In this document: positions 1 to 64,000 of the stretch, in pieces | Position numbering within the stretch: position 1 is the first letter of the stretch | Layout: each line of letters begins with the position of its first letter | Assembly (NCBI GenBank): GCA_019448385.1 | Contig: JAGTXO010000067.1 | Span: 1-64,000, forward strand | DNA: 64,000 nucleotides | Direction of reading: 5' to 3' | Origin: Diacronema lutheri | Lineage: Eukaryota; Haptophyta; Pavlovophyceae; Pavlovales; Pavlovaceae | Translations under genes and position numbers: made by a program | Notes under the pieces: generated by a model | The model's input: only the letters and a program-made list of their open reading frames with translations | Told to the model about the DNA's origin: nothing | The model's database searches: none

Positions 1-487
1 CGCTGCAGGTCCTCCTGCAATCCCAAAAGTCACCCTAATCCTCCCCCCAACCCCTCACCCGCTGCAGGTCCTCCTGCAAATCCCAAAAGTCACCCTAATC
101 CTCCCCTCTACCCCTCACCCGCTGCAGGTCCTCCTGCAAATCCCAAAAGTCACCTTAATCCTCCCCCCAACCCCTCACCCGCTGCAGGTCCTCCTGCAAA
201 TTTCAAAAGTCACCCTAATCCTCCCCTCTACCCCTCACCCGCTGCAGGTCCTCCTGCAAATCCCAAAAGTCACCTTAATCCTCCCCCCAACCCCTCACCC
301 GCTGCAGGTCCTCCTGCAAATCCCAAAAGTCACCCTAATCCTCCCCCCAACCCCTCACCCGCTGCAGGTCCTCCTGCAAATCCCAAAAGTCACCCTAATC
401 CTCCCCCCAACCCCTCACCCGCTGCAGGTCCTCCTGCAAATCCCAAAAGTCACCCTAATCCTCCCCTCTACCCCTCACCCGCTGCAG
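1..487 (+). repeat. 60-bp minisatellite carrying repeated 3' splice sites
   Basis: Just over eight tandem copies of a 60-bp unit run from the window edge to the kinase exon; the first copy lacks one base. Every unit holds a branch-point-like ctaat, a C-rich tract, the acceptor ctgcag, and a copy of the first ~22 nt of the downstream exon (gtcctcctgcaaatcccaaa). AG acceptors end at 8, 67, 127, 187, 247, 307, 367, 427 and 487. The array lies in the intron of the kinase gene and continues off the window, so the copy number is a minimum. Confidence 0.93.
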
Positions 488-2611
488 GTCCTCCTGCAAA
501 TCCCAAAAGTGCCCCCCCCGGAGCTGAGCGGCGCGCACTGGTCACAAAGCCTGCGCGAGATGGTCGCCCTTTGCCTCTGCAAGGTGTGACGCACCGCGTA
601 ACGCGCCGCGTAACGCACCGCGTGACGCACCGCGTGACGCACCGCGTGACGCACCGCGTGACGCACCGCGTGACGCACGCGTGACGCACCGCGTGACGCA
701 CCGCGTGACGCACCGCGTGACGCGTCCCGGCGCGCGCGCGCGGACACACGCGCCCGGCCCCGCGCGCCGCCACCGCCGCGGGGCGCCTCCCACCACGCCG
801 CTCACTTGCGCGCGCGCGTTTCCACGCGCGCGCGCCGGGGCGCGTTACGGGGGGCGGGCGTCACGGGGGGCGTCACGGGGGGCGTCACAGGCGCCGAACG
901 CGCGCCCCTCGGCGCGCGAGCTGCTGCGCCACCCGTTCGTCGCCCAGGCGTCCGAGGGGACGGCCGTGCTCGCCGCGCTCGTCGCGCGCCACCGACGCGC
1001 GCTCGGCGCGGCCGGAGGCAACGCGGGCCGCACGGCCGGTCGGCCGGAGGCGGCGGGCGCGGCGGGCGGTGGCGACGCGCGGCCGGGGCGCGCGAGCAGC
1101 GGGTGCGGTGGCGGTGCGGGCGCTGGTAGCTGTGGCGCCTACGACCCGGGTCGTGGCGGCTGGGATTTTGGCACAGCGCCGCTGACGCCGCGGCAGCCGC
1201 CGACGCCGACGACGCCGTCGTCCGCGGCGGCCGCCGCGGTGCGCGCGCCCGCCGACGGCGGCACGCCGCGCCATGCATCGCCACGCGCGGCCAGCGGCTT
1301 TGGTGGCGGCGGCGGCGGCGGCGGCGCGGCGCTCCACGCGCAGACGGCAAACTTGGACGGGCGGTTGGACGGCCGGTTGGACGGGCGGTTGGACGGGCGG
1401 TTGGAGGGGACGGCACGGATGCACGCGCCACCGACAGCGCACGAGCCGGCACTGGCGCTGGGCGCGGGCGCGGGCGCGGGCGCGGCGGGTGGAGGACGGG
1501 GCGGCGTAACGCTCGCCTCGACGCAGCCGTTACCGGGTGGGTTCCTCGAAAGGGGCGGGGACGGCGGGGCGGGCGCGGCCCTGGGCGCGGCTGGCGGCGG
1601 CGAAGCGCGCGGCGCCACTGGCGTGACGGAGGTGCCAGGTGGCACAGTCAACATGGTGCCCACCGTTGTCGCGCCCGTGCTCGCAAAGGTGCGCGCGACA
1701 CGGCGCGGCGCGCACGCGTGCACGTGCGCGGGGCGTGCACGCGCCACGTTTGGGCGTGCGCGGGCGAGGCGGGACGGGGCGGCGCGGGCTGGCGCGGGCC
1801 GGCGCGGGGCGGGGCGGGGCGGGGCGGGCTGGCGCGGGCCGGCGCGGGGCGGGGCGGGGCGGGGCGGGGCGCCGCAAGCCGCAGCGGCGCCTCGCCACGT
1901 GGACACGCGCAATCGCGCGCACACCACGCGCCGCTTTTAGAAACTCGCCGTGTCGCCTTCGCCGACGCTCCGCTCTGCCCTCCGCCTCTCAATGCCCCGC
2001 ACCCCCCTTCCCCCTCCCCTTCCCCCCCCCCCCCCCCCCCCCTCCTCCTCCCCGGGTCTGCTCAGCTGCTCGGGCTGCACAGGGAGCGCGAGGTGCAGAA
2101 GGGGATCGCGCAGCTCAAGCTCGCCTTTGACAACTGCGAGAAGGCACGCGCTCCGTCCACCGTCCACCGCCAACCGCCAACCGCCCACCGCCCACCGCGC
2201 CGCTCAGCGCACGGCGCACGGCAGGCCGCACCGGCGGCCGCGCAGCGGTGCAACGCCGCGCGCTGCGCCACGCGCGGCCCCCCGTCGCGCGCAGCCGCCG
2301 GTGCGGCCGCGCGGCGGCAGCAGCGGCGTGCCCCATCGCTGCCCTGAGGGCGCGCGCCCTTTCCCGCCCTTTTTTGATCCCTCCTGTGCCGCCAGGTGTG
2401 TCCGGGGCTCTCTGCGGAGGTGCTGCGGCAGGTCTTCATCGTGTGCGCCGCGTCGAGCAACGAGGCGATGCGCGCGGTCACGGCCACGCCGGGCGGCGGT
2501 GGCGGTGGTGCGGGTACACGGCGCGTGGGCGGACCGGGCGTTGGATTGGGCGGCGACGGTGCCGATGGAGCGCTGACCCCAAGCAGAGCTGCGCCGTTGA
2601 GCGATCCGTGA
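488..2611 (+). CDS. STE20/Fray (OSR1-like) protein kinase, C-terminal part, 5' partial
   Basis: Four exons are read: 488-583, 891-1688, 2066-2143 and 2396-2611 (tga), about 395 residues. The first two splice in phase to give the end of a kinase domain: VLLQIPKVPPPELSG, then LREMVALCLCK, then APNARPSARELLRHPFV (subdomain XI with its conserved Arg). Spacing and wording follow Fray/OSR1-type kinases (PP.L...F..MV..CL.K.P..RP.A..LL.H.F), and a GWDF motif follows as in plant members. The tail is Ala/Gly/Pro-rich with a 12-bp LDGR repeat, then a helical segment (REREVQKGIAQLKLAFDNCEK) and LSAEVLRQVFIVCAAS. The intron after 2143 uses a GC donor, which is my least certain junction. The catalytic core lies outside the window. 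Family known, role inferred: cytosolic Ser/Thr signalling kinase. Confidence 0.8.
584..725 (+). repeat. 12-bp tandem repeat at the donor end of a kinase intron
   Basis: About a dozen imperfect copies of gtgacgcaccgc begin directly at the donor (gtgtgacgcaccg) of the 584-890 intron. The unit contains its own gt. The rest of the intron is alternating cg/gc-rich and ends ggggggcgtcacag. No coding role is seen. Confidence 0.85.
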
Positions 2612-2747
2612 GCCCAATGAGTAATATACCTTCATCCCAAAAACATTAGTTTGCATACATTTTCGAGGCCACGGCCTTGCTGCGGCTCGCACCCACACGC
2701 GCGCACTGCAGCAGGTCGGCCCAGCAGCCGCTCGCGCAGGCCAAGAG
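2612..2747. other. Short convergent intergenic spacer
   Basis: 136 bp separates the kinase stop from the stop of the oppositely oriented SLOG gene. It starts with a comparatively AT-rich stretch (aatgagtaatatacc, aaaaacattag) that could hold 3' processing signals for either gene. No gene seen. Confidence 0.5.
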
Positions 2748-5700
2748 TTAATGAACAGCGCCCCCGGCCGCACTCCCGCTCGCGTCGGTCCCGCCCTGCG
2801 CGTGCGCCCGCACGGCGCGCGGCGCGGCGCCGGGCAGCGGCGGCCGCGAGGCGTGCCCCGCGGCCGCCGCCGGCGTGGACGACCGGCGTGGGAGCGCGCC
2901 CGCCGCCCGGCTGCCGCCGCGCAGGTCGGCAAGCCGCAGTCCCCGGTGTGCGCGCGTGAGCTCGCGCGCGCCGCCGCCAGCGCCGCCACGGCCACGGAGG
3001 CTACCGCTGTGCCCATCGGTTTCGTCACCGAAGCCGCACGCCGCTTCCCCGTCCACAGGCGTGGGCGTGCGGCAGCCGCCGCCCCAGCCGCGTTGGGCGC
3101 CACCGCGCCCGAGAGCGCACGCGACGCCGTTGCGAGCGGCGTCGAGCTGCTGCGCGGTCTCAGCACCCCTCGTGTGCCCACGCGCGGCGGCATTGCGCGA
3201 TGCGGCCCCGCCGCCGGCGCCCGCCCTGCCCATCGGCGGCAGCCGCGTGGCCGATGGCGACGGGCGCGCGACGGTGCCAACAGACGCGGCGGCGGCCCCA
3301 AAGCCTCCGCCGTGGCCAACGCTGGCATGCGCGCCCGCGCCCGCGGCTCCGCCGTCACCACCCTCTTCCGCGCTGCAGCGCGGGAGAGGGGAAGGGGCGC
3401 GCAACGGCTGAAGGCGCGTGGACGGAGGCGGCGGGAGCGGCGGCGCCGCGCTCGGCCGCGCCGCGCACGCAGGCGGCCACGTGGCGGCGGCTGCCTCGAA
3501 ATGGTCACCAAACCCCACAGAGGACGCCGCGCCCGCCCAACCGACGGGACCAACCGACGCGTTCCAGCCAACACGCTCCGCCTCGCCGCTACCGGCATGG
3601 GCGCCACCAACGCCGCCCCTGCCGAGCGCCGAGTCGCCCCGCGGCATCTGCCCACCACCGAGCTCGTGGCCCGCCGCGCGCGCGCCACCGCTGCCGTGTC
3701 CGCCGCCGCCGCACGCGCCGCGCGCAGCGCGGCGACTCGCCAGGTGGCCAGACGCGCCGTCGTCAGCTCCGGGCGCTTGGGCGCGCAGCGGCGCGAGCGC
3801 GCGCAGCCGCGCGCCACCGCCGCGTATAAGCGCGCGCGCCGGCGGCGGCAGCGCGCGCGCACGGTCGTCGCGCGTGCCGCCGTGCGCGGCAGCGCCGCCG
3901 GGCGGCGGCCGCACGTCATCGCTGCTACCGAGCGATGGCGGCGGCAGCCCGCAGGATGGCGGCTGCGAGCGCTGCGCGCATCGCGCGTCGCGCGCGCCCG
4001 CAGCGGCGCTGCATGACGCTGCCGCGCATTCCTGCGCGCGTGTGTCGTGCTCCGTGTCGGTCGGACCCTCCGGCGCATGCGACGGGCGAGCGTCGCGTGT
4101 GGCCGGCGCGCGGCCGGGCGCAGTGGCCACCGGCGCGCTCGCGGCCACCGATGCGCTCGTGCGCCGCTCACGGGTGGCTTTGAGAGCAATGGCGGCCGTC
4201 GCAACGCGCACGGGCGCGCGCAGCGCGGGCGGCTTGGGCGGCGGCTTGAGGTGCTGCGGGATCGACTTTAAAACAAAGAGGCGCACGTCGGGCAGCGACG
4301 GGCAGAACGGGACGCCGCACGCGTCCGCGCGCGCGTCGCCAACGAGCGCAGAGCTGCGGTCGGAGAAGGTGCAGACGGGCACGCCGTAGCTGCGGATGGC
4401 GGCAGGGGCGGGACGAGGGGAAGTGAGGGGCGTGTGTGAGAGCGTCGCGCGACGTCAACTGACACCTTGCTGAGCGGTGCGGTGCGGTGCGCGGAAAGTG
4501 GCACTGCGCTGCCCAACCCCTGCAACCCGCCAGCGCGAGCATTGCAGTAGGGCCATTGAGTGGCACTGCGCTGCCCAACACCTGCAACCCGCCAGCGCGA
4601 GCATTGCAGTAGATCCATTGAGCGGCACTGCGCTGCCCAACCCCTGCAACCCGCCAGCGCGAGCATCGCAGCAGGGCCATTGAGCGGCACTGCGCTGCCC
4701 AACCCCTGCAACCCACCAGCGCGAGCATTGCAGTAGGGCCATTGAGTGGCACTGCGCTGCCCAACCCCTGCAACCCGCCAGCGCGAGCATCGCAGCAGGG
4801 CCATTGAGCGGCACTGCGCTGCCCAACCCCTGCAACCCGCCAGCGCGAGCATCGCAGCAGGGCCATTGAGCGGCACTGCGCTGCCCAACCCCTGCAACCC
4901 GCCAGCGCGAGCATTGCAGCAGGGCCATTGAGCGGCACTGCGCTGCCCAACCCCTGCAACCCGCCAGCGCGAGCATCGCAGCAGGGCCATTGAGCGGCAC
5001 TGCGCTGCCCAACCCCTGCAACCCGCCAGCGCGAGCATCGCAGCAGGGCCATTGAGCGGCACTGCGCTGCCCAACCCCTGCAACCCGCCAGCGCGAGCAT
5101 TGCAGCAAGGCTATTGAGCGGCCGCGGCGCCTGCGCTGCGCAACGCCCGCGCGCCGCGTGCGCAGCGCAGCGGCCGCCAAGCCGCCGCGCTGCGATGCAC
5201 GCGCTGGCGGGACCTTGGCAGAGCCGCACTGCGCAGAGTGCCGGCGCGGATGGCAGGGATGGCTGGCGCGCAGCAGGACGCTGGATGTGCCCCGCGGCAT
5301 CTTTGCCCGCGCGCAGCGCGCAGCGCCAAGCGCGGCGCGAGCGTGCGCGTGACCACGGCACTGGCGCGCGGCGGCGGCGTGGCGCGCGCGCTGCGACGCG
5401 GCGCACCGCTTCGCGAGCTCAAGTTCCGACGCGGTGCCCTCGCCGCCGGGCAGCACGATGGCGACGGAGGCGGAGAGGAGGTTGAGATGGTTTCGAGAAC
5501 GTTCAGCCGTGCCGTCCGCGCCGGACGCGGGCAGGTGCGTGCGGATCGCTGTGTCCACAAAGCTGCACCGGTGTGGAAGGTGTGTGAAGAGGGGAGGGGC
5601 GAGGGGCCGTGAATGGCGGGCGAGAAATAGCCCCAGAGGGCTGACGGGCAAGCGCGGGTATTGCGCGTAGGGCGGAGCCCCGCTCGCGCCGGCGGCGGGT

Positions 5701-8326
5701 CGGTGCATGAGCGCTTAGCGTGCGCGGGCGCCTCGTAAGGGGCCTAGGGGAAATAAGGGAAGGGAGGGAAAGGGGTGGTTGCACGGGCGCACGGGACGGA
5801 GAGGCGCGACACGGGGCGCAGGGCGCGCCAGAGACGAGCGAGCTGGTCTTGAGGGGCCTCCGTCCCTCCCCCCCCCCCCCCCCCCTCCCCCCCCAGAGCG
5901 TCTCCTTACTCGTTCGGATAGCCATCGCGCGCCACCTCGGGCCGCTCGCGCGTCGAGGCGCGCAAAATTCCGACGCAGCAGCCCGGCCGCGCCGCGCTCC
6001 GCCTTCCAAGCGCAAATCCAACCGACGCGCTCACCATCACGCCGCCACCTCCGCCCGTGAGCAGATGCCAGCCGCACTGCGCGACCCACTGCCCCAAAGG
6101 CTCTGCAAGGTGCGCCATCCTGCGCTCTGAGGAGCCAAGGACCGCAATCACTGGCACGCGCCGCACGCCGTCCGGCAGGTCGTACCCGTCACGCGTGACG
6201 CCACCGCCGCGGGTTACGCCGTCGATGCCAGCGCCGCTTCCGCCGCCATCGTGGTCGTCGCCGCGACTGTCAGCGCAGTACACCCCGCTCCCGCGCTCGC
6301 CTGCGGCCGCGGCCGCCGCGCCACGCTCGGCGTCGCCGCCGGCCTCCTCGCCGCCGTCGTCAGCGCCAGCGCCGCCAGCGCCGCCGTCGTTGCCGTCGTT
6401 GACGCCATTGGCGCAGCCGCCTCCCCGCCGCGCGGCGGCACCGCCCTCTTCCGCAAGCGCACAGCCGCCCGCTCCCCACGCGCCGCCGCCGCCCGAGCCG
6501 CCCACCAAGCCGCTCGCTGCCGCAGCCAGCGTACCCAGCGCGCTGGAAAGCTGTAACGGACGGCGGTCGCCGAGCAACGCCGCGGAGAGGGCACCGGGCG
6601 AGCGCGCGAGCGGCAGCTGCACAAGCTCGAGCAATGGCGGCGGTGGCGGCGGTGGCGGCGCGGGTGGCGAGCAGGCGCGGGCTGTGTTGCCGGCTGCGGC
6701 GTCCACGGCGCAGTCGCCCGCCACAGCGGCGCCCGCCACGTCCACGTGGACGCGTCCATCGGCGACAGCGCCCGTGGCCAATGCGCTGACAGGTAAGAGC
6801 GGGCGCGCGCTCCGCACGGCGCGCGGGCTGACGCACCCCGCGCCCTCCGCCATTACGCGCGCATCCGCACGGCTGCAAGCCACCAGCGCCCCGCCGGCCT
6901 CAACGACGACGTCGAGCGGCGTGTGCGCACCTGCGCTACTGCTGTCTGCCTCTACCGCGGAGAAGCCAGCCGCAGCGCAGTCGAACGATGGCGACTCGCC
7001 CACGGCCTCAGCCGCAGGCGCCGCGCTCCCATCGCCCATGCCATCCGCAGCCACCCCGGACAGCGCAGCAGCCACCGCGCGGGAGGCGTGCGGCGTGTCG
7101 GCAGCGCTGTCCGCGCCTGCGCCGCCGGCGCCGCCGCGCAGCGCGGGCGCGTGGGTGCACGCGCTGCCGGCCTGCCCACCGCAGGCGGAGACGGCCTGCC
7201 CACCGCAGGTGGAGACGGCGCCCGCCGCGACGGACCGGCGCCTGCTCGCGAGCGCGCCACCACCGCTTGCGTCGCTTGGCCGCCTGCTCATCGCACCGCC
7301 GCCACCGCCGCCGCCTGCGCCTGCGCGTGCGTCGCTTGGCCGCCTGCTCATCGCATTGCCGCCACCGCCACCACCACCGCCACCGCCGCCACCGCTTGCG
7401 TCGCTTGGCCGCCTGCTCATCGCATTGCCGCCACCGCCACCACCACCGCCGCCGCCGCCACCGCTTGCGCCGCTTGGCCGCCTGCTCATCGCATTGCCGC
7501 CAACGCCACCACCACCGCCACCGCCGCCACCGCCCGTGCCTACGCCGCCGCAGCTTCTGCCATCGCCGCCACCGCCGCCATCGTGCAGTGGAGGCGCGCC
7601 CGATGAGCGCCGGCTGCCTGTGCGCCCGATGAGCGCGAGCACGCCAGTTGGCGGCCGGCCCGCGCGCACGCACACGTCAACCCACGCGGGCGTGCCGTCG
7701 GCGGTTACGCCCGCGAATGCGGCGTGCGCGGGGGTGACGGGCGCGTAGCAGACGATGGGCCGGCCGTACTCTCGCGCGAGGCTGACGAACTCGGGCGCGA
7801 CCGGCGCGTCGGGTGCGCTGGCAGGCCGCGAGCGCGCGCCGGGCATGACCTGGTGCATGACCTGGTCGGCCGCGGCGGCCGCGGCGGGCGCGCGCGCCGT
7901 CGGATCGGCGCGGCGATCGTCGCGCAGCGCGGAGGGCAGCACGACGACGACATCGGCGGTAAGCGCGCCAATCGCCGCGAGGTCCGCCGGGTCGGTCAGA
8001 TGGCAGACGATCGGCAACTCCGCGCGCTCGGGCACGCCGGCGACGACGGCGGATGCTGGCGGCGGCGCGTCGGGCGCGTCCGGGCGCGGCACGATGGCGA
8101 TGACGAGCCCGCGCCGGCCACGCGCTCGCGCGAATGCGTCGGCCACCTCGATGGCGAGGGGGCCGCGCGTGGCGGAGAGCAGGTGCAGCCCGGAGCACGC
8201 CACCCATTGCCCGACCTCGACCAACGCGCGCCGCTCTGCCGCGCTCACGCCGCGGAGCGGGCCGCCGCCGCAGACGACGGCCGCGATGCGCCGACGCTCG
8301 GCGCGGCGCGCGTCGAGAGAGGACAT
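2748..8326 (-). CDS. Two-domain SLOG (LOG/TIGR00725-like) protein with long low-complexity linker and tail
   Basis: Three exons: 8326-5910, 5562-5407 and 4389-2748 (taa), 1,404 residues. The start is the ATG at 8326 (MSSLDARRAERRR); upstream in-frame M codons would crowd the divergent neighbour. Residues ~13-240 form a first Rossmann-like SLOG domain (IAAVVCGGGPLRGVSAAERR, then LTADVVVVLPSALR) without the catalytic-type motif. A linker of ~480 residues is mostly Gly/Ala/Ser with MSRRPSDASGGG repeats. The second SLOG domain (~720-910) is complete across both splice junctions: VPVIAVLGSSERRMAHLAEP, HLLTGGGGGVMVSAS, GYPNDFVDTAIRTHLP, SRNHLNLLSAS and the signature PGGEGTASE (~844-852), then YGVPV. 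This wording is that of TIGR00725/SLOG proteins, which bind nucleotides or their derivatives. About 490 disordered residues follow. The substrate is unknown; LOG phosphoribohydrolase activity is possible but unproven. Confidence 0.85.
4495..5116 (-). repeat. 62-bp minisatellite filling intron 2 of the SLOG gene
   Basis: About ten copies of a 62-bp unit, recognisable by ccattgag at 4553, 4615, 4677 and so on, with scattered single-base changes (attgcagtag versus atcgcagcag). It occupies more than half of the 1,017-nt intron 5406-4390. The period is not a multiple of three, so the long open frames across it are not expected to be coding. Confidence 0.93.
7255..7565 (-). repeat. Coding tandem repeats in the SLOG linker
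   Basis: Four diverged copies of a 61-69-bp block share tcgcttggccgcctgctcat, and on the coding strand give MSRRPSDASGGG followed by glycine runs of different length. Differences between copies are whole GGN codons, as expected for slippage in a tolerated linker. Confidence 0.85.
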
Positions 8327-8456
8327 GCGCACTCGGCGGGCCTGCGTACGCGCGCCACGCGCGCGTGCCCGAGCCTGGGCAGACGCCGCGCCGTCGCGCC
8401 GCGCACGTGCGGGCCGGGCCACCGGCCGGGCGTTTTCGTCGTTTCAACGGCCGACG
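8327..8456. promoter_or_regulatory. Divergent promoter between SLOG and FAM72-RING genes
   Basis: 130 bp between the two inferred start codons must contain both 5' ends. It is GC-rich apart from cgttttcgtcgtttcaacgg at 8431-8450, just upstream of the + strand ATG. No recognisable TATA box. Confidence 0.5.
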
Positions 8457-9659
8457 ATGGCGGCGGGCGTTGAGGACGACGACGATGCACCCGTCCTCAT
8501 CCTGTGTTGCCGCGCTTGCGCGGTGGTGGTGTGCCGGCGCGGCATGCGCGTCTCGCTCTGCGCAGACCCATCCATTGCTCTCTACTCCACGGACTTTGCG
8601 CCCGCCGCGCTCACGCACGCCGCGAGCGCGCGCGCGATCGAGACGTGCGCGTGCTTGATCGTCGACCTCCTCTGCTCCGGCTGCACGCGCTCGCGCCGGC
8701 CGACGTCGCGCGCGAGCGCGCGTGCCACCGCGAGTGGCGCGCCCACGCGTGGTCGTGTCGGCTACCACGTCGTCGCGCCGTGCGAAGAGTGCTGGTCGAA
8801 CGGAGACCACAATGAGCATCACTTTATCTTTGACGCGACCAGCGTCGTTGCGGCGCCGTGGCCGCAGCTCGGCGGCGAGCCGCCGATGACGTGGGCGCGG
8901 CTGCGGCTGTTTGACGGCGTGCGCTCGCCGCTCGTCTTTGCGCGCGCGTGCACCGCGCCTCGCGCGCGCACTCCGACCAACGCGCGCGCGGGACGTGGCC
9001 ACCGTGCGATCACAACGGGCGGCGCGCGCGAGGGCTCCGCCGAGGTTGGCGAGGGCGAAGTGGCGGACGCGCTCGAGTGCGCGATCTGCCTCGGCCCGCC
9101 GCGCGACGCCGTGCGGCTGCGCGCGTGCGGCCACATCTTCTGCGAGCTATGCGTCACGCGGCACGTCGACCACGCGCGGGCGTGCCCCCTCGATCGACGG
9201 CCGGCGAGCGCGCTCGATGTGCTGCCCGACGAGGTGGCGCGGCGGGCCGTCGGCAGGCTGCGTGTGCACTGCCGGTACGGCTGCGCGCGCCCGACGCGCG
9301 CGTCGCCACCTGCGAAACGCGTGCGGCGCGCGTACGCACCGTTGGCCGACGGCGTTGCGCCCGACGGCGGCGGCGGCGACGACGACGACGACGGCAGTGG
9401 CTGCGCGTACCGCTGCGCCGAGTGGGACGCCGGGCTGCGCGCGGAAGCGTGGGTGGCCGCGCCGGCCAGCGCGGCGCGCCCCGCCCACTGCCCGACCGTC
9501 GCGCCGCTTGCGCGGATCGGGGCGCACGAGGCGCGGTGCGCGGTGCGGTGCCTCGCGCGAGCGTGCGTCGAGGCGGCGCGCGCGCTGCATGCGCGCGGTG
9601 CGCGTGTGGCCTCGCGCGAGCTGGAAGCCGGGGTCGTCGACGAGGGTGCGCGGTCGTGA
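8457..9659 (+). CDS. FAM72-domain protein fused to a TRAF-type RING finger
   Basis: One exon, 400 residues, ATG at 8457 (MAAGVEDDDDAP). Residues ~12-140 match FAM72: VLILCCRACAVVVCRRGM, L.ADPSIALYSTD, a Cys pair (ETCACLIVDLLCSGC), VGYHVVAPCEECWSNGDHN and HFIFDA, the order of human FAM72A (LCC..C...RGM, ADTEIDLFSTD, VGYHVIVPCSSC). A Ser/Arg/Ala insert sits before VGYHV. After a linker, residues 208-246 form a RING (CAIC, CGH, FCELC, CPLD) whose last ligand is Asp, as in TRAF6 (CPVD). LDVLPDEVARRAVGRL and HCRYGC then follow the TRAF RING-to-zinc-finger order, with further Cys/His pairs to the end. Known: FAM72A binds nuclear uracil-DNA glycosylase UNG2 and lowers its level. Inferred: this protein is a ubiquitin ligase using FAM72 as its recognition module. 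Confidence 0.88.
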   Translation: MAAGVEDDDDAPVLILCCRACAVVVCRRGMRVSLCADPSIALYSTDFAPAALTHAASARAIETCACLIVDLLCSGCTRSRRPTSRASARATASGAPTRGRVGYHVVAPCEECWSNGDHNEHHFIFDATSVVAAPWPQLGGEPPMTWARLRLFDGVRSPLVFARACTAPRARTPTNARAGRGHRAITTGGAREGSAEVGEGEVADALECAICLGPPRDAVRLRACGHIFCELCVTRHVDHARACPLDRRPASALDVLPDEVARRAVGRLRVHCRYGCARPTRASPPAKRVRRAYAPLADGVAPDGGGGDDDDDGSGCAYRCAEWDAGLRAEAWVAAPASAARPAHCPTVAPLARIGAHEARCAVRCLARACVEAARALHARGARVASRELEAGVVDEGARS

Positions 9660-9750
9660 CTCGTGACTGAATGTGGCTGGGCGGCTGGCCTCCTGGACTG
9701 ACTTTGAATTCGGGCGCCGTGAACCGGCAAACCTTGTGGTGATCGTCTCG

Positions 9751-11751
9751 ATGATGGGCTCCGACAGCTCAAGGGCGGCTCTCCTCCTGCTCATCGCCGC
9801 CGCGGTGGTGTCGGGCGAGGGGCCCAATGCGCGCACCGCCGCCGCCGCCGCCGTTGCGCTGCCCGAGGTTCCGACGCCGGCTGCCTCTGGGCTGCCTCGT
9901 TGGGTCAAGTGGCTGCCGGACGCCGGCGGCGGCGCGTCGCCTGCGGGCGTGCCGTCGTGGACGCACTGGCTGCCGCACGTGCCGGAGCCGCTGGGCGAGG
10001 CGGTCGCCGAGGCATTTGCGCCGGTGCCGATACGCGATGCGGCAGCGCTGGCCGCGCCGGCGGACGCCGAGCCCGACGGCGGCGCGCCGCACGCGATCGC
10101 GTCGTCGTCGTCGGCCGCAGCGCAGTGGCCCAGCTTTGCGGCCGCCGCCGCCGCGATACCTGCATCCAACGTGCCGCCACCACCGCCCGTGCCGAGCCTG
10201 TCGCCGCCCATGGGCGCACCGCCGGTCCTCTCCGATGGCGCACCGCCCTACCTCCGCGGCCCCGCCCGCGCCGCGCCGACAGGCGACGGCGGCGCGCGCG
10301 CGCGTGCCGGCGCGCGCGTTGGCGCGGCGGCCGCCGCGCTCGCACTCGCCGCCGTTGAGCCAGCGAGCGCCCTGCGCTACTGCGCGCTGGCAACCGCGCC
10401 GGCCGACACGGCACCCATCGCCTTTGCGGGTCACAATGGCGTCGGGGCGCTCGCTGGCTCGACGGCAGCAGCGACGGCGGCGGCGGCGGCGGCGGCGGCT
10501 TCCCCATCCGGGTCGGAGGAAGAGAGCTGGCAGCACGCTGGCCTCGTCCAAGTCGCGCCATGGCGGCCCGGCGAGCTCGTCTTCTTGGACTTCAACTGCT
10601 CGGGGCCATCGGTGCCCCCCTCGTCCTCGTACCCGAAAGGGGAAAGGGGGGGGGGTGGTGACGGCATCGTTGGCATAGGCGCAGGCATGGATGACGGTGG
10701 GTGTGACGGCGGGTGCACCCATGCGTGTGCCGGCCTTCCCGAGCGAGCGCCGAGCGCGTGGGTGGGCGCCGAGCTGATCGACGTTGAGGGCACCGTGTAC
10801 ACCGTCGTGCTGCTGCCTGACGCGGCAAGCGCGGCGAGCGCGGCCCTCGCCGGCGCGGCAGACAGCAGCGGGGGCGTGCCCGCCGCCGCGCCGTCGGCTA
10901 TGCTCGCGGCCGCGGCGGCCGCGGCGGCCGCGGCGGCCGGGGCGGGAGAGGGTGCGGCAGCGGATTTGTTGCGCTCATCGTTTGTGTTCCGCGCGCGCGC
11001 TCCCATTCCGCGGCGCGTGGACGCGGGAGGCGCCGCAGCCACCGCGGCTCTGTCAGCGCGCGCCGTGCGGAACCCCGCCTCCGCCTCCGCCTCCGCCCTC
11101 GCCTCCGCCTCCGCCTCCATTTCTGAGCCACGTGGCGTCACCTTCTGCGCGGGCGCGCCCCAGCCGCCCGACGACCGCGCGCCGTGCGCGCCGCGCCTGC
11201 GCCGGGCGCGGATCGACGGCGCGGACGACGCGGAGGAGTCCGGCGCTCCGCGCGGAGCGCAGCTGCCCCCGCCTCTCCGCCTGGGCGCCTCTGTCGGCGC
11301 GCATCGATCGACCGCGCCGAACGCCGCCTTCGGCCCAGCGACGGACGCACCCGAGGCCGGGCGCGCGGCGCGCGCCGTGCGCTGCGCCGTGCTCTTTCTC
11401 GGCGTGGTCGCCGCGTTCGCCGCCGGTGCGGCCCGCCGGCGCGCTGTTCCGAGCGCTGCGGCGGCTGCGCTCCTGCCGGACTCGGAGCCAGTGTCCGGCC
11501 GTGCCCTCCTGACTGAGGTGAGTCAGGTGACTCAGGTGAGTCAGGTTGCGCCCAACCCGTTCGCCACTGCGCGCGCGCTCGCTCGCTCGCGCGCGCGCGC
11601 GCGCCGGGACTCGCCGCTGGCGCTCGACTTCGCTTGGCTGGGTGGCGGCTGGCGCGCGGCCGACAAGCGCGGCTCGCAGCATGTCGCATCGGAGGGCGAG
11701 GTGGATAGCCTGCGCGACGGGGCGTATCGCAACGCGGAATTGCGAATCTAG
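9751..11751 (+). CDS. Predicted secreted or type I membrane protein, unknown function
   Basis: 666 residues in one frame from ATG 9751 (MMGSDSSRAALLLLIAAA); the next ATG, 9754, is as good. The first ~25 residues look like a signal peptide with a VSG-type cleavage region. Two short related motifs follow (RWVKWLPDAG and SWTHWLPHVP), then a long Ala/Pro-rich segment, a more folded-looking stretch (VAPWRPGELVFLDFNCSG, WVGAELIDVEGTVYTVVLL), and near the C-terminus one hydrophobic helix (CAVLFLGVVAAFAAGA) followed by Arg. A single-pass protein with a basic cytosolic tail is the simplest reading. The G-rich stretch near 10640-10670 could hide a short intron. No family recognised. Confidence 0.6.
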   Translation: MMGSDSSRAALLLLIAAAVVSGEGPNARTAAAAAVALPEVPTPAASGLPRWVKWLPDAGGGASPAGVPSWTHWLPHVPEPLGEAVAEAFAPVPIRDAAALAAPADAEPDGGAPHAIASSSSAAAQWPSFAAAAAAIPASNVPPPPPVPSLSPPMGAPPVLSDGAPPYLRGPARAAPTGDGGARARAGARVGAAAAALALAAVEPASALRYCALATAPADTAPIAFAGHNGVGALAGSTAAATAAAAAAAASPSGSEEESWQHAGLVQVAPWRPGELVFLDFNCSGPSVPPSSSYPKGERGGGGDGIVGIGAGMDDGGCDGGCTHACAGLPERAPSAWVGAELIDVEGTVYTVVLLPDAASAASAALAGAADSSGGVPAAAPSAMLAAAAAAAAAAAGAGEGAAADLLRSSFVFRARAPIPRRVDAGGAAATAALSARAVRNPASASASALASASASISEPRGVTFCAGAPQPPDDRAPCAPRLRRARIDGADDAEESGAPRGAQLPPPLRLGASVGAHRSTAPNAAFGPATDAPEAGRAARAVRCAVLFLGVVAAFAAGAARRRAVPSAAAAALLPDSEPVSGRALLTEVSQVTQVSQVAPNPFATARALARSRARARRDSPLALDFAWLGGGWRAADKRGSQHVASEGEVDSLRDGAYRNAELRI

Positions 11752-11932
11752 GTTGTCGCCGCTCGGCCTGTAAGTGGCTGAGTCGCCTGACTGAATGTCT
11801 GGACTCCAGTCGCCTGAGTTTTTTTCCCGCGCGGATGTGAGAGGGACGGAAGGGTTAAATTCAATCGGCAGCCGAAGTCCATCCGCAGCCAGCGGAGGTC
11901 AAACGCGCACCACCGCGCTCAACCAGAAGCAC

Positions 11933-13606
11933 ATGCACGGCGAGATGATCCGAGTCGCGCTCGCGTCGGCGATCATGGCAAGCACAGCGGCGCGCTCGGC
12001 GACGAGCGCCAACGTCTTCCTCCCCATCGTCGCTGCGCTCGTGCCGACCGGGTTGGGCGTCGCATCGGCGGGCGAGACGGGCGAGCAGGCGCGGCATTCG
12101 GCGGGATGGTTTGGATCGTCGCACGAGGGCGGCACGCAGCAGGACAAGCCGGCGTCGGAGCGCGCTGCGGACACTATGCGCGACACCGCCGACACGGTCA
12201 AAGAGCGCGCACGCGACGCGACGTCGGGCTGGGGCGCGTCCGCCGAGCGCAAGGCAGACGAGCACGCGGCCGCCGACCGCGCCAAGGGCTGGGGCGACTC
12301 GGTGAAGGAGACGCTCGGCATGAAGGAGCCGAGCGCGGCCGAGCGCGCGGCTGAGCAGGCGCGCCAGACCAAGGACCAGGCCAAGGAGGGCGCCAAGGGC
12401 TGGGGCGACTCGGTGAAGGAGACGCTCGGCATGAAGGAGCCGAGCGCGGCCGAGCGCGCGACCGACCAGGCGCGCCGCACGATGGACCAGGCCAAGCAGT
12501 CGGCGGGCGAGGGCAGCTCCTACGTCGGAGGTGCGCGCGCGCATGCACCATAAGACCAGCGCCGCGCTTGTGTGTCCGCGTCGTGCGCTCGCGCTCGCGT
12601 TGACACACCGACGCATCAATCGTTTTGTCGTGCACACGCCGCGCTTGGGAGCAGATAAGCTCAACAGCGCCAAGGAGTCGGTGAAGGGCTCGGTTGGTAT
12701 GCAGACGGAGGAGGAGAAAGCCGCCGAGCGCGCTATGGAGGGCGCCAAGGGCTGGGGCGACTCGGTGAAGGAGACGCTCGGCATGAAGGAGCCAAGCGCG
12801 GCCGAGCGCGCGGCTGAGCAGGCGCGCCAGACCAAGGACCAGGCCAAGGAGGGCGCCAAGGGCTGGGGCGACTCGGTGAAGGAGACGCTCGGCATGAAGG
12901 AGCCAAGCGCGGCCGAGCGCGCTGCTGAGCAGGCGCGCCAGACCAAGGACCAGGCCAAGGAGGGCGCCAAGGGCTGGGGCGACTCGGTGAAGGAGACGCT
13001 CGGCATGAAGGAGCCAAGCGCGGCCGAGCGCGCGGCTGAGCAGGCGCGCCAGACCAAGGACCAGGCCAAGGAGGGCGCCAAGGGCTGGGGCGATTCGGTC
13101 AAGGAGACGCTCGGCATGAAGGAGCCGAGCGCGGCCGATCGCGCGGCCGAGCAGGCGCGCCAGACCAAGGACCAGGCCAAGGAGGGTGCCAAGGGCTGGG
13201 GCGACTCGGTGAAGGAGACGCTCGGCATGAAGGAGCCAAGCGCGGCCGAGCGCACGACCGACCAGGCGCGCCGCACGATGGACCAGGCCAAGCAGTCGGC
13301 GGGCGAGGGCAGCTCCTACGTCGGAGGTGCGCGCGCGCGCATGGCGCCCGCGCACCCACGTGCATGGCGGTCTGTGTGCCCGCGCTGCTCATGCGCGCGC
13401 TCGCGGTGGCGCCGCCTCCCCTCCTCTCCCGACGAGCAGACAAGCTGCACGACGCCAAGGAGTCGGCGAAGGACACGCTCGGCATGAAGAGCGAGGAGGA
13501 GAAGGCGGCCGATGCAGCGGCCAAGCGGACTGGCGTCGAGGGCGCGTGGGAGTCGGCCAAGGAGCACGGCAAGAATCTCAAGGACTCGATGAAGGCGGAT
13601 CTGTAA
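11933..13606 (+). CDS. LEA-like repeat protein with signal peptide
   Basis: Three exons: 11933-12530, 12655-13326 and 13440-13606 (taa), 478 residues. The N-terminus (MHGEMIRVALASAIMAS..) is hydrophobic and probably a signal or transit peptide; ATG 11945 is an alternative. The body is seven copies of a 37-residue amphipathic unit (KGWGDSVKETLGMKEPS plus AAERAAEQARQTKDQAKE), rich in Ala, Lys, Glu, Gln and Asp with almost no Cys, the composition of group 3 LEA proteins. Exons 1 and 2 both end in GEGSSYVG and both introns open with gtgcgcgcgc, so the exon was probably duplicated; exons 2 and 3 begin DKL..AKES. Known of the family: desiccation and stress protection by disordered helices. Function here is inferred. 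Confidence 0.8.
12280..13255 (+). repeat. 111-bp coding repeats of the LEA-like gene
   Basis: Seven copies of a 111-bp unit (two at the end of exon 1, five in exon 2), starting at aagggctggggcgactcggt or a near copy and spaced 111 bp within each exon. Copies are almost identical at third positions, which indicates recent duplication or homogenisation. Confidence 0.93.
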
Positions 13607-13647
13607 ATGTGCAGCGCGCGTGTCAAAAGGGGACACTGGACAGACTC

Positions 13648-16041
13648 ATGACACGGACTGACTCAAATTCCTGGTGGTTCACCCTTTCAGTCTGCGTCAC
13701 CATACCTCAACCACGCCCGCCGCCGCCGTCGCCTTCGTCCCCTCCGAGCCCGTCGCCGCCGTCGCCGCCGCCGTCGCCCCCTCCAGGCCCGCCGCCGCCG
13801 TCGCCGTCGCCCCCTCCGAGCCCGTCGCCGCCGTCGCCCCCGCCGTCGCCCCCTCCAGGCCCGCCGCCGCCGTCGCCTTCGCCCCCTCCGAGCCCGTCGC
13901 CGACATCGCCGCCGCCATCGCCCCCTCCAGGCCCGCCGCCGCCGTCGCCGTCGCCCCCTCCGAGCCCGTCGCCGCCGTCGCCGCCGCGGTCGCCCCCTCC
14001 AGGCCCGCCGCCGCCGTCGCCGTCGCCCCCTCCGAGCCCGTCGCCGCCGTCGCCACCGCCGTCGCCCCCTCCAGGCCCGCCGCCGCCGTCGCCGTCGCCC
14101 CCTCCGAGCCCGTCGCCGCCGTCGCCGCCGCCGTCGCCCCCTCCAGGCTCGCCGCCGCCGTCGCCGTCGCCCCCTCCGAGCCCGTCGCCGCCGTCGCCAC
14201 CGCCGTCGCCCCCTCCAGGCCCGCCGTCGCCGTCGCCCCCTCCGAGCCCGTCGCCGCCGTCGCCGCCGCCGTCGCCCCCTCCAGGCCCGCCGCCGCCATC
14301 GCCGTCGCCCCCTCCGAGCCCGTCGCCGCCGTCGCCGCCGCCGTCGCCCCCTCCAGGCCCGCCGCCGCCGTCGCTGCCGCCCCCTCCGAGCCCGCCGCCG
14401 CCGTCGCCGCCGCCGTCGCCCCCTCCAAGCCCGCCACCGCCGTCGCCGGCGCCCCCTCCGAGCCCGCCGCCGCCGCCATCGCCGCTGCCGCCGCCTCTTC
14501 CGTCGCCGCCGCCGTCGCCCCCTCCAAGCCCGCCGCCGTCGCCTCCTCCGTCGCCGCCGCCGTCGCCCCCTCCAGGCCCGCCGCCGCCGTCGCCGTCGCC
14601 CCCTCCGAGCCCGTCGCCGCCGTCGCCACCGCCATCGCCCCCTCCAGGCCCGCCGCCGCCGTCGCTGCCGCCCCCTCCGAGCCCGTCGCCGCCGTCGCCG
14701 CCGCCGTCGCCCCCTCCAGGCCCGCCGCCGTCGCCTCCTCCGTCGCCGCCGCCGTCGCCCCCTCCAGGCCCGCCGCCGCCGTCGCCGTCGCCCCCTCCGA
14801 GCCCGTCGCCGCCGTCGCCACCGCCATCGCCCCCTCCAGGCCCGCCGCCGCCGTCGCTGCCGCCCCCTCCGAGCCCGTCGCCGCCGTCGCCGCCGCCGTC
14901 GCCCCCTCCAAGCCCGCCACCGCCGTCGCCGGCGCCCCCTCCGAGCCCGCCGCCGCCGCCATCGCCGCTGCCGCCGCCTCTTCCGTCGCCGCCGCCGTCG
15001 CCCCCTCCAAGCCCGCCGCCGTCGCCTCCTCCGTCGCCGCCGCCGTCGCCCCCTCCAGGCCCGCCGCCGCCGTCGCCGTCGCCCCCTCCGAGCCCGTCGC
15101 CGCCGTCGCCACCGCCATCGCCCCCTCCAGGCCCGCCGCCGCCGTCGCTGCCGCCCCCTCCGAGCCCGTCGCCGCCGTCGCCGCCGCCGTCGCCCCCTCC
15201 AGGCCCGCCGCCGCCGTCGCCGTCGCCCCCTCCGAGCCCGTCGCCGCCGTCGCCACCGCCGTCGCCCCCTCCAGGCCCAACGCCGCCGCCGCCGTCGCCG
15301 TCGCCCCGTTCGAGCCCGTCGCCGCCGTCGCCGCCGTCGCCGCCGCCGTCGCCCCCTCCAGGCCCGCCGCCGCCGTCGCCGTCGCCCCCTCCGAGCCCGT
15401 CGCCGCCGTCGCCACCGCCGTCGCCGCCGCCGTCGCCCCCTCCAGGCCCGCCGCCGCCGTCGCCGTCGCCCCCTCCGAGCCCGTCGCCGCCGTCGCCACC
15501 GCCGTCGCCCCCTCCAGGCCCGCCGCCGCCGTCGCCGTCGCCCCCTCCGAGCCCGTCGCCGCCGTCGCCGCCGCCGTCGCCCCCTCCAGGCCCGCCGCCG
15601 CCGTCGCTGCCGCCCCCTCCGAGCCCGCCGCCGCCGTCGCCGCCGCCGTCGCCCCCTCCAAGCCCTCCACCGCCGTCGCCGGCGCCCCCTCCGAGCCCGC
15701 CGCCGCCGCCATCGCCGCTGCCGCCGCCTCCTCCGTCGCCGCCGCCGTCGCCCCCTCCAAGCCCGCCGCGGTCGCCTCCTCCGTCGCCGCCGCCGTCGCC
15801 CCCTCCAAGCCCGCCGCCGTCGCCGCCGCCGCCGTCGCCACCGCCCGGCGACGACGACGCGGACCCATCCCCTTCGCCGCCCCCTCCGGCTGATGTTCCG
15901 ACGAGCAGCCCGGTGGGCGTGATCGTTGGCAGCGTCGTGGGCGGCGTTGGCGGCCTCGCCATTGTCTGCCTCGTCGTCGTCGCGTGCGTGCACAAGTCTC
16001 GTCGCAGGGAGCTGCCGCTTACAGCCAATATAACCCGCTGA
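13648..16041 (+). CDS. Ser-Pro-rich single-pass membrane protein (pherophorin-like repeat)
   Basis: 797 residues from ATG 13648 (MTRTDSNSWWFTLSVCV) to tga 16041. Residues ~20-725 are [11 protein letters not shown] repeats, the composition of hydroxyproline-rich algal and plant wall proteins. They end in PPGDDDADPS, a Pro-rich spacer, then a clean membrane helix (VGVIVGSVVGGVGGLAIVCLVVV) and a short basic tail (HKSRRREL). The helix and the stop-transfer charges identify this as the coding frame, although other frames are also open across the repeats. The N-terminus lacks a convincing signal peptide, and only 41 bp separates it from the LEA-like stop, so an upstream exon may be missing. Likely role: wall or surface anchoring. 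Confidence 0.7.
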   Translation: MTRTDSNSWWFTLSVCVTIPQPRPPPPSPSSPPSPSPPSPPPSPPPGPPPPSPSPPPSPSPPSPPPSPPPGPPPPSPSPPPSPSPTSPPPSPPPGPPPPSPSPPPSPSPPSPPRSPPPGPPPPSPSPPPSPSPPSPPPSPPPGPPPPSPSPPPSPSPPSPPPSPPPGSPPPSPSPPPSPSPPSPPPSPPPGPPSPSPPPSPSPPSPPPSPPPGPPPPSPSPPPSPSPPSPPPSPPPGPPPPSLPPPPSPPPPSPPPSPPPSPPPPSPAPPPSPPPPPSPLPPPLPSPPPSPPPSPPPSPPPSPPPSPPPGPPPPSPSPPPSPSPPSPPPSPPPGPPPPSLPPPPSPSPPSPPPSPPPGPPPSPPPSPPPSPPPGPPPPSPSPPPSPSPPSPPPSPPPGPPPPSLPPPPSPSPPSPPPSPPPSPPPPSPAPPPSPPPPPSPLPPPLPSPPPSPPPSPPPSPPPSPPPSPPPGPPPPSPSPPPSPSPPSPPPSPPPGPPPPSLPPPPSPSPPSPPPSPPPGPPPPSPSPPPSPSPPSPPPSPPPGPTPPPPSPSPRSSPSPPSPPSPPPSPPPGPPPPSPSPPPSPSPPSPPPSPPPSPPPGPPPPSPSPPPSPSPPSPPPSPPPGPPPPSPSPPPSPSPPSPPPSPPPGPPPPSLPPPPSPPPPSPPPSPPPSPPPPSPAPPPSPPPPPSPLPPPPPSPPPSPPPSPPRSPPPSPPPSPPPSPPPSPPPPSPPPGDDDADPSPSPPPPADVPTSSPVGVIVGSVVGGVGGLAIVCLVVVACVHKSRRRELPLTANITR
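13730..15845 (+). repeat. 72-bp Ser-Pro minisatellite
   Basis: Around 2.1 kb of imperfect copies of a 72-bp unit made of ccgtcgcc and ccccctccgagcccg blocks; ccgagcccg recurs at 13816, 13888, 13960 and 14032. Some units are shortened by multiples of three. Both strands stay open in several frames, which is a product of the repeat and not evidence of other genes. Confidence 0.93.
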
Positions 16042-16088
16042 AGAAATCGCCGCCAAGACGCCGGCGCCACGCGCTACGTCTGTTCCCC

Positions 16089-16130
<42 letters not shown>

Positions 16131-16342
16131 AGAGTTCGACCACAAGGCACACGTCGATGGCCTCAATCACCCTGGGCTCCGGCGTCAAGCCGGCCGACTT
16201 CAAGGCGCACCAGGTGCGTGCGCTCGTCAACCAGCTGTACACGCCGTTTGCCGCCGAGCCTCTCATATCCTCCGAACCGTATGTCCGGACGGACATACGG
16301 TTCAACCTGCGTTCTCTCAACTTAACTCACTTTCAAAAGCAC
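16042..16342. other. Convergent intergenic region with poly-C tract and short ORF
   Basis: Holds a C homopolymer at ~16087-16130 that ends ccag like the intron acceptors of this genome, then a well-coded stretch (from ATG 16157, MASITLGSGVKPADF, to about 16260) with G/C at nearly all third positions. That stretch could be a terminal exon of the Ser-Pro gene or an unannotated small gene, but I find no matching donor or stop before it runs antisense into the next gene. A perfect hairpin lies at 16274-16303. Confidence 0.45.
16274..16303. terminator. Perfect 13-bp hairpin between convergent genes
   Basis: gaaccgtatgtcc pairs with ggacatacggttc around a ggac tetraloop. It sits 40 bp beyond the stop of the - strand gene at 16343, where both converging transcripts would end. 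A 3'-end processing or transcript-stability element is inferred from position only. Confidence 0.5.
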
Positions 16343-17430
16343 TCAGATGAGCGCGAGCTTAATGTCCTCGTCGAGCAGCTCGGCGATGTCCTCGCTCGTG
16401 TACCACGCGGCCGCGTACGTCGCCTCCGAGTCGATGTCCTCGTCGAGCAGCATGTAGCTGCGGGCGCGCGGGGAGAGCGGGGTCCGAGCGATCGATTGCA
16501 ACAAGGTCGCTCAGGGCAGGCGGTAGGGTCGACGGCGGCCTCCGCGGGAGAAGGGGCGCGGACGAAAAAAAAAGGGGGGGGGGGAGACGGGCGGGAGGGG
16601 TGGGCGCAGGCCGCGCGCGCACAGGTAGCGCGTCGCGTCCTCCTCCGACTGGAAGAGCGTGAGCAGAAACTTATCGTCCGCCGGATCCTGGACCTAAACC
16701 CATCGGCGGAGGGACGTGGGCGGGACGGGATGCGCGTCAAAGTCGCACGGCGAGAGGCGCTCGCGTGAGCGCAGCGGCAAGCGGCTCCACGCGTGCGAGT
16801 CATCTGACCCTCGAGAAATGGCGTGCGGACTCTGGCGAAGAAGACGAGCGCGGGCGCGCACACGGCGGCGCCTCGGCGCGACAACGGCCTCTCGCCCGGC
16901 GGCGCGCACACACGCGGACGCGCCGCGAGTGAGCCGCGAGTGAGCCGGCTGGGGCGCGACGTGGCGCGCACGAGTACAACGCCCTCCTCCTCATCATCCA
17001 CCTCGCTCTCGTCGGTGTCCACCTCGAGCTCCACGCTGTCCCGACCGAGGCGCGCCGTGACGCTCACGTCGCTGATAAGATCATCGACGCCACCGCCAGC
17101 CTCATCGGCGTCATCGTCATCGTCGTCGCCCTCGTCCTCGTCGAATTCGCGCGTGACAAGGACCCACGCGCCCTCGCCGTTCCAATCCTCTGTCACGCGC
17201 GCATTCTTCAGCACCTCCGTCTCAAAGTCGACGCCCTCGTCGCCAAATTCGTCGTCGACGCCCGCGGCCGCGCTCGCGCCCACACTTGACAGGCGTGAGA
17301 GCGCACGTGGCAGCGCGACTGCGCGCGCGGGCGGCGCGAGTGCCCGCGCGCGGCCGAGAAAGGCGGACGGCCGGGCCACCGCGTGCGCCGAGCACGCGAG
17401 CATCGCCGCAACCGCCCAGGCGAGCGCCAT
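16343..17430 (-). CDS. Small acidic protein, probably plastid-targeted; weak DUF3110-like C-terminus
   Basis: Three exons: 17430-16972, 16687-16623 and 16457-16343 (tga), 212 residues, all junctions in phase. The start is the ATG at 17430. The N-terminus (MALAWAVAAMLACSAHAVA) is a signal-like helix followed by an Arg/Ala/Ser-rich, acid-free stretch, as in bipartite targeting to complex plastids. The body is very acidic (EFDEDEGDDDDDD, DTDESEVDDEEEG). After splicing the end reads VVLDPADDKFLLTLFQSEED, ATRYLYMLLDEDID, then YTSEDIAELLDEDIKLALI. The order FxSEEDATRY..LL resembles DUF3110-type plastid/cyanobacterial proteins, but this is a weak match by eye. Function unknown. Confidence 0.7.
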
Positions 17431-17526
17431 GGGTCGTGGCAAGTCCTTCCGCCGTCGGCTCGTCGTCTCGGCGCTGCTTTTGAATCCAGTGAACGGGCCG
17501 TTTCAACAGTGTGCTTCAACAAAATA
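17431..17526. promoter_or_regulatory. 96-bp divergent spacer
   Basis: Lies between the ATG of the plastid-like gene (17430, -) and that of the large TIR-like protein (17527, +). It must supply both 5' UTRs. The + side ends with the less GC-rich gtgtgcttcaacaaaata just before the ATG. Confidence 0.5.
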
Positions 17527-20500
17527 ATGCGGGTCACGTCCGATCGGCGCGCGGCGCTCGAGGCCGTGGGCCTCGAGCGGCTCGAGCCTCCGCCCACCCC
17601 GGTCGACCTAGCCGACCTGGGAATCGGCACATTCATCGCCCTCCTCCAGCCGCTCGCTCTGCCGGCCCAGCCGGCCGAGTCCGCCGGTCCGAGCGCGTCA
17701 GGCGGGTCGAGCGCGCAACCGCCGTTCGTCGCCATTGTGCGCGAGGCCGCCGAGCTGCCACTCCTCGCGGAGGAACTCGAAAGCGCGCTCGCCGAGCGTG
17801 CAATTCCCGTGCGCGCGCGTTGTGCCCGCGCGCTGCGTCACGCCGCATCGTGTCGCGATGCGCCATGCCGAGCGCTCTGCGTAGGTGCTGACGCACTGAC
17901 ATCCCATCGTCCCATGCGCCGGTAGGTTTGGCACTCAGCGTGCGGCGTACGTGGCCTGCTGCCGCCATACGCCGGCCCTCCGCCAACACACACCCCAACC
18001 GACGGTGGCGACGGTGGTTACGGCGGGTACGATGACGACGAGCTAGCAGCAGTGCGCCACGCGAGTGCAGTGATCTTGCTTGCCACCGACTCGACCGCGC
18101 GGTGGCTCCGCGCGGCGGCCAAGCACGAGAGCGAAGGCGCACGCGCGGCAACGATTGCGGGCTTGGACGTGAGCGCCACGCCTAGCCTCCCGCCAGGTCG
18201 CGACGGCGTGGAAAACGGCGCGTCCACCGCTGCGCGCAGCGGGCACAGCAACGCAGACACCAGCGCGCCCTCGCTCCTCCTCGCGCGCTCGCTCGCGCTC
18301 GCGGCCGAGCGCGCGCTCCCTCTGCTCGTCGTCGCCGTGCGCTCAGCCGCCGCGCCCTCGAGCAGCGAACCGGCCGCGCACGCCGGCCGCGCAACGGACG
18401 TCGCCGTGCGCGTCGCGCTCACCGCCGGCGACTACGCCGACGAAACGCTCGGTGCTCACATCATCCTCACCGCCGGACCACGCGCACCACCGGACCGTGC
18501 AGGCGCGCGCGCCGACGGCGGCGCGACGCGGCACTCGCCGGCCAACCGCCGGGGGCCCCGCGCACTCCAAGAGGCGTCCGACGGCGGCCGGGAGGAGGGC
18601 GCGACCGTTCGCGCGGGCGCGCGCGCGCGCGGTACGGAGTATCTTGCGGTCGACGAGGCGCGCTCTGCATACGTTTCGACGCGCGACTTGGCCACCGCCG
18701 CCGACGCGCTCGCACGCGCGCTCGGCGGCGCGGCCGCCATCGTGATTGCGATCCCACCGGCTTTGGGCGCATGGCTCACGGACAGTCTCGGCGCCTTCCG
18801 GCTTGGCGTGGCGCTCGGCGCGGCGGCGAACGCGCTTCGAGCGCTTGAAGCGCGCGCGCGCGCCGAGCGCAGCGCCGCAGACGCGCTGCGCGCCGTGCGC
18901 GCGCGCGCGTGCGCGCGCGCGCGCGTCGCCCTGCGCGGCGCGCTCGCTGGCGGCGAGGCGGTGGCGGAGCTGGCCTTTGATACGGGACGGCTCGAGGCGT
19001 TGCGTGGCGTGGCGTTCACGTTCGCCACAGCCGCGCACCCGCGCGCCGGCGCGGGCTGGGCCGGCGGCGGCGATGGCGACGCGGAGGCGGACGCGGCGGA
19101 GGAGGCGATCGGCGAGGCGGAGATTGACGCGCTGTGCGGCAGGCTGCGCTCGAGCCTCTCGCATGCGCTCGATGCAAGCAGCGGCAGCGTTGGCGGCATT
19201 GCGCAGCACGTGCGCGTCTCGCGCGTTTTCGTGAGGCGACGCGCGACGCGCGGCGCGGGCGGCGAACGACCGGGCGGGACCGACGGTTGCGGCACGGCGA
19301 GCGCACTCGTCGTGAGGATGGCGGTCGCGGCGTCGCTGCCTTCCGTCGTCTCGCACCTCGAGCAGGTGGGGCCGCATGCGCGAGTCGATGGGCGGCTCGA
19401 CCGCCACGGCACGCGCGGCGTGGCCGCCCTGCGTGGCGGTGCGGCCGTGGGCGCAGGCGGCGGGGCTGGCGGCGCTGGCGCCGAGGCGATGGCAGCGGAC
19501 GACGCGGAGGCGTTCGAACGTTACAAGGCATGGGCTCGTGCTCTCGCGCTCACGCCGCTCCCGTCCGCTGCTAGGGCCGCCGCGAAGGTCGCCGAGCACG
19601 CTGCAGGCGACGGCGCGCGGCGCGGCGGTGTGAGCGCGCACGCGCCGCCGCGCGCCGCCGCGCGCCGCCCGCTGCGCTCGGCCAATGACGGGCCACTCGG
19701 CGCGGCGCGTGGCGGCGCGCTGAGTGTGCGAGTCACGATCAACGCGCTCAGCCTCGCGCCGCAGCTGTGGGCTGCACTGGGCGAGCGGGCGCGCTCCTTT
19801 TTAATCGTCGCCTCCTTCCCCGCCCCGCCCCAGCTCCCAGCCGCGCGCACTTTGGCGGCGACGGACGGGCGTGGCGCGCGCGCCGGCGGGTCCGACGGTG
19901 GTTCGGACGATCGTGCGCGCGCAAGCGCTGTGGTGCGATCTTCGCCGGTCGACGTTGCTGGGTTCGTCACTGGCGATGGCGGCCGCGGCGGCGCGGCGGG
20001 CGGCGCGGCGGGCGGCGCGGCGGGCGGCGCGGCGCGCCACCTCGCAGCGGGGCGGCAGATTGAAATTGAGCTGCCTCTCAGCCGGACGCCGCCGCGTGCG
20101 GGCCCTGGCGGTGCCGGCGGGAGTTCCGGCGGCTACGCGCTTTGGCGCGCCTGGCTTGATTTGCTTGCGCGCACTGACGCTGAGGGCGGAGGTGAGGGCG
20201 GTGAGGGCGGAAGTGCTCCGCACGGCGCGGGCGATGGCGGCCGTGGTGGCGAGGTCGCGCGCGATCACGAGGCGTGGGATGTGCGCCTGCGCGTGGTTGC
20301 ACTTGTCGACGGCGCGGCACAGGAGCCACGCGGCGCGCAGGCGGAGTTGGAGCTCGCGCAGGTCGAGCAGGTCGCGCAGATCGCTGCGGAGACCGCGTCG
20401 AGCGCCATCATGCCGCCGGGCGCGCAGCCCGCACGCGATGGCGGCTCGGGCGGCTCACGCGCGCCGCCCGAGTCCGGGAGGGAGTCCGGGAGGGCGCTCC

Positions 20501-22992
20501 GGCTCTCCCTCGCGCACCCCCTCCAGTCCGGGCGGGAAATGCCGGCGTGCGAGCGTGTGCCTCTGCTCGCAGTCGGCGCGCCGCGCGGTGCGCTCGCCGC
20601 GCCGCTGCGCTCCGGCGAGCGCGTCGGCACAGCGAGCGTCTCGCTCTACGCGCTCGGCGCGATGCAGGGGCTCAGGCGAGCACTTGGCGAGGAGGCGGTA
20701 TGGGTGCGTGTGCATGCGATCTGCCAAGCGGCCGAAAGCGGGAGCGAGCTCAAAGCGGCCATGGCATGGGCCGCAACGCTCACCGAGCTGCGCGCCGCAG
20801 GGTACCGCGAGCTTATTGTGCGACTGCTCGTTCCCTTCCAACCAGCCGCGCAGCTTCGTGGTGCACTCGACGGCGCATCGTCGCGTGCAGCGGGCGGCTC
20901 TGGCGGCGGTGGCAGCGGCGGCAGCGGCGGCAGTGGCGGCAGCGGCGGCAGCGGCGGCAGCGGCACACCGTCCGGTGCGGCCGGCGTGGCCGGCGCGCAG
21001 GCGCAGCCACGGGCACTGCCCCCGTTCGCCGAAATTGAGCTCGACGCTGTGCCAATCCCGCAGCTGGCGCCGCACGCCCCGCCATCGCCAGCCGCAAGCG
21101 GCGCGCACCAGCCGCCGCGCGCACCTGACGCGTCCGAGTTGGCGCAGAACGCAGCGGCCCTGCCCGTGCGCTGGGCGCGGTGGCTGCGACTGCCCGCACC
21201 CGGACAGCCGGGCGGGGAAGGCGAGGCGCTCGCGCGCCTTGCGGCGTTGCCCGCTCGCGCCGCGCGCCCGACGCGCGCGGGCGCGCAGCCCAACGCGAGG
21301 GCGGTGCAGCGGGACGCGGCGGAGTTCGCCGAGATCGAAGTCGTCGTCGTCGCGCGCAAGGGCGGCGCGGCGGGCGCGGCGGCCGCAGCGGCGTCCAAGG
21401 CGACGAGGTCTGTTGCAAACACCGCCGCGGCGGGCAAAGCGGTGTTTGGCGCCTTGGGCAGCGCGCTTGGCGGAAGACACGACTCGGACAAGGCTGGTGC
21501 AGCGGCTGACGGCGGCGGCGGTGGAGGCGACGGCGGCAACGAGGGCGGCCACGGCGGTGGAAGCGACGGTGCGAGCGCTGGCGGCGGAGACAGTCGCGCC
21601 GTTGCCGCGGGTGTCCACGCTGGCGAGCGCGAGGTCGGCCGCGCGTCCATGCCGCTGGCGGACCTTCTCGCAGGGCGCACGCCAACGGGCGCACGTACCT
21701 CGCCGCCGCCTCCGCCGCGCGACGAGGCCGACGGTCGCGGCGGCGGCGCGGCTGGCGGCGCGCCCGGCGTTGGCTGGCCAGAGGACGCGGTCACGCTTCT
21801 GCTGCACTTGCGGCCGCCAACGCCGACACTGACGCAGCCACTGGCGAAGCCCGCGCGTGACGACGGCAGGCGGACGAGTGGCAGCCAGTCGGCTGGACAG
21901 TCGGCTGGACAGTCGGCTGGACAGTCGGCTGGACAGTCGGCTGGACAATCGGCTGGATACGTTCAACCTCCTTCTCCGACGCCGGTGGCGGCAGCCGCGC
22001 CGGGCGCAATCCTCCTCTCGCTCGCCGCGCGGCGTGCGCTCGCAAGCCTCGTCGCCGCGACGAGCGCCGCGCGCTCCCACGCCGGCGCGCTGGGTGGTGC
22101 GCCGCTCGTGGCTAGCAGCGCGGCGAGCATGGCGGTCGCCGTGCCCCCGTTGCACGCCGCCGCCGTCGATGCGCTCCGCAGCGCGGCCGGCGCGCTCGGC
22201 GCGGCGCGCGCGAGCGGATCCGGCTTCGGCGCGGACGGCGACAGCCGCGCCGTGCCCACGTTGCGTTTCGTCAGCGGCGCCGTGTGGGCGCAGCTGCTCG
22301 TGCAAGAGGCGGTCAATGCCGAGGCCGCGCTGCGCGCATGCGAGCGCGCGGGCGCGCGCGAGGCGGCGGCCGCGTCCGTGCGAGCGCACTGCGAACGGCT
22401 GCTCGCCGCCGCGGACGCGACGCGCGTGGCCGCGCGTGGCGGCACCCGCGCGAGCGCCGATGACGACGGCGACGGCGAAGGCGACGGCGAAGGCGAAGGC
22501 GAAGGCGACGGCGACGCGCTCGCGTCCGCATCGTCGGCGCTTGCGCTCGAACTTGGCGACGAGGGCTTTTGGCGCGGCGAGACGTCGGCCGCCCGTGCGC
22601 TGCGCTCGTTGCATGCACGGCTTGCGTGCCTGCCTGCCGCGCGCGCAGCGTTCCACCAAGGCGTCTACAGGCCGTTGGCGGACGAGGCGGCGGGCAGCGC
22701 GAGCACTGCGCTTGTTGGCGCGCTCGGTGCGCGCGCACGCGGCGGCGAGGGCGGAGGCGCGAGGGCCGAGGCAATGGGCGGTGCCGGCTGGTCGGCCGTC
22801 GGCCGGCAGGTGCACGCGGACCGGTGGACGGCGACGCGCGTGACGATCGGCCGCGCCGAGCGTTTCGAGAAAGGCTTCGGGTGGGGCGCGGGCGAGAACA
22901 CGTCGCCCGGTCCCGCGGCGTACCCGACTCTCAGCGTGGCCGAGGCGCGGCAGCATGTCAGCGCGGGCGGGAAGGCGCGCGCGCGCGCGTGA
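17527..22992 (+). CDS. Large multidomain protein: TIR-like N-terminus, beta-rich (C2-like) middle, SHIPPO-like end
   Basis: Two exons, 17527-17808 and 17926-22992 (tga), 1,782 residues. Residues ~70-230 resemble a TIR-like fold: PFVAIVREAAELPLLAEELE, ALAERAIPVWH, then after an acidic/Gly loop AAVRHASAVILLATDSTARW and LPLLVVAVRSA. The middle contains long Ala/Arg helices and several beta-rich segments with C2-like wording (LSVRVTINALSLAP.., FAEIEVVVVARK, HAGEREVGRASMPLADLL, DAVTLLLHLRPP) separated by Gly/Ala linkers and an SAGQ repeat. The end has AERFEKGFGWGAGENTSPGP followed by AAYP, a SHIPPO/STPGR-like motif typical of ciliary microtubule proteins. Cilium association is inferred from that motif. 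Extra 3' exons are possible downstream. Confidence 0.6.
21886..21957 (+). repeat. 12-bp coding repeat (SAGQ)n
   Basis: Six copies of cagtcggctgga encode a QSAG tetrapeptide run in the large TIR-like protein. Five of the six copies are identical and the last has one change. Confidence 0.9.
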
Positions 22993-23470
22993 ACCGCAGA
23001 GAGGCAGGGCGCCTTGCCTTTCGGCGACCGCCCGACGCCGACACGTGACGCGCGCCCGTGCTGTCGGCTGAGACGGGCGCTGGCGCGCTGCGCGAAGGCG
23101 TGCGGCGCAAGGGCGTCTTCGACCCGGCAGTGGACGTGGCGACGCCGGCGTACGCCTGCCCGGACGGATTTGCGTGCCTGCTGCTTGCTATGTCGCCGCG
23201 CCAGCGGCCCGCCGAGCGCAGCGACGGCCTCGCCTTCTCCGCCGGCGCGTGCAGAACGCGGCGCGCGCGGCTGGCTCGGGCTTGGGACGCAGCTCGGCGT
23301 CTTTTAGTACTTTCCTGTAAAAGGGGTATCCATATGTCACCTACGATTGTGCAACGTCCTCCGGACTTTATTTCGGGAGTGTTCTTGAGAGAGTATTGCG
23401 TTCCGTAATTGGTCAACTGTGACCCCCTTATTAGGAGCTCCACGGGTATCGGCGTCTTTGATTGTTGAGG
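22993..23470 (+). other. Intergenic region with possible leftover exon and an AT-richer promoter
   Basis: The first 300 bp keeps coding-like wording on the + strand (ALPFGDRPTPT near 23014; GVFDPAVDVATPAYACPD near 23100), which could be spliced onto the SHIPPO-like end of the upstream protein, but I could not find junctions that join them in phase. From ~23295 to 23470 base composition shifts sharply towards A/T (cttttagtactttcctgtaa, ttccgtaattggtc). That is probably the promoter and 5' UTR of the next gene. Confidence 0.45.
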
Positions 23471-24370
23471 ATGACGATGACGCCGGATAGAGTTCGGGTT
23501 GAGATGCCCACGCCGTGGGCTGGCGACGTGGTCGTGCTCTGGGGGTGGTACGGCGCAAAGGACCAGCACCTGCTCAAGTATGCGCGGCTGCATGCCGAGC
23601 GAGGCCGCGCCACCGTGCGTGCCATCGCACCGCCCGCCGACGTCGTGCTCAAGCGCGAGGACCGCCTGCGCGCGCTTGCGGCCGCGTCGCTCGGCGCGGC
23701 GGCGGAGCTGCTCGCCGCGCGCGCGGACGGTACCGGGCTTCTATTCGTCCACGCCTTTTCGAACGGCGGCGCTTTCCTCTACGAGGCGTGGCTGCGCGCA
23801 CGCGCCGACGTGCCGCGCGATGGCGAGGCCGGTGCGCGCGGCGGCATGCCGGCCATCCACGGCGCGATCTTCGACTCGAGCCCGGCGTACATGCGGCCGG
23901 AGGTCATGTTCAGCGTGCTCGCTTCGCACACCCCGTCGCCTGCGCTGCGCGCGCTCCTCGGCTGCGCCTTTGGCGCGTGGGTCGCAGCGGCAAAGGCGAG
24001 CGCAGCGTTCGGCGCGGTTGGGCCGACGCCGGCGGAGCTCTTCTGGAGCAACATGGCGGGCGACGACAGCGGGGTGCCCGCCCTTTACCTCTACTCGCAC
24101 GCCGATGTGATCACCGACGCGCGCGATCTCGAGGAGCTCATCGCGGCGCGGCGCGCACGCGCCGATGCGCCAATCGACTCGATGGCCTTTGACGGCTCGG
24201 AACACGTGCTCCACCTCAAAGCGCACGGCGAGCAGTACGCGCGTGCGGTCGAGCGGTTCGTCATGGCCGTCGCGCGCGAGAGACTGCCGGCGACGCGCCA
24301 GCCGGCCGCCCGTCACTCGTCACTGAAGCTCGCGTGCTTGGCTGTGCCTGCGCCATCGTCAGTGCACTGA
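23471..24370 (+). CDS. TMEM53/DUF829-family alpha/beta-hydrolase-like protein
   Basis: Single exon, 299 residues, ATG 23471 (MTMTPDRVRVEMPTPWAG). The start of the fold, DVVVLWGWYGAKDQHLLKYA, followed by an RGRATVRAIAPP strand and FVHAFSNGGAFLYEAWL (nucleophile-elbow Ser97), is the DUF829/TMEM53 pattern. SGVPALYLYSHADVITD and SEHVLHLKAH supply candidate Asp and His of a catalytic triad. Animal TMEM53 acts at the nuclear envelope, while plant members are of unknown activity. No membrane helix is obvious here. Only 20 bp separates its stop from the next start codon. Confidence 0.85.
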   Translation: MTMTPDRVRVEMPTPWAGDVVVLWGWYGAKDQHLLKYARLHAERGRATVRAIAPPADVVLKREDRLRALAAASLGAAAELLAARADGTGLLFVHAFSNGGAFLYEAWLRARADVPRDGEAGARGGMPAIHGAIFDSSPAYMRPEVMFSVLASHTPSPALRALLGCAFGAWVAAAKASAAFGAVGPTPAELFWSNMAGDDSGVPALYLYSHADVITDARDLEELIAARRARADAPIDSMAFDGSEHVLHLKAHGEQYARAVERFVMAVARERLPATRQPAARHSSLKLACLAVPAPSSVH

Positions 24371-24390
24371 CGATGGCGGCCCGTTGAAAA

Positions 24391-25032
24391 ATGGCCGCAT
24401 TGCTCGTTCTTCTCTCGCTGTGTCCGCGGCGCGTGTCTCCCGCATCCGCCCGAAGCGCGTCGACCCGCGCGCTTTCGCGCCGCGCTGCGCCACACGGCAG
24501 CATTTCTTCGGCCGCCAGCCCGCCGCCGCCGTGCTGGACGTGCGTGAAACAGTGCGGGGCATGCTGTCGCCTCGCGCCCGATGAGCGACCGGGGCTCGCC
24601 GACTGGCTGTCTGCGGAGGACCTCGCGCGGTACAAGGGGATGGTCGGCGCCGACGGTTGGTGCGTACACTATGACCAGGCCTCGCGTGGCTGCACGATCT
24701 ACGCCGACCGGCCGTGGTTCTGCCGCGTGTCTGCCGAGCACTTTGAGCAAATGTGCGGAGCGCCGCGGCGCCGCTGCGCGCGCGCGCGCCCGTGCGGCGG
24801 CGGGTGGCGCGGCTGCTGCCGACCTGCGCGCGCCGCTCGCTCACCGCTGCGCGCGCGCTGCGCGCGCGCTGCCAGGTTTGACGTGCCCGCCGACGAGCTC
24901 GACGGCTTCGCGATCGAGTGCTGCCGCGAGCACATCGACGGTGTGTACGGCGAGCGGTCGGACGAGCGTGCGCGCTTCGAGACGGAGATCGCCGCCCTTG
25001 GCGCGGCCGCGGGCGATTCAGCCGCCAGGTGA
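24391..25032 (+). CDS. YkgJ/UPF0153-family zinc/iron-chelating Cys cluster protein
   Basis: 213 residues from ATG 24391 (MAALLVLLSLCPRRVSPASA), with an Arg/Ser/Ala N-terminus that looks like an organelle transit peptide. The family core is clear: CVKQCGACCRLAPDERPGLA, DWLSAEDLARYKGMVGADGW, CTIYADRPWFCRV and, after an insert, FDVPADELDGFAIECCREHI. Plastid relatives share this exact order. A ~45-residue Cys/Arg-rich insert between EQMCG and FDVPADEL (about 24761-24890) has no family counterpart and ends gctgccag, so it is probably an unspliced intron of in-frame length whose donor is not a plain GT. The role of the family is not established. Confidence 0.82.
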   Translation: MAALLVLLSLCPRRVSPASARSASTRALSRRAAPHGSISSAASPPPPCWTCVKQCGACCRLAPDERPGLADWLSAEDLARYKGMVGADGWCVHYDQASRGCTIYADRPWFCRVSAEHFEQMCGAPRRRCARARPCGGGWRGCCRPARAARSPLRARCARAARFDVPADELDGFAIECCREHIDGVYGERSDERARFETEIAALGAAAGDSAAR

Positions 25033-25096
25033 AGCTTGCTTTAGGGAAGAAAGGCATTCGCAGTGCAGACTGAGGCGCATTGGCTTGAGCTCTGCT

Positions 25097-27679
25097 TTAC
25101 TCGGCCTCCTCAGCGGGCGCCCTCACCACGCCCGCGCGCTCACCGCCGCCGCCGCCGCCGCCCGCCACCGCGTCCGGCGCGGCGCGCAGCGACGCGGCCG
25201 CATTGGACATGGCCGCAAAGTAGGAGGGCTCCAGATGGTGCGAGAGCGCCTCGCCCGAGCGGAGCGCGCGCGCCATCTGCAACTCAGCCTCGACGAAGCT
25301 CGCGCTCAGCTCGATCCCGACGAGCGCCGCCGCGTCCGACAGCCGCAGCCGCGTGCGCAGCCGGCGAAGTCCGGCCGCGTCCGCGACGCGCGCCGCGCTC
25401 GCGCCAAACGCGGAGCGCGCGCGATTGGCGGCCGGCGCGCTGCCACGTGACCCACCCGTGCGCGTCGCACGCAGCGCGCGCCGCACCTCGGCCCACGCCG
25501 CCGCCCCACCCGCCGCGATCGCGCCGCGCAGCGCCGCACGCGCGCGCTGCGCGCGCGCCTCAACGCCGTCCTCACCGCCGCCCTCGCCGTCGCCCTCGCC
25601 GCCGCCCTCGGCTTTGGCAGAGCGCGCGTTGGCGTCGCTTCGCGCCCAGCGCCGCTCAAGCGCCTCGAGTGGGTCCGGGTACGGCGAGTCGAGCAGCTCG
25701 AGCGGGTCGGCACGCGCGCCGCCACCGTCGGCGCTTACGCCGCCGTCTCCACCGCCGCCACCACCGGCACGCGCGCCGACGCGCTCGAGGACTTCGCACG
25801 CGGGCTCGCCACTCTCTCGTATGAGGACGGTGGTGCCCGAGTGAGCATAGTCAAGGATGCCTCCGAGCGCGCCGCGCGCGAGCGCCGCCGCCGCGCCGCG
25901 CGGCAAGCGCGGCACCGCGTCCTGTCCGTTGACGACGCGAAAGGCCTCGGGCACCGCGCGGTCGACGCGCGCGCACAGCTCGGCGTTGCCCACGCGCGGC
26001 GACCCGAACGAGTAGACGCCGACATGGCGTAGGGGCAGGCCCTCGGACTGCGCGAGCTCGAGCGCCGCCACCGTCGCGAGCGCGCCGCCGAGCGAATGGC
26101 CGGTGCAGTAGAGCGACCACTCGCGCGCGCCGTCGCCGTGCGTGCTCGCGTCGCGCGCGCCCGCTCGCCGCGCGCGCCGTGCGCCGACGCGGTCGCCCGC
26201 GCCGGTGGCGGCAAGGATGATCTCGGCGACGCGCGGCGAGACGGCGGCCCACGCGCGCTCGAAGCCCGAGTGCAGCTGCGCGCGCGGCGCGAGCGCATCG
26301 TGGTCGAGGCACACGGCTGCGCCGCCGCCATGCGGCCACCGGACCTGCGCGATGGCGGCGTCGGTAAGCGCGTCACGCGGTCGGCTTTGCTCGGTGCCGC
26401 GGAAGGCGAGGACAAGCTCGCGCGCGGCGTGGTCGCGCCACAGCACCGCCTGCGTGTCCGTCCGCTCGTCGTCCACGTAGGCCATGCGCTCGAAGCGCGC
26501 GGTCGACGGCGCGAGGTCGTCCACCCAGCGCACGCCGGGCGTAACCGACGTAACGGGCGTGCCGGTCGCTGCGCTCAAGCCGACCGCGCGCGCGGCGGCG
26601 GCGGCCGCGTCCGGCGTGGCGTCGAGCGCGCCGGCGGCCGGCAGCGGTAGCAGCTCCGCTTCAAGCTCGATCCACGCCGTGCGCACGCGCGCCGAGCCCG
26701 CCGCGCCGAGCGCCGCGCCGGCGACGGCGCCGGCCGCGCCGCCGAGCGAGCACAGGCCGAGAGCGCCGCCGAGGAGTAGGCCTGGGCCGACGGGCGCGGC
26801 GTAGCGCAGCGGCAGCGAGAAGCGCGCGGGCGGCGCGCCCGCCGCGCGCGCGTCGCGCGCGAGCGCCGAGAGCGGGAGAAGGCATGCACCGAGCGGCGGG
26901 CGGCGTGGGTCGGCCGACGGGCCGCGCGCGGCGCGCAGCGAGACGCGCAGCCGTGGCCGATCGGACGGCGCGGCGAAGCGGACGAGGAGAGAGTACGCGC
27001 CGTCATCGCTCCCCTCTTCGGCCGGCGCCGCCACTGCCGTCGCCGCCTGCGCTGCCGACACCGCCGCGCCGTCGCCACCGTTGCCGCCGCCCTCCGCGGC
27101 GCGCTCGGGCGGCGAGGCACGCGCGCCCGCCGGCGCGGGCCCAAACGTGGCCGCCGTGGACGGCAGCCAGCCGGTGCGCCGGCGCTCGGCGTGCGCGCGC
27201 TGCACGTCGCGGGCGGGCGCATTCACGTCATCCGCCCCCGCCATCGTCCGCCCCTCGAGCACGGAGAGCTCGAGCGTGCACGGCGGCGAACGGAGCGCGC
27301 GGGCCGAGAGAAGGTCACGCACGCCGCGCGCGGCCGAGCGTGGCAGGCCGCGCACGGCGAGCGGGCGAACGCGCAGCACGGCCTCAGCAACCTCGCAAGC
27401 CAGCCGAGGGCACACGTACCCAACACTCGCGCCGTCCGAGCCCACCTCCCACGTCCCACCCTCGGCGGGCGCGTACGCGTCGAACGCGAGCGCGCCGAGC
27501 TCGGCGCATCGGCCAAAGTCAAAGGCCGGGCGCTCATCGGGCGCGGCCGGGCCGGGTGCGGGCGCGACGGCGCGCGCGCGCGCGCCACGCAGCGGCCGAG
27601 GCGCCCGGGCGGCTCCTCTGAGAGCCCTGTGGCCTGTCGCCACCGTCGCCGCGAAGCACAGCGCGAGAATGGCGCGCAT
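25097..27679 (-). CDS. Class 3 (fungal-type) lipase, secreted or organellar
   Basis: Single exon, 860 residues, ATG 27679 (MRAILALCFAATVATGHRA, a signal-like helix). The lipase_3 fold is in the second half: ERMAYVDDERTDTQAVLWRD, ELVLAFRGTEQSRPRDALTD (oxyanion-region RGT), LHSGFERAW, LYCTGHSLGGALATVAALEL with Ser529 in GHSLGG, HVGVYSFGSPRVGNAEL and RVVNGQDAVPRLP (candidate Asp). The His of the triad is probably in DYAHSG. The N-terminal half has C2-like beta segments (SLLVRFAAPSDRPRLRVSLR) and a Gly/Ala hydrophobic patch (LLLGGALGLCSLGG). It shares the ELEALxLP-type layout of plant plastid lipases only loosely. Role inferred: membrane glycerolipid hydrolysis. Confidence 0.88.
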   Translation of the reverse strand: MRAILALCFAATVATGHRALRGAARAPRPLRGARARAVAPAPGPAAPDERPAFDFGRCAELGALAFDAYAPAEGGTWEVGSDGASVGYVCPRLACEVAEAVLRVRPLAVRGLPRSAARGVRDLLSARALRSPPCTLELSVLEGRTMAGADDVNAPARDVQRAHAERRRTGWLPSTAATFGPAPAGARASPPERAAEGGGNGGDGAAVSAAQAATAVAAPAEEGSDDGAYSLLVRFAAPSDRPRLRVSLRAARGPSADPRRPPLGACLLPLSALARDARAAGAPPARFSLPLRYAAPVGPGLLLGGALGLCSLGGAAGAVAGAALGAAGSARVRTAWIELEAELLPLPAAGALDATPDAAAAAARAVGLSAATGTPVTSVTPGVRWVDDLAPSTARFERMAYVDDERTDTQAVLWRDHAARELVLAFRGTEQSRPRDALTDAAIAQVRWPHGGGAAVCLDHDALAPRAQLHSGFERAWAAVSPRVAEIILAATGAGDRVGARRARRAGARDASTHGDGAREWSLYCTGHSLGGALATVAALELAQSEGLPLRHVGVYSFGSPRVGNAELCARVDRAVPEAFRVVNGQDAVPRLPRGAAAALARGALGGILDYAHSGTTVLIRESGEPACEVLERVGARAGGGGGGDGGVSADGGGARADPLELLDSPYPDPLEALERRWARSDANARSAKAEGGGEGDGEGGGEDGVEARAQRARAALRGAIAAGGAAAWAEVRRALRATRTGGSRGSAPAANRARSAFGASAARVADAAGLRRLRTRLRLSDAAALVGIELSASFVEAELQMARALRSGEALSHHLEPSYFAAMSNAAASLRAAPDAVAGGGGGGGERAGVVRAPAEEAE

Positions 27680-28067
27680 TTGGATTAGGAAAGGTTTTAA
27701 TTAGTCGCACCGTCCTTTCCTCCCCGGAGCAAGAAAGCTGGGAGCAGGAGAGAAGACTGAGAAGTGAGAACTCAGAAGTCAGAACGACAGCGCCAGGTCA
27801 GACTTGACCGACCGCCGACGGCGTCAGGCGGATCACTTTGCCTGCTCGCTCGCTCGGCTGAGCCGTGCGCCGGCCAGTGCACGCGCGCGCGCGATGACTG
27901 ACATGGCCCATCCGCCGTCGCGCAGCACGGCCATCGCCAGGGTCTCGCGGGCGATAACTCCACGGAAGAACTCCACGCTTCCGTGGGACACGCGAGCACC
28001 CTGCGTCCCATCGCGTTGGCGAAGCGACGCAGGCGCTGCGCGCCTGCAGCCAGACGTGCGGCAGTTG
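27680..28067. other. Upstream region of the lipase gene, with a hairpin
   Basis: 388 bp between the lipase ATG (27679, -) and the rhodanese stop (28068, -). It has an AT-richer stretch (gaaaggttttaattagtcg at 27689-27708), a purine-rich run with repeated gagaag/gaagt motifs (27745-27785), and a perfect 9-bp hairpin, ccacggaag / cttccgtgg, at 27960-27986. No ORF with coding character. Confidence 0.5.
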
Positions 28068-28448
28068 CTACGCTGCGAGTGCGGCGCGGATGAGGTCGGC
28101 GCTTCCGCCGTTGTGCACGTTCGTGTACCCGAGGCCCTTGAGCATGTCGGCGACCTTTTGGCCGCGCCCGCCGCCGCCGCAGTGCGTAACGATCGGCGCG
28201 TCCTTGGCCGCCGGCAACGCGCTCGCCGCGCTGAGCCGCTCGGCGTACTGCTCGACCGTTGGCGGCTCGGTCGACCCCTCGGCAAAGAACGGCACGTTCA
28301 CCGAGCCGGCGAACTTGGCGCCGCCGTCCTCCGCGTCGACCTCAGCGGGGCTGCGCGCGTCGATGACGAGCGGCGCCTGCAACGCGCGCAGCTCCTCTTC
28401 CGTCGCGAGGTATATGACTTTGCCGTGCCGCTCGACCTCGCGCGGCAT
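28068..28448 (-). CDS. Single-domain rhodanese (sulfurtransferase)
   Basis: 126 residues from ATG 28448 (MPREVERHGKVIYLATEEEL) to tag 28068. The rhodanese fold is complete: PLVIDARSPAEVDAEDGGAK (CH2A-type DARSP), FAGSVNVPFF, APIVTHCGGGGRGQKVADML with the active-site loop Cys in HCGGGGRG, and GYTNVHNGGSADLI. Length and order fit stand-alone rhodaneses. The loop is Gly-rich rather than the usual CxxGxRS, so activity is uncertain. The start is 134 bp from the stop of the next - strand gene, and an upstream targeting exon cannot be excluded. Confidence 0.85.
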   Translation of the reverse strand: MPREVERHGKVIYLATEEELRALQAPLVIDARSPAEVDAEDGGAKFAGSVNVPFFAEGSTEPPTVEQYAERLSAASALPAAKDAPIVTHCGGGGRGQKVADMLKGLGYTNVHNGGSADLIRAALAA

Positions 28449-28582
28449 CTCTGGACTCACGTGTGCGTGCCGGCTCGACCTCGACCGCCGAGGATGGCCA
28501 AAATGAAAATGCCTCCCGCGGTCGCACTCGGCTCCTTGCCGCGCCTCGCAGTCAGCCAGGCCACCAGACACTCAAGTAGGTC

Positions 28583-29003
28583 TCACTCGCGCGCGCCGCT
28601 GCAAAACTGCGGCTGCTCGTATGAGCACACCCCACCACCGCCTGCAGTGTGCGGGGCGCCATTCAGAGCACGGCGTACGCCACCGCCGCCGGGCCTGCAG
28701 CCGGGTGAGGCGCCCACGCTGCCACCGGCAGAGCTGGGCGCGCGCGGCCTGGCAGCGAGGAGCCCGCCCAGCCCCTGCCTGAAGCTTGCGCCGAGACCTC
28801 CGCTCGCACTGCCCGCCAGTGCACCGCCCGCCATTGCACCGCCCGCCACCGGCCCGCCAGCGCCGCTTGCGTTCGTGTCGGCGGTGGCAGCACACGGCGC
28901 CGACGCGCGCGCCAGCGCGGCGCATCCGCCGCTCGGCGCGCAACGGCTGCCGCGGTCCGTGTCGACCAACTCGACGTCGAGCTCGGGGATGGCGTCGCCA
29001 CCG

Positions 29004-29048
<45 letters not shown>

Positions 29049-29908
29049 ACAGGCGCGCTGCCGGCGACGGCGAGCGCAGCCCGCGCGGCCGGCGCCGCCG
29101 TCGACGCCGCGGTCGACAGCGGGCTGGCGAGCGCCGGCGCGACGCCATTGCGCGCATGGGCGGCGTGGGCCGCGCCGACAGCCGGCGCACCGTTCGCGCT
29201 GCCGCCGCCATCGTCGATGGCGCGACCGTTACAGCCCCGACCGTTTCCACCGTCCAATGCGGCAGCTGTAACGCTCGCCGTGTGCTCGTAGAGAGGGCGA
29301 GATTTGCGCGCGGCGCGCGCGCGCGGCCGCGGCTGCGGCTGCGGCTGCGGCTGCGGCTGCGGCTGCGCGCGCCTTGCGAGCGGCGAGCCGGCCGCGCGGC
29401 GCGGCACGGCGCGCCGCGCTGGGCTGCCTCCGTCGGAATCCGCGTCCGACCTGTGCATGTCGGAACGCTCCGCACCGGCGGCGAGGCGCGCGTCGCCGCC
29501 CTCGTCGGCGGGCAGCGCGCGCACGCGGCCGGGCGAGCCACCATCGCCGGCGCCGCGCCGCGCCGTCCTGGGCGAGAGCGCGGCGGCCGCCGCGCGCGCG
29601 ACGGAGCGCGCGGCGGCGGCCGCAAGCCCCCCCATGGCAATCGCGCGCGGCACGTTGGCCAGCGGCGCGCTCGGCGGCACGCCGCCATCGTGGGCCCCAG
29701 TCGCGCGCACCTCGGGCGCAACGGCATGCGAGCCAGTCGCACATGTACTCCTCTGCGTCACGTTGCGTGACGCGCGTGACGTGCGCACGGCCGTACCCTT
29801 CCGCCCCTCGCCGCCACTTGCGCCACTTGCGCCGGCGGCGGGCGGCGGAGCGCGCCCGCTCGGCGGCGGGCTCTGCCCATCGCACGCCGCCGCTCCGGCC
29901 GCCACCAC

Positions 29909-29942
<34 letters not shown>

Positions 29943-32900
29943 GCCGCCGCCGCCAGCGGCGTGCCAGCCTCCGAAGACGATGTGTTACGGCCCTCATCAA
30001 TTGACGAGCGCGACACGCTGCCGTGCGCGCGCGCGCGCGCGCGCGCGGCGCCATGTGCGCCACTCGACCTGCCCGCGACTGAAGGCGCGCGCTCGACGCC
30101 GCTCGCGCGCGCGTGCGGCGCCGCGTGGAGCTGCGCGCGTTCGTACGCGACGAAGGAGGAGCGGAGGGTTGACTGACGTCGTGTGAGCGCGCGCACTCCG
30201 CCGCCGAGCGTCGCCGCGCTCTGCTCGAAGCCCTGGTGCAGTGCCGCGGACGAGCGCGACGTGAGGCCTGCGATGCCGCCGCCGCCAGCACCGCAGGCCG
30301 CACCACCGCCACCGCCACTGCCACCGCCACCGCCAGCGCCACCACCGCCTGTGCCGCCACCCGCGCCCGCGCGTGTGCTCGTCACGCCGGACGCGCGGGT
30401 GGGCCGCGCGACACGGCCGGTGGGTTTGCCTCCGTTGCCGTCCGCATGCACGGCCGCCGCGGCGGCCATCTCCGCGCTAGGCGCGTCGAGCTGTCCGTCG
30501 GGCGGCCCGTCGCCGCTGCGCGCGGACGCGCGCGCGTGGCGCAGCATGGCGCCCGTCCTCGCGTCGCGCACGCCGCCGGTGCCGCCGGAGCCGCGCGGCG
30601 AGCGCGCGAGCAGCGGCGGCGCCGCCGGCGGCGTGCGGTGCGTCTGCGGCTGCGCCCGCGGCGCGCGCGTGCCTGCCGCCACGCTGACGCGGGCGGCGCG
30701 AGCGCGCGGCGGCTCGGTGAGGCCAAACTCGCCTGGCGGGGCGCTTACCCGCGGCGCGATCACCCGCACGGGCGAGCGCACGAAGAAGTCAAAGGCCCCG
30801 CCGCTGCTGCCACCGCCACCACCGCCGCCACCACCACCACCGCCGCCGCCGCCACCGCCACCGTCAAACGAGCGCGTGCCATTCAAACCGTAGCCGCGGC
30901 CGCCGCCCACACCGCCGCCCACACCGCCGCCCACACCGCCGCCCGCTCGGTGCTCCGGCGCGCGCGCGCTCGCCGCGGACGGAGCGAGCGGGCGGCGGAC
31001 GCCTTCCGAAGCGGGCGCACCCGCCGCGTCCGCGCGAGTGTGCGCGCTCGGCGCGCGCGGCGCGTCGCGTGCACCAGCCGCCGAGCCCTTGGCGCGCACG
31101 TCGCCGGACATCGCGCACGGGGAGGCCTCGACGGACGGCGCGCACACGCCGCACGGCTCATCGACGCCGCGCGCCTGCGCCCAAGACTGCGCGTCGTCGC
31201 GCGCGCCCGCCGGCAGCGGCGAGGAGGAGGACACCGGCGCTGACTGCCCGCCGTCGCCGCCGTCGCCGCCGTCGCCGCCGTCGCCGTCCTCCTCCTCCTC
31301 GCCGCTGCCGGCGCTCTGGATTCGCATGAGCGCAACGGACGATCGGTCCTTCCACCCGCGGCCTGAGCCGCCCTGCGCCTCGCTGCCGGCACCGTCCCCA
31401 TCGGTGCCGTGGGTGCTGGCCGAGGTGGCGCGCGCCGCGCCAACGCGAGCACGCGCGCGCCGCTCGTGGCGGCTGTCTGCGCCGCGCGTGCTGCCGTCGC
31501 GGCCGCGCGTGCTGCCGTCGCCGCGCGCGCTGACGTCGGCGCGCATTCTCGCCACCTCCTCGTCAATTAAAAAGTAGGCGTCGTCCAACCGGCGCTCCTC
31601 GTCACTGAGCGGCGCGACGCGCAGCTGCGGCAGCCAGCGGACGGGCGCCGTCGAGAAGGCGCGCGGCGGAGGCAGTGGCGGTTGGGCGTGTAACGGCAAT
31701 GACTCACCATCGTCGGCGCGCGCGCTCGCCGCGCGGCTGTGGCCGGCGGCGAGCGCGGCGGCCGGCGGCGGCTTGGTCGTGCCCGTGAGCACGAGCCAGT
31801 AGAACGGGTGGGCGTCCACGTCGCGCGAGGAGACCGCGCAGCAGCGCTCGAGCGCGGTGGGGTCGGGGTGGCGCATCAGCCACGAGGCCTTGTCGTGGTT
31901 GTACCTTTCGGAGGGGTCGTAAAGGGAGCGGGGGGTGGGGGGGGGGGGGGGGGGGTCAGGTGGGTGGTTGTAAGAGGGTGGGTGGGGTGGCGTGGGATGG
32001 GAGAGGAGGAAAAGAGCAGGGTGTGGGTGGGTGGGTGTGGGTGGGTGTGTCTGCTGCGCGATGCGCGTGTGGGCGCGCACCAGAGGAGGAAGACAAAGAT
32101 CCACTGCGGGAACCAGAGCAGAAGGCTCCACACCTACGCAGCACAGGCCAGCATGGCGGCGGGTGTCACACGGGGGCGTGGGTGAAAAGGAATGGGAGGG
32201 GGTGGGAGGTTGGAGGTTGGGAAGGGGGGGGGGGGGGGGGGGGGCAGGGAGGAGGTGTGTGGGAGCAGCTGTGAGGGCAAAGCATGCGCAGACGCAGTGT
32301 GGCGCGCGTGCGAGCGCGCGGGGACATGGGCGGACGCGCGCGCGCGCGTAGCCCAAGGCGCAGGCCGCTTGTGTGCAACACCGTCCCAACCGTCAGCGTC
32401 ACCGTCACTGCAGTCAACGCCAGTGGTGGCGGCACCAGACGCACCCGTTCCGGCACCCGTACGCAAAGGCGTCACCGTCACCGCAGCCGTCGCCGCAACC
32501 GTCACCGCACCCGTCACCGCACCCGTCACCGCAACCGTCACCGTCACCCCCCGCGCGCACCTTGACAAGAACCGTCGAATAGCCGAGCTCGACGCGCGAG
32601 ACGCCGTGCACGGGTGCCCCAATCACCTCGAGCACGCCAAACGCGACCCACACCTGCGCGAAGGCCGCGCGATGGGCGCGAAGGACGGGTGGGCGCGGCG
32701 GGCGGGTGGGCGCGGCGTCAGGCGGGCGGCTAAGGATGGCGCGGCGCGCTTTACAGCGCGGCGCGCCTCCACGCGCAGCAGACGACGCCGCTTGCGTCGA
32801 GCGCGCGATGCGCGTCAGCGCTCAGCCGCGGGCGGCCGCCCCACGATCGTGCCGTGCGCCTCGCCAGCGCTGCGCGTACAAGGTTCAGGCACGTGACAAT

Positions 32901-33712
32901 AAAAAGGGTGCCGTGCCCGCTCCGCTGGAAAATCCGTCGCTTGCGCTCGCCGCGGTCCGAATCGTCGTATTGGACGCACGCGCACACGGCGACCACCCGA
33001 ATTAAAATCTCGTAGCTGCGCACAGCGGGCAGTGGCAGGACACAGGCGGCGCAGGTAGTCAGTGACAGCAGACACAGGCGGTCAGTGACGACAGACACAG
33101 ACAGGCGGGCGAACGGACACACACGGAAAGTGGCGGAAGCGGCAGCCAGGACGGGCGCGCCGGACACGTCCGGTGAGGCGCGCGCAACGCACGGGGCGCA
33201 CCGCCCACCATACTGACCACACTGACCACACTGACCACATGGCCACACTGGCCACACTGGCCACACTGACCACACCGACCACACTGCAATCGCCAAAAAC
33301 CCTTCGAGCGATATCCCCTCCCCGTCCGCCGAGCTTCCTCCCCGCCCCGTGCCCCCTCCCCCGTCCCTACCCCCCCCCCCCCCCCCCCCCACCCACCCCG
33401 CTGGCGTGTGCGCACGCACGCGTGCCGCGCGCACGGGATGACGAGCACGGCGAGGATGGTGTAACGCACGACCCAGTACTGCGATCGGATCGACGGGAAG
33501 CGCATGAATGAGTTGAGATAAAAGGCCCAGCAGAAGGAGCAGACGAGTATGACGAAACGCTCGGGGCGCGTGAACGGGTGCAATGGATGCGCGCAGACGA
33601 TGGAGACGAGGGGATGCCGGTTGAGACAGTAGGCGACGTAATTCGAAAAGAGCGTGCCTGCGCGCGCACGCCCACACACACCGCCGTGCACAGACAGCAG
33701 AGAGCAAGGGAA

Positions 33713-33744
<32 letters not shown>

Positions 33745-34249
33745 CGTCAGTGTCCGCGCGCGCGCGCACACAGCGGCGGGAAAATCAAAAAGACCTCAAA
33801 CAACCCCAAAAACCTTGCAACCCAAAAACCTTTCCACGAAGGCGATGGCGTGCGCGCACGGGTACGCGCGCGCATGCCGCGCGCGCGCTCGCTGCAACGC
33901 GGCGCGCACCATCCGTGCCCGGATATCCGTAACTACGGTTTTCGAGAAGGAGGAACATGGTCTCGCGATCACGCACGCGCTGCTCGGTCGTGAGGCCCTC
34001 GAGCCGCGCGTGCATCCGGACCATTTGATTCGCGAAGAGGTCGTCCTAGGGACAGACGGGCGCGCGGGACAGCGGGCGCGCGCGCGGTGTTGAGCGCCCG
34101 CTCTGCGCGCCGAGCGGGCGCGTGGGCCGTGTGTGCGCGCGCGAGGGGCTGTCGGGGGGAAGTTTCGTCAGTGTACATTTCGTCAGTGTACGGGCTCCGC
34201 CGCGGCACACGATGGACGGCGCAGTGGCGGCGCTCGCACACCGCCAGCA

Positions 34250-34289
<40 letters not shown>

Positions 34290-35281
34290 CGCGCGCATGC
34301 ACCGCAGTCTCTCCGCGCGCCGTCGCGCGGCTCGCGCGCGTGCAGGGAGGGACGGGGAGGGAGAAGGCAGGGGGGTGGGGGGTGGGGGGGGGGGGAAGCA
34401 CGGCCAGCGCAGGGACGCACCTCAGGCGGATGGTGCAGAGTCGCGTCGATGGCGTCGGCAATGGCGAGCGAGGCGCGGCTGAGCCCAAAGCTCATGCCCT
34501 GCCCGTGGCCATGCACATCAACGGACGAGCGCGCACCAGTGCCGCCACCGTTGACGTCACAGCTCGCTCTGCGCGCAGCGCCGCGGCGGCCACCTCCATC
34601 GCCGCCGCGCGCCTTGGCGAGCGCCTGCGGCGTCGGCAGCGTTGCCCGCCGCGTGGACAGTCGGCTCAGTGGTATGGCGCCGCTCTCCCCGCGCGGCGGT
34701 TCGAGCGCGCCGTCGCTTAGGCTGCTGCCGGCGGGCCCATCCAACGAGCCGAATGGAGGCCGCCGCGCGGGCGGCGCGGACGCCGTGCCGCGCTCGACGC
34801 ACGCGGGTGGCGGGCGCGGCGTGTGCTGAACAACGTTGTCGGCGGCACCCTCCTCGAGCAGCTCGTCTTGCGTGCGTGCGCCGTCGCCGCCAAGCAGCGC
34901 CGCGCCCTCTGCGCCCGCACCGTTGGCACCGGCCGCGCCGCCCGCTCGGCCGCTCATACCGCCGTTTACCGCATTCGCCGTGAGGCGCGAGAAGGACTCG
35001 CCTCGCGAGGAGCCATGTGACGAGATGCGCGGGCGCGACGGCAGCACGAACGAGCCGCCGCGCTCCTTGCTCGGGTGACGCTCCGCGCCGTGCAGGTCGG
35101 GTGTGCTCGACGCGCGCCGTCCGATGGCCGCGTCGTCGTCGTCGCTGCCGCTGCCGCCAGAGCTCTGCGCGCGCCAGCCCACAGCGTCTGCGCGGCCGCG
35201 AGCCGGCTCGCCGGCGTGCTGCGGCGCCGACGCCGGCGGCGAGCCATGCCTCTGCACCGCTCCGCCGCACCCTTTGCCCAT
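28583..35281 (-). CDS. Multi-pass membrane protein with a ~1,100-residue disordered C-terminal tail
   Basis: Seven exons, all in phase: 35281-34421, 34045-33910, 33657-33435, 33015-32880, 32653-32561, 32133-32081 and 31904-28583; 1,607 residues. The start is the ATG at 35281 (MGKGCGGAVQRHGSPPASA). Exon 1 is Ser/Gly-rich cytosolic sequence. Exons 2-6 carry the conserved-looking core: LTTEQRVRDRETMFLLLENR, HPLVSIVCAHPLHPFTRPER, then four hydrophobic helices (FVILVCSFCWAFYLNSFM; YWVVRYTILAVLVIPYEILI; GTLFIVTCLNLVWVAFGVLE; WSLLLWFPQWIFVFLLW). The end is YNHDKASWLMRHPDPTALER plus ~1,000 Ala/Gly/Ser residues. The phrase HPFTRPER.V.L before a helix recalls polycystin-like or algal transporter-like membrane proteins, but I cannot assign a family. 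Confidence 0.7.
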
Positions 35282-35414
35282 CCTCGGTCCCTTGCGGTAG
35301 CGCACTACAGTAGCTGATTGGACAAACGCTTAAAAGCTCCGACCTTTTGATGCTTTTAAGGAATGAAACAGTTGCGTCTCCGCCCATGCTGAGTCCGCGA
35401 GCTGACTCACGCCG

Positions 35415-37654
35415 TCACGCGAGGCCCAGCTCCTGTAGTGCGCTCACGCCGGGCGCCTCGCGCTGCACCGCCGCGACGAGCGCGTGCAGCCGCGCGTCGC
35501 ACGCGGCCGACGCGGCGCGCGCCGACGCAAGCTGCGCCTCGACGGCGCGCAGCTTCTTCTGCAGCAGCGCCTTCACCTCGTCGCGCTCCGCGCGCGTCGG
35601 CGCCGGCGCCGCGCCCGCCGCCGCGCCCGCTGCCGCGCCCACCGCCACGCCCGCCGCCACGCCCGTCGACGCCGCGGCGGCCCCCGGCTCAGCGCGCGCG
35701 GGCGCGGGCGCGCAGTTGCCCGCCGCATCGCAATCAGCGGCCGCCAACGCGCCGGCAGCGATGGCCGCCTCGCTCGGCGCGTCGTCCTCCGCCTCGGCCT
35801 CGCCGTCCATCCCGTCGAGCGCCCACCCCGCACGCGCGTACGCCGCGTGTACGAAGCGCTCTGCCAGCGACTCGAGCAACCCCGCCGTGAGCTGCGCGGC
35901 CGCGCCCGGCGGCTGTCTGTGAACCTCGTACAAAGCAAAGCCACCGCCACCGCCTGCAGCAGCGGTGGGCGGTGGCGGCAGCCATGGCTCGCGGCCAAAG
36001 TCGTGGCCGGCGGGCGACGCGCTCGCGCCGACGAACGCGATGAGTGCGCCGTCCACGCCGTCCGCTTCGCCTGCGCGCGGCGCGAGGCCCAGCGCGCGCT
36101 GGATGAGCGGCCATGGATCCGTCTCTTTGAAACCGTAAATGAAAGTGAGGTGCGAGCGGTGCTTTGACGCCTGCCGGCCGATGGCAGTGGCGGCGGAGGT
36201 AGCGGCGGGTGGGGCGGTGCGGGCGCTACGCGCTCAGCCGCGTGGAGGCGGCACTCGACGCGGCGGCGCTGAGGCGCGGCGGCGCGGCCGCGGCGCGGCG
36301 CGGCAGTGCTGGGGGCGGGGCGCGCGCACCGCCTGCTTGAGTGCAGCCATGATTGGTCCAAGCTCGTTCTCATAAGTGTCAGGCATCAGCAAGAGAAGCG
36401 CGGGAAGGCCAAGGCCAAGCGCTGAGTGGAAGACCTCCTCCGAGCCAACGTCCTGCACGAGCTCGCCTGTGCGGGCGAGGCGGCGGACGGCGTGGAGGCG
36501 GAGGGGGAGGCGGGCGGAGGGGAAGGCGGGCGGAGGCGGAGGCGGAGGCGCGGTGGGCGGCGCGCGCGCGCGCGCGCGACCGGCGGCCGGTCCCCACGCC
36601 CCACCCGCTGCCCGCCACGCGCAGCTCGCCGAACCCGCCGCGTCGCACCGCCCGCCCACCCGCACCCGCCCTCGCGCGGCCACGGCCACGTCGCCGCACC
36701 CGAATGCGACGCGATGAAACGGCCAAGCGCGCGCGCCGTCCACGGCCCGGCGAATGGCACTTTGCGCTCGGTTCGGCTCGCCTTGACGATCTGGACGGTC
36801 GCGCCGCTCGACGGCTGGCCGAGCATTCGCGCTTGGAGCGACGGGTCGGTGCACTCGCCAAAGGGCAGCATTGACTGAAGTCGCGCGGCGACGGCGCGAA
36901 AAAGGTCGTATCGAGCTGACGGCCGACCGCCACCGTCGCCGAGCGCCGACGGCGGGAAGAAGCCGACGACGCGCGGCGGCTCGTCGGCGGCGTGCGTCGC
37001 CGCCCACGCATCGAGGTGCAAGAAGCGCTCGAGCTGCTTGGCCGTGCGCAGCGGCGTGACGAGCGGGCGCGACGCCTCGGCCAGCATCCGCGCCTCGATC
37101 GCGCGCGCCGACGTGGGCAGGCCGACCGCGCGCGCGAGCGCGGGCGAATCGGCATCGACATCGTCGTCGAGGTCGGCGCGACGCACTGCGGCGCGCGTCG
37201 CGTCCGCGTGCCACGCGAGCGGCTCGCCCGCCTTGAAGAGGATCAGCTGAGGGAGGCCTGGCTGCGGACCGAGCAGAGCGCCGAGCCGCTCGGGCACGGG
37301 CTCGGTCGGGTCGATGACGACGCGCGCGAACCAGATGGACGGGTCCTTGATGCGCACGTCGCGCGCCGCGCGCGCGACGAGCGCGTCGAAGCGCGCGCAC
37401 TCCTCGCCGCAGTACTCCGCGTCGACCGTGAACGTGGCGAGCGCGAGCGTCGCGTTGGCGGCGCGCGCGCGCAGGTCGGCGGCGCGCACCGTCTCAACGG
37501 TGCCGTCGGGCGCATCGGCCGCGCCGCCGCGCGCCCTCTTGACTTTCCCCTTCTTGGCCGCCTCGACCTCGACGCCCGCCAGGGCGAGCAGCACCGCCGC
37601 CCCGACGAACGCGCGCGCCCGCTTGCCGACACTCCTCGCGCCGAGAGCGGCCAT
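35415..37654 (-). CDS. Multi-domain thioredoxin-fold (PDI-like) secretory-pathway protein
   Basis: Three exons: 37654-36700, 36466-36330 and 36170-35415 (tga), 615 residues. ATG 37654 gives a signal peptide (MAALGARSVGKRARAFVGAA followed by VLLALAG). The first thioredoxin-like domain has LALATFTVDAEYCGEECARF with Cys82 and Cys86, a CX3C instead of CX2C, and the cis-Pro strand PGLPQLILFKAGE. A second, redox-empty domain follows (EPPRVVGFFPPSALGDG; FGECTDPSLQ; TVQIVKASRTERKVPFAG). A third spans exons 2-3 (GELVQDVGSEEVFHSALGLG, LPALLLLMPDTYENELG, HRSHLTFIYGFKETDPWPLI). The C-terminus is Ala-rich with a coiled-coil-like helix (RDEVKALLQKKLRAVEAQLA). The a-b-b' style layout suggests ER protein folding; the unusual Cys spacing leaves disulfide activity open. 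Confidence 0.78.
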
Positions 37655-37667
37655 CGCGGCGCGCACG
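37655..37667. promoter_or_regulatory. 13-bp spacer between divergent start codons
   Basis: The only sequence between the PDI-like ATG (37654, -) and the kinase ATG (37668, +). Both N-termini are anchored by function (signal peptide; Gly-loop eight residues in), so each gene's 5' UTR and promoter must lie inside the other's coding region. Confidence 0.6.
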
Positions 37668-38642
37668 ATGGACGACGTCGCGCTGGCCGATCTGGACGTG
37701 GGCGCGCGTCTCGGCGGCGGTGCGACGTCGGAGGTGCGCGTCGCGGTCGTGCGCCGCACCGGCGTTGCGTACGCGCTTAAAGCCGTCGCCAAGGCGTCGA
37801 TCGTCGGGCGCGCGCAGCTCGAGCGGCTCTTCCGCGAGAAGGAGCTCCTCGCGAGCACCGCCGACGCGGCGGTGGTGCGGCTGCACGCCACGCTGCAGGA
37901 CGAGGCGCGCGTGTACCTCCTCCTCGAGCTCGCGGCCGGCGGCGAGCTGCTCTGGCATCTCCGCCGCGCGCGCCCGCGCCCGGCGCTGCCCGAGGCATCC
38001 GTGCGCGTCGTGATCGCACAGCTCGCGCTGCCGCTGCAGCGGCTGTGGGAGCGCGGCGTGCTCTACCGCGACTTGAAGCCAACCAACGTGCTCTTCGACG
38101 CGGCCGGTCGGCTCAAGCTCGCCGATTTTGGCCACGCCAAGCGCGTTGCGCTCGGCGAGCGCTCCACCTCGCTCGTCGGCACGCCGCACTACCTCGCGCC
38201 GGAGGCCGTCGCCGGGCGCGGCCACGCGCTCGGCGCGCAGCTCTGGGCGCTGGGCGTGCTGCTCTTCGAGGCGCTCGCCGGCGAGCCGCCGTTTGCGTAC
38301 GCCGACTGCGACGCCGCCGAGCTCCGCCGGCGCATCGAGCACGAGCCCGCGCCGCTCGGCGTGCTGCGCGGCGCGGGCGCGTCGGCCGACGCGCTCGCGC
38401 TCGCCGACGCGCTGCTCGCAAAGAGCGAAGAGGAGCGCGGCGCGGCATTCCCCGACGGGTTTGCGAGCGTGCGTGCGCACCGCTGGTTTGATGGGCTCGA
38501 CTGGCGAGCCATCGAGTCCGGCGCGCTCGTCCCGGCAGGGCTTAATTTTGGCGCCCACGCCCAGTTTGTCCTCGGCGGCGGCAGGCGTGGCGCGGTGCCG
38601 GTGGCCGACGGTCAGCCCGCCGGCCCGTTTGACGACTTCTGA
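37668..38642 (+). CDS. AGC-type Ser/Thr protein kinase
   Basis: Single exon, 324 residues, ATG 37668 (MDDVALADLD). Kinase motifs in order: Gly loop VGARLGGGATSEVRV, Lys38 in VAYALKAVAK, alpha-C Glu in FREKELL, hinge LLLELAAGGELLWHL, catalytic YRDLKPTN (Asp135, Asn140), DFG 153-155, activation segment TSLVGTPHYLAPE, and subdomain IX LGAQLWALGVLLFE. REKELL plus YRDLKP and TPHYLAPE place it in the AGC group (PKA/PKG-like). The subdomain IX Asp, normally in D.WALG.L, is absent (QLWALG), which is unusual for an active kinase. The C-tail has HRWFDGLDWRAIESG and ends PFDDF, as AGC tails do (FDGIDW..., F..F). No regulatory domain is attached. Confidence 0.88.
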   Translation: MDDVALADLDVGARLGGGATSEVRVAVVRRTGVAYALKAVAKASIVGRAQLERLFREKELLASTADAAVVRLHATLQDEARVYLLLELAAGGELLWHLRRARPRPALPEASVRVVIAQLALPLQRLWERGVLYRDLKPTNVLFDAAGRLKLADFGHAKRVALGERSTSLVGTPHYLAPEAVAGRGHALGAQLWALGVLLFEALAGEPPFAYADCDAAELRRRIEHEPAPLGVLRGAGASADALALADALLAKSEEERGAAFPDGFASVRAHRWFDGLDWRAIESGALVPAGLNFGAHAQFVLGGGRRGAVPVADGQPAGPFDDF

Positions 38643-38718
38643 GCGTGTGTAGCGCTGTCACGTTGTCGCTGTCCGGCTTTTGACCACCAGACCGAGCCCC
38701 GACGTTGTCACAGAGAGC

Positions 38719-39066
38719 TCACGGCATGGACATGTCGAAGAGGCCGCCATCCTCGTCGGGCCGTGAGGGTGGCACGTACGCGGCCGGATCGTAGCTCGTG
38801 GCACCCGGTTGGACGCCCGCAATCGCCACCGCCTCCGCCTCTTGCGAGATCACGGGTGGCACATAGACCGCGTGACTCCTCGCAGCGTGGTTCGCGCGCT
38901 TCCGCAGCAGCAGAGCGTTCGCGCCGTCGGCTGCGCTGCGGTCGGCCGCGTCGAGCTGCGCGTGCGTAGGCGCGAGCCGAAAAATTGCAACGATCGTGAG
39001 CGCGAGCACGCCGAGGCACAGCGCCGGCGTCCCCACGCCGCGCGCGCGCCCGTCGACGCGTGTCAT
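38719..39066 (-). CDS. Small single-pass membrane protein, unknown function
   Basis: 115 residues, ATG 39066 (MTRVDGRARGVGTP) to tga 38719. One hydrophobic helix (ALCLGVLALTIVAIFRL) follows a basic N-terminus, giving either a signal anchor or a signal peptide (THAQ). The remainder is Ala/Arg-rich and polar (SHAVYVPPVISQEAEAVAIA) and ends in an acidic C-terminus (PDEDGGLFDMSMP). It is convergent with the AGC kinase, 76 bp apart. No family recognised. Confidence 0.55.
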   Translation of the reverse strand: MTRVDGRARGVGTPALCLGVLALTIVAIFRLAPTHAQLDAADRSAADGANALLLRKRANHAARSHAVYVPPVISQEAEAVAIAGVQPGATSYDPAAYVPPSRPDEDGGLFDMSMP

Positions 39067-39734
39067 GGCGGCCGCCGCTGGGCGGTCCGGTCCACAGTCG
39101 ACGCGTGAAAAGGAACAGGGAACTCGAACGAAACTGCGGATGCTTTGCTTTTCGTTCGAGTTCCCATCCGGCCGGCGGAAACGCCGGCGCCGAGAAAAGC
39201 CGCACGTCACCGGCCGGTGACTGCGGTGGCGTCGGGCTCGGGCTCGGCGCCGGCGAAGTGACGCTGCGGATCACGATTGACTGGCTGCTCTCGCTCGCGC
39301 GCGCGAAGATGGCGCGCGGACAGGCGCCACCGCATTGCCGGGCGGACCATGGCGCGCAGGCCGACGTGGACGCCTGCCGCGGTGGACGGTGCCTGCTGCC
39401 AGTGCGGCGGCGGCGGCGGCGGCGGGCGGGCACCCTGACTGGCGCACGGGGCAGTTGCGACGACAGTGGTGGCGACGACGGCGACGACGACGATGGCGAT
39501 GGCGACGGCGGCGGCGATGGCGACGACCCCGGCGACAACGGCGGCGCAGCCGGCGTCGCCGCCGCAGCCAGCGGCGGCATCTCCTGGTGCGCTATGCCCC
39601 TGGCGTTGCGTGACCGCGCCGGGGCATCAGCACCGGAACGGCCCGGTGGAGCCGCGTGTACACCACCTCACGCGCCTCGACGCCTCGCTCGAACGGTGGC
39701 GCAAGTGCCCCCAATTAGTGCGTTTATGGGGCGC
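39067..39734. other. 668-bp region without a supported gene; strong hairpin and GAC/GGC repeats
   Basis: It separates two - strand genes. At 39118-39165 a perfect 16-bp inverted repeat lies about 50 bp upstream of the 38719-39066 gene. 39450-39560 is built of gacgac/ggcgac triplets. 39705-39760 has the pair gtttatggggcgcctaatgg. ORFs on both strands cross it, but none shows motif or consistent codon character. An additional exon of a neighbour is possible. Confidence 0.5.
39118..39165. other. Perfect 16-bp inverted repeat
   Basis: gggaactcgaacgaaa (39118-39133) and tttcgttcgagttccc (39150-39165) flank a 16-nt loop. The arms are less GC-rich than their surroundings, so the pairing is unlikely to be a composition artefact. 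It would lie in the 5' UTR or promoter of the small membrane protein gene. Confidence 0.75.
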
Positions 39735-41147
39735 CTAATGGGGGCCACTCTGCGGTCTTGGGGTGTCGGGCGTGGGTTGGTCGAGCCGGACGGTCGTGAA
39801 ATTTCGATGTACAAACGCATCGTAGTAGAAGGCGCAGCACGGCGCGTCCGCACCGCCGCTCGGCACTGCGCTCGCTGCGTACGTTTGCGCGCCCACGCCG
39901 ACGCGCCTCGACGCGAGCGCGGCGGCACGATGCGTCGCGCATTCGGCCGCGCCGCCGCCCGACAGCAGCCATCGTGCCGGGTCCGCCTCGCGGCTGAGGT
40001 CCAGCGCGTCCGGTGCGAACGGCCTTGGGCGCACGTCGCGCGGGTTCTGGCCGAGCGGGCACCACGTGCGCGCGGCGCGCGCGGGCGACGTGCCACAGTT
40101 GAGGATCGGCAGCAGCGGGTCGCATGCGCATGGCCGCTCGGCGCGCACGCCGGTGCGCAGCTCAACGCTCGGTGGCGGGCAGGCGCCGCACAGGTCCCGA
40201 TGCGTGCCGCACGCGCCCGCGCACACGACGAGTTCCGATCGTCCGACAAAGCCGGCGGTGGTGCCGCCAAGCGCACCGGCGACCTGGATCGAGTCGTACC
40301 CGAGCTGCAGCGCGCGCGTGCACCAGTGCGTGTCCTCGCCGAGGAGGAAACTTCCGATGCGCGGCGTGTGCGCATCGTCGACCGGCGGCCGGGTGCCGAG
40401 GCGCGGGGCGAGCTGATCGCGCGAGTCGACGCGGAGCGAGCGGCCGACGTTGACCCACACGCCCGTGCCCTTGGCCACGAAGAACCAGCAGCCGTATGCC
40501 AGCGGCAAAGGCAGCCGGTATTGCTCGTGCCGCGACGGGCGGCGCGCCCTGCGCGCCTCGAGCTTCTCAATCATCTCGTGGTACAGCGACCAACCGCGGG
40601 AATGGCCCTCCTGCCAGGGCGAGTTGACGGTGGTGGCGACGCGCGTCACCTCTACCCATGCGCCGTCCGCAACGAGCACCAGCGCGCGCCGCGCCTGCCG
40701 CTGCCGCGCTGCGTCCATGCCGCCGGTCGCGTTCTGGCCGCGCACGCACCGCTCGAGGAACGAGCCGTAACGGCTCATGTCGCGCAGCGGGTCGGGCCGG
40801 CCGTGGCACTTGCGCGCGCGCGAGCCGTCGTGCGGGTACTGCACGCGCCACAAAGGCGCGCGCGGCGCCGCCGCGCAGTGCTTCGCGCACGACTCAAGCC
40901 TGCGGAACGCGCACACGCCGGCGCGGAGCGGCGCGAGCGCGCGCTCGTGCTGCTCGTGCGCGTGGTAAGCGAAGCGCACCGACTCTCGCGGCCTTTCCGC
41001 GAGCAGCTCGGCCGTCGACCCCGCGCCGTACACCGCGCGCAGATACCCGAGCCACGCGTCGTCTTGGCCCGCGGGCGCGGGCCAACGGGGGTCCGACGGC
41101 GCGTCGGCAGTGGCGGCGAATAGCGCCGCGAGCATCCGGGCTGCCAT
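39735..41147 (-). CDS. Unknown 470-residue Cys-rich protein
   Basis: Single exon, ATG 41147 (MAARMLAALFAATADAPSDP, a likely signal peptide) to tag 39735. The centre reads like a folded secreted or lumenal domain: LPLAYGCWFFVAKGTGVWVN followed by VGRSLRVDSRD, SFLLGEDTHWCTRALQLGYD, then a Cys-rich segment (LVVCAGACGTHRDLCGACPP; CACDPLLPILNCG). The phrase YGCWF...G.GV.VNVGRSLR recurs, as far as I recall, in uncharacterised proteins of other algae, but I know no function. The C-terminus ends FTTVRLDQPTPDTPRPQSG. Codon use matches neighbouring real genes (G/C third positions), while the antisense 687-residue frame does not carry any motif. Confidence 0.72.
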   Translation of the reverse strand: MAARMLAALFAATADAPSDPRWPAPAGQDDAWLGYLRAVYGAGSTAELLAERPRESVRFAYHAHEQHERALAPLRAGVCAFRRLESCAKHCAAAPRAPLWRVQYPHDGSRARKCHGRPDPLRDMSRYGSFLERCVRGQNATGGMDAARQRQARRALVLVADGAWVEVTRVATTVNSPWQEGHSRGWSLYHEMIEKLEARRARRPSRHEQYRLPLPLAYGCWFFVAKGTGVWVNVGRSLRVDSRDQLAPRLGTRPPVDDAHTPRIGSFLLGEDTHWCTRALQLGYDSIQVAGALGGTTAGFVGRSELVVCAGACGTHRDLCGACPPPSVELRTGVRAERPCACDPLLPILNCGTSPARAARTWCPLGQNPRDVRPRPFAPDALDLSREADPARWLLSGGGAAECATHRAAALASRRVGVGAQTYAASAVPSGGADAPCCAFYYDAFVHRNFTTVRLDQPTPDTPRPQSGPH

Positions 41148-41461
41148 CGTGCTTCGTTCAGTTTGTTGCACGGCAACATAAGTAAGTATTACTTACGTTG
41201 TATTTATGATCCCGCGCGGCGACAGCGGCGGCGGCCGGCGGGGGCCGGCGAGGGGTGGCTAGGCGTGCGTGCGTGTCCGCCCATGCCGCGTCCAGCCGCG
41301 TGCTTGCCGTCCCGGCCGTCCCCGCTGCCGGCGTGCACAGGGTCGACGCCGTGATTTCGGCCCGACGTTGCGCGCTCTCTTTCGCTCGCTCCGTTTGTCC
41401 AGCCTCGGCCCCGTGCACGCCCCCCCCTGCTGACCCGCCTGTAAGCGTCGTTAGTGTATTT
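41148..41461. promoter_or_regulatory. 314-bp divergent promoter region
   Basis: Lies between the - strand gene starting at 41147 and the + strand gene at 41462. The first 60 bp is AT-rich (aacataagtaagtattactt) with a near-palindrome gtaagtattacttac. gtatttatgat occurs twice, at ~41199 and immediately before the + ATG (~41455), the second inside a motif shared with 61626-61645. Confidence 0.5.
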
Positions 41462-42030
41462 ATGATGGCAGCCCGGATGCCATCATTCGGCGCCACACTC
41501 CGTCGCCTGCCCGTGCCCGTCGAAGCCGTCAACCTCTTCGACGCGCTCCTCTCTCTGCATGTCAGCATGGCCTGCGCTCTCAGCGACAACGCGCGCGCGA
41601 ACCCGCCCATGCCGCTCGCCGGCGTGCGCATCGGCGAGGCTGCGCATCCCGGTCCACGCGTGGCCACCCCTGCCCGACCCCTCGCCGTCCAGCGACACGT
41701 CATCTCCGCTCGCGCGCCTGCTCGCCACGGCTTCGTGCGACCGCCGCACGTCCGCGGCGACTCCGCCTGTCGGAGGACGCAACATTCTCATCGCACTGCT
41801 TCCGTTGGCTCATCTGTACTCCACATGCATGTGTGGCCTACCCCCCCCCCCCCCCCCCCGCTCAGTCGGCAGTGCGCGCGTCGGTGGCCAACGCCGCACG
41901 CAGCTCGGCGAGCGCCTTGCGCACGACGCCAACGCTCCAGAAGGCGTTCAGCAAGGGGAACAATGCGCTCATTCAGCCCATCCACTGCGCCGCGCGCATC
42001 GGATGGCGGCGCCCTAAGACCGTGGTGTGA
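41462..42030 (+). CDS. Small protein with an RIGEA..HPGP motif, possibly mobile-element derived
   Basis: Two exons, 41462-41830 and 41866-42030 (tga), 177 residues, phase 0 junction. The start is the tandem ATG ATG (MMAARMPSFGATLRRLPVPV). VRIGEAAHPGP at residues ~62-72 is the short N-terminal signature I know from many uncharacterised protist proteins, often next to retroelement-like ORFs. The second exon gives SAVRASVANAARSSASALRT and ends in IGWRRPKTVV. The intron is only 35 nt and is almost entirely poly-C between gtgtggccta and gctcag. No catalytic motif is present, so either a domesticated fragment or a truncated element is possible. Confidence 0.5.
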
Positions 42031-42042
42031 GTATGGGTTTTC

Positions 42043-42480
42043 ATGCAAAACAACCCCAGTTGGGAACGTTTGGCTCAACCGTTGAAACTTAATGGAAAAG
42101 CGCCGCATCGACAAGTCGATGACGTTTATTACGAACGCCGCGCGGGCGATTTCAATGCGAAAGACCTATCTGTGATCGGAAACGTGGCTGTGCACGGCAA
42201 AACGCGCCTGTACGATGAACTGGTTACAACGAGTGTCATCGCCCAGAATATCGTCGTCGAAGCTGTGCGATCTCCCTTTCAGATGAGCCAACTCCCGTCC
42301 CAATCGGACATCGGCAGCAGTGGTGACGCCCCGTCGAACATGAGGAGGTTTGCCCCTTTTATCGCCCACGACCCCCATGGGGACGCTCGCGCGGCGGCCG
42401 CACACCTAATGCGCGGTCTATGCATTCAGCCCGCATGGAGGATTGATGGTCACCGGCCACGAAGGCGGTCGCCGGCCTGA
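42043..42480 (+). CDS. Unassigned ORF in a locally GC-poor island
   Basis: 145 codons from ATG 42043. The sequence from ~42030 to 42370 is close to balanced GC, unlike everything around it, and codon third positions are mixed. The translation (QNNPSWERLAQPLKLNGKAP, DDVYYERRAGDFNAKDLSVI, YDELVTTSVIAQNIVVEAVR) looks protein-like but matches no family I know. It starts 12 bp after the preceding stop. Its last third returns to high GC and to Arg-rich composition. Foreign or recently inserted DNA is the simplest explanation; it may not be a gene. Confidence 0.3.
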   Translation: MQNNPSWERLAQPLKLNGKAPHRQVDDVYYERRAGDFNAKDLSVIGNVAVHGKTRLYDELVTTSVIAQNIVVEAVRSPFQMSQLPSQSDIGSSGDAPSNMRRFAPFIAHDPHGDARAAAAHLMRGLCIQPAWRIDGHRPRRRSPA

Positions 42481-42494
42481 GTTAATCACCTGGC

Positions 42495-42938
42495 ATGCCA
42501 GCGGTTGGGCCTTCATCGCCTTCAGGTCTCGCTGCTCGCCGACCCGCGCCCGCGGGCGCAACCCGCGCCCCGCCGACGGCCTCACCGCTCGTGGTTTGGC
42601 CGTGTGCCGTTTACCACTACCAGCTCCGCCACGACCCCGCGCTGTGCGAGCTCAAGGATCTCGTTCTGCCTCACGCGCTACGGCCTGTCGGACACTCGCC
42701 GCAGCAGGCCGCGAAGCGCCGGGCGGCGACCGTCTTCGGCGAGTGGCGGCGCGCGTGCGCCCAGTTCAACGAGGAGCCCTTCGGCGTGCAGCCGGGCCAG
42801 GTGGGCCCGATGCTGCAATGGCTCGTCGACGAGGCCTTCCGAGACATGCTGCAGTGCAACGAAACGCCCGTCGCCGCGGCGACCTCCGTGCTTTGGTGCT
42901 TTTTTGAGCAGTGCGCGATGGCTTTGGTCATGATGTAA
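42495..42938 (+). CDS. Unassigned ORF with a helical, recombinase-like region
   Basis: 147 codons from ATG 42495 to taa 42938. After a low-complexity start the second half is convincingly coded: HYQLRHDPALCELKDLVLPH, KRRAATVFGEWRRACAQFNE, VGPMLQWLVDEAFRDMLQCN, VLWCFFEQCAMALVM. The helical layout (an FxxWxxFC-like helix, a Pro/Gly turn, a helix with LxWLxxE) recalls the N-terminal SAM-like domain of tyrosine recombinases, and no catalytic domain follows. It could equally be one exon of an undetected gene. The next 200 bp to the kinesin stop show nothing recognisable. Confidence 0.35.
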   Translation: MPAVGPSSPSGLAARRPAPAGATRAPPTASPLVVWPCAVYHYQLRHDPALCELKDLVLPHALRPVGHSPQQAAKRRAATVFGEWRRACAQFNEEPFGVQPGQVGPMLQWLVDEAFRDMLQCNETPVAAATSVLWCFFEQCAMALVMM

Positions 42939-43139
42939 GGCCCGAGCTTGCCCGCGCTCTTTTGGCGGCACAGAACAAGCAGCTCGTTGCAGAATGCGTG
43001 CAGCTAAGGCTGGCCGTTGCCGTCGACGTGGGTAGAAAAACGTAAGAAAACGGGCCTTGGCAGGAGGACCCCTTGCTCCATCTCTTCGCCCCTCAGCCTG
43101 GCACGGCCGGGGCGCCGCCCATCAACGCCCTCGGCGGCC

Positions 43140-46100
43140 TCACGGCGCGGCCGCGACCGACTGCCCCGCGCTGCTCGCGCTCCGGCTGAGCACTTCCGCG
43201 AGCGCGCGGCCGTCGAGCGCCCCGAACGCGCGCGCGCGCGCCTCGGCGATCGCTTTGCGCGAAGGCGCCGAGCACGCGCGCGTGATCGCCGCGGCGGGCG
43301 CCGGCCAGAGCGCTGCAAACGCGACGAACGCGTCGCACAGCCGCTCGGCCTCGGCGCCGCCGCCGTCCGCACCGCAGCCGTGAAGGAGCGAATCTGCGAA
43401 GAAGTCATCGAGCAGCGGGCCCGCTTTCGCGAGCCGGCCGACGAGCCTCGCTGCCGACGGCGCGCGCGCCGCGTCAGCGTCGCTCGCATCCGACGCGCAG
43501 TCTGCGCCGCCCGCACCGATGCTGCCCGCGCCCGCGCACAAGTGCTCCGTCGATCGCGGCTGCGCGGGCGCGCGCAGCATGGCGACGAGGGCCTCGACGC
43601 ACTCGCGCCGCAGCGCGTGCTTGCGCCGGTCGCGGCAGCCGGCGAGGAGGAGCGGGAGCATGCGCGCCGCGGGGCACGCGCGCAGCAGGCCGACGCTTGC
43701 CCTACGCGCCGCCGCTTGCAGCGGTCCGCTACTGCCACCGTCGGCCGCCCAAGCCGTACCAGGCGCGCCGCCGCCGCCGCCCGCCGCCGTGGCTCCGGCG
43801 CCCGCGGCAGTCGCACGTGCGCCGCCCGAGCCGATGCGAAGAGCGAGCGGGAGGAGAAGCTCGGCGAGAGGCGCGAGCGCCCTGTCGCACAGCGGCGGCA
43901 CGGCCGCGAAGGCAAGCGGTGGCCGCCCGCAGCGGCCATCGCTTGCATCGGCCGGTGGCGTGGCGAGCGCGGCAAGAGCGGCGACGACGCTAAGGGCGGC
44001 GGCGACGACGGGCGGTGCGACGTCGTCGAGCGCGGCTGCGAGCGGCTCGCGCAGCGAGGCGAGCAGGGCGGCGGCTGCACGGTGCGCATGGGGCGACGAC
44101 GGGCAGCGAAGAGCGGGGCAAAACGGGGAGGGGGGGGGGGGTGAGCATTGAAGGGCGGGGCAAGAAAGCGCGGGGAATAAAATGGCGGGGCAAGAGAAAG
44201 AAGGAAAGGGCGGGGGACGTAACGGCGGGGCAAGGAACGGCGGGAGTGCGGTGGGCGAGCAGTGCATGCGGCCGCGCGCTGCAGCAGCAAGCGCTCGTGG
44301 TGGCGCCGGGGGCGCGGAAAGGGGGGGGGGGGAGGGGGGCGGTTGTGGCGCTGGGAGCGCGGGAAAGGAAGATGGGGTGGGGGGGGGGGGGGGGGGGGGG
44401 GTGAAGGGGGATTGTGGCGCTGGCAGCGCGGTGCAGCGCTCGCGGCGCGGTAGCGCCTTACCGCCAAACGGGGCGAGCGCCCAGCTGCTGGCGTGCGGAT
44501 GTGCGCCGTCAAGCAGCGCGCTGATACGGCCGAGCAACGCAATGCGCGCGGCGCGGTTTGTGCGCGAGGCGTCGAGCGCAGCCGCAGCGGACGCGAGCTC
44601 GCGGCGGTAGGCGCGCTGCGCGCCAGTCAGCACAGTCAACGCGCCGCCGCCGAGAGCGTGCGCGGGAGGCGGCGCAGACGCAGCGCTGGGTGCGCTGGAT
44701 GGCGGGGCGGTGGGTGGCGGGGCGGTGGGTGCGTGCGCCGCAGCGGACGGCGCGGCGGGATGCGTGCGAACCAACTGGTGCTGCAAGGATGGCGGCTGCA
44801 CCAGGGCCCTGCGCGGCGCCGTGGGCAGTGAGGCACTGTCCGGATCATTGGGGCGGGTCGAGGCACCAACGGCGCCAATGGCACTTACCGCGCAAATGCC
44901 GCGCGCATGCGCCGACGCGCCAACGCAGGGCGAGGATGGCGCGGGCCGCGCCGACGGCGACAGAACGCGCTGCGCCACGCACGCGGGCGTTATGCGCACG
45001 CACAAGCCACCGCCGCCTCCGTCCCCGTCCGCGCCGGCGCCGGCGTCGACGCTGGCGTGCGGCCCGGGCGGGCCGCGCTTGAGACAGCCGTGCGCGAAGG
45101 CCGCGAGCGAGCCGGCCGGCGAGGCACACGCCGCGCGCGGCGGTGACGCGAGCTGCACAGACGCCCGGCGCGTGGCGGCCTCGGCCTCGTAGCACGCCGC
45201 AATCGCCGCCACGTCCGTGTTGCTGCGCGCGAGAAGCGGCCGCGGCGGCGATTGCGCGCCATCGCCGCACCCTCGCGCGTCGCCCGCGCCGGCGCCCGCC
45301 GCGCCCTCCACCGCAATTGCCCTCCGCGCAGCAGCCGCAGCCGCGAGCCGAAAGCCGACGCGCCTGCCGCGCGAGGGTACGGTCGCCGGCCCGAGCAGCA
45401 CGACCTCCCCGTCGCCATCGTGTTCGTCGCCCTCGCCGGCGTCGCCACCGCCGCTCGCGCGCGCGTGGCGCGCCCGCCGCGCGCGCACCCCGCCCATCGC
45501 CGCCTCGACCGATGCCGCCTCCTCCTCCGACCTGCGCTCGGAGACGCGCGGCACGCGAACCCAGAGCGCGCGAAGCGCCGCGACGCGCGCGCCGCGCGCC
45601 GCCACAGCGGCGCGTTGCGCCTCGACGGCCACGCCGTCCGAGTTGTCCGCGGCGTCCGCCGCCGCGCTCGCCGCTCCGCGCTCGGCGAGGCGCAGTCGAC
45701 GCGCGGCGAGCACCGCGGCGGGTGGTGAGAGACCGCCAAGCTCGAGGCGTTTACGCACGAGCGCAGATGCCGCCACTGCCGCGTCGGCGAAGCCACCGCC
45801 GCCCTCGAGCGCGGCGGCCGCGGCCGCGGTGACGGCGATCGCGTCCGCGCGGCGGCCCCAACCCGCCGTGCCGTTGCCATCCCCAGCCTCGCCTGCCTCC
45901 TCGCCGCCACCGCCGCCATCGTCGCCTGCGCCTCGCGCGCGACGCCCGCCCGAGCCGCACGTGGTGCCGCCGGCAGCCGGCGATCGAGCGAGCAGCGGCT
46001 GGCGCAGGCTGAGGCGCGCGTCAGCGAGCTCCGCCGTCTCCAAGTCGACCACGCACCGGACGAGCGCCGCCGCCGCCGCCGCGTCCGGTGCGTCGGCCGC

Positions 46101-48788
46101 TCCGCCGTCCGACGCGCGGCGCGCACCCACCGCGCGCTCCGGCGTGCCGTCCGGCGCCGCGGCCGGGTGCGCGAGCGCGATGGCGGACGCAAAGTCGAGA
46201 AGGAGCGCGAGCTGCACGTCACGCCGCGCGAGTGCGTCGCTCAGCTCCGCCACGCGCCGCGTGAGCGCCGCGCGCTCCGCCGCCCAGCCGCCCACGCCGC
46301 CGTCTCCGCGCGGCCGCGCACATCCGGGCGGCGTGCCGCGGACGGCGGCGCGCGGCCGCGCGCCCGCCGCGCCGCCCGCGCTGTGCCCGTGCAACGGTGA
46401 CGACTGTAACGACGGCTTAGCCGTCATGCTGCCGCCGAAGCTCGGCAGGCCGTTGGCGCCACGTAACGCGCAGCCGTCACCATACTCGTCACCACAGCCG
46501 TCACCACAGCCGTCACCGCTTTCGTCACCGGTTTCGTCGGCGCCAGCGCCCTCCGCCGCGCCGCCGAGCGCGTGGAAGCCAAAGAGCGAGAAAGAGCGCG
46601 CGGGCATCGCAAAGCGACCACGCGCTCCGCGCGCGCACGCCGGCGCGCCCAACGCCCTCGCCGGCGCCGCGCAGTGCGGTTCCGACTGGCGCCGTCGGAA
46701 ACTTCCGCGCAGCCCGACCGCCGCCGCGCCCGCCCCGCTGCGCGCGCTGGGCGCGTTCGGACTGCCTGCGCCCGCCGCGCCCGCCGCGCCAGCGCCAGCG
46801 ACGAGGATGAGCCGCGTGAGGCCGGCGATGCGCTGCTCGAGCGAGCAGATCATATCCTGCTGCTCGTGCACGACCTCGCGCCATGGAGACGCGTCGAGCG
46901 CCTCCGCGGGCACGAGCTTGTTGAGCGACGGCACGATGGCCGCGTGCGAGGAGGGCAGCGGGCCGCGCGCGGCGCGCGAGACAGGCGAGCCCGCGCACGC
47001 GCCGCCCGTGCCGTTTGCGGCGGCCGCCGCGTCGCCGCCCGCGCGCGCCGCGTCCGCCGCCTTGGCCGCCGAGCGCTCGCGCGCAAGCGGAGCCAAGGCC
47101 CAACCGGCGCCCGCGCGGATCACGTGCACGGCCTTGGGCGTGACCATGGGAGGCGGCGTGTCTGGAGGCGATGGCGAGCGTGCGCGCGCGCCGTCGCCGT
47201 CGCCATCGCCGTCGTCGTCGCCGCCGGTGCGGACGGCGGGCGGCGGCGGTGGCGGCGCGCCAGGCGCGGCGCGCGCGGTCGCAGCGACGAGGGCCGACGC
47301 GAGCGCGCTCGGGTCGACGGCGTGCGCGTGCGGCTGCGCGAGCGGCGCGGCTGGCTGGCTGTGCAACTGCAGCTGGAGCAGCTGCTGGCGGAGCTGCGCG
47401 ATCTCGTCCTCGTACTGGCGGAGGAGGGCTGCCGCTCCGCAGGCGGGAGCGGAGGGAGGGGGTGAGGGGGGGGAGAAGGGAGGGGTTGTGGCGGGCGAGC
47501 GGGTGGCAATGAGAGGGCGGGCGGCGAGGGCGGCGAGAGCGAACAGCGGCGAGCGGGGCGTGGCACTCGGCGCAGGCGTGGCGGTGGGCGCCGCGTGGTG
47601 GGCGATGCGCATGGTGGTCAGAGGCTGCGCCGCGCCATGCCGCGCGCGCATGCACACCGGTGTGGCTGAGCGCCTCGTTGCAGCGCGGCGCGTTCGTCAC
47701 GCGCTTGGCGCGCGTCGCGAAGCGAAGCGTCGCGAGCGTTTCGCCCGCGCAGTGCATCGACGGCGAGACGGTACAGAGCATGACGGTTCGCGCGTTGCCG
47801 CCCAGGGAGGGCTGAAGGAGGCGCGTGAGCTTTGATGAACGCCATTCGAGGACGCGCTGCAGGAAAAGGGAAATGGGCGGCCATCGTGCCGAGGAGGCGG
47901 GGAGGGGCGGGTAAATTCATGGCCGCGCGGGGCGTGTGAGCGGGACGCACGGATGAAGGGGCGTGGTACGGGCGCAGGGGCGCCTGGGCGGTGCAGGGAG
48001 CTGGTGCAGGGAGCTGGTGAAGGTTGCTTCGCATAGCGGCGAGCAGCGCGCGGTGTCGCGCGGCGCGCGCTGCGCCGCGGCGACGGCGGCAGCGACAGTG
48101 GCGCAGCAGAGCGGGGGGCGGTGCAAGCGGACGGGGAGGCCGTGTGCACGACGCGCGCGCACGCGGTGCGCGCGCAGCGCGGGCGGGCGGGCGGGCGGGC
48201 GGGCGGGCGGGCGAGCGGGCGGGCGGGCGGGCGAGCGGGCGGGCGGGCGGGCGACCGAGCGGTGTGCGCCGCACTTTGCCGTCGGAAAGCTTTGCAATCA
48301 CAGACGAGAGCACGAGGAGCGAGCGATTGATAAACCCGCCCTCCTTAAGGCGCGCGCCCTCGCTGCCTGCAGCAGCCGCACGCTCGGAGCCCGCGAGGTC
48401 GACGAGCATCAGCGTCGACGAGCGCACGGCGCCCGCGCGCGCCGCGCGCGCGGACGGCGTGAGCGGCGGCTGGGGCGCGCACGACGACGACGCGCCGCCC
48501 AACGAGCCCGATGACGAGCTCGACATGCCGCGCGTGAGCTGCGCGCACGAGCCCGCGCATGTGCCCGCGCACGCCGCGCACGTCGCGCCGGCCGCGTCGC
48601 CGTCGGCGTGCGTGGTTGCAGGGCCGGACTCAATCACGATGCGCAAGATGGAGTGCGCGCGCGAAGAGAGAGCGTTCAGTTGAGTTCGCTCAGTGTGCAT
48701 GCGCGCGGCGCCCTGAGCGAGAAGGGACAGGGCCTGCGACTCGGAGTAGAGCGGCTCCTCGCGCAGGCCGTCGATGCGCTGCGCGCGG

Positions 48789-48820
<32 letters not shown>

Positions 48821-50651
48821 CGAGTTGGGGCATGGGGCCGGAAGGGGGTGCGGCGGACGCCGCACGGGAGGAGAGGCGCTCTGAGTGGGGGCGGTGGGGG
48901 GCAAGGGCAGCGGGGCAAGGGCAGCGGTGGGTCCATGCGCTGTGAGTGGCATCCATCAGCGGTGGGCGGTGGGTGGCAAGGGCAGCGGGGCAAGGGCAGC
49001 GGTGAGTCCGGGAGCGCGGGTGCATCGCAAGGGGGGGTACGGCACAGGGCGCAAGGCGCAGGGTGCGAGGGGGGGGGGAGGAAGGAGAGGAGAGGCAGGG
49101 CTCCGCGCAGCCGACAACGCACCAGCCCACTCGTTGGATCCTCAAAGAGGCGAAGCACAGTCGAGCTCGGTGCGAGCAGATCGCGAATCGCCTCGTTGTA
49201 GATCTCGACGTACGAGACGCGCAGCACGTAGGCCCGCGCGCACGCGCCGCCGTCCACGCCGCCGTCCACGCCGCCGCCGGCATCGGCGCCGCCTGCGCCA
49301 GTCTCGCGCGGCGGGTTCGACGCGCCGCCACCGTCCCCGGCTCCAACGTTTGCGTTCCCACCACCCTGCCTACCGTCACTCACTGCCTGCGACGCACCGC
49401 CACCATCTGCGATCGCCTCAAATAGATCCGAAACGGCCAACGGCACGATGCCCGGACTCAGGCCGTCGGCACTGCCGAGCATTGTGTGTGTCTTGCCCGT
49501 GCCTGCGTGCGCGTGGGTGGACGCGTGGAAAGGCGGGCAGGCGGCCTGAGCCCGTGCACGCCTCGTGGGGGGAGGGGGGGGGATGGGGGGGGGGGGGGGG
49601 CGGGTGGGGGGGGGGGGGGCAGCAGTAGAAGTAGCAGCAGCAGCAGCAGCAGCAGCAGCAGGCAGCAGCAGCAGGCAGCAGCAGCAGGCAGCAGCAGCAG
49701 GCAGCAGCAGCAGCAGCAGCAGCAGCAGGCAGCAGCAGCAGGCAGCAGCAGCAGGCAGCAGCAGCAGCAGCAGCAGCAGGCAGCAGCAGCAGGCAGCAGC
49801 AGCAGGCAGCAGCAGCAGGCAGCAGCAGCAGCAGCAGCAGCAGGCAGCAGCAGCAGGCAGCAGCAGCAGGCAGCAGCAGCAGGCAGCAGCAGCAGCAGCA
49901 GCAGCAGGCAGCAGCAGCAGGCAGCAGCAGCAGGCAGCAGCAGCAGGCAGCAGCAGCAGGCAGCGGTGCGGCGGACGCTGCGCGGCGCGGCGCATGCGTC
50001 GCCCGAGCCGCTTGGCGCTACGGGCGCGCGACGCATCCTCTGGGCTGCCGCACGCGCACGCGCACGTGGCTGCCACTGCCAGCGCTGTGAGCGCACGCCA
50101 CCCCCAGCGCCGCGTCCACTGCGTCCGCTGCGTCCGTCGCGTCCGCCGCTGCACGCCTCACCCGTCTGTCCGTAGGCGAAGAGCGTGCCGTTGAAACCGT
50201 CAAGCGCACCGAGCACGACATCGTTTCGGATAGAGTCCCAACCATACACGTCCTCCGTGTCCGCGTCGGGCGAGAAGACGTGGTCGAACGAGAAGGACGT
50301 TGGCTCGCGCCCCTCGGACGTGGCGATGACCGTCGTTGCCGTCATCCCGTCCGCGCGGATCGCGAGCGCAAGCCCGGCGTCGGCCGCGGCGCGCAGCGAG
50401 CCGGGCGAGGCGGCGATGTCGGCCGCAACGACGCGCGACGCGGCGTGCGCGTGCGGCGCGAACGCCGCGCCCACTGTCGCCAGCACGTCGCGCTCCGCTG
50501 CGCCGCGTGCGAACTCGCTGGCGGTGAGCGGCCGCACGCGCACCGCGACGGCGATCGGCCGGCGTTCGCCGTCGGAAGCAGGCGCGCGGAGGAGTGCGGC
50601 GCCGGAGGAGGCGCGGCGCGGACGCAACGTGCCGCCGCTGCCCCCGCCCAT
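43140..50651 (-). CDS. Kinesin-7-like (CENP-E-type) motor protein
   Basis: Six exons: 50651-50162, 49502-49123, 48778-48275, 47856-47658, 47428-44462 and 44074-43140; 1,824 residues, all junctions in phase. The motor is N-terminal: [48 protein letters not shown] then [10 protein letters not shown] (P-loop ~161-170), [26 protein letters not shown] (switch I), LVDLAGSE (switch II), [46 protein letters not shown]. The neck, [20 protein letters not shown], follows NEALSHT, the arrangement of kinesin-7. The stalk is mostly Ala/Gly-rich with short coiled-coil segments ([17 protein letters not shown]), and the C-terminus has HEAT-like helices ([31 protein letters not shown]). Microtubule plus-end motor activity is known for the family; a role at kinetochores or in cytokinesis here is inferred. 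Confidence 0.9.
48179..48253 (-). repeat. (GGGC)n tract in kinesin intron 3
   Basis: About 75 bp of gggcgggcgggc with occasional gagc interruptions on the + strand, read as cccg on the transcript. G-quadruplex potential on the non-transcribed strand of the kinesin gene. No coding role. Confidence 0.85.
49625..49968 (-). repeat. CAG/CTG trinucleotide expansion in kinesin intron 1
   Basis: About 340 bp of gcagcagcagcag blocks interrupted by single g insertions (caggcag) every 13-25 bp, read as CTG on the kinesin transcript. It lies between the donor at 50161 and the acceptor at 49503, just upstream of a run of C in the sense orientation. Confidence 0.92.
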
Positions 50652-50755
50652 GCTGCCGCCGCGCGCGCCCTGGGCACGCTCCGTCGCACCGCGCCGTGCA
50701 CTTGACACTTCTTGCAACTTTGGGAATCGATGGGAGGAACGTCCTTAAAGGGAGG
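50652..50755. promoter_or_regulatory. 104-bp divergent promoter of kinesin and nucleoporin genes
   Basis: Separates ATG 50651 (-) from ATG 50756 (+). It contains a short AT-richer core (cttgcaactttgggaatcga at 50711-50730). Both genes encode large structural proteins of dividing cells, so shared control is plausible but not shown. Confidence 0.5.
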
Positions 50756-53700
50756 ATGCCGCCATCGTGGACACCGGGCTCCGGACCTCGCGCCCCGCGC
50801 GGTGGAGCGCCAGCGCATCGGCGAGACGACGACGCGATGCTGGTCGACTCCGAGCGCGTGACGCCGCCGCGGCCGGCGGAGCGCGGCAGTGGCGGTGCTC
50901 GCGCGGAGGGTGCCGGCGCCGGCACGCCGCCGCGCTCCGCCGGCTGGTCCTTGGCCAGCTTCGTCCGCAGCAAGACGCCAAACATCCTCAAGCGCGGCCT
51001 CGCGCGCGTGCTCGGCAGCGCGCACCGCGACGGCGAGAGCGACGGCGGCTCGGAGGAGGATGGCGCGTTCGAGGTGTCGCCGGCCGACGCCTCCTCGCGC
51101 CTTGCCCCGCACGCGCACACCGCCGCCGCCGACGCGGCGGCGGGCGCGGCGGCGGCCGCGTGGGCGACGGCGGCCGCCGGCGTCCACGCGCCCGGCCAAG
51201 CCGCGCGCGGCGCGGCGCAGCCCGCCGCGCGCGCGCGAAGCGCACCCTCGCTTCCGCCCGCCGCCGCGCCGCCGCCCGCCGCGCAGACCGCCGCCGACGG
51301 CAGGCCGGCGGGCGCGCGCGCGCCGCAGCAGCCGCCTCCCCATCCCCAGCCGCGCGCGCCGACCGGCGCGGAGGTTGACGGGGACGGGCTGCCGCGCGTG
51401 CAGCTGCTCATCGAGATGTTCGCCGACGAGGCAAACGCGCAGCAGCGCGCGCCGCGCGCGCTCGAGGCCGACGCCGCGCCCATCACCGACGCCGCCGCGC
51501 GCACGGCGTGCGACGGCGCGCGGCCGACAGCCACGGCCGCCGAGCCGCGCGCGCCCGCGCCGCCACCGCCGGCGGGCTGGAGCGCGCCGGACGGCGCGGC
51601 GGCGCGCTTCGCAGCCTCGGCCGCGCCCATCCTCAGCCCGCGCCCCGTTCGCCCGGCCGACGACGTCGGACGCGCGCGCGACGGCGCGCCGCTGCTTGGC
51701 GCGCGGTCTGCGCCGCGCCGCTCGGCGCCCAACACGCCAGCCAATGTGCTGCGCTCGCTCAAGCGCATCTCGACGCAGCCGCGGCCGCACGGCGCGCGAG
51801 CGGGCGAGACGGACGCGCACGCGCGCGCCGAGCTGAGCGCCGACGAGCGCGCGCTCGGCACGGACGCGCCGCCATCAAACGCCGCCGCGGCCGCGCCCAT
51901 CCGCTCGAGCGTCCTCGCCGCGCTGCGCGCCGCGCTCGAGCCGACGCGCCTGCTCGCGCCGGGCGAGAGCGAGGGGCGAGGCGCGGCACGCGCCGACGGG
52001 GCTGGGCCGACCACCGCTTGGGTCGCGCCGAGCGGCGCGCAGCGCATGGATAACGATGGGGGTTCGGCCGCGGCGGAGGCCGCAACGGCCGCACGGCCAT
52101 CGCTGCAGCCGCCGCCGCCCGCCGTCGTCGGCGGTGGTGCGGCCGCGACGGCGCCGCCGCCGGTGCTGCCGCTCGCGCCAACGCTAGCGCAACCGATGGC
52201 GCAACCGATGGCGCAACCGATGGCGCAACCGATGGCACAACCGATGGCGCAACCGATGGCGCAACCGATGGCACAACCGATGGCACAACCGATGGCACAA
52301 CCGATGGCGCAGCCGATGGCGCAACCGGTGCAGCCCCAGTCACGCCGGCCGAGCGTCGCGCCCGGCGCGGGCGCGGCGCAGGCGGCGGCCGCCACCTCCG
52401 CCTTCTGCGTGCCGAGCGCACGACAGAGCGCGGCGCACGCAACTGTGGACGCAACGGACGCCATCGCCCATGCCGCGCACTTTGGCGGTGTAGGCGCGAA
52501 CGGGTCTGGCGGCGGCGAAGGCGAGGCGTCGCTCGATCTGCTCGCCGATCCGGGCGCCGCGCAGCGCAGCCTCACCCTGCGCCTCGCGCAGGCGGCGGGC
52601 GGAGGCGACGCGGCCGGCGTGGCCGGCGCGCCGCAGCCGCCACGTGCGTCGGCCGGCAGCACGGCCGGCACGGGCGACGTGGGCGCGGGCTACGCGCGTG
52701 TGGCGAGCACGCCGCGCTCGGCATCAACGCTCGCCGCGCAACTGCTCTGGCCGCCGCCGCCGCTATCGCAGACGCCCGCCACAGCAGCCGCCGCCGCCGC
52801 CGCAGCAGCATCTGCATGGGGCACGCGCGCGCGCTCAGCGGCGCCGCCCACGCCCGCGCAGCGCGCGTGGGCTGCGAGCGGCGTCGGCGCGCCGCCGCTT
52901 TCGGCGACAGCTCGCCTTTCACTCGCGCGCGCATACGGGCGCAACGCGTACAGTGGGTCGAGCTGGGCGGGCGCGGGCGCGCGGCCGCCGCCGCCGCCGC
53001 AGCCCACGCATGGGTGGGCCCCTGTGTGGGCGCCACCTGTGACGCACGCGCCGCCCGCGCGCGGCAAGCGGACGCACGAGGAGGCGCAGGGCGTGGGCGC
53101 ACCGATCGTCACCGCCGTCACCGCCGCCGCCGTCACCGCCGCCGCTACCGACGGCGTCGCTGCCGACGGCGTAGTTGCCGACGGCGACGAGCCCCGAGCG
53201 CACAAGGCGGCGCGGCTCACGTACGCCGCGTCGCCCGCGCGCCCGGCCGCCGCGCCGGCTCCGCCGCCACGCGAGGCGCGCGTGAGCGAGTCCGCGCGGC
53301 GGATCCTGCGCCACCTCGAGGAACTTTCCTCGCCATTGGGCGGCAGCATGGCTGCCGTAGGCTGCGGCGGCGAGCGCGGCGTCCTGAGCGCTGCCCCGTC
53401 GGGCGGCGCGTCGGCGTCGCCCGCCGTCGCTGCGGCGCACGCCGCGTCCGGCACGCCGCCGTGGGAGCGTACGAGCGTCGAGGCCTCGCTGGCGCGGCTG
53501 AGCGCGTGGGAGGGCGCGCGGGCGCGGCTGCGCGACGGGCCAGGCGGCGGGCCGAGCGGCGCCACAGTGGGCGGTGGCGGGCTCGGCTGGGCGGACGGAT
53601 TTGGCGGTGCGGACTTTGCGGCGCCTCCGCCCCTCCTTTCAATCTCGGCGGGCGGCGGCACGACGCCGTCGCCCGCTGCCGGCGCGCGGCGCGGCGTGCT

Positions 53701-56700
53701 TGGCGGCCGCCTCGGCTCGGGGCTTGGCAAGCGCGGCGGGCCGCGCGACGGCGTCGGCGCCGACGCGCCGGCGCTCGGCGACGGCGGCCATGGCGGCGAC
53801 GGCGGCGCGCACGGCGGGCTGGCCGCCGACGAAGCCGCCGGCGGCGGGAAGCGGCGGCGCGGCGCGGCGCCGAGCGCTGCTGACGATGAGCGCGAGCGCG
53901 CGCGTGCACAGCCCGCAGTGCTTCGTCCGCCCGCTGACGGGGGCATCAGCGCGGCGGCGGGCGGCGCCGGCGGCGGTGCGCGCGCGGCGCCGGCGGGCGG
54001 CGGCGGCGGCGAGCTGCTGCGCGCACGCATTGGCGGTGGACGCGGTGGCGCGCTCGCGCAGACGCCCGCCGCCGCGCTACTGCCGCCCACACCGCGCGGC
54101 GCCGGGTTCCGCGCGGCCGACGCCGCCGACGGCGCGCGAGCCGCGCCGGGCGCCAACGGCGGCGCGGACGTGCAGCGTTTTGCGCTCTTCGAGTTCACGC
54201 GCGCGCACGTGCTGGAAGGCCAACTCGCGCACGCGTGCACGCCGTCTGCGGCTGAAATGGCCGAGGCGGTCGCCGCCGCGGCGCCTGTCGCGCTCGACCG
54301 CGCGCGCCGCGCGACCGCGCCGCCGCCGCCGACGGCCGCGGCGGCAGGCGACGGCGCGCGCGTCGGCGCCGAAGGCGCGGGCGGCGGCGGCGCGCGCTTT
54401 GGCGGCTTCTGCCTCGCGCCGGCAAGCGGCGACTGCTGCGCTCTGCCCTCGCTCGCGCCAGGCGGCCTCGCGGCGCCCATCGTGGCGAGCCGGCCGGCGG
54501 AAGCACGCGGCGCGGCCGCGGATGGAGACGTGGTCGGTGCGCGCGCGCATGGCAGCGGCAGCGGCGGCAAGGCGCCGCGCGCAAAGCGTGGCGGCGGTGG
54601 CGGTGGCGGCGGCGGCGCGGCAGATGCGGGCGAGAGTGTTGACGCCCCGCGCAGCTTCGCGAGCGTGCCGCCAATGCCTCGCCTCGACGCGGCCGCCGGC
54701 GACCTGTTTGGCGCCGGCGGCGGCGTCGGTGGCGTTGGTGGTCTCTTCACGTTTGGTGCAATGCCGCGCGATGCGCCAGGAGTGACGGGGGCGGCCACGG
54801 GCGGCGTCAAGGCACACGCCGCCGACGGGCCCGGCGGCAGCGATGGCGGCGCGGCCCTCTTCGCGTTCACGCGCGCGTGCGCCGACGGCGCGCGTGGCCC
54901 GCCCGCCGACGACGACAACACCCCCGCGTCCGCGCTGCCGCCGCTTTTCGAATTTGGGCAGCGGCGGCGCGGCGTGGCGCCAGCGCCGAGCGGCGCGCGC
55001 GACACGCGCGCGCCGACAGCGGCCGCGTCGGCGCTCGGCGCGCCGGCGGGTGTGTTCGGCACGTTCGCTTCGCGCGAGGCCGTCGCGCCGACCTCGTCCG
55101 CCGCGCCGCCCGCCGCGTTATTCGGCACGCAGCCCGCCGCGACGCCCGCCGCGATGCCCGCCGTGCCGCCCGCCGCGCCGTTCGGTGCGCCGTTCGGTGC
55201 GCACCCCGCGCAGCCCGCGGGCGCATCGCAGGCGGGAGCGTCCGTGTTCCGGTTTGGCAACGGAGCGCCCGTTTCCGGCGATCAGCCCAGTCGCGCGCTT
55301 GCGCCCTTTGGCGCGGCGTGTGCAACCAGCGGCGGCCTTGGCGGCGGCCTTGGCGGTGGCCTTGGCGGCGGTCTTGGCGGCGGCCTTGGCGGCGGCCTTG
55401 GCGGCGGCCTTGGCGGCGGCCTTGGCGGCGGCCTTGGCGGCGGCCTTGGCGGCGCCGGCGCCGGCCTTGGCGGCGGCCTTGGCGGCGGCCTTGGCGGCGC
55501 CGGCGGCGGCGCCGGCGGCGCCGGCGGCGCCGGCGGCGCCGGCGGCGGCGCCGGCGGCGGCAGCTCTGGCAGCGGCGACGGTGGCGGTGTGGTCGGTGGT
55601 GTGGTCGGCGGCGCTGGCGGCTTCGGCGCCCCGCCGACGGATGCGGCCACGGTGAGCTCGTGGCGCGCACGCGCGCAGCTGCTGCTGCGCTGTGCGCCAG
55701 CCCCGTGCGACCTGCCCTCTCCGCGGCTGCTGCTGCGATGCGCGCCAGCCCCCGCAACCTGCCCTCACCGCGACGCGATGCGATGCGCGCCCCCTTTGTT
55801 CGCCCTGCCGCGCGCAGGCGCAGTGTCGCGTAACGCCCGCACCGCTCGCGGCCGCGCAGCCGGCGTCGCTGCTTGCGACCCCAACGCCCGCGTCGAGCGC
55901 TGCGCTGGTCCCGGCTGCGTTCCCGCAGGCCGTAACGGCTGTAACGCCCGCGCTCGTCAAGCCGACGCCGGCGGCCGACGCGCCCGCGGCCGCTGCCGCG
56001 CAGCCGGCTGGGTTGCCCACGGGCGGTTCGGCCATTTTTGGCTGCGGTGGCGGCTTGGGCAGCGGCGCGGGCGCGGGCAGCGCGCTTGGTGGCGCGGGCG
56101 GCGCGGCTCCCGCTGGGCTGGGCGGCTTCGGCAGCGGTGGCGCATTTGGTGGTGGAGGGCCGCCCGCGCCTTTTGCCCAGACTGGCATTCAGCATGGCGG
56201 CCTGGCCGGGGGCGGCGCGGGCGGCGGTGCCAAGGCGTGCCCGTTCGTCTTTGGCGGCGGCGGCTTTGCGGCGCCGAGCGCGCAGGCGCAGCCGGCGGTG
56301 GCGGCTGTGACGGCGCCATGCAGCAGCGGGTGCGTGCACGCGCCCTCTCCGCCCTTCTCTTTGCCGCTCCTCCCCCCTTTCTCGCTCATTTTAAATCCAG
56401 TCGCGCGCGGGGCACCACGCGCCATGGCTGCGCGCGCAGCCGCGCGCGCCCGCTTGTCTTGCCTTTCTCATGTGCACATTTTCTCATATGCACGTTTTCA
56501 CTGACCGCGCGACCGATGAACCGCCCGCCGCGCGCTTCCTTCGCCAGGCCACTCGCCGCGCAGACTACGCCGGCCTTGCCATTCGCCGTCCAGCCGCCGG
56601 CGCCATTTGCTCCGCTGCCGGTGGCCCTGCCGTCCACGTCCGCAGGCGATGGCGCGCGGCCGACGCCTTTCACCTTTGGCGCGCCCGCGGCGGGCGCACG

Positions 56701-57844
56701 TCTCTACGGCGCCGGCGGCGCGGCGACGCCCAGCCCCTTCGCGCCAACGTGCTTCGCCAACAACACGGTCCCTGACGGGCGCACCGGCAGCTGCTTCGCG
56801 TTTGGCAGCGCGGCCGGCGCGCCTCCGACAAGCGCGGGCGGCGGTGCCCACGGCGCGGCGAGCGGTGCGCCGCCATCTTTGCTCGCGCCTGCGAATGGCG
56901 GCGGGTTTGGCAGCGGCGGTCTCGCGGGTGCGAGCGCAAACGGCGCGCCGACGTCGACGCCATCTCCCTTCATGTTTGGCGCGGGCGCGGGCGCCACGCA
57001 GCCCGCATCGAACCCACAGCCACAGCCAGCGCCGTCGCCGTTTGCGCCCGCGCTGCCCGGCGCCGCGACCGCGGGTGCAGCGTCAGCGTGGCCTACACCT
57101 TTCGTCTTTGGCGGTGCGCCGGCCTCAGGCGCGGCCGTGCCAGCGCCCGCCACGCAGCAGGTCGGCGGCAGCGGCACAGGTGGCGGGAGCAGCAGCATAT
57201 TCGCTTTCGGCGGCGGAGGCGGCGGCGCTGGCGCGAGCGGAGGCGGCCCGTTTGGCGGCGGTAGCAGCGGCAGCGTCTCTGTCGTGCCGGCAGGCGGTGC
57301 AGGTCTCTTTGGTGGGCCGGCGAGAGCGGGCACGGGCGGTGGCGCGGCTGCGGACTTTGGCGGCGGTGCGCGGAGCGCCTTTGGCGCGGGCGGTGGTGCG
57401 GGCGCGGCTCCGTGCGCTTCGCCGTTTGGCGCGCCCGCCGCGTCGCTCGGCGGCGGTGGCGCAGCGCCGTTCGGCTCGCTCGGTGGTGCGGGAGGTACCG
57501 TCTTTGGTTGCAACGCGCCAACTCCCTTCGGCAGTGGCGCGGCGCCGAGCACGGGCTGCGCGTTTGGGATGCCCCAGGCGCAGCCGGCGCTGGGCGGCGC
57601 GGGAAGCGGCGCGGCAGCAGCTGCTCCGTTCGGTGGCGGCATCTTTGGTGGCGCGGGCGGCTTTGGCGTCGGTGGGTTTGGCGCCGGCGGCTTGGGCGCG
57701 ACGCCAAGCGCGGCGCAGGCGGGCGCGACATTCAACGGCGCAGCATTGGGCGCATGCAGTGGCTTTGCGGCTGGCGCTGCGCCGCCGGTCGTTGGCGAGA
57801 GCCGGCAGGTGCGAAAGTTCCGCAGGCCAACCAAACCGCACTGA
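50756..57844 (+). CDS. FG-repeat nucleoporin of the Nup153/Nup1/Nup136 type
   Basis: Three exons, 50756-55651, 55824-56329 and 56548-57844 (tga), 2,232 residues. ATG 50756 (MPPSWTPGSGPRAPRGG). Near the start is WSLASFVRSKTPNILKRGLA, an amphipathic helix like the membrane-binding helix of basket nucleoporins. SESARRILRHLEELSSPLGG in the middle matches the ARRIL..L..(M/L)SSPL motif found in Nup153-type proteins. The second half is full of FG, FxFG and PFG motifs (LFAFTRACA, PTPFTFGAPA, PFVFGGAPA, SSIFAFGGGG) in Gly/Ala/Pro spacers. The end is basic, RQVRKFRRPTK, as in Nup1/Nup136 tails that bind importins. Two long repeats (AQPM and GLGG) lie inside. Assigned role: nuclear-basket side of the pore, transport and mRNA export; the exact orthology is uncertain. 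Confidence 0.85.
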   Translation: MPPSWTPGSGPRAPRGGAPAHRRDDDAMLVDSERVTPPRPAERGSGGARAEGAGAGTPPRSAGWSLASFVRSKTPNILKRGLARVLGSAHRDGESDGGSEEDGAFEVSPADASSRLAPHAHTAAADAAAGAAAAAWATAAAGVHAPGQAARGAAQPAARARSAPSLPPAAAPPPAAQTAADGRPAGARAPQQPPPHPQPRAPTGAEVDGDGLPRVQLLIEMFADEANAQQRAPRALEADAAPITDAAARTACDGARPTATAAEPRAPAPPPPAGWSAPDGAAARFAASAAPILSPRPVRPADDVGRARDGAPLLGARSAPRRSAPNTPANVLRSLKRISTQPRPHGARAGETDAHARAELSADERALGTDAPPSNAAAAAPIRSSVLAALRAALEPTRLLAPGESEGRGAARADGAGPTTAWVAPSGAQRMDNDGGSAAAEAATAARPSLQPPPPAVVGGGAAATAPPPVLPLAPTLAQPMAQPMAQPMAQPMAQPMAQPMAQPMAQPMAQPMAQPMAQPMAQPVQPQSRRPSVAPGAGAAQAAAATSAFCVPSARQSAAHATVDATDAIAHAAHFGGVGANGSGGGEGEASLDLLADPGAAQRSLTLRLAQAAGGGDAAGVAGAPQPPRASAGSTAGTGDVGAGYARVASTPRSASTLAAQLLWPPPPLSQTPATAAAAAAAAASAWGTRARSAAPPTPAQRAWAASGVGAPPLSATARLSLARAYGRNAYSGSSWAGAGARPPPPPQPTHGWAPVWAPPVTHAPPARGKRTHEEAQGVGAPIVTAVTAAAVTAAATDGVAADGVVADGDEPRAHKAARLTYAASPARPAAAPAPPPREARVSESARRILRHLEELSSPLGGSMAAVGCGGERGVLSAAPSGGASASPAVAAAHAASGTPPWERTSVEASLARLSAWEGARARLRDGPGGGPSGATVGGGGLGWADGFGGADFAAPPPLLSISAGGGTTPSPAAGARRGVLGGRLGSGLGKRGGPRDGVGADAPALGDGGHGGDGGAHGGLAADEAAGGGKRRRGAAPSAADDERERARAQPAVLRPPADGGISAAAGGAGGGARAAPAGGGGGELLRARIGGGRGGALAQTPAAALLPPTPRGAGFRAADAADGARAAPGANGGADVQRFALFEFTRAHVLEGQLAHACTPSAAEMAEAVAAAAPVALDRARRATAPPPPTAAAAGDGARVGAEGAGGGGARFGGFCLAPASGDCCALPSLAPGGLAAPIVASRPAEARGAAADGDVVGARAHGSGSGGKAPRAKRGGGGGGGGGAADAGESVDAPRSFASVPPMPRLDAAAGDLFGAGGGVGGVGGLFTFGAMPRDAPGVTGAATGGVKAHAADGPGGSDGGAALFAFTRACADGARGPPADDDNTPASALPPLFEFGQRRRGVAPAPSGARDTRAPTAAASALGAPAGVFGTFASREAVAPTSSAAPPAALFGTQPAATPAAMPAVPPAAPFGAPFGAHPAQPAGASQAGASVFRFGNGAPVSGDQPSRALAPFGAACATSGGLGGGLGGGLGGGLGGGLGGGLGGGLGGGLGGGLGGGLGGAGAGLGGGLGGGLGGAGGGAGGAGGAGGAGGGAGGGSSGSGDGGGVVGGVVGGAGGFGAPPTDAATVSSWRARAQLLLRCAPAPCDLPSPRLLLRCAPAPATCPHRDAMRCAPPLFALPRAGAVSRNARTARGRAAGVAACDPNARVERCAGPGCVPAGRNGCNARARQADAGGRRARGRCRAAGWVAHGRFGHFWLRWRLGQRRGRGQRAWWRGRRGSRWAGRLRQRWRIWWWRAARAFCPDWHSAWRPGRGRRGRRCQGVPVRLWRRRLCGAERAGAAGGGGCDGAMQQRVRARALSALLFAAPPPFLAHFKSSRARGTTRHGCARSRARPLVLPFSCAHFLICTFSLTARPMNRPPRASFARPLAAQTTPALPFAVQPPAPFAPLPVALPSTSAGDGARPTPFTFGAPAAGARLYGAGGAATPSPFAPTCFANNTVPDGRTGSCFAFGSAAGAPPTSAGGGAHGAASGAPPSLLAPANGGGFGSGGLAGASANGAPTSTPSPFMFGAGAGATQPASNPQPQPAPSPFAPALPGAATAGAASAWPTPFVFGGAPASGAAVPAPATQQVGGSGTGGGSSSIFAFGGGGGGAGASGGGPFGGGSSGSVSVVPAGGAGLFGGPARAGTGGGAAADFGGGARSAFGAGGGAGAAPCASPFGAPAASLGGGGAAPFGSLGGAGGTVFGCNAPTPFGSGAAPSTGCAFGMPQAQPALGGAGSGAAAAAPFGGGIFGGAGGFGVGGFGAGGLGATPSAAQAGATFNGAALGACSGFAAGAAPPVVGESRQVRKFRRPTKPH
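52187..52330 (+). repeat. 12-bp coding repeat (AQPM)n
   Basis: Twelve units of gcgcaaccgatg, with gcacaaccgatg variants and a final gcgcaaccggtg, encode an uninterrupted Ala-Gln-Pro-Met run in the nucleoporin. Confidence 0.93.
55329..55560 (+). repeat. Gly-Leu-Gly-Gly coding repeat
   Basis: Copies of ggcggccttggc encode GGLGGGLGG runs that change into GGAGGAGG (gccggcggc). It lies between FG motifs near the end of nucleoporin exon 1. Confidence 0.9.
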
Positions 57845-57925
57845 CAAGTGCCTCACGCAGAGGCTGAGCTCGGAGCAGCACCAGCAGGCGAAGTCCAGGT
57901 GCCAACCCCCAATGTACGAATCGCC

Positions 57926-59923
57926 TCAGATCTGCCTGCCACATTGCAAAACGGGCGCGCTTCCGCCACCCGTCAACACCGCTGGGGAGCGCAAAAAATC
58001 CCAGGCAGGCGAGAGCAGCACGGCGGCTGGCAAATTCTTGTTCGCGTCGGCCACTCGTGCGCGCCCCGCGCACGCGCGCGCAGATGGCGAGGCGGGCGCG
58101 CTAGAAGCGCGCAGAGCGTTGGGAAGGACGCGTGCGCTGCGCACGCTCAGACGCACGGCGCTCCGGCGCGCTTCCCAGCGCTCTTCGCCGCGCGCGAGCG
58201 CGGCGAGGAGCTCGCGGTTGAACCGGTGGATCCCGCCGGGGAACGCGTCCATCACCGCCGCGAGGAACGTGCTGTCCGCCTCGTACGTGCACGAAGCGCG
58301 GCGCGCGTCGAAGCAGCCGTCCGCGCGCGTCGTAAAGACGTCAAAGGGCGATGCGTCCTCGGGCGTCGCGTCGACGCCGTCGAGGCTGGGCGCATTGCCG
58401 AACGGGATGACCACGATCTCGTCCAGGCCGTCGCGCATCGTGAGGAAGATGAACAGCTGTGCGGCCGCACGCGGGGCGACGGGGCGGCCCAATGGGGCGT
58501 GATGAAACAGCGCATCACGGCCACGCGGCGGCGGCGGCGGCATCAGCGGCGGGCACGGTGGCACGCTCAGGACGCGCGCGCGCGCGTGCAGCGCGGAAGG
58601 GCGCGCTGCGCGGCACACCTCGATCAGGCACCACATCCGGCCGAGCAGCGTCGGCCCTCGGAGCAGCACGAGGTTGCGGCAGCCGCTCACGTAGAGCGGC
58701 AGGCACGGCAGCGAGCGCGCCGCGTCGTCGCTCTGCATGCAGTACTTGTCCAGCCAGACCGTCGCCTCGCGCTTGTGCTCGCGCTTGAACTCGGCGCGCC
58801 ACGCCTGGAACGCGGCAAAGCGCTCGGACGGATCGTCCCACCAGCTGCGCGAAGACAAGCGCGCGTGGGTTGAGCGAGCGCGCTTGGCGCGGCAGACGCA
58901 CGCGGCGCTCGGCATGCGGGCAGGCACTGCGTGCCAAAGGGCGGAGGGCACGGGCAGCAGCGGAGGAAGGGCACGGCGTGCGGCGCACCTGTGCGAGATG
59001 AACGCGTCGATCTCGCCGAGCCGAGCGGGGCTCGTCGCATCGAATAGCTCGTCTGCCGACTCGCTGCTGCAGAAGGCGGCGAGCGTGACGTGAGCGGCCG
59101 AGACGGAGCACAGCGTCGCGTGCGTGCGCGCGAGCATGTCTTCGTCGGCGCGCAGCCCGCCGCCCGCGAACATGGTGCTGATGGTGACGGCGGCCGAGGT
59201 CTCGCCGCCGATCGACGCCAGCCAGCCGTGCGCGCGTCGACGCACGCCCTTGCTCATGCCGAGGAGGCTGAAGAAGAGCATCGTGACGCCGGACGCCTCG
59301 CTTTGGAACTCGACCGCCAGGTCGGAGATGTACGTGCCGGTGGTGAATGCGATGACGGCGGAGAGACCGGGCAGAAACCACGACGCGGAGAAGGCCACCC
59401 AGATCGCGTCGACGCGCTGGAAGACGCTCGCTTTGCGGCGGAGCCGCCAGAGCAGGTGCGCGCTGGCGGCCCCGTTGACGGGCACGCAGAGGGCGCGCAG
59501 GATGAGGAGCACGAGCTCGACCCTGCACCTCGTCCGTGGGTCCGCGTAGGCGGCACAGTCGGCGCGCGCGTTGCGCAGGTGCGCCGGGACAAACGTGTTG
59601 ACGAGGTAGAAGACTGGGACGAGCACGAGGACGCTCAGCAGAGCGGCCACGCGCGAGACGGCGCGCGGCTGCAGCGGTGTGACCGCGAGGATGAGGAGGT
59701 ACGCCGCCACCGTGATGAGCGACATGGAGACCCAGAGGCTGCTCTCAGTCAGCCTGGAGCCGGCCCTCAACATCGCGACTGGCATGACGCTCGCCGCGGC
59801 CATGAGGAGCAGGCCAACGGTGAGTGTGGGGCGCGTGATGCGGCGCACGCGCTTTGCCCCCTGCGCACGCGCCTCGGCGAGCTTGGAGCGCAGCTGCTTT
59901 GGGCAGAACATGGTGTCGAGCAT
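57926..59923 (-). CDS. Multi-pass membrane protein with a C-terminal TIR-like (SHSW) domain
   Basis: Three exons: 59923-58989, 58844-58619 and 58456-57926 (tga), 563 residues. ATG 59923 (MLDTMFCPKQLRSKLAEARA). The first ~310 residues hold about six hydrophobic helices (TVGLLLMAAASVMPVAML; SLITVAAYLLILAVTPL; VAALLSVLVLVPVFYLVNTF; VELVLLILRALCVPV; AIWVAFSASWFLPGLSAVIA; GVTMLFFSLLG). Splicing then joins GEIDAFISHS to WWDDPSERFAAFQAWRAEFK, then EATVWLDKYCMQSDDA, LPLYVSGCRNLVLLRGPTLL, GRMWCLIE and LFIFLTMRDG. Such SHSW...WLDK.C...RLWC.IE domains resemble TIR domains and occur in membrane proteins of algae and oomycetes, as I recall. Function is unknown; signalling at a membrane is inferred. Convergent with the nucleoporin, 81 bp apart. 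Confidence 0.78.
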   Translation of the reverse strand: MLDTMFCPKQLRSKLAEARAQGAKRVRRITRPTLTVGLLLMAAASVMPVAMLRAGSRLTESSLWVSMSLITVAAYLLILAVTPLQPRAVSRVAALLSVLVLVPVFYLVNTFVPAHLRNARADCAAYADPRTRCRVELVLLILRALCVPVNGAASAHLLWRLRRKASVFQRVDAIWVAFSASWFLPGLSAVIAFTTGTYISDLAVEFQSEASGVTMLFFSLLGMSKGVRRRAHGWLASIGGETSAAVTISTMFAGGGLRADEDMLARTHATLCSVSAAHVTLAAFCSSESADELFDATSPARLGEIDAFISHRCAARRALPPLLPVPSALWHAVPARMPSAACVCRAKRARSTHARLSSRSWWDDPSERFAAFQAWRAEFKREHKREATVWLDKYCMQSDDAARSLPCLPLYVSGCRNLVLLRGPTLLGRMWCLIEVCRAARPSALHARARVLSVPPCPPLMPPPPPRGRDALFHHAPLGRPVAPRAAAQLFIFLTMRDGLDEIVVIPFGNAPSLDGVDATPEDASPFDVFTTRADGCFDARRASCTYEADSTFLAAVMDAFPGGIHRFNRELLAALARGEERWEARRSAVRLSVRSARVLPNALRASSAPASPSARACAGRARVADANKNLPAAVLLSPAWDFLRSPAVLTGGGSAPVLQCGRQI

Positions 59924-60017
59924 TTTAGTTGCCCCCTGGTCAAGGGACAAGCTTTTCGCGTCATAAATCAATATCCCTGATCCCACACGCACGGATAGGA
60001 AACTGGTCTTGGGCGGG

Positions 60018-60905
60018 TCAGAAAATAGAGGGCGTGCTCAAAACGCCGAAACGGGCTTTGCGGCTTTTTTCTCGTTCTTATTCAAAAGAGGCGCTCGGCG
60101 GGTCGTAACGGAGAGGAAATGCCAAGACCGATACCGGCCTTCCTTCCCGGCCTTTGGGATGAAAAGCCGATCACGATAACGGCCTATTTTCGCCTGGACG
60201 ACCGGTGAGCAGCGCCCCGCATGGCAAATCCCGGCGTGCTCAAGCAGCTCAACTTGGCCTCGGCTACACCCCCCGTCGTCGAGCTCGTCTTCGCGTCGTT
60301 CCTCGCCAACGACCTCCCCGAGGCGATCATGGCGAATCAGAAGACTGTTCAGCTGGGCGAGATCCACGCGCTCCTCGAGCAAGACGATTGGTTCGGAGAG
60401 CACGGCGTGAAGCCGCCTTCCTTGAGCACGCTCTGGACGTGGTTAAGCAATCGGGAGAGGGCGTGGAAGGCCTACCCCAAGGCGCGAGTAAGCCGCTATG
60501 CGCGCTCCACCACGCGCGCGCCGTGCGTACGCGCCGCCGATGTGCGTGCCCGCCGCTGCGCCCTCGCGTGCTCCAGACAGGCGACGGCGACGACCCCGAG
60601 CTGTGCGAGCGCGCTGTGGCCAGCCCCAACGTGGGCCAGGTGGCCATCAACTCGTTCTTCAACCACGTCGCGAGCGACCAGAACGAGCAACGCATCCGTG
60701 CGCGCTTCGTCTCAAAAGCTGTGCGCACCGTGATCGACACCATCGCGAGATACCCACAACAAAGGCCGATATTCATATCGGTCTTCCTGAAATGCGCACG
60801 CCCGAAAAGACCAATACAGGGAACTCAGATCATCTTTTAAAAAGCCCACAAAAAAGCCCGAGACGAAAAGGCCGTTATGTTTTGCGCACGCCCTCTAATG
60901 TCTGA
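60018..60905 (+). mobile_element. Compact DNA transposon-like element with terminal inverted repeats
   Basis: The left end agagggcgtgctcaaaac (60027-60044) and the right end, read in reverse complement, agagggcgtgcgcaaaac (60879-60896) match at 17 of 18 positions. Similarity continues outward to tcaga at both ends, giving 24 of 27 and outer bounds 60018-60905. aat on each side of the inner core could be a 3-bp target duplication. Sub-terminal regions share gggctttt- and ttttctcg-like strings in inverted order. GC is visibly lower than in neighbouring genes, and a spliced ORF lies inside. It sits 95 bp upstream of the TIR-like membrane gene start. The superfamily is unassigned. Confidence 0.75.
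60221..60840 (+). CDS. Spliced ORF inside the inverted-repeat element, unknown protein
   Basis: Two exons, 60221-60487 and 60577-60840 (taa), 176 residues, phase 0. ATG 60221 (MANPGVLKQLNLASATPPVV). Donor gtaagc is one of only three GTAAG donors in the window, and the acceptor is ctccag. Exon 1 reads ELVFASFLANDLPEAIMANQ, then LLEQDDWFGEHGVKPPSLST, LWTWLSNRERAW; exon 2 reads GDDPELCERAVASPNVGQVA, INSFFNHVASDQNEQRIRAR, FVSKAVRTVIDTIARY. It is mostly helical. Exon 1 could be a helix-turn-helix DNA-binding domain. I see no DDE triad or other transposase signature, so it may be an accessory protein of a larger family or a new type of small transposase. Confidence 0.6.
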
Positions 60906-61649
60906 ATTGCGATGAATCATGTCACAGAACGGCATCGCGTCGGCGCACGAGCCGACGAGGAAGCCAACGCCGTTCCCACACCTCCAAGGGAACATCGTGG
61001 TTCACCACGCCGAGTGCGCCATCTCAAGTGAGCGCATACAGAAGGCGCGCGCGGGGGGGGGGGGGGGGGGGGGAGGGGGGGGGGGGGGGGGGGGGGGGGC
61101 AAGCAAGCGCGCGGCGACGAGCGTACACGTAGGCGCGCATGAGAAGGAGCTACATGCAAGCGCGCGGCGACGAGCGCACACGTAGAAGCATACGCCGTAC
61201 AGACCGTGATTCTTCTCATCATTGTGTAAGCGCGAACGACACGCGTGCGGATGGCTCCGATGCGCGTGCATGCCGCGCTCTCCTCGCAACGGCGCAAGCT
61301 TAGGAGTTGTCGACGCCATCAGGACCTTGCGCTGATAGCGTGGAACGCGCGGTGCAACGGCGACAGAAGCTGCTGTGGCAGATGTAGAGTTCGTCAATAT
61401 CATCCAGCACAACATCGCGTTGCCATCGCCGTTGCGCGTGCACGCCGCGCCGCCCTCCGTGGCAACGGCCCTAACGTTTGGTGGTTATGGACGCCATCGG
61501 CAGTTCGCACTTTTGCTTGTGGCCGTTACTTACTCGTGATGGCGGCGGGCTGCGCGTGACCAATTGATATTTTGAGGTGGCTACTCGATTCCCCCGCAGC
61601 TGGTGCTGACCCCGCTGTCCTGACGTAAGCGCCGTTAGTATATTTTGAG
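60906..61649. other. 744-bp upstream region with poly-G tracts and a direct repeat
   Basis: Contains two G runs (61050-61073 and 61075-61099, split by one a) and a 29-bp direct repeat, caagcgcgcggcgacgag followed by cg(t/c)acacgtag, at ~61100 and ~61155. The part from 61190 to 61640 has much lower GC. No ORF there has coding character. The last 40 bp carries gtaagcgccgttagta, shared with 41441-41456. Confidence 0.5.
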
Positions 61650-64000
61650 ATGGTGGATCGCGTGCTGTATGAGGAGGACGAGGAGTGCATCTCCGAAGGG
61701 AGTGGGCCAGCGTACGCTGGCGACGCCGCGCCGGCTTCGCGCCTTGCGACTGGCGTCGACGATTCGGGCGCGCGCTACGAGACCGAGGCCTTTCCGCTGC
61801 TCTCGGCCCTCACGGCTGAGTCGGGCCGGCGCGAGCTCATGGGAATGCGTTCGGCCTTCTCGGCGCAAGCCGCGCTCGCCGATGCGCTGCCCTTTGCGCT
61901 GACGGCCGTCGAGGGTCAGCCCCGGCTCGTCGCGCTGCTCACCGAGCGCGCGTCGTCCGAGCACGTCTGCGTGCTCGCAGCCGGCTTTTTTTGGCACCTG
62001 CTCGCATCGGTCGGCGTGCCGCTCCCGCCGAGCGCGCCGCGGATGGACACGCACGTGCCTCTTGCGTACGTCGGTATGCACATGTCCGTGCGCGAGCATG
62101 CTGATCGGCTTTTCCCGCTCATCGAGCGGCTGCTCACCGTCGCGCTCGTCGCGTCGCTGTGCGTCGCGCCCTTCCCGCCTGCGGCGGACGCGCTGCGCGC
62201 CGCGCTCGTCCGCTCGGCGGTTGCGCTTGTCGCCTTTGCGCTCACCGGCCAGCGTCTCTCTGAGCTCGCGCTTGAGCGGAGATCAACCGTTGTGCTCGGC
62301 GAGCTCTGTGCCGCGTGGTCACGTCAGCTGCGGGTGTGTGCGCGTGCGGCTCGCGTCCAGCGCCCCGACCGAGGCGGCAGCCGGTCCCGACTGTGTTGCG
62401 CGTGCTCGAAGCGCGCCTTTACACCTTGTGCGCGTGCGCGCCCCACCTCATCCCGCCTCGCCGCCCTTCTCCAACTCGACCTTCCCCCCCCCCCCCCCTT
62501 CCCTTTGCGGTGGCTCTCGATGCCTTGCGGTCGGGCGGGTCGGGCGGTCGGCGCGGCGGGTGCGCAGGAGGGCAAGCAACGGAGCGAGATCGCCGAGCGC
62601 GCGCTTGCGCTCCGGCAGGCGGTTGGCCGTCGCGACTCAGCGTCGGGCGCGTCGACGGTGGGCGCGGGCGGCGCGGTCGCGCGGATGCGCCGATGTCGCA
62701 GCATCTCCTCCTACTCCGACACGGCGGAGTCGATCCACACGGTGCTCGCGGATGCGGCACGCGACGAGCGCGAGCGCGCGCAGACCTCGCTTGAGAACCT
62801 GATGGCGGCGCTTGCCGCGGCCGAGAACGCCCTTCAGCCCGCGCACGGGCTCACCGCGCGGTGCGAGCTTGTCGACGCGCGCGTCTGGTCGGCACACCTC
62901 GCGCGCGTCCTCGCCGACAGCCACACAGCGCTCGTGCGCGTGCGTGCGCGGCCGCCGCGCGTGCGGCGCGACTTGAGCGCGCCGTCCCCGCTCCTCCTCG
63001 CGTATGCCAAGCGCATCGACCCGGCGGGCAAGCCGCGTTCGCTTGTGGCGGTGGGCGCGGCGGACGGCGCGGACGGCGGCGCAGCGCCGGCGGCCGGCGC
63101 GCCGCGCGCGTGGCACGCGCAGCGCGGTGGCAGCGCGGCCGAGGCAGGCGCCGCACCGGCCGCTCCGTCGGCGCCGCGCGAAGGCGTGGCGGTCGTTGAC
63201 AGGCGGCGGCTCGTGCACGGCGGGATGGGCGAGCCGCGCGCCGCCGGCGCGGGCGGTGGCGCCCACGACGAGGGCGCGGGCGCGGGCGCAGGCGCACGGC
63301 CACAGACGAGCGCCGCTGCGCTGCAGGGCGGGCGGCTCCTCGGCGCGGCGCCCGGCGCGCGCGCGCTCGGCGGCGGCGACGGCTTTGGTGGTGGCAGCCT
63401 AATTCTGCCACATCAGCGCGCCGCTACGCACCGCAACGTGGCCGCGCCCCTCCGCGCGTCGTCGCCGCCGCGCGCGCTGCCGGCGCAGCGCGTCTTCGGC
63501 CACTCGGCCGCGCGGCGCCGGACGCACGTGGCGTTTGGACGCGCGCTGCACGCGGCGCCGGCCGACCGGCCGGTTGGCTCGCCCGCGCGCAGCGCGTCAG
63601 CGGACGCGCCGTGGCGTGCGCTCTCGCGCGAGTGGGGCGGGTTGCCTCAGACGTGGACGGGCCTCGACGGGTTGGAGGCGGCGGCTGGCCAGCACGTGAG
63701 CCCGTGGGCCAAGCCGCTGCGCGCGCTGCGCTCCGAGCCCGACCTCCATTGCTCGGTCGGCGGCGCAACCCTCTTCCGCCCGACGGCGAAGCGCGAGGCC
63801 GAGCAGGAGCGCATCTACCGGCAGTACGAGCTCGTGCGCGCGCAGGCCAGGGCAGACGATGCGTCGCTGCGCGCCGCGCGTGCGCTCGAGGTGCAGCGCC
63901 GGCGCGCGATCGAGACGGTCTTTGACGACGGCGTCGAGGCGGTCGAGGCGCTCGCCGCGCGCATCGTGCACAAGCGGCCAGGCCAGTTCATCGAGCGCGT
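61650..64000 (+). CDS. Unknown helical protein, 3' partial; weak FAM227-like features
   Basis: Two exons so far, 61650-62333 and 62568-64000 (open at the window edge). ATG 61650 (MVDRVLYEEDEECISEGSGP). The intron 62334-62567 has the usual C tract, and its length is a multiple of three without stops, so retention would stay in frame. The first exon is strongly helical: FPLLSALTAESGRRELMGMR, CVLAAGFFWHLLASVGVPLP, ADRLFPLIERLLTVALVASL, RAALVRSAVALVAFALTGQR. The second has RDLSAPSPLLLAYAKRID, then Ala/Gly linkers and charged helices (KREAEQERIYRQYELVRAQA). FFWHLL near LFP.IERL and a later DL...SPLL..Y recall the FAM227 family of ciliary proteins, but this is a weak match by eye. Confidence 0.7.
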   Translation, partial: MVDRVLYEEDEECISEGSGPAYAGDAAPASRLATGVDDSGARYETEAFPLLSALTAESGRRELMGMRSAFSAQAALADALPFALTAVEGQPRLVALLTERASSEHVCVLAAGFFWHLLASVGVPLPPSAPRMDTHVPLAYVGMHMSVREHADRLFPLIERLLTVALVASLCVAPFPPAADALRAALVRSAVALVAFALTGQRLSELALERRSTVVLGELCAAWSRQLRVCARAARVQRPDRGGSRSRLCCACSKRAFTPCARARPTSSRLAALLQLDLPPPPPFPLRWLSMPCGRAGRAVGAAGAQEGKQRSEIAERALALRQAVGRRDSASGASTVGAGGAVARMRRCRSISSYSDTAESIHTVLADAARDERERAQTSLENLMAALAAAENALQPAHGLTARCELVDARVWSAHLARVLADSHTALVRVRARPPRVRRDLSAPSPLLLAYAKRIDPAGKPRSLVAVGAADGADGGAAPAAGAPRAWHAQRGGSAAEAGAAPAAPSAPREGVAVVDRRRLVHGGMGEPRAAGAGGGAHDEGAGAGAGARPQTSAAALQGGRLLGAAPGARALGGGDGFGGGSLILPHQRAATHRNVAAPLRASSPPRALPAQRVFGHSAARRRTHVAFGRALHAAPADRPVGSPARSASADAPWRALSREWGGLPQTWTGLDGLEAAAGQHVSPWAKPLRALRSEPDLHCSVGGATLFRPTAKREAEQERIYRQYELVRAQARADDASLRAARALEVQRRRAIETVFDDGVEAVEALAARIVHKRPGQFIER

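Follow-up and report, generated by a model that had tools for sequence, protein, structure and literature searches.

Positions 8457 to 9659 of the window, on the plus strand, hold an open reading frame that begins with ATG at 8457, ends with TGA at 9657-9659 and encodes 400 residues without interruption, as the sequence-only reading of this DNA had claimed. The window spans bases 1 to 64,000 of contig C101 in a 43,492,796-base, 103-contig assembly and has a GC content of ~75%; the genome of Diacronema lutheri NIVA-4/92 has been described as 43.503 Mb in 103 contigs, with 73.25% GC and 45% single-exon genes (PMC8379373). The encoded protein, P0001, joins a FAM72 domain to a RING domain and is laid out as follows.

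8457..9659, plus strand: whole open reading frame, FAM72-RING fusion protein P0001, 400 aa (no internal stops; homologous fusions)
8490..8687, plus strand: FAM72 domain, part one, residues 12-77 (PF14976, E 3.4e-17; conservation)
8685..8756, plus strand: Arg/Ser-rich insertion within the FAM72 domain, residues about 77-100 (alignments)
8757..8921, plus strand: FAM72 domain, part two, residues 101-155 (alignment and conservation)
8922..9065, plus strand: linker, residues 156-203 (alignment; length variable among the fusions)
9066..9206, plus strand: RING domain, residues 204-250 (Pfam; ligand pattern; TRAF6 chain, E 3e-9)
9207..9311, plus strand: linker after the RING plus the first Cys pair of a TRAF-like finger, residues 251-285, with HCRYGC (TRAF6 profile match)
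9408..9554, plus strand: C-terminal Cys/His cluster, residues about 318-366 (alignments; matches no Pfam family)

By a composition-only estimate, 400 codons would stay open by chance with a probability of ~0.006 and the 48 codons of the linker with one of 0.55, so at such a high GC content the openness of the frame is only modest evidence for a gene. GC at the third codon position tops that at the other two in seven of nine segments of the frame; it is not highest in the Arg/Ser-rich insertion and in the last 25 residues, and the contrast is slight in the linker.

Two other frames of the window were also observed. A divergent one on the minus strand (window 5906-8422) matches the SLOG cluster4 (LOG-like) domain with an E of 1.8e-12, and an ATG at 8326 (MSSLDARR) would set its start ~130 bases from that of the fusion. 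On the plus strand, the frame at window 11795-12553 has near-identical repeats containing KGWGDSVKETLGMKEPSAAERA, reminiscent of LEA-type repeat proteins; its only match is a weak one to Oleosin, below the cut-off.

Relatives and origin of the fusion

The whole protein was searched against ~5.8 billion proteins, of which the 8000 candidates with the most shared words were scored; a profile search based on the FAM72 part was limited in the same way, and the counts of fusions and stand-alone proteins are lower bounds. The whole-protein search gave at least three relatives (P0002-P0004), 45-48% identical over 90-98% of the query and each carrying FAM72 and RING domains, and using the FAM72 part of P0004 as query added one more fusion, P0049. 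The FAM72-part profile search returned at least 44 proteins, one of them the fusion P0007, in which a divergent RING containing CPLDRRP comes after the FAM72 domain. A search for proteins with both domains, which the sequence-only reading had proposed, has in all yielded at least five further fusions among environmental sequences, 37-57% identical to P0001 and with the same domain order. Because the same fusion is carried by five other sequences, P0001 is judged to be one protein, and sequence comparison confirms the gene as a real FAM72-RING fusion.

The remaining 43 of the 44 proteins have PF14976 alone in their precomputed annotation and show no RING-like pattern by a pattern script that detects all six fusions. 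P0007 can be aligned with P0004 through both domains (34% identity, E 3e-32, in a single BLAST comparison), and its RING part alone matches each other fusion with an E of 1.6e-7 or better in this set of five sequences; P0007 may lack part of its C-terminus.

In a tree of the FAM72 domain, fusions and stand-alone proteins fall on opposite sides of a branch with support 99/98. This tree is unrooted, was built from the six fusions plus 12 stand-alone proteins picked from the 43 to cover their spread, leaves 8 of 15 inner branches open and places P0007 on a long branch. It is compatible with a fusion that arose once but does not prove it, and the stand-alone proteins with a named source come from animals and fungi, so that fusion status is confounded with taxonomy. 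Scans of viral contigs and genome contigs gave no relatives in viruses or prokaryotes, and the open-licence literature searched, as far as it was accessible, gave no prior description of a FAM72-RING fusion.

The FAM72 and RING halves

PF14976 matches P0001 in two stretches with 63.4 bits against a cut-off of 27 (E 3.4e-17), and the six-frame match lies at 8487-8687. The FAM72 signature reported from the sequence alone is thereby recovered with a profile; the sequence-only reading had placed the domain in residues 10-140, and the best stretch was found at residues 12-77. In the whole 43.5 Mb assembly PF14976 has a single match, the fusion gene. Part one of the domain contains the conserved C18, C21, C64, C66, C73 and C76 together with an STD motif, and part two VGYHVV, C109/C112, F125 (human F104) and W146 (human W125). 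All six fusions retain the eight cysteines and the N and H of the NxH motif, and the other five exceed the PF14976 cut-off with 72.6 to 93.1 bits. A sequence search for a solved FAM72 structure found none.

Between the two parts lies the Arg/Ser-rich insertion, 20-odd residues present in five of the six fusions (missing from P0007) and missing from all 14 aligned stand-alone FAM72 proteins, although P0005 among these carries an unrelated insertion at the same site. Its lengths vary by whole residues and the five fusions have a TRS(R)RxxSR core in common, on which grounds an unspliced intron was judged unlikely. In the linker, a short in-frame intron could still be present.

The RING ligands of P0001 are C208, C211, C224, H226, C229, C232, C243 and D246. 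Five Pfam RING families exceed their cut-offs within residues 206-250 (best E 8e-8), which bears out the description of a RING with Asp as its eighth ligand (CPLD), that is, of C3HC3D type. The eight ligands are kept in this order in all six fusions, of which P0001-P0004 and P0049 have a Pfam RING above the cut-off and P0007 one below it. All six likewise keep the proline of CPLD and the Arg that follows the last ligand, and five keep the isoleucine of CxIC (V in P0007); these positions have E2-contact and linchpin roles in RING domains.

The TRAF-type zinc fingers of the sequence-only reading held up in part. A profile of five fusions ranks TRAF6 first (E 9.5e-14), and the likeness runs from the C3HC3D RING across the linker behind it into the next finger, as far as its first Cys pair. 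Among the 11 Pfam families reported for the fusion at E up to 10, neither zf-TRAF nor TRAF-C/MATH appears, in contrast to TRAF6. C320, C345, H357, C361 and C365 are invariant in four- and five-sequence alignments of fusions, but they match no Pfam family, so the TRAF-type fingers are a resemblance; the spacing of these residues is wider than in TRAF fingers. That a close paralogue donated the RING half was considered and rejected, as the genome gives, besides the gene itself, three weak matches (E 0.005 to 0.009).

A proposed one-chain ligase and its possible client

In mammals, FAM72A has been described as a substrate adaptor of the CTLH-MKLN1 ligase for UNG2 (PMC12223117), bridging UNG2 to MKLN1 with the result that UNG2 is ubiquitinated (PMC12223117; PMC12687426), and the kelch repeats of muskelin are reported to hold the FAM72A C-terminus (PMC12871134). 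FAM72A is also described as a structural homologue of YPEL5, with a CULT fold common to cereblon (PMC12687426). The earlier suggestion that the fusion accounts for the lowering of UNG by FAM72 is therefore outdated for mammals, and by analogy the fusion would be a single-chain form of the mammalian adaptor logic rather than its missing explanation. With YPEL5 and cereblon it would have in common the fold family and the association with E3 ligases (PMC12687426); they are separate subunits of multiprotein ligases, whereas the fusion has receptor and RING in one chain.

The stand-alone FAM72A (Ugene) and the fusion have in common the PF14976 family, the eight cysteines and the F104 and W125 positions; they differ in the Arg/Ser-rich insertion of five of the six fusions and in the tail, which in the fusion is replaced by the RING and the Cys/His region. 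A C-terminal Arg is found in 27 of the 43 stand-alone proteins, as EECIR in 13 and EEYLR in five, and in none of the six fusions, where the chain passes after the W125 position into linker and RING and the stand-alone type of tail is gone. Thirteen of the 16 stand-alone proteins without a terminal Arg are labelled isoform, partial or unnamed (such labels occur among the 27 too), and in P0016, P0020 and P0046 the chain continues beyond an internal EECIR. Many of the stand-alone proteins come from fish, so these cases are not independent. Beyond fish, the terminal Arg is seen in the molluscan P0021 and P0034, in P0024 from Rhizopus and in the metagenomic P0027 and P0038, and it is missing in P0045 from the fungus Hyaloraphidium. 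The RING may sit where stand-alone FAM72 has its muskelin-docking tail.

The genome of the alga had no match to PF06588 (Muskelin_N) in one search, but no control genome gave one either, so this result does not prove that muskelin is absent. It contains three CTLH-domain genes: one for a LisH-CTLH protein (TWA1-like), one with a weak C-terminal RING-like match (RMND5-like) and one in two pieces (MAEA-like), labels that we assign from domain order and general sequence features. A RanBP9-type gene was not among these three, and the genome has one other yippee-family match. Muskelin has been reported only in opisthokonts, and TWA1, RMND5 and MAEA across all eukaryotic supergroups, in one survey (PMC3797097).

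Two genes of the UDG superfamily were found. The UNG at locus L007, a 282-aa open reading frame, exceeds the cut-off in four of five NCBIfam uracil-DNA glycosylase models, and its N-terminus, MPQTALTSFLTGKRK (starting MPQTALTSFL), has what we take, from the general PIP pattern, to be a PIP-like box followed by basic residues; the box ends in FL, not FF. As a separate observation, locus L006 (G000:C75:1682727-1686233) carries on the minus strand, at 121-2352, a 743-aa frame with a UNG domain (over the cut-off in five NCBIfam models) and an endonuclease III-like HhH-GPD domain (over the Pfam cut-off, with TIGR01083 below its own). This frame may encode a glycosylase/AP-lyase fusion, and it is conceivable that its linker of ~160 residues is open by chance.

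In mammals, both the PIP box and the region bound by FAM72A are reported to lie within the UNG2-specific residues 1-41 (PMC10810282), and a modelling paper names F104 and W125 of FAM72A as important for UNG2 binding (PMC8616359). When positions are counted on a shark FAM72A (adding 2 gives the human numbering and puts FWMF 101-104 and W125 where the modelling paper has them), the F104 position is F and the W125 position W in all six fusions; the aligned stand-alone proteins have F in 13 and W in 12 of 14. Human positions 94, 99, 101, 102 and 124, of which 101, 102 and 124 are modelled contacts, vary among the fusions. Position 99, one of five at which human FAM72B-D are reported to differ from FAM72A (PMC12223117), is E, S or D in three of the six fusions (E in P0001) and G in the other three. 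The Arg-rich insertion could also reshape the binding face.

We favour, with modest confidence, the view that the fusion is a one-chain RING E3 whose FAM72 half selects the client, most likely UNG. The yippee-like N-terminal domain would receive the substrate, and E2 recruitment and ubiquitin transfer would fall to the C3HC3D RING and its TRAF6-like extension. The likely client would be the L007 uracil-DNA glycosylase, gripped by its PIP-box-bearing N-terminus, and a single chain would do the job of mammalian FAM72A, muskelin and the CTLH complex. The most economical interpretation is a ligase of one chain in which FAM72 acts as receptor. The pairing of a FAM72 adaptor with RING E3 activity, already proposed in the sequence-only reading, is the best-supported one, both domains being conserved as one protein, but the naming of UNG as the client is what we infer, as are ligase activity and the binding and turnover of UNG by the fusion. 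UNG is supported as candidate client because the residues linked to its binding are conserved and the genome encodes the right kind of UNG.

Alternatively, the fusion could be a FAM72-guided E3 whose main client is not UNG, for example RPA or another chromatin or replication protein, which is possible but rather unlikely. Human FAM72B-D are >96% identical to FAM72A and are reported not to bind UNG2 (PMC12223117), so membership of the family is no guarantee of UNG binding; FAM72A-D all bind MKLN1 in the same report, yet UNG2 was bound by A only. Contrary to it, FAM72B has elsewhere been reported to bind UNG, and RPA subunits besides (PMC11377751). A different client would also fit the Arg/Ser-rich insertion in five of the six fusions and the variable human positions 94, 99, 101 and 102, but all six retain F and W at positions 104 and 125, and the genome encodes a UNG with a PIP-like N-terminus.

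It is improbable, though somewhat in keeping with TRAF6 RING regions as the best matches, that the RING half serves mainly as a dimerisation or regulatory module, or keeps FAM72 itself in check through auto-ubiquitination, and leaves a client bound by FAM72 untouched. Dimerisation is also seen in TRAF RING regions, and RING proteins commonly auto-ubiquitinate; however, the conservation of the eight ligands, the CPLD proline and the following Arg in all six fusions, and of the CxIC isoleucine in five, speaks against such a role. That two neighbouring genes were read as one, or that the assembly is at fault, is very improbable, since the same fusion occurs in five divergent sequences with residues conserved on both sides of the junction, even if at the GC of the window long open frames do arise by chance (~0.55 for the 48-codon linker).

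To extend the one-chain ligase with FAM72 as receptor to its history, we suggest tentatively, at somewhat less than even confidence, that in a lineage apparently free of muskelin FAM72 was joined to its own RING at the site of the tail, and that the fused protein became a stand-alone UNG-degrading ligase. If so, FAM72-guided destruction of UNG would predate both antibody diversification and the CTLH-muskelin route, and the link of FAM72 to ubiquitin would have arisen on at least two occasions.

Most of what is known of FAM72A comes from antibody diversification and cancer, in which it delivers UNG2 to the CTLH ligase. The conserved FAM72-RING fusion of a single-celled alga gives independent evidence that FAM72 essentially serves as a receptor for ubiquitination substrates, and it suggests a role for FAM72 in uracil repair beyond immunity. 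The fusion may offer a compact one-chain system for this receptor function and a natural comparison by which the FAM72 surfaces for client binding could be told from those for docking to a ligase.
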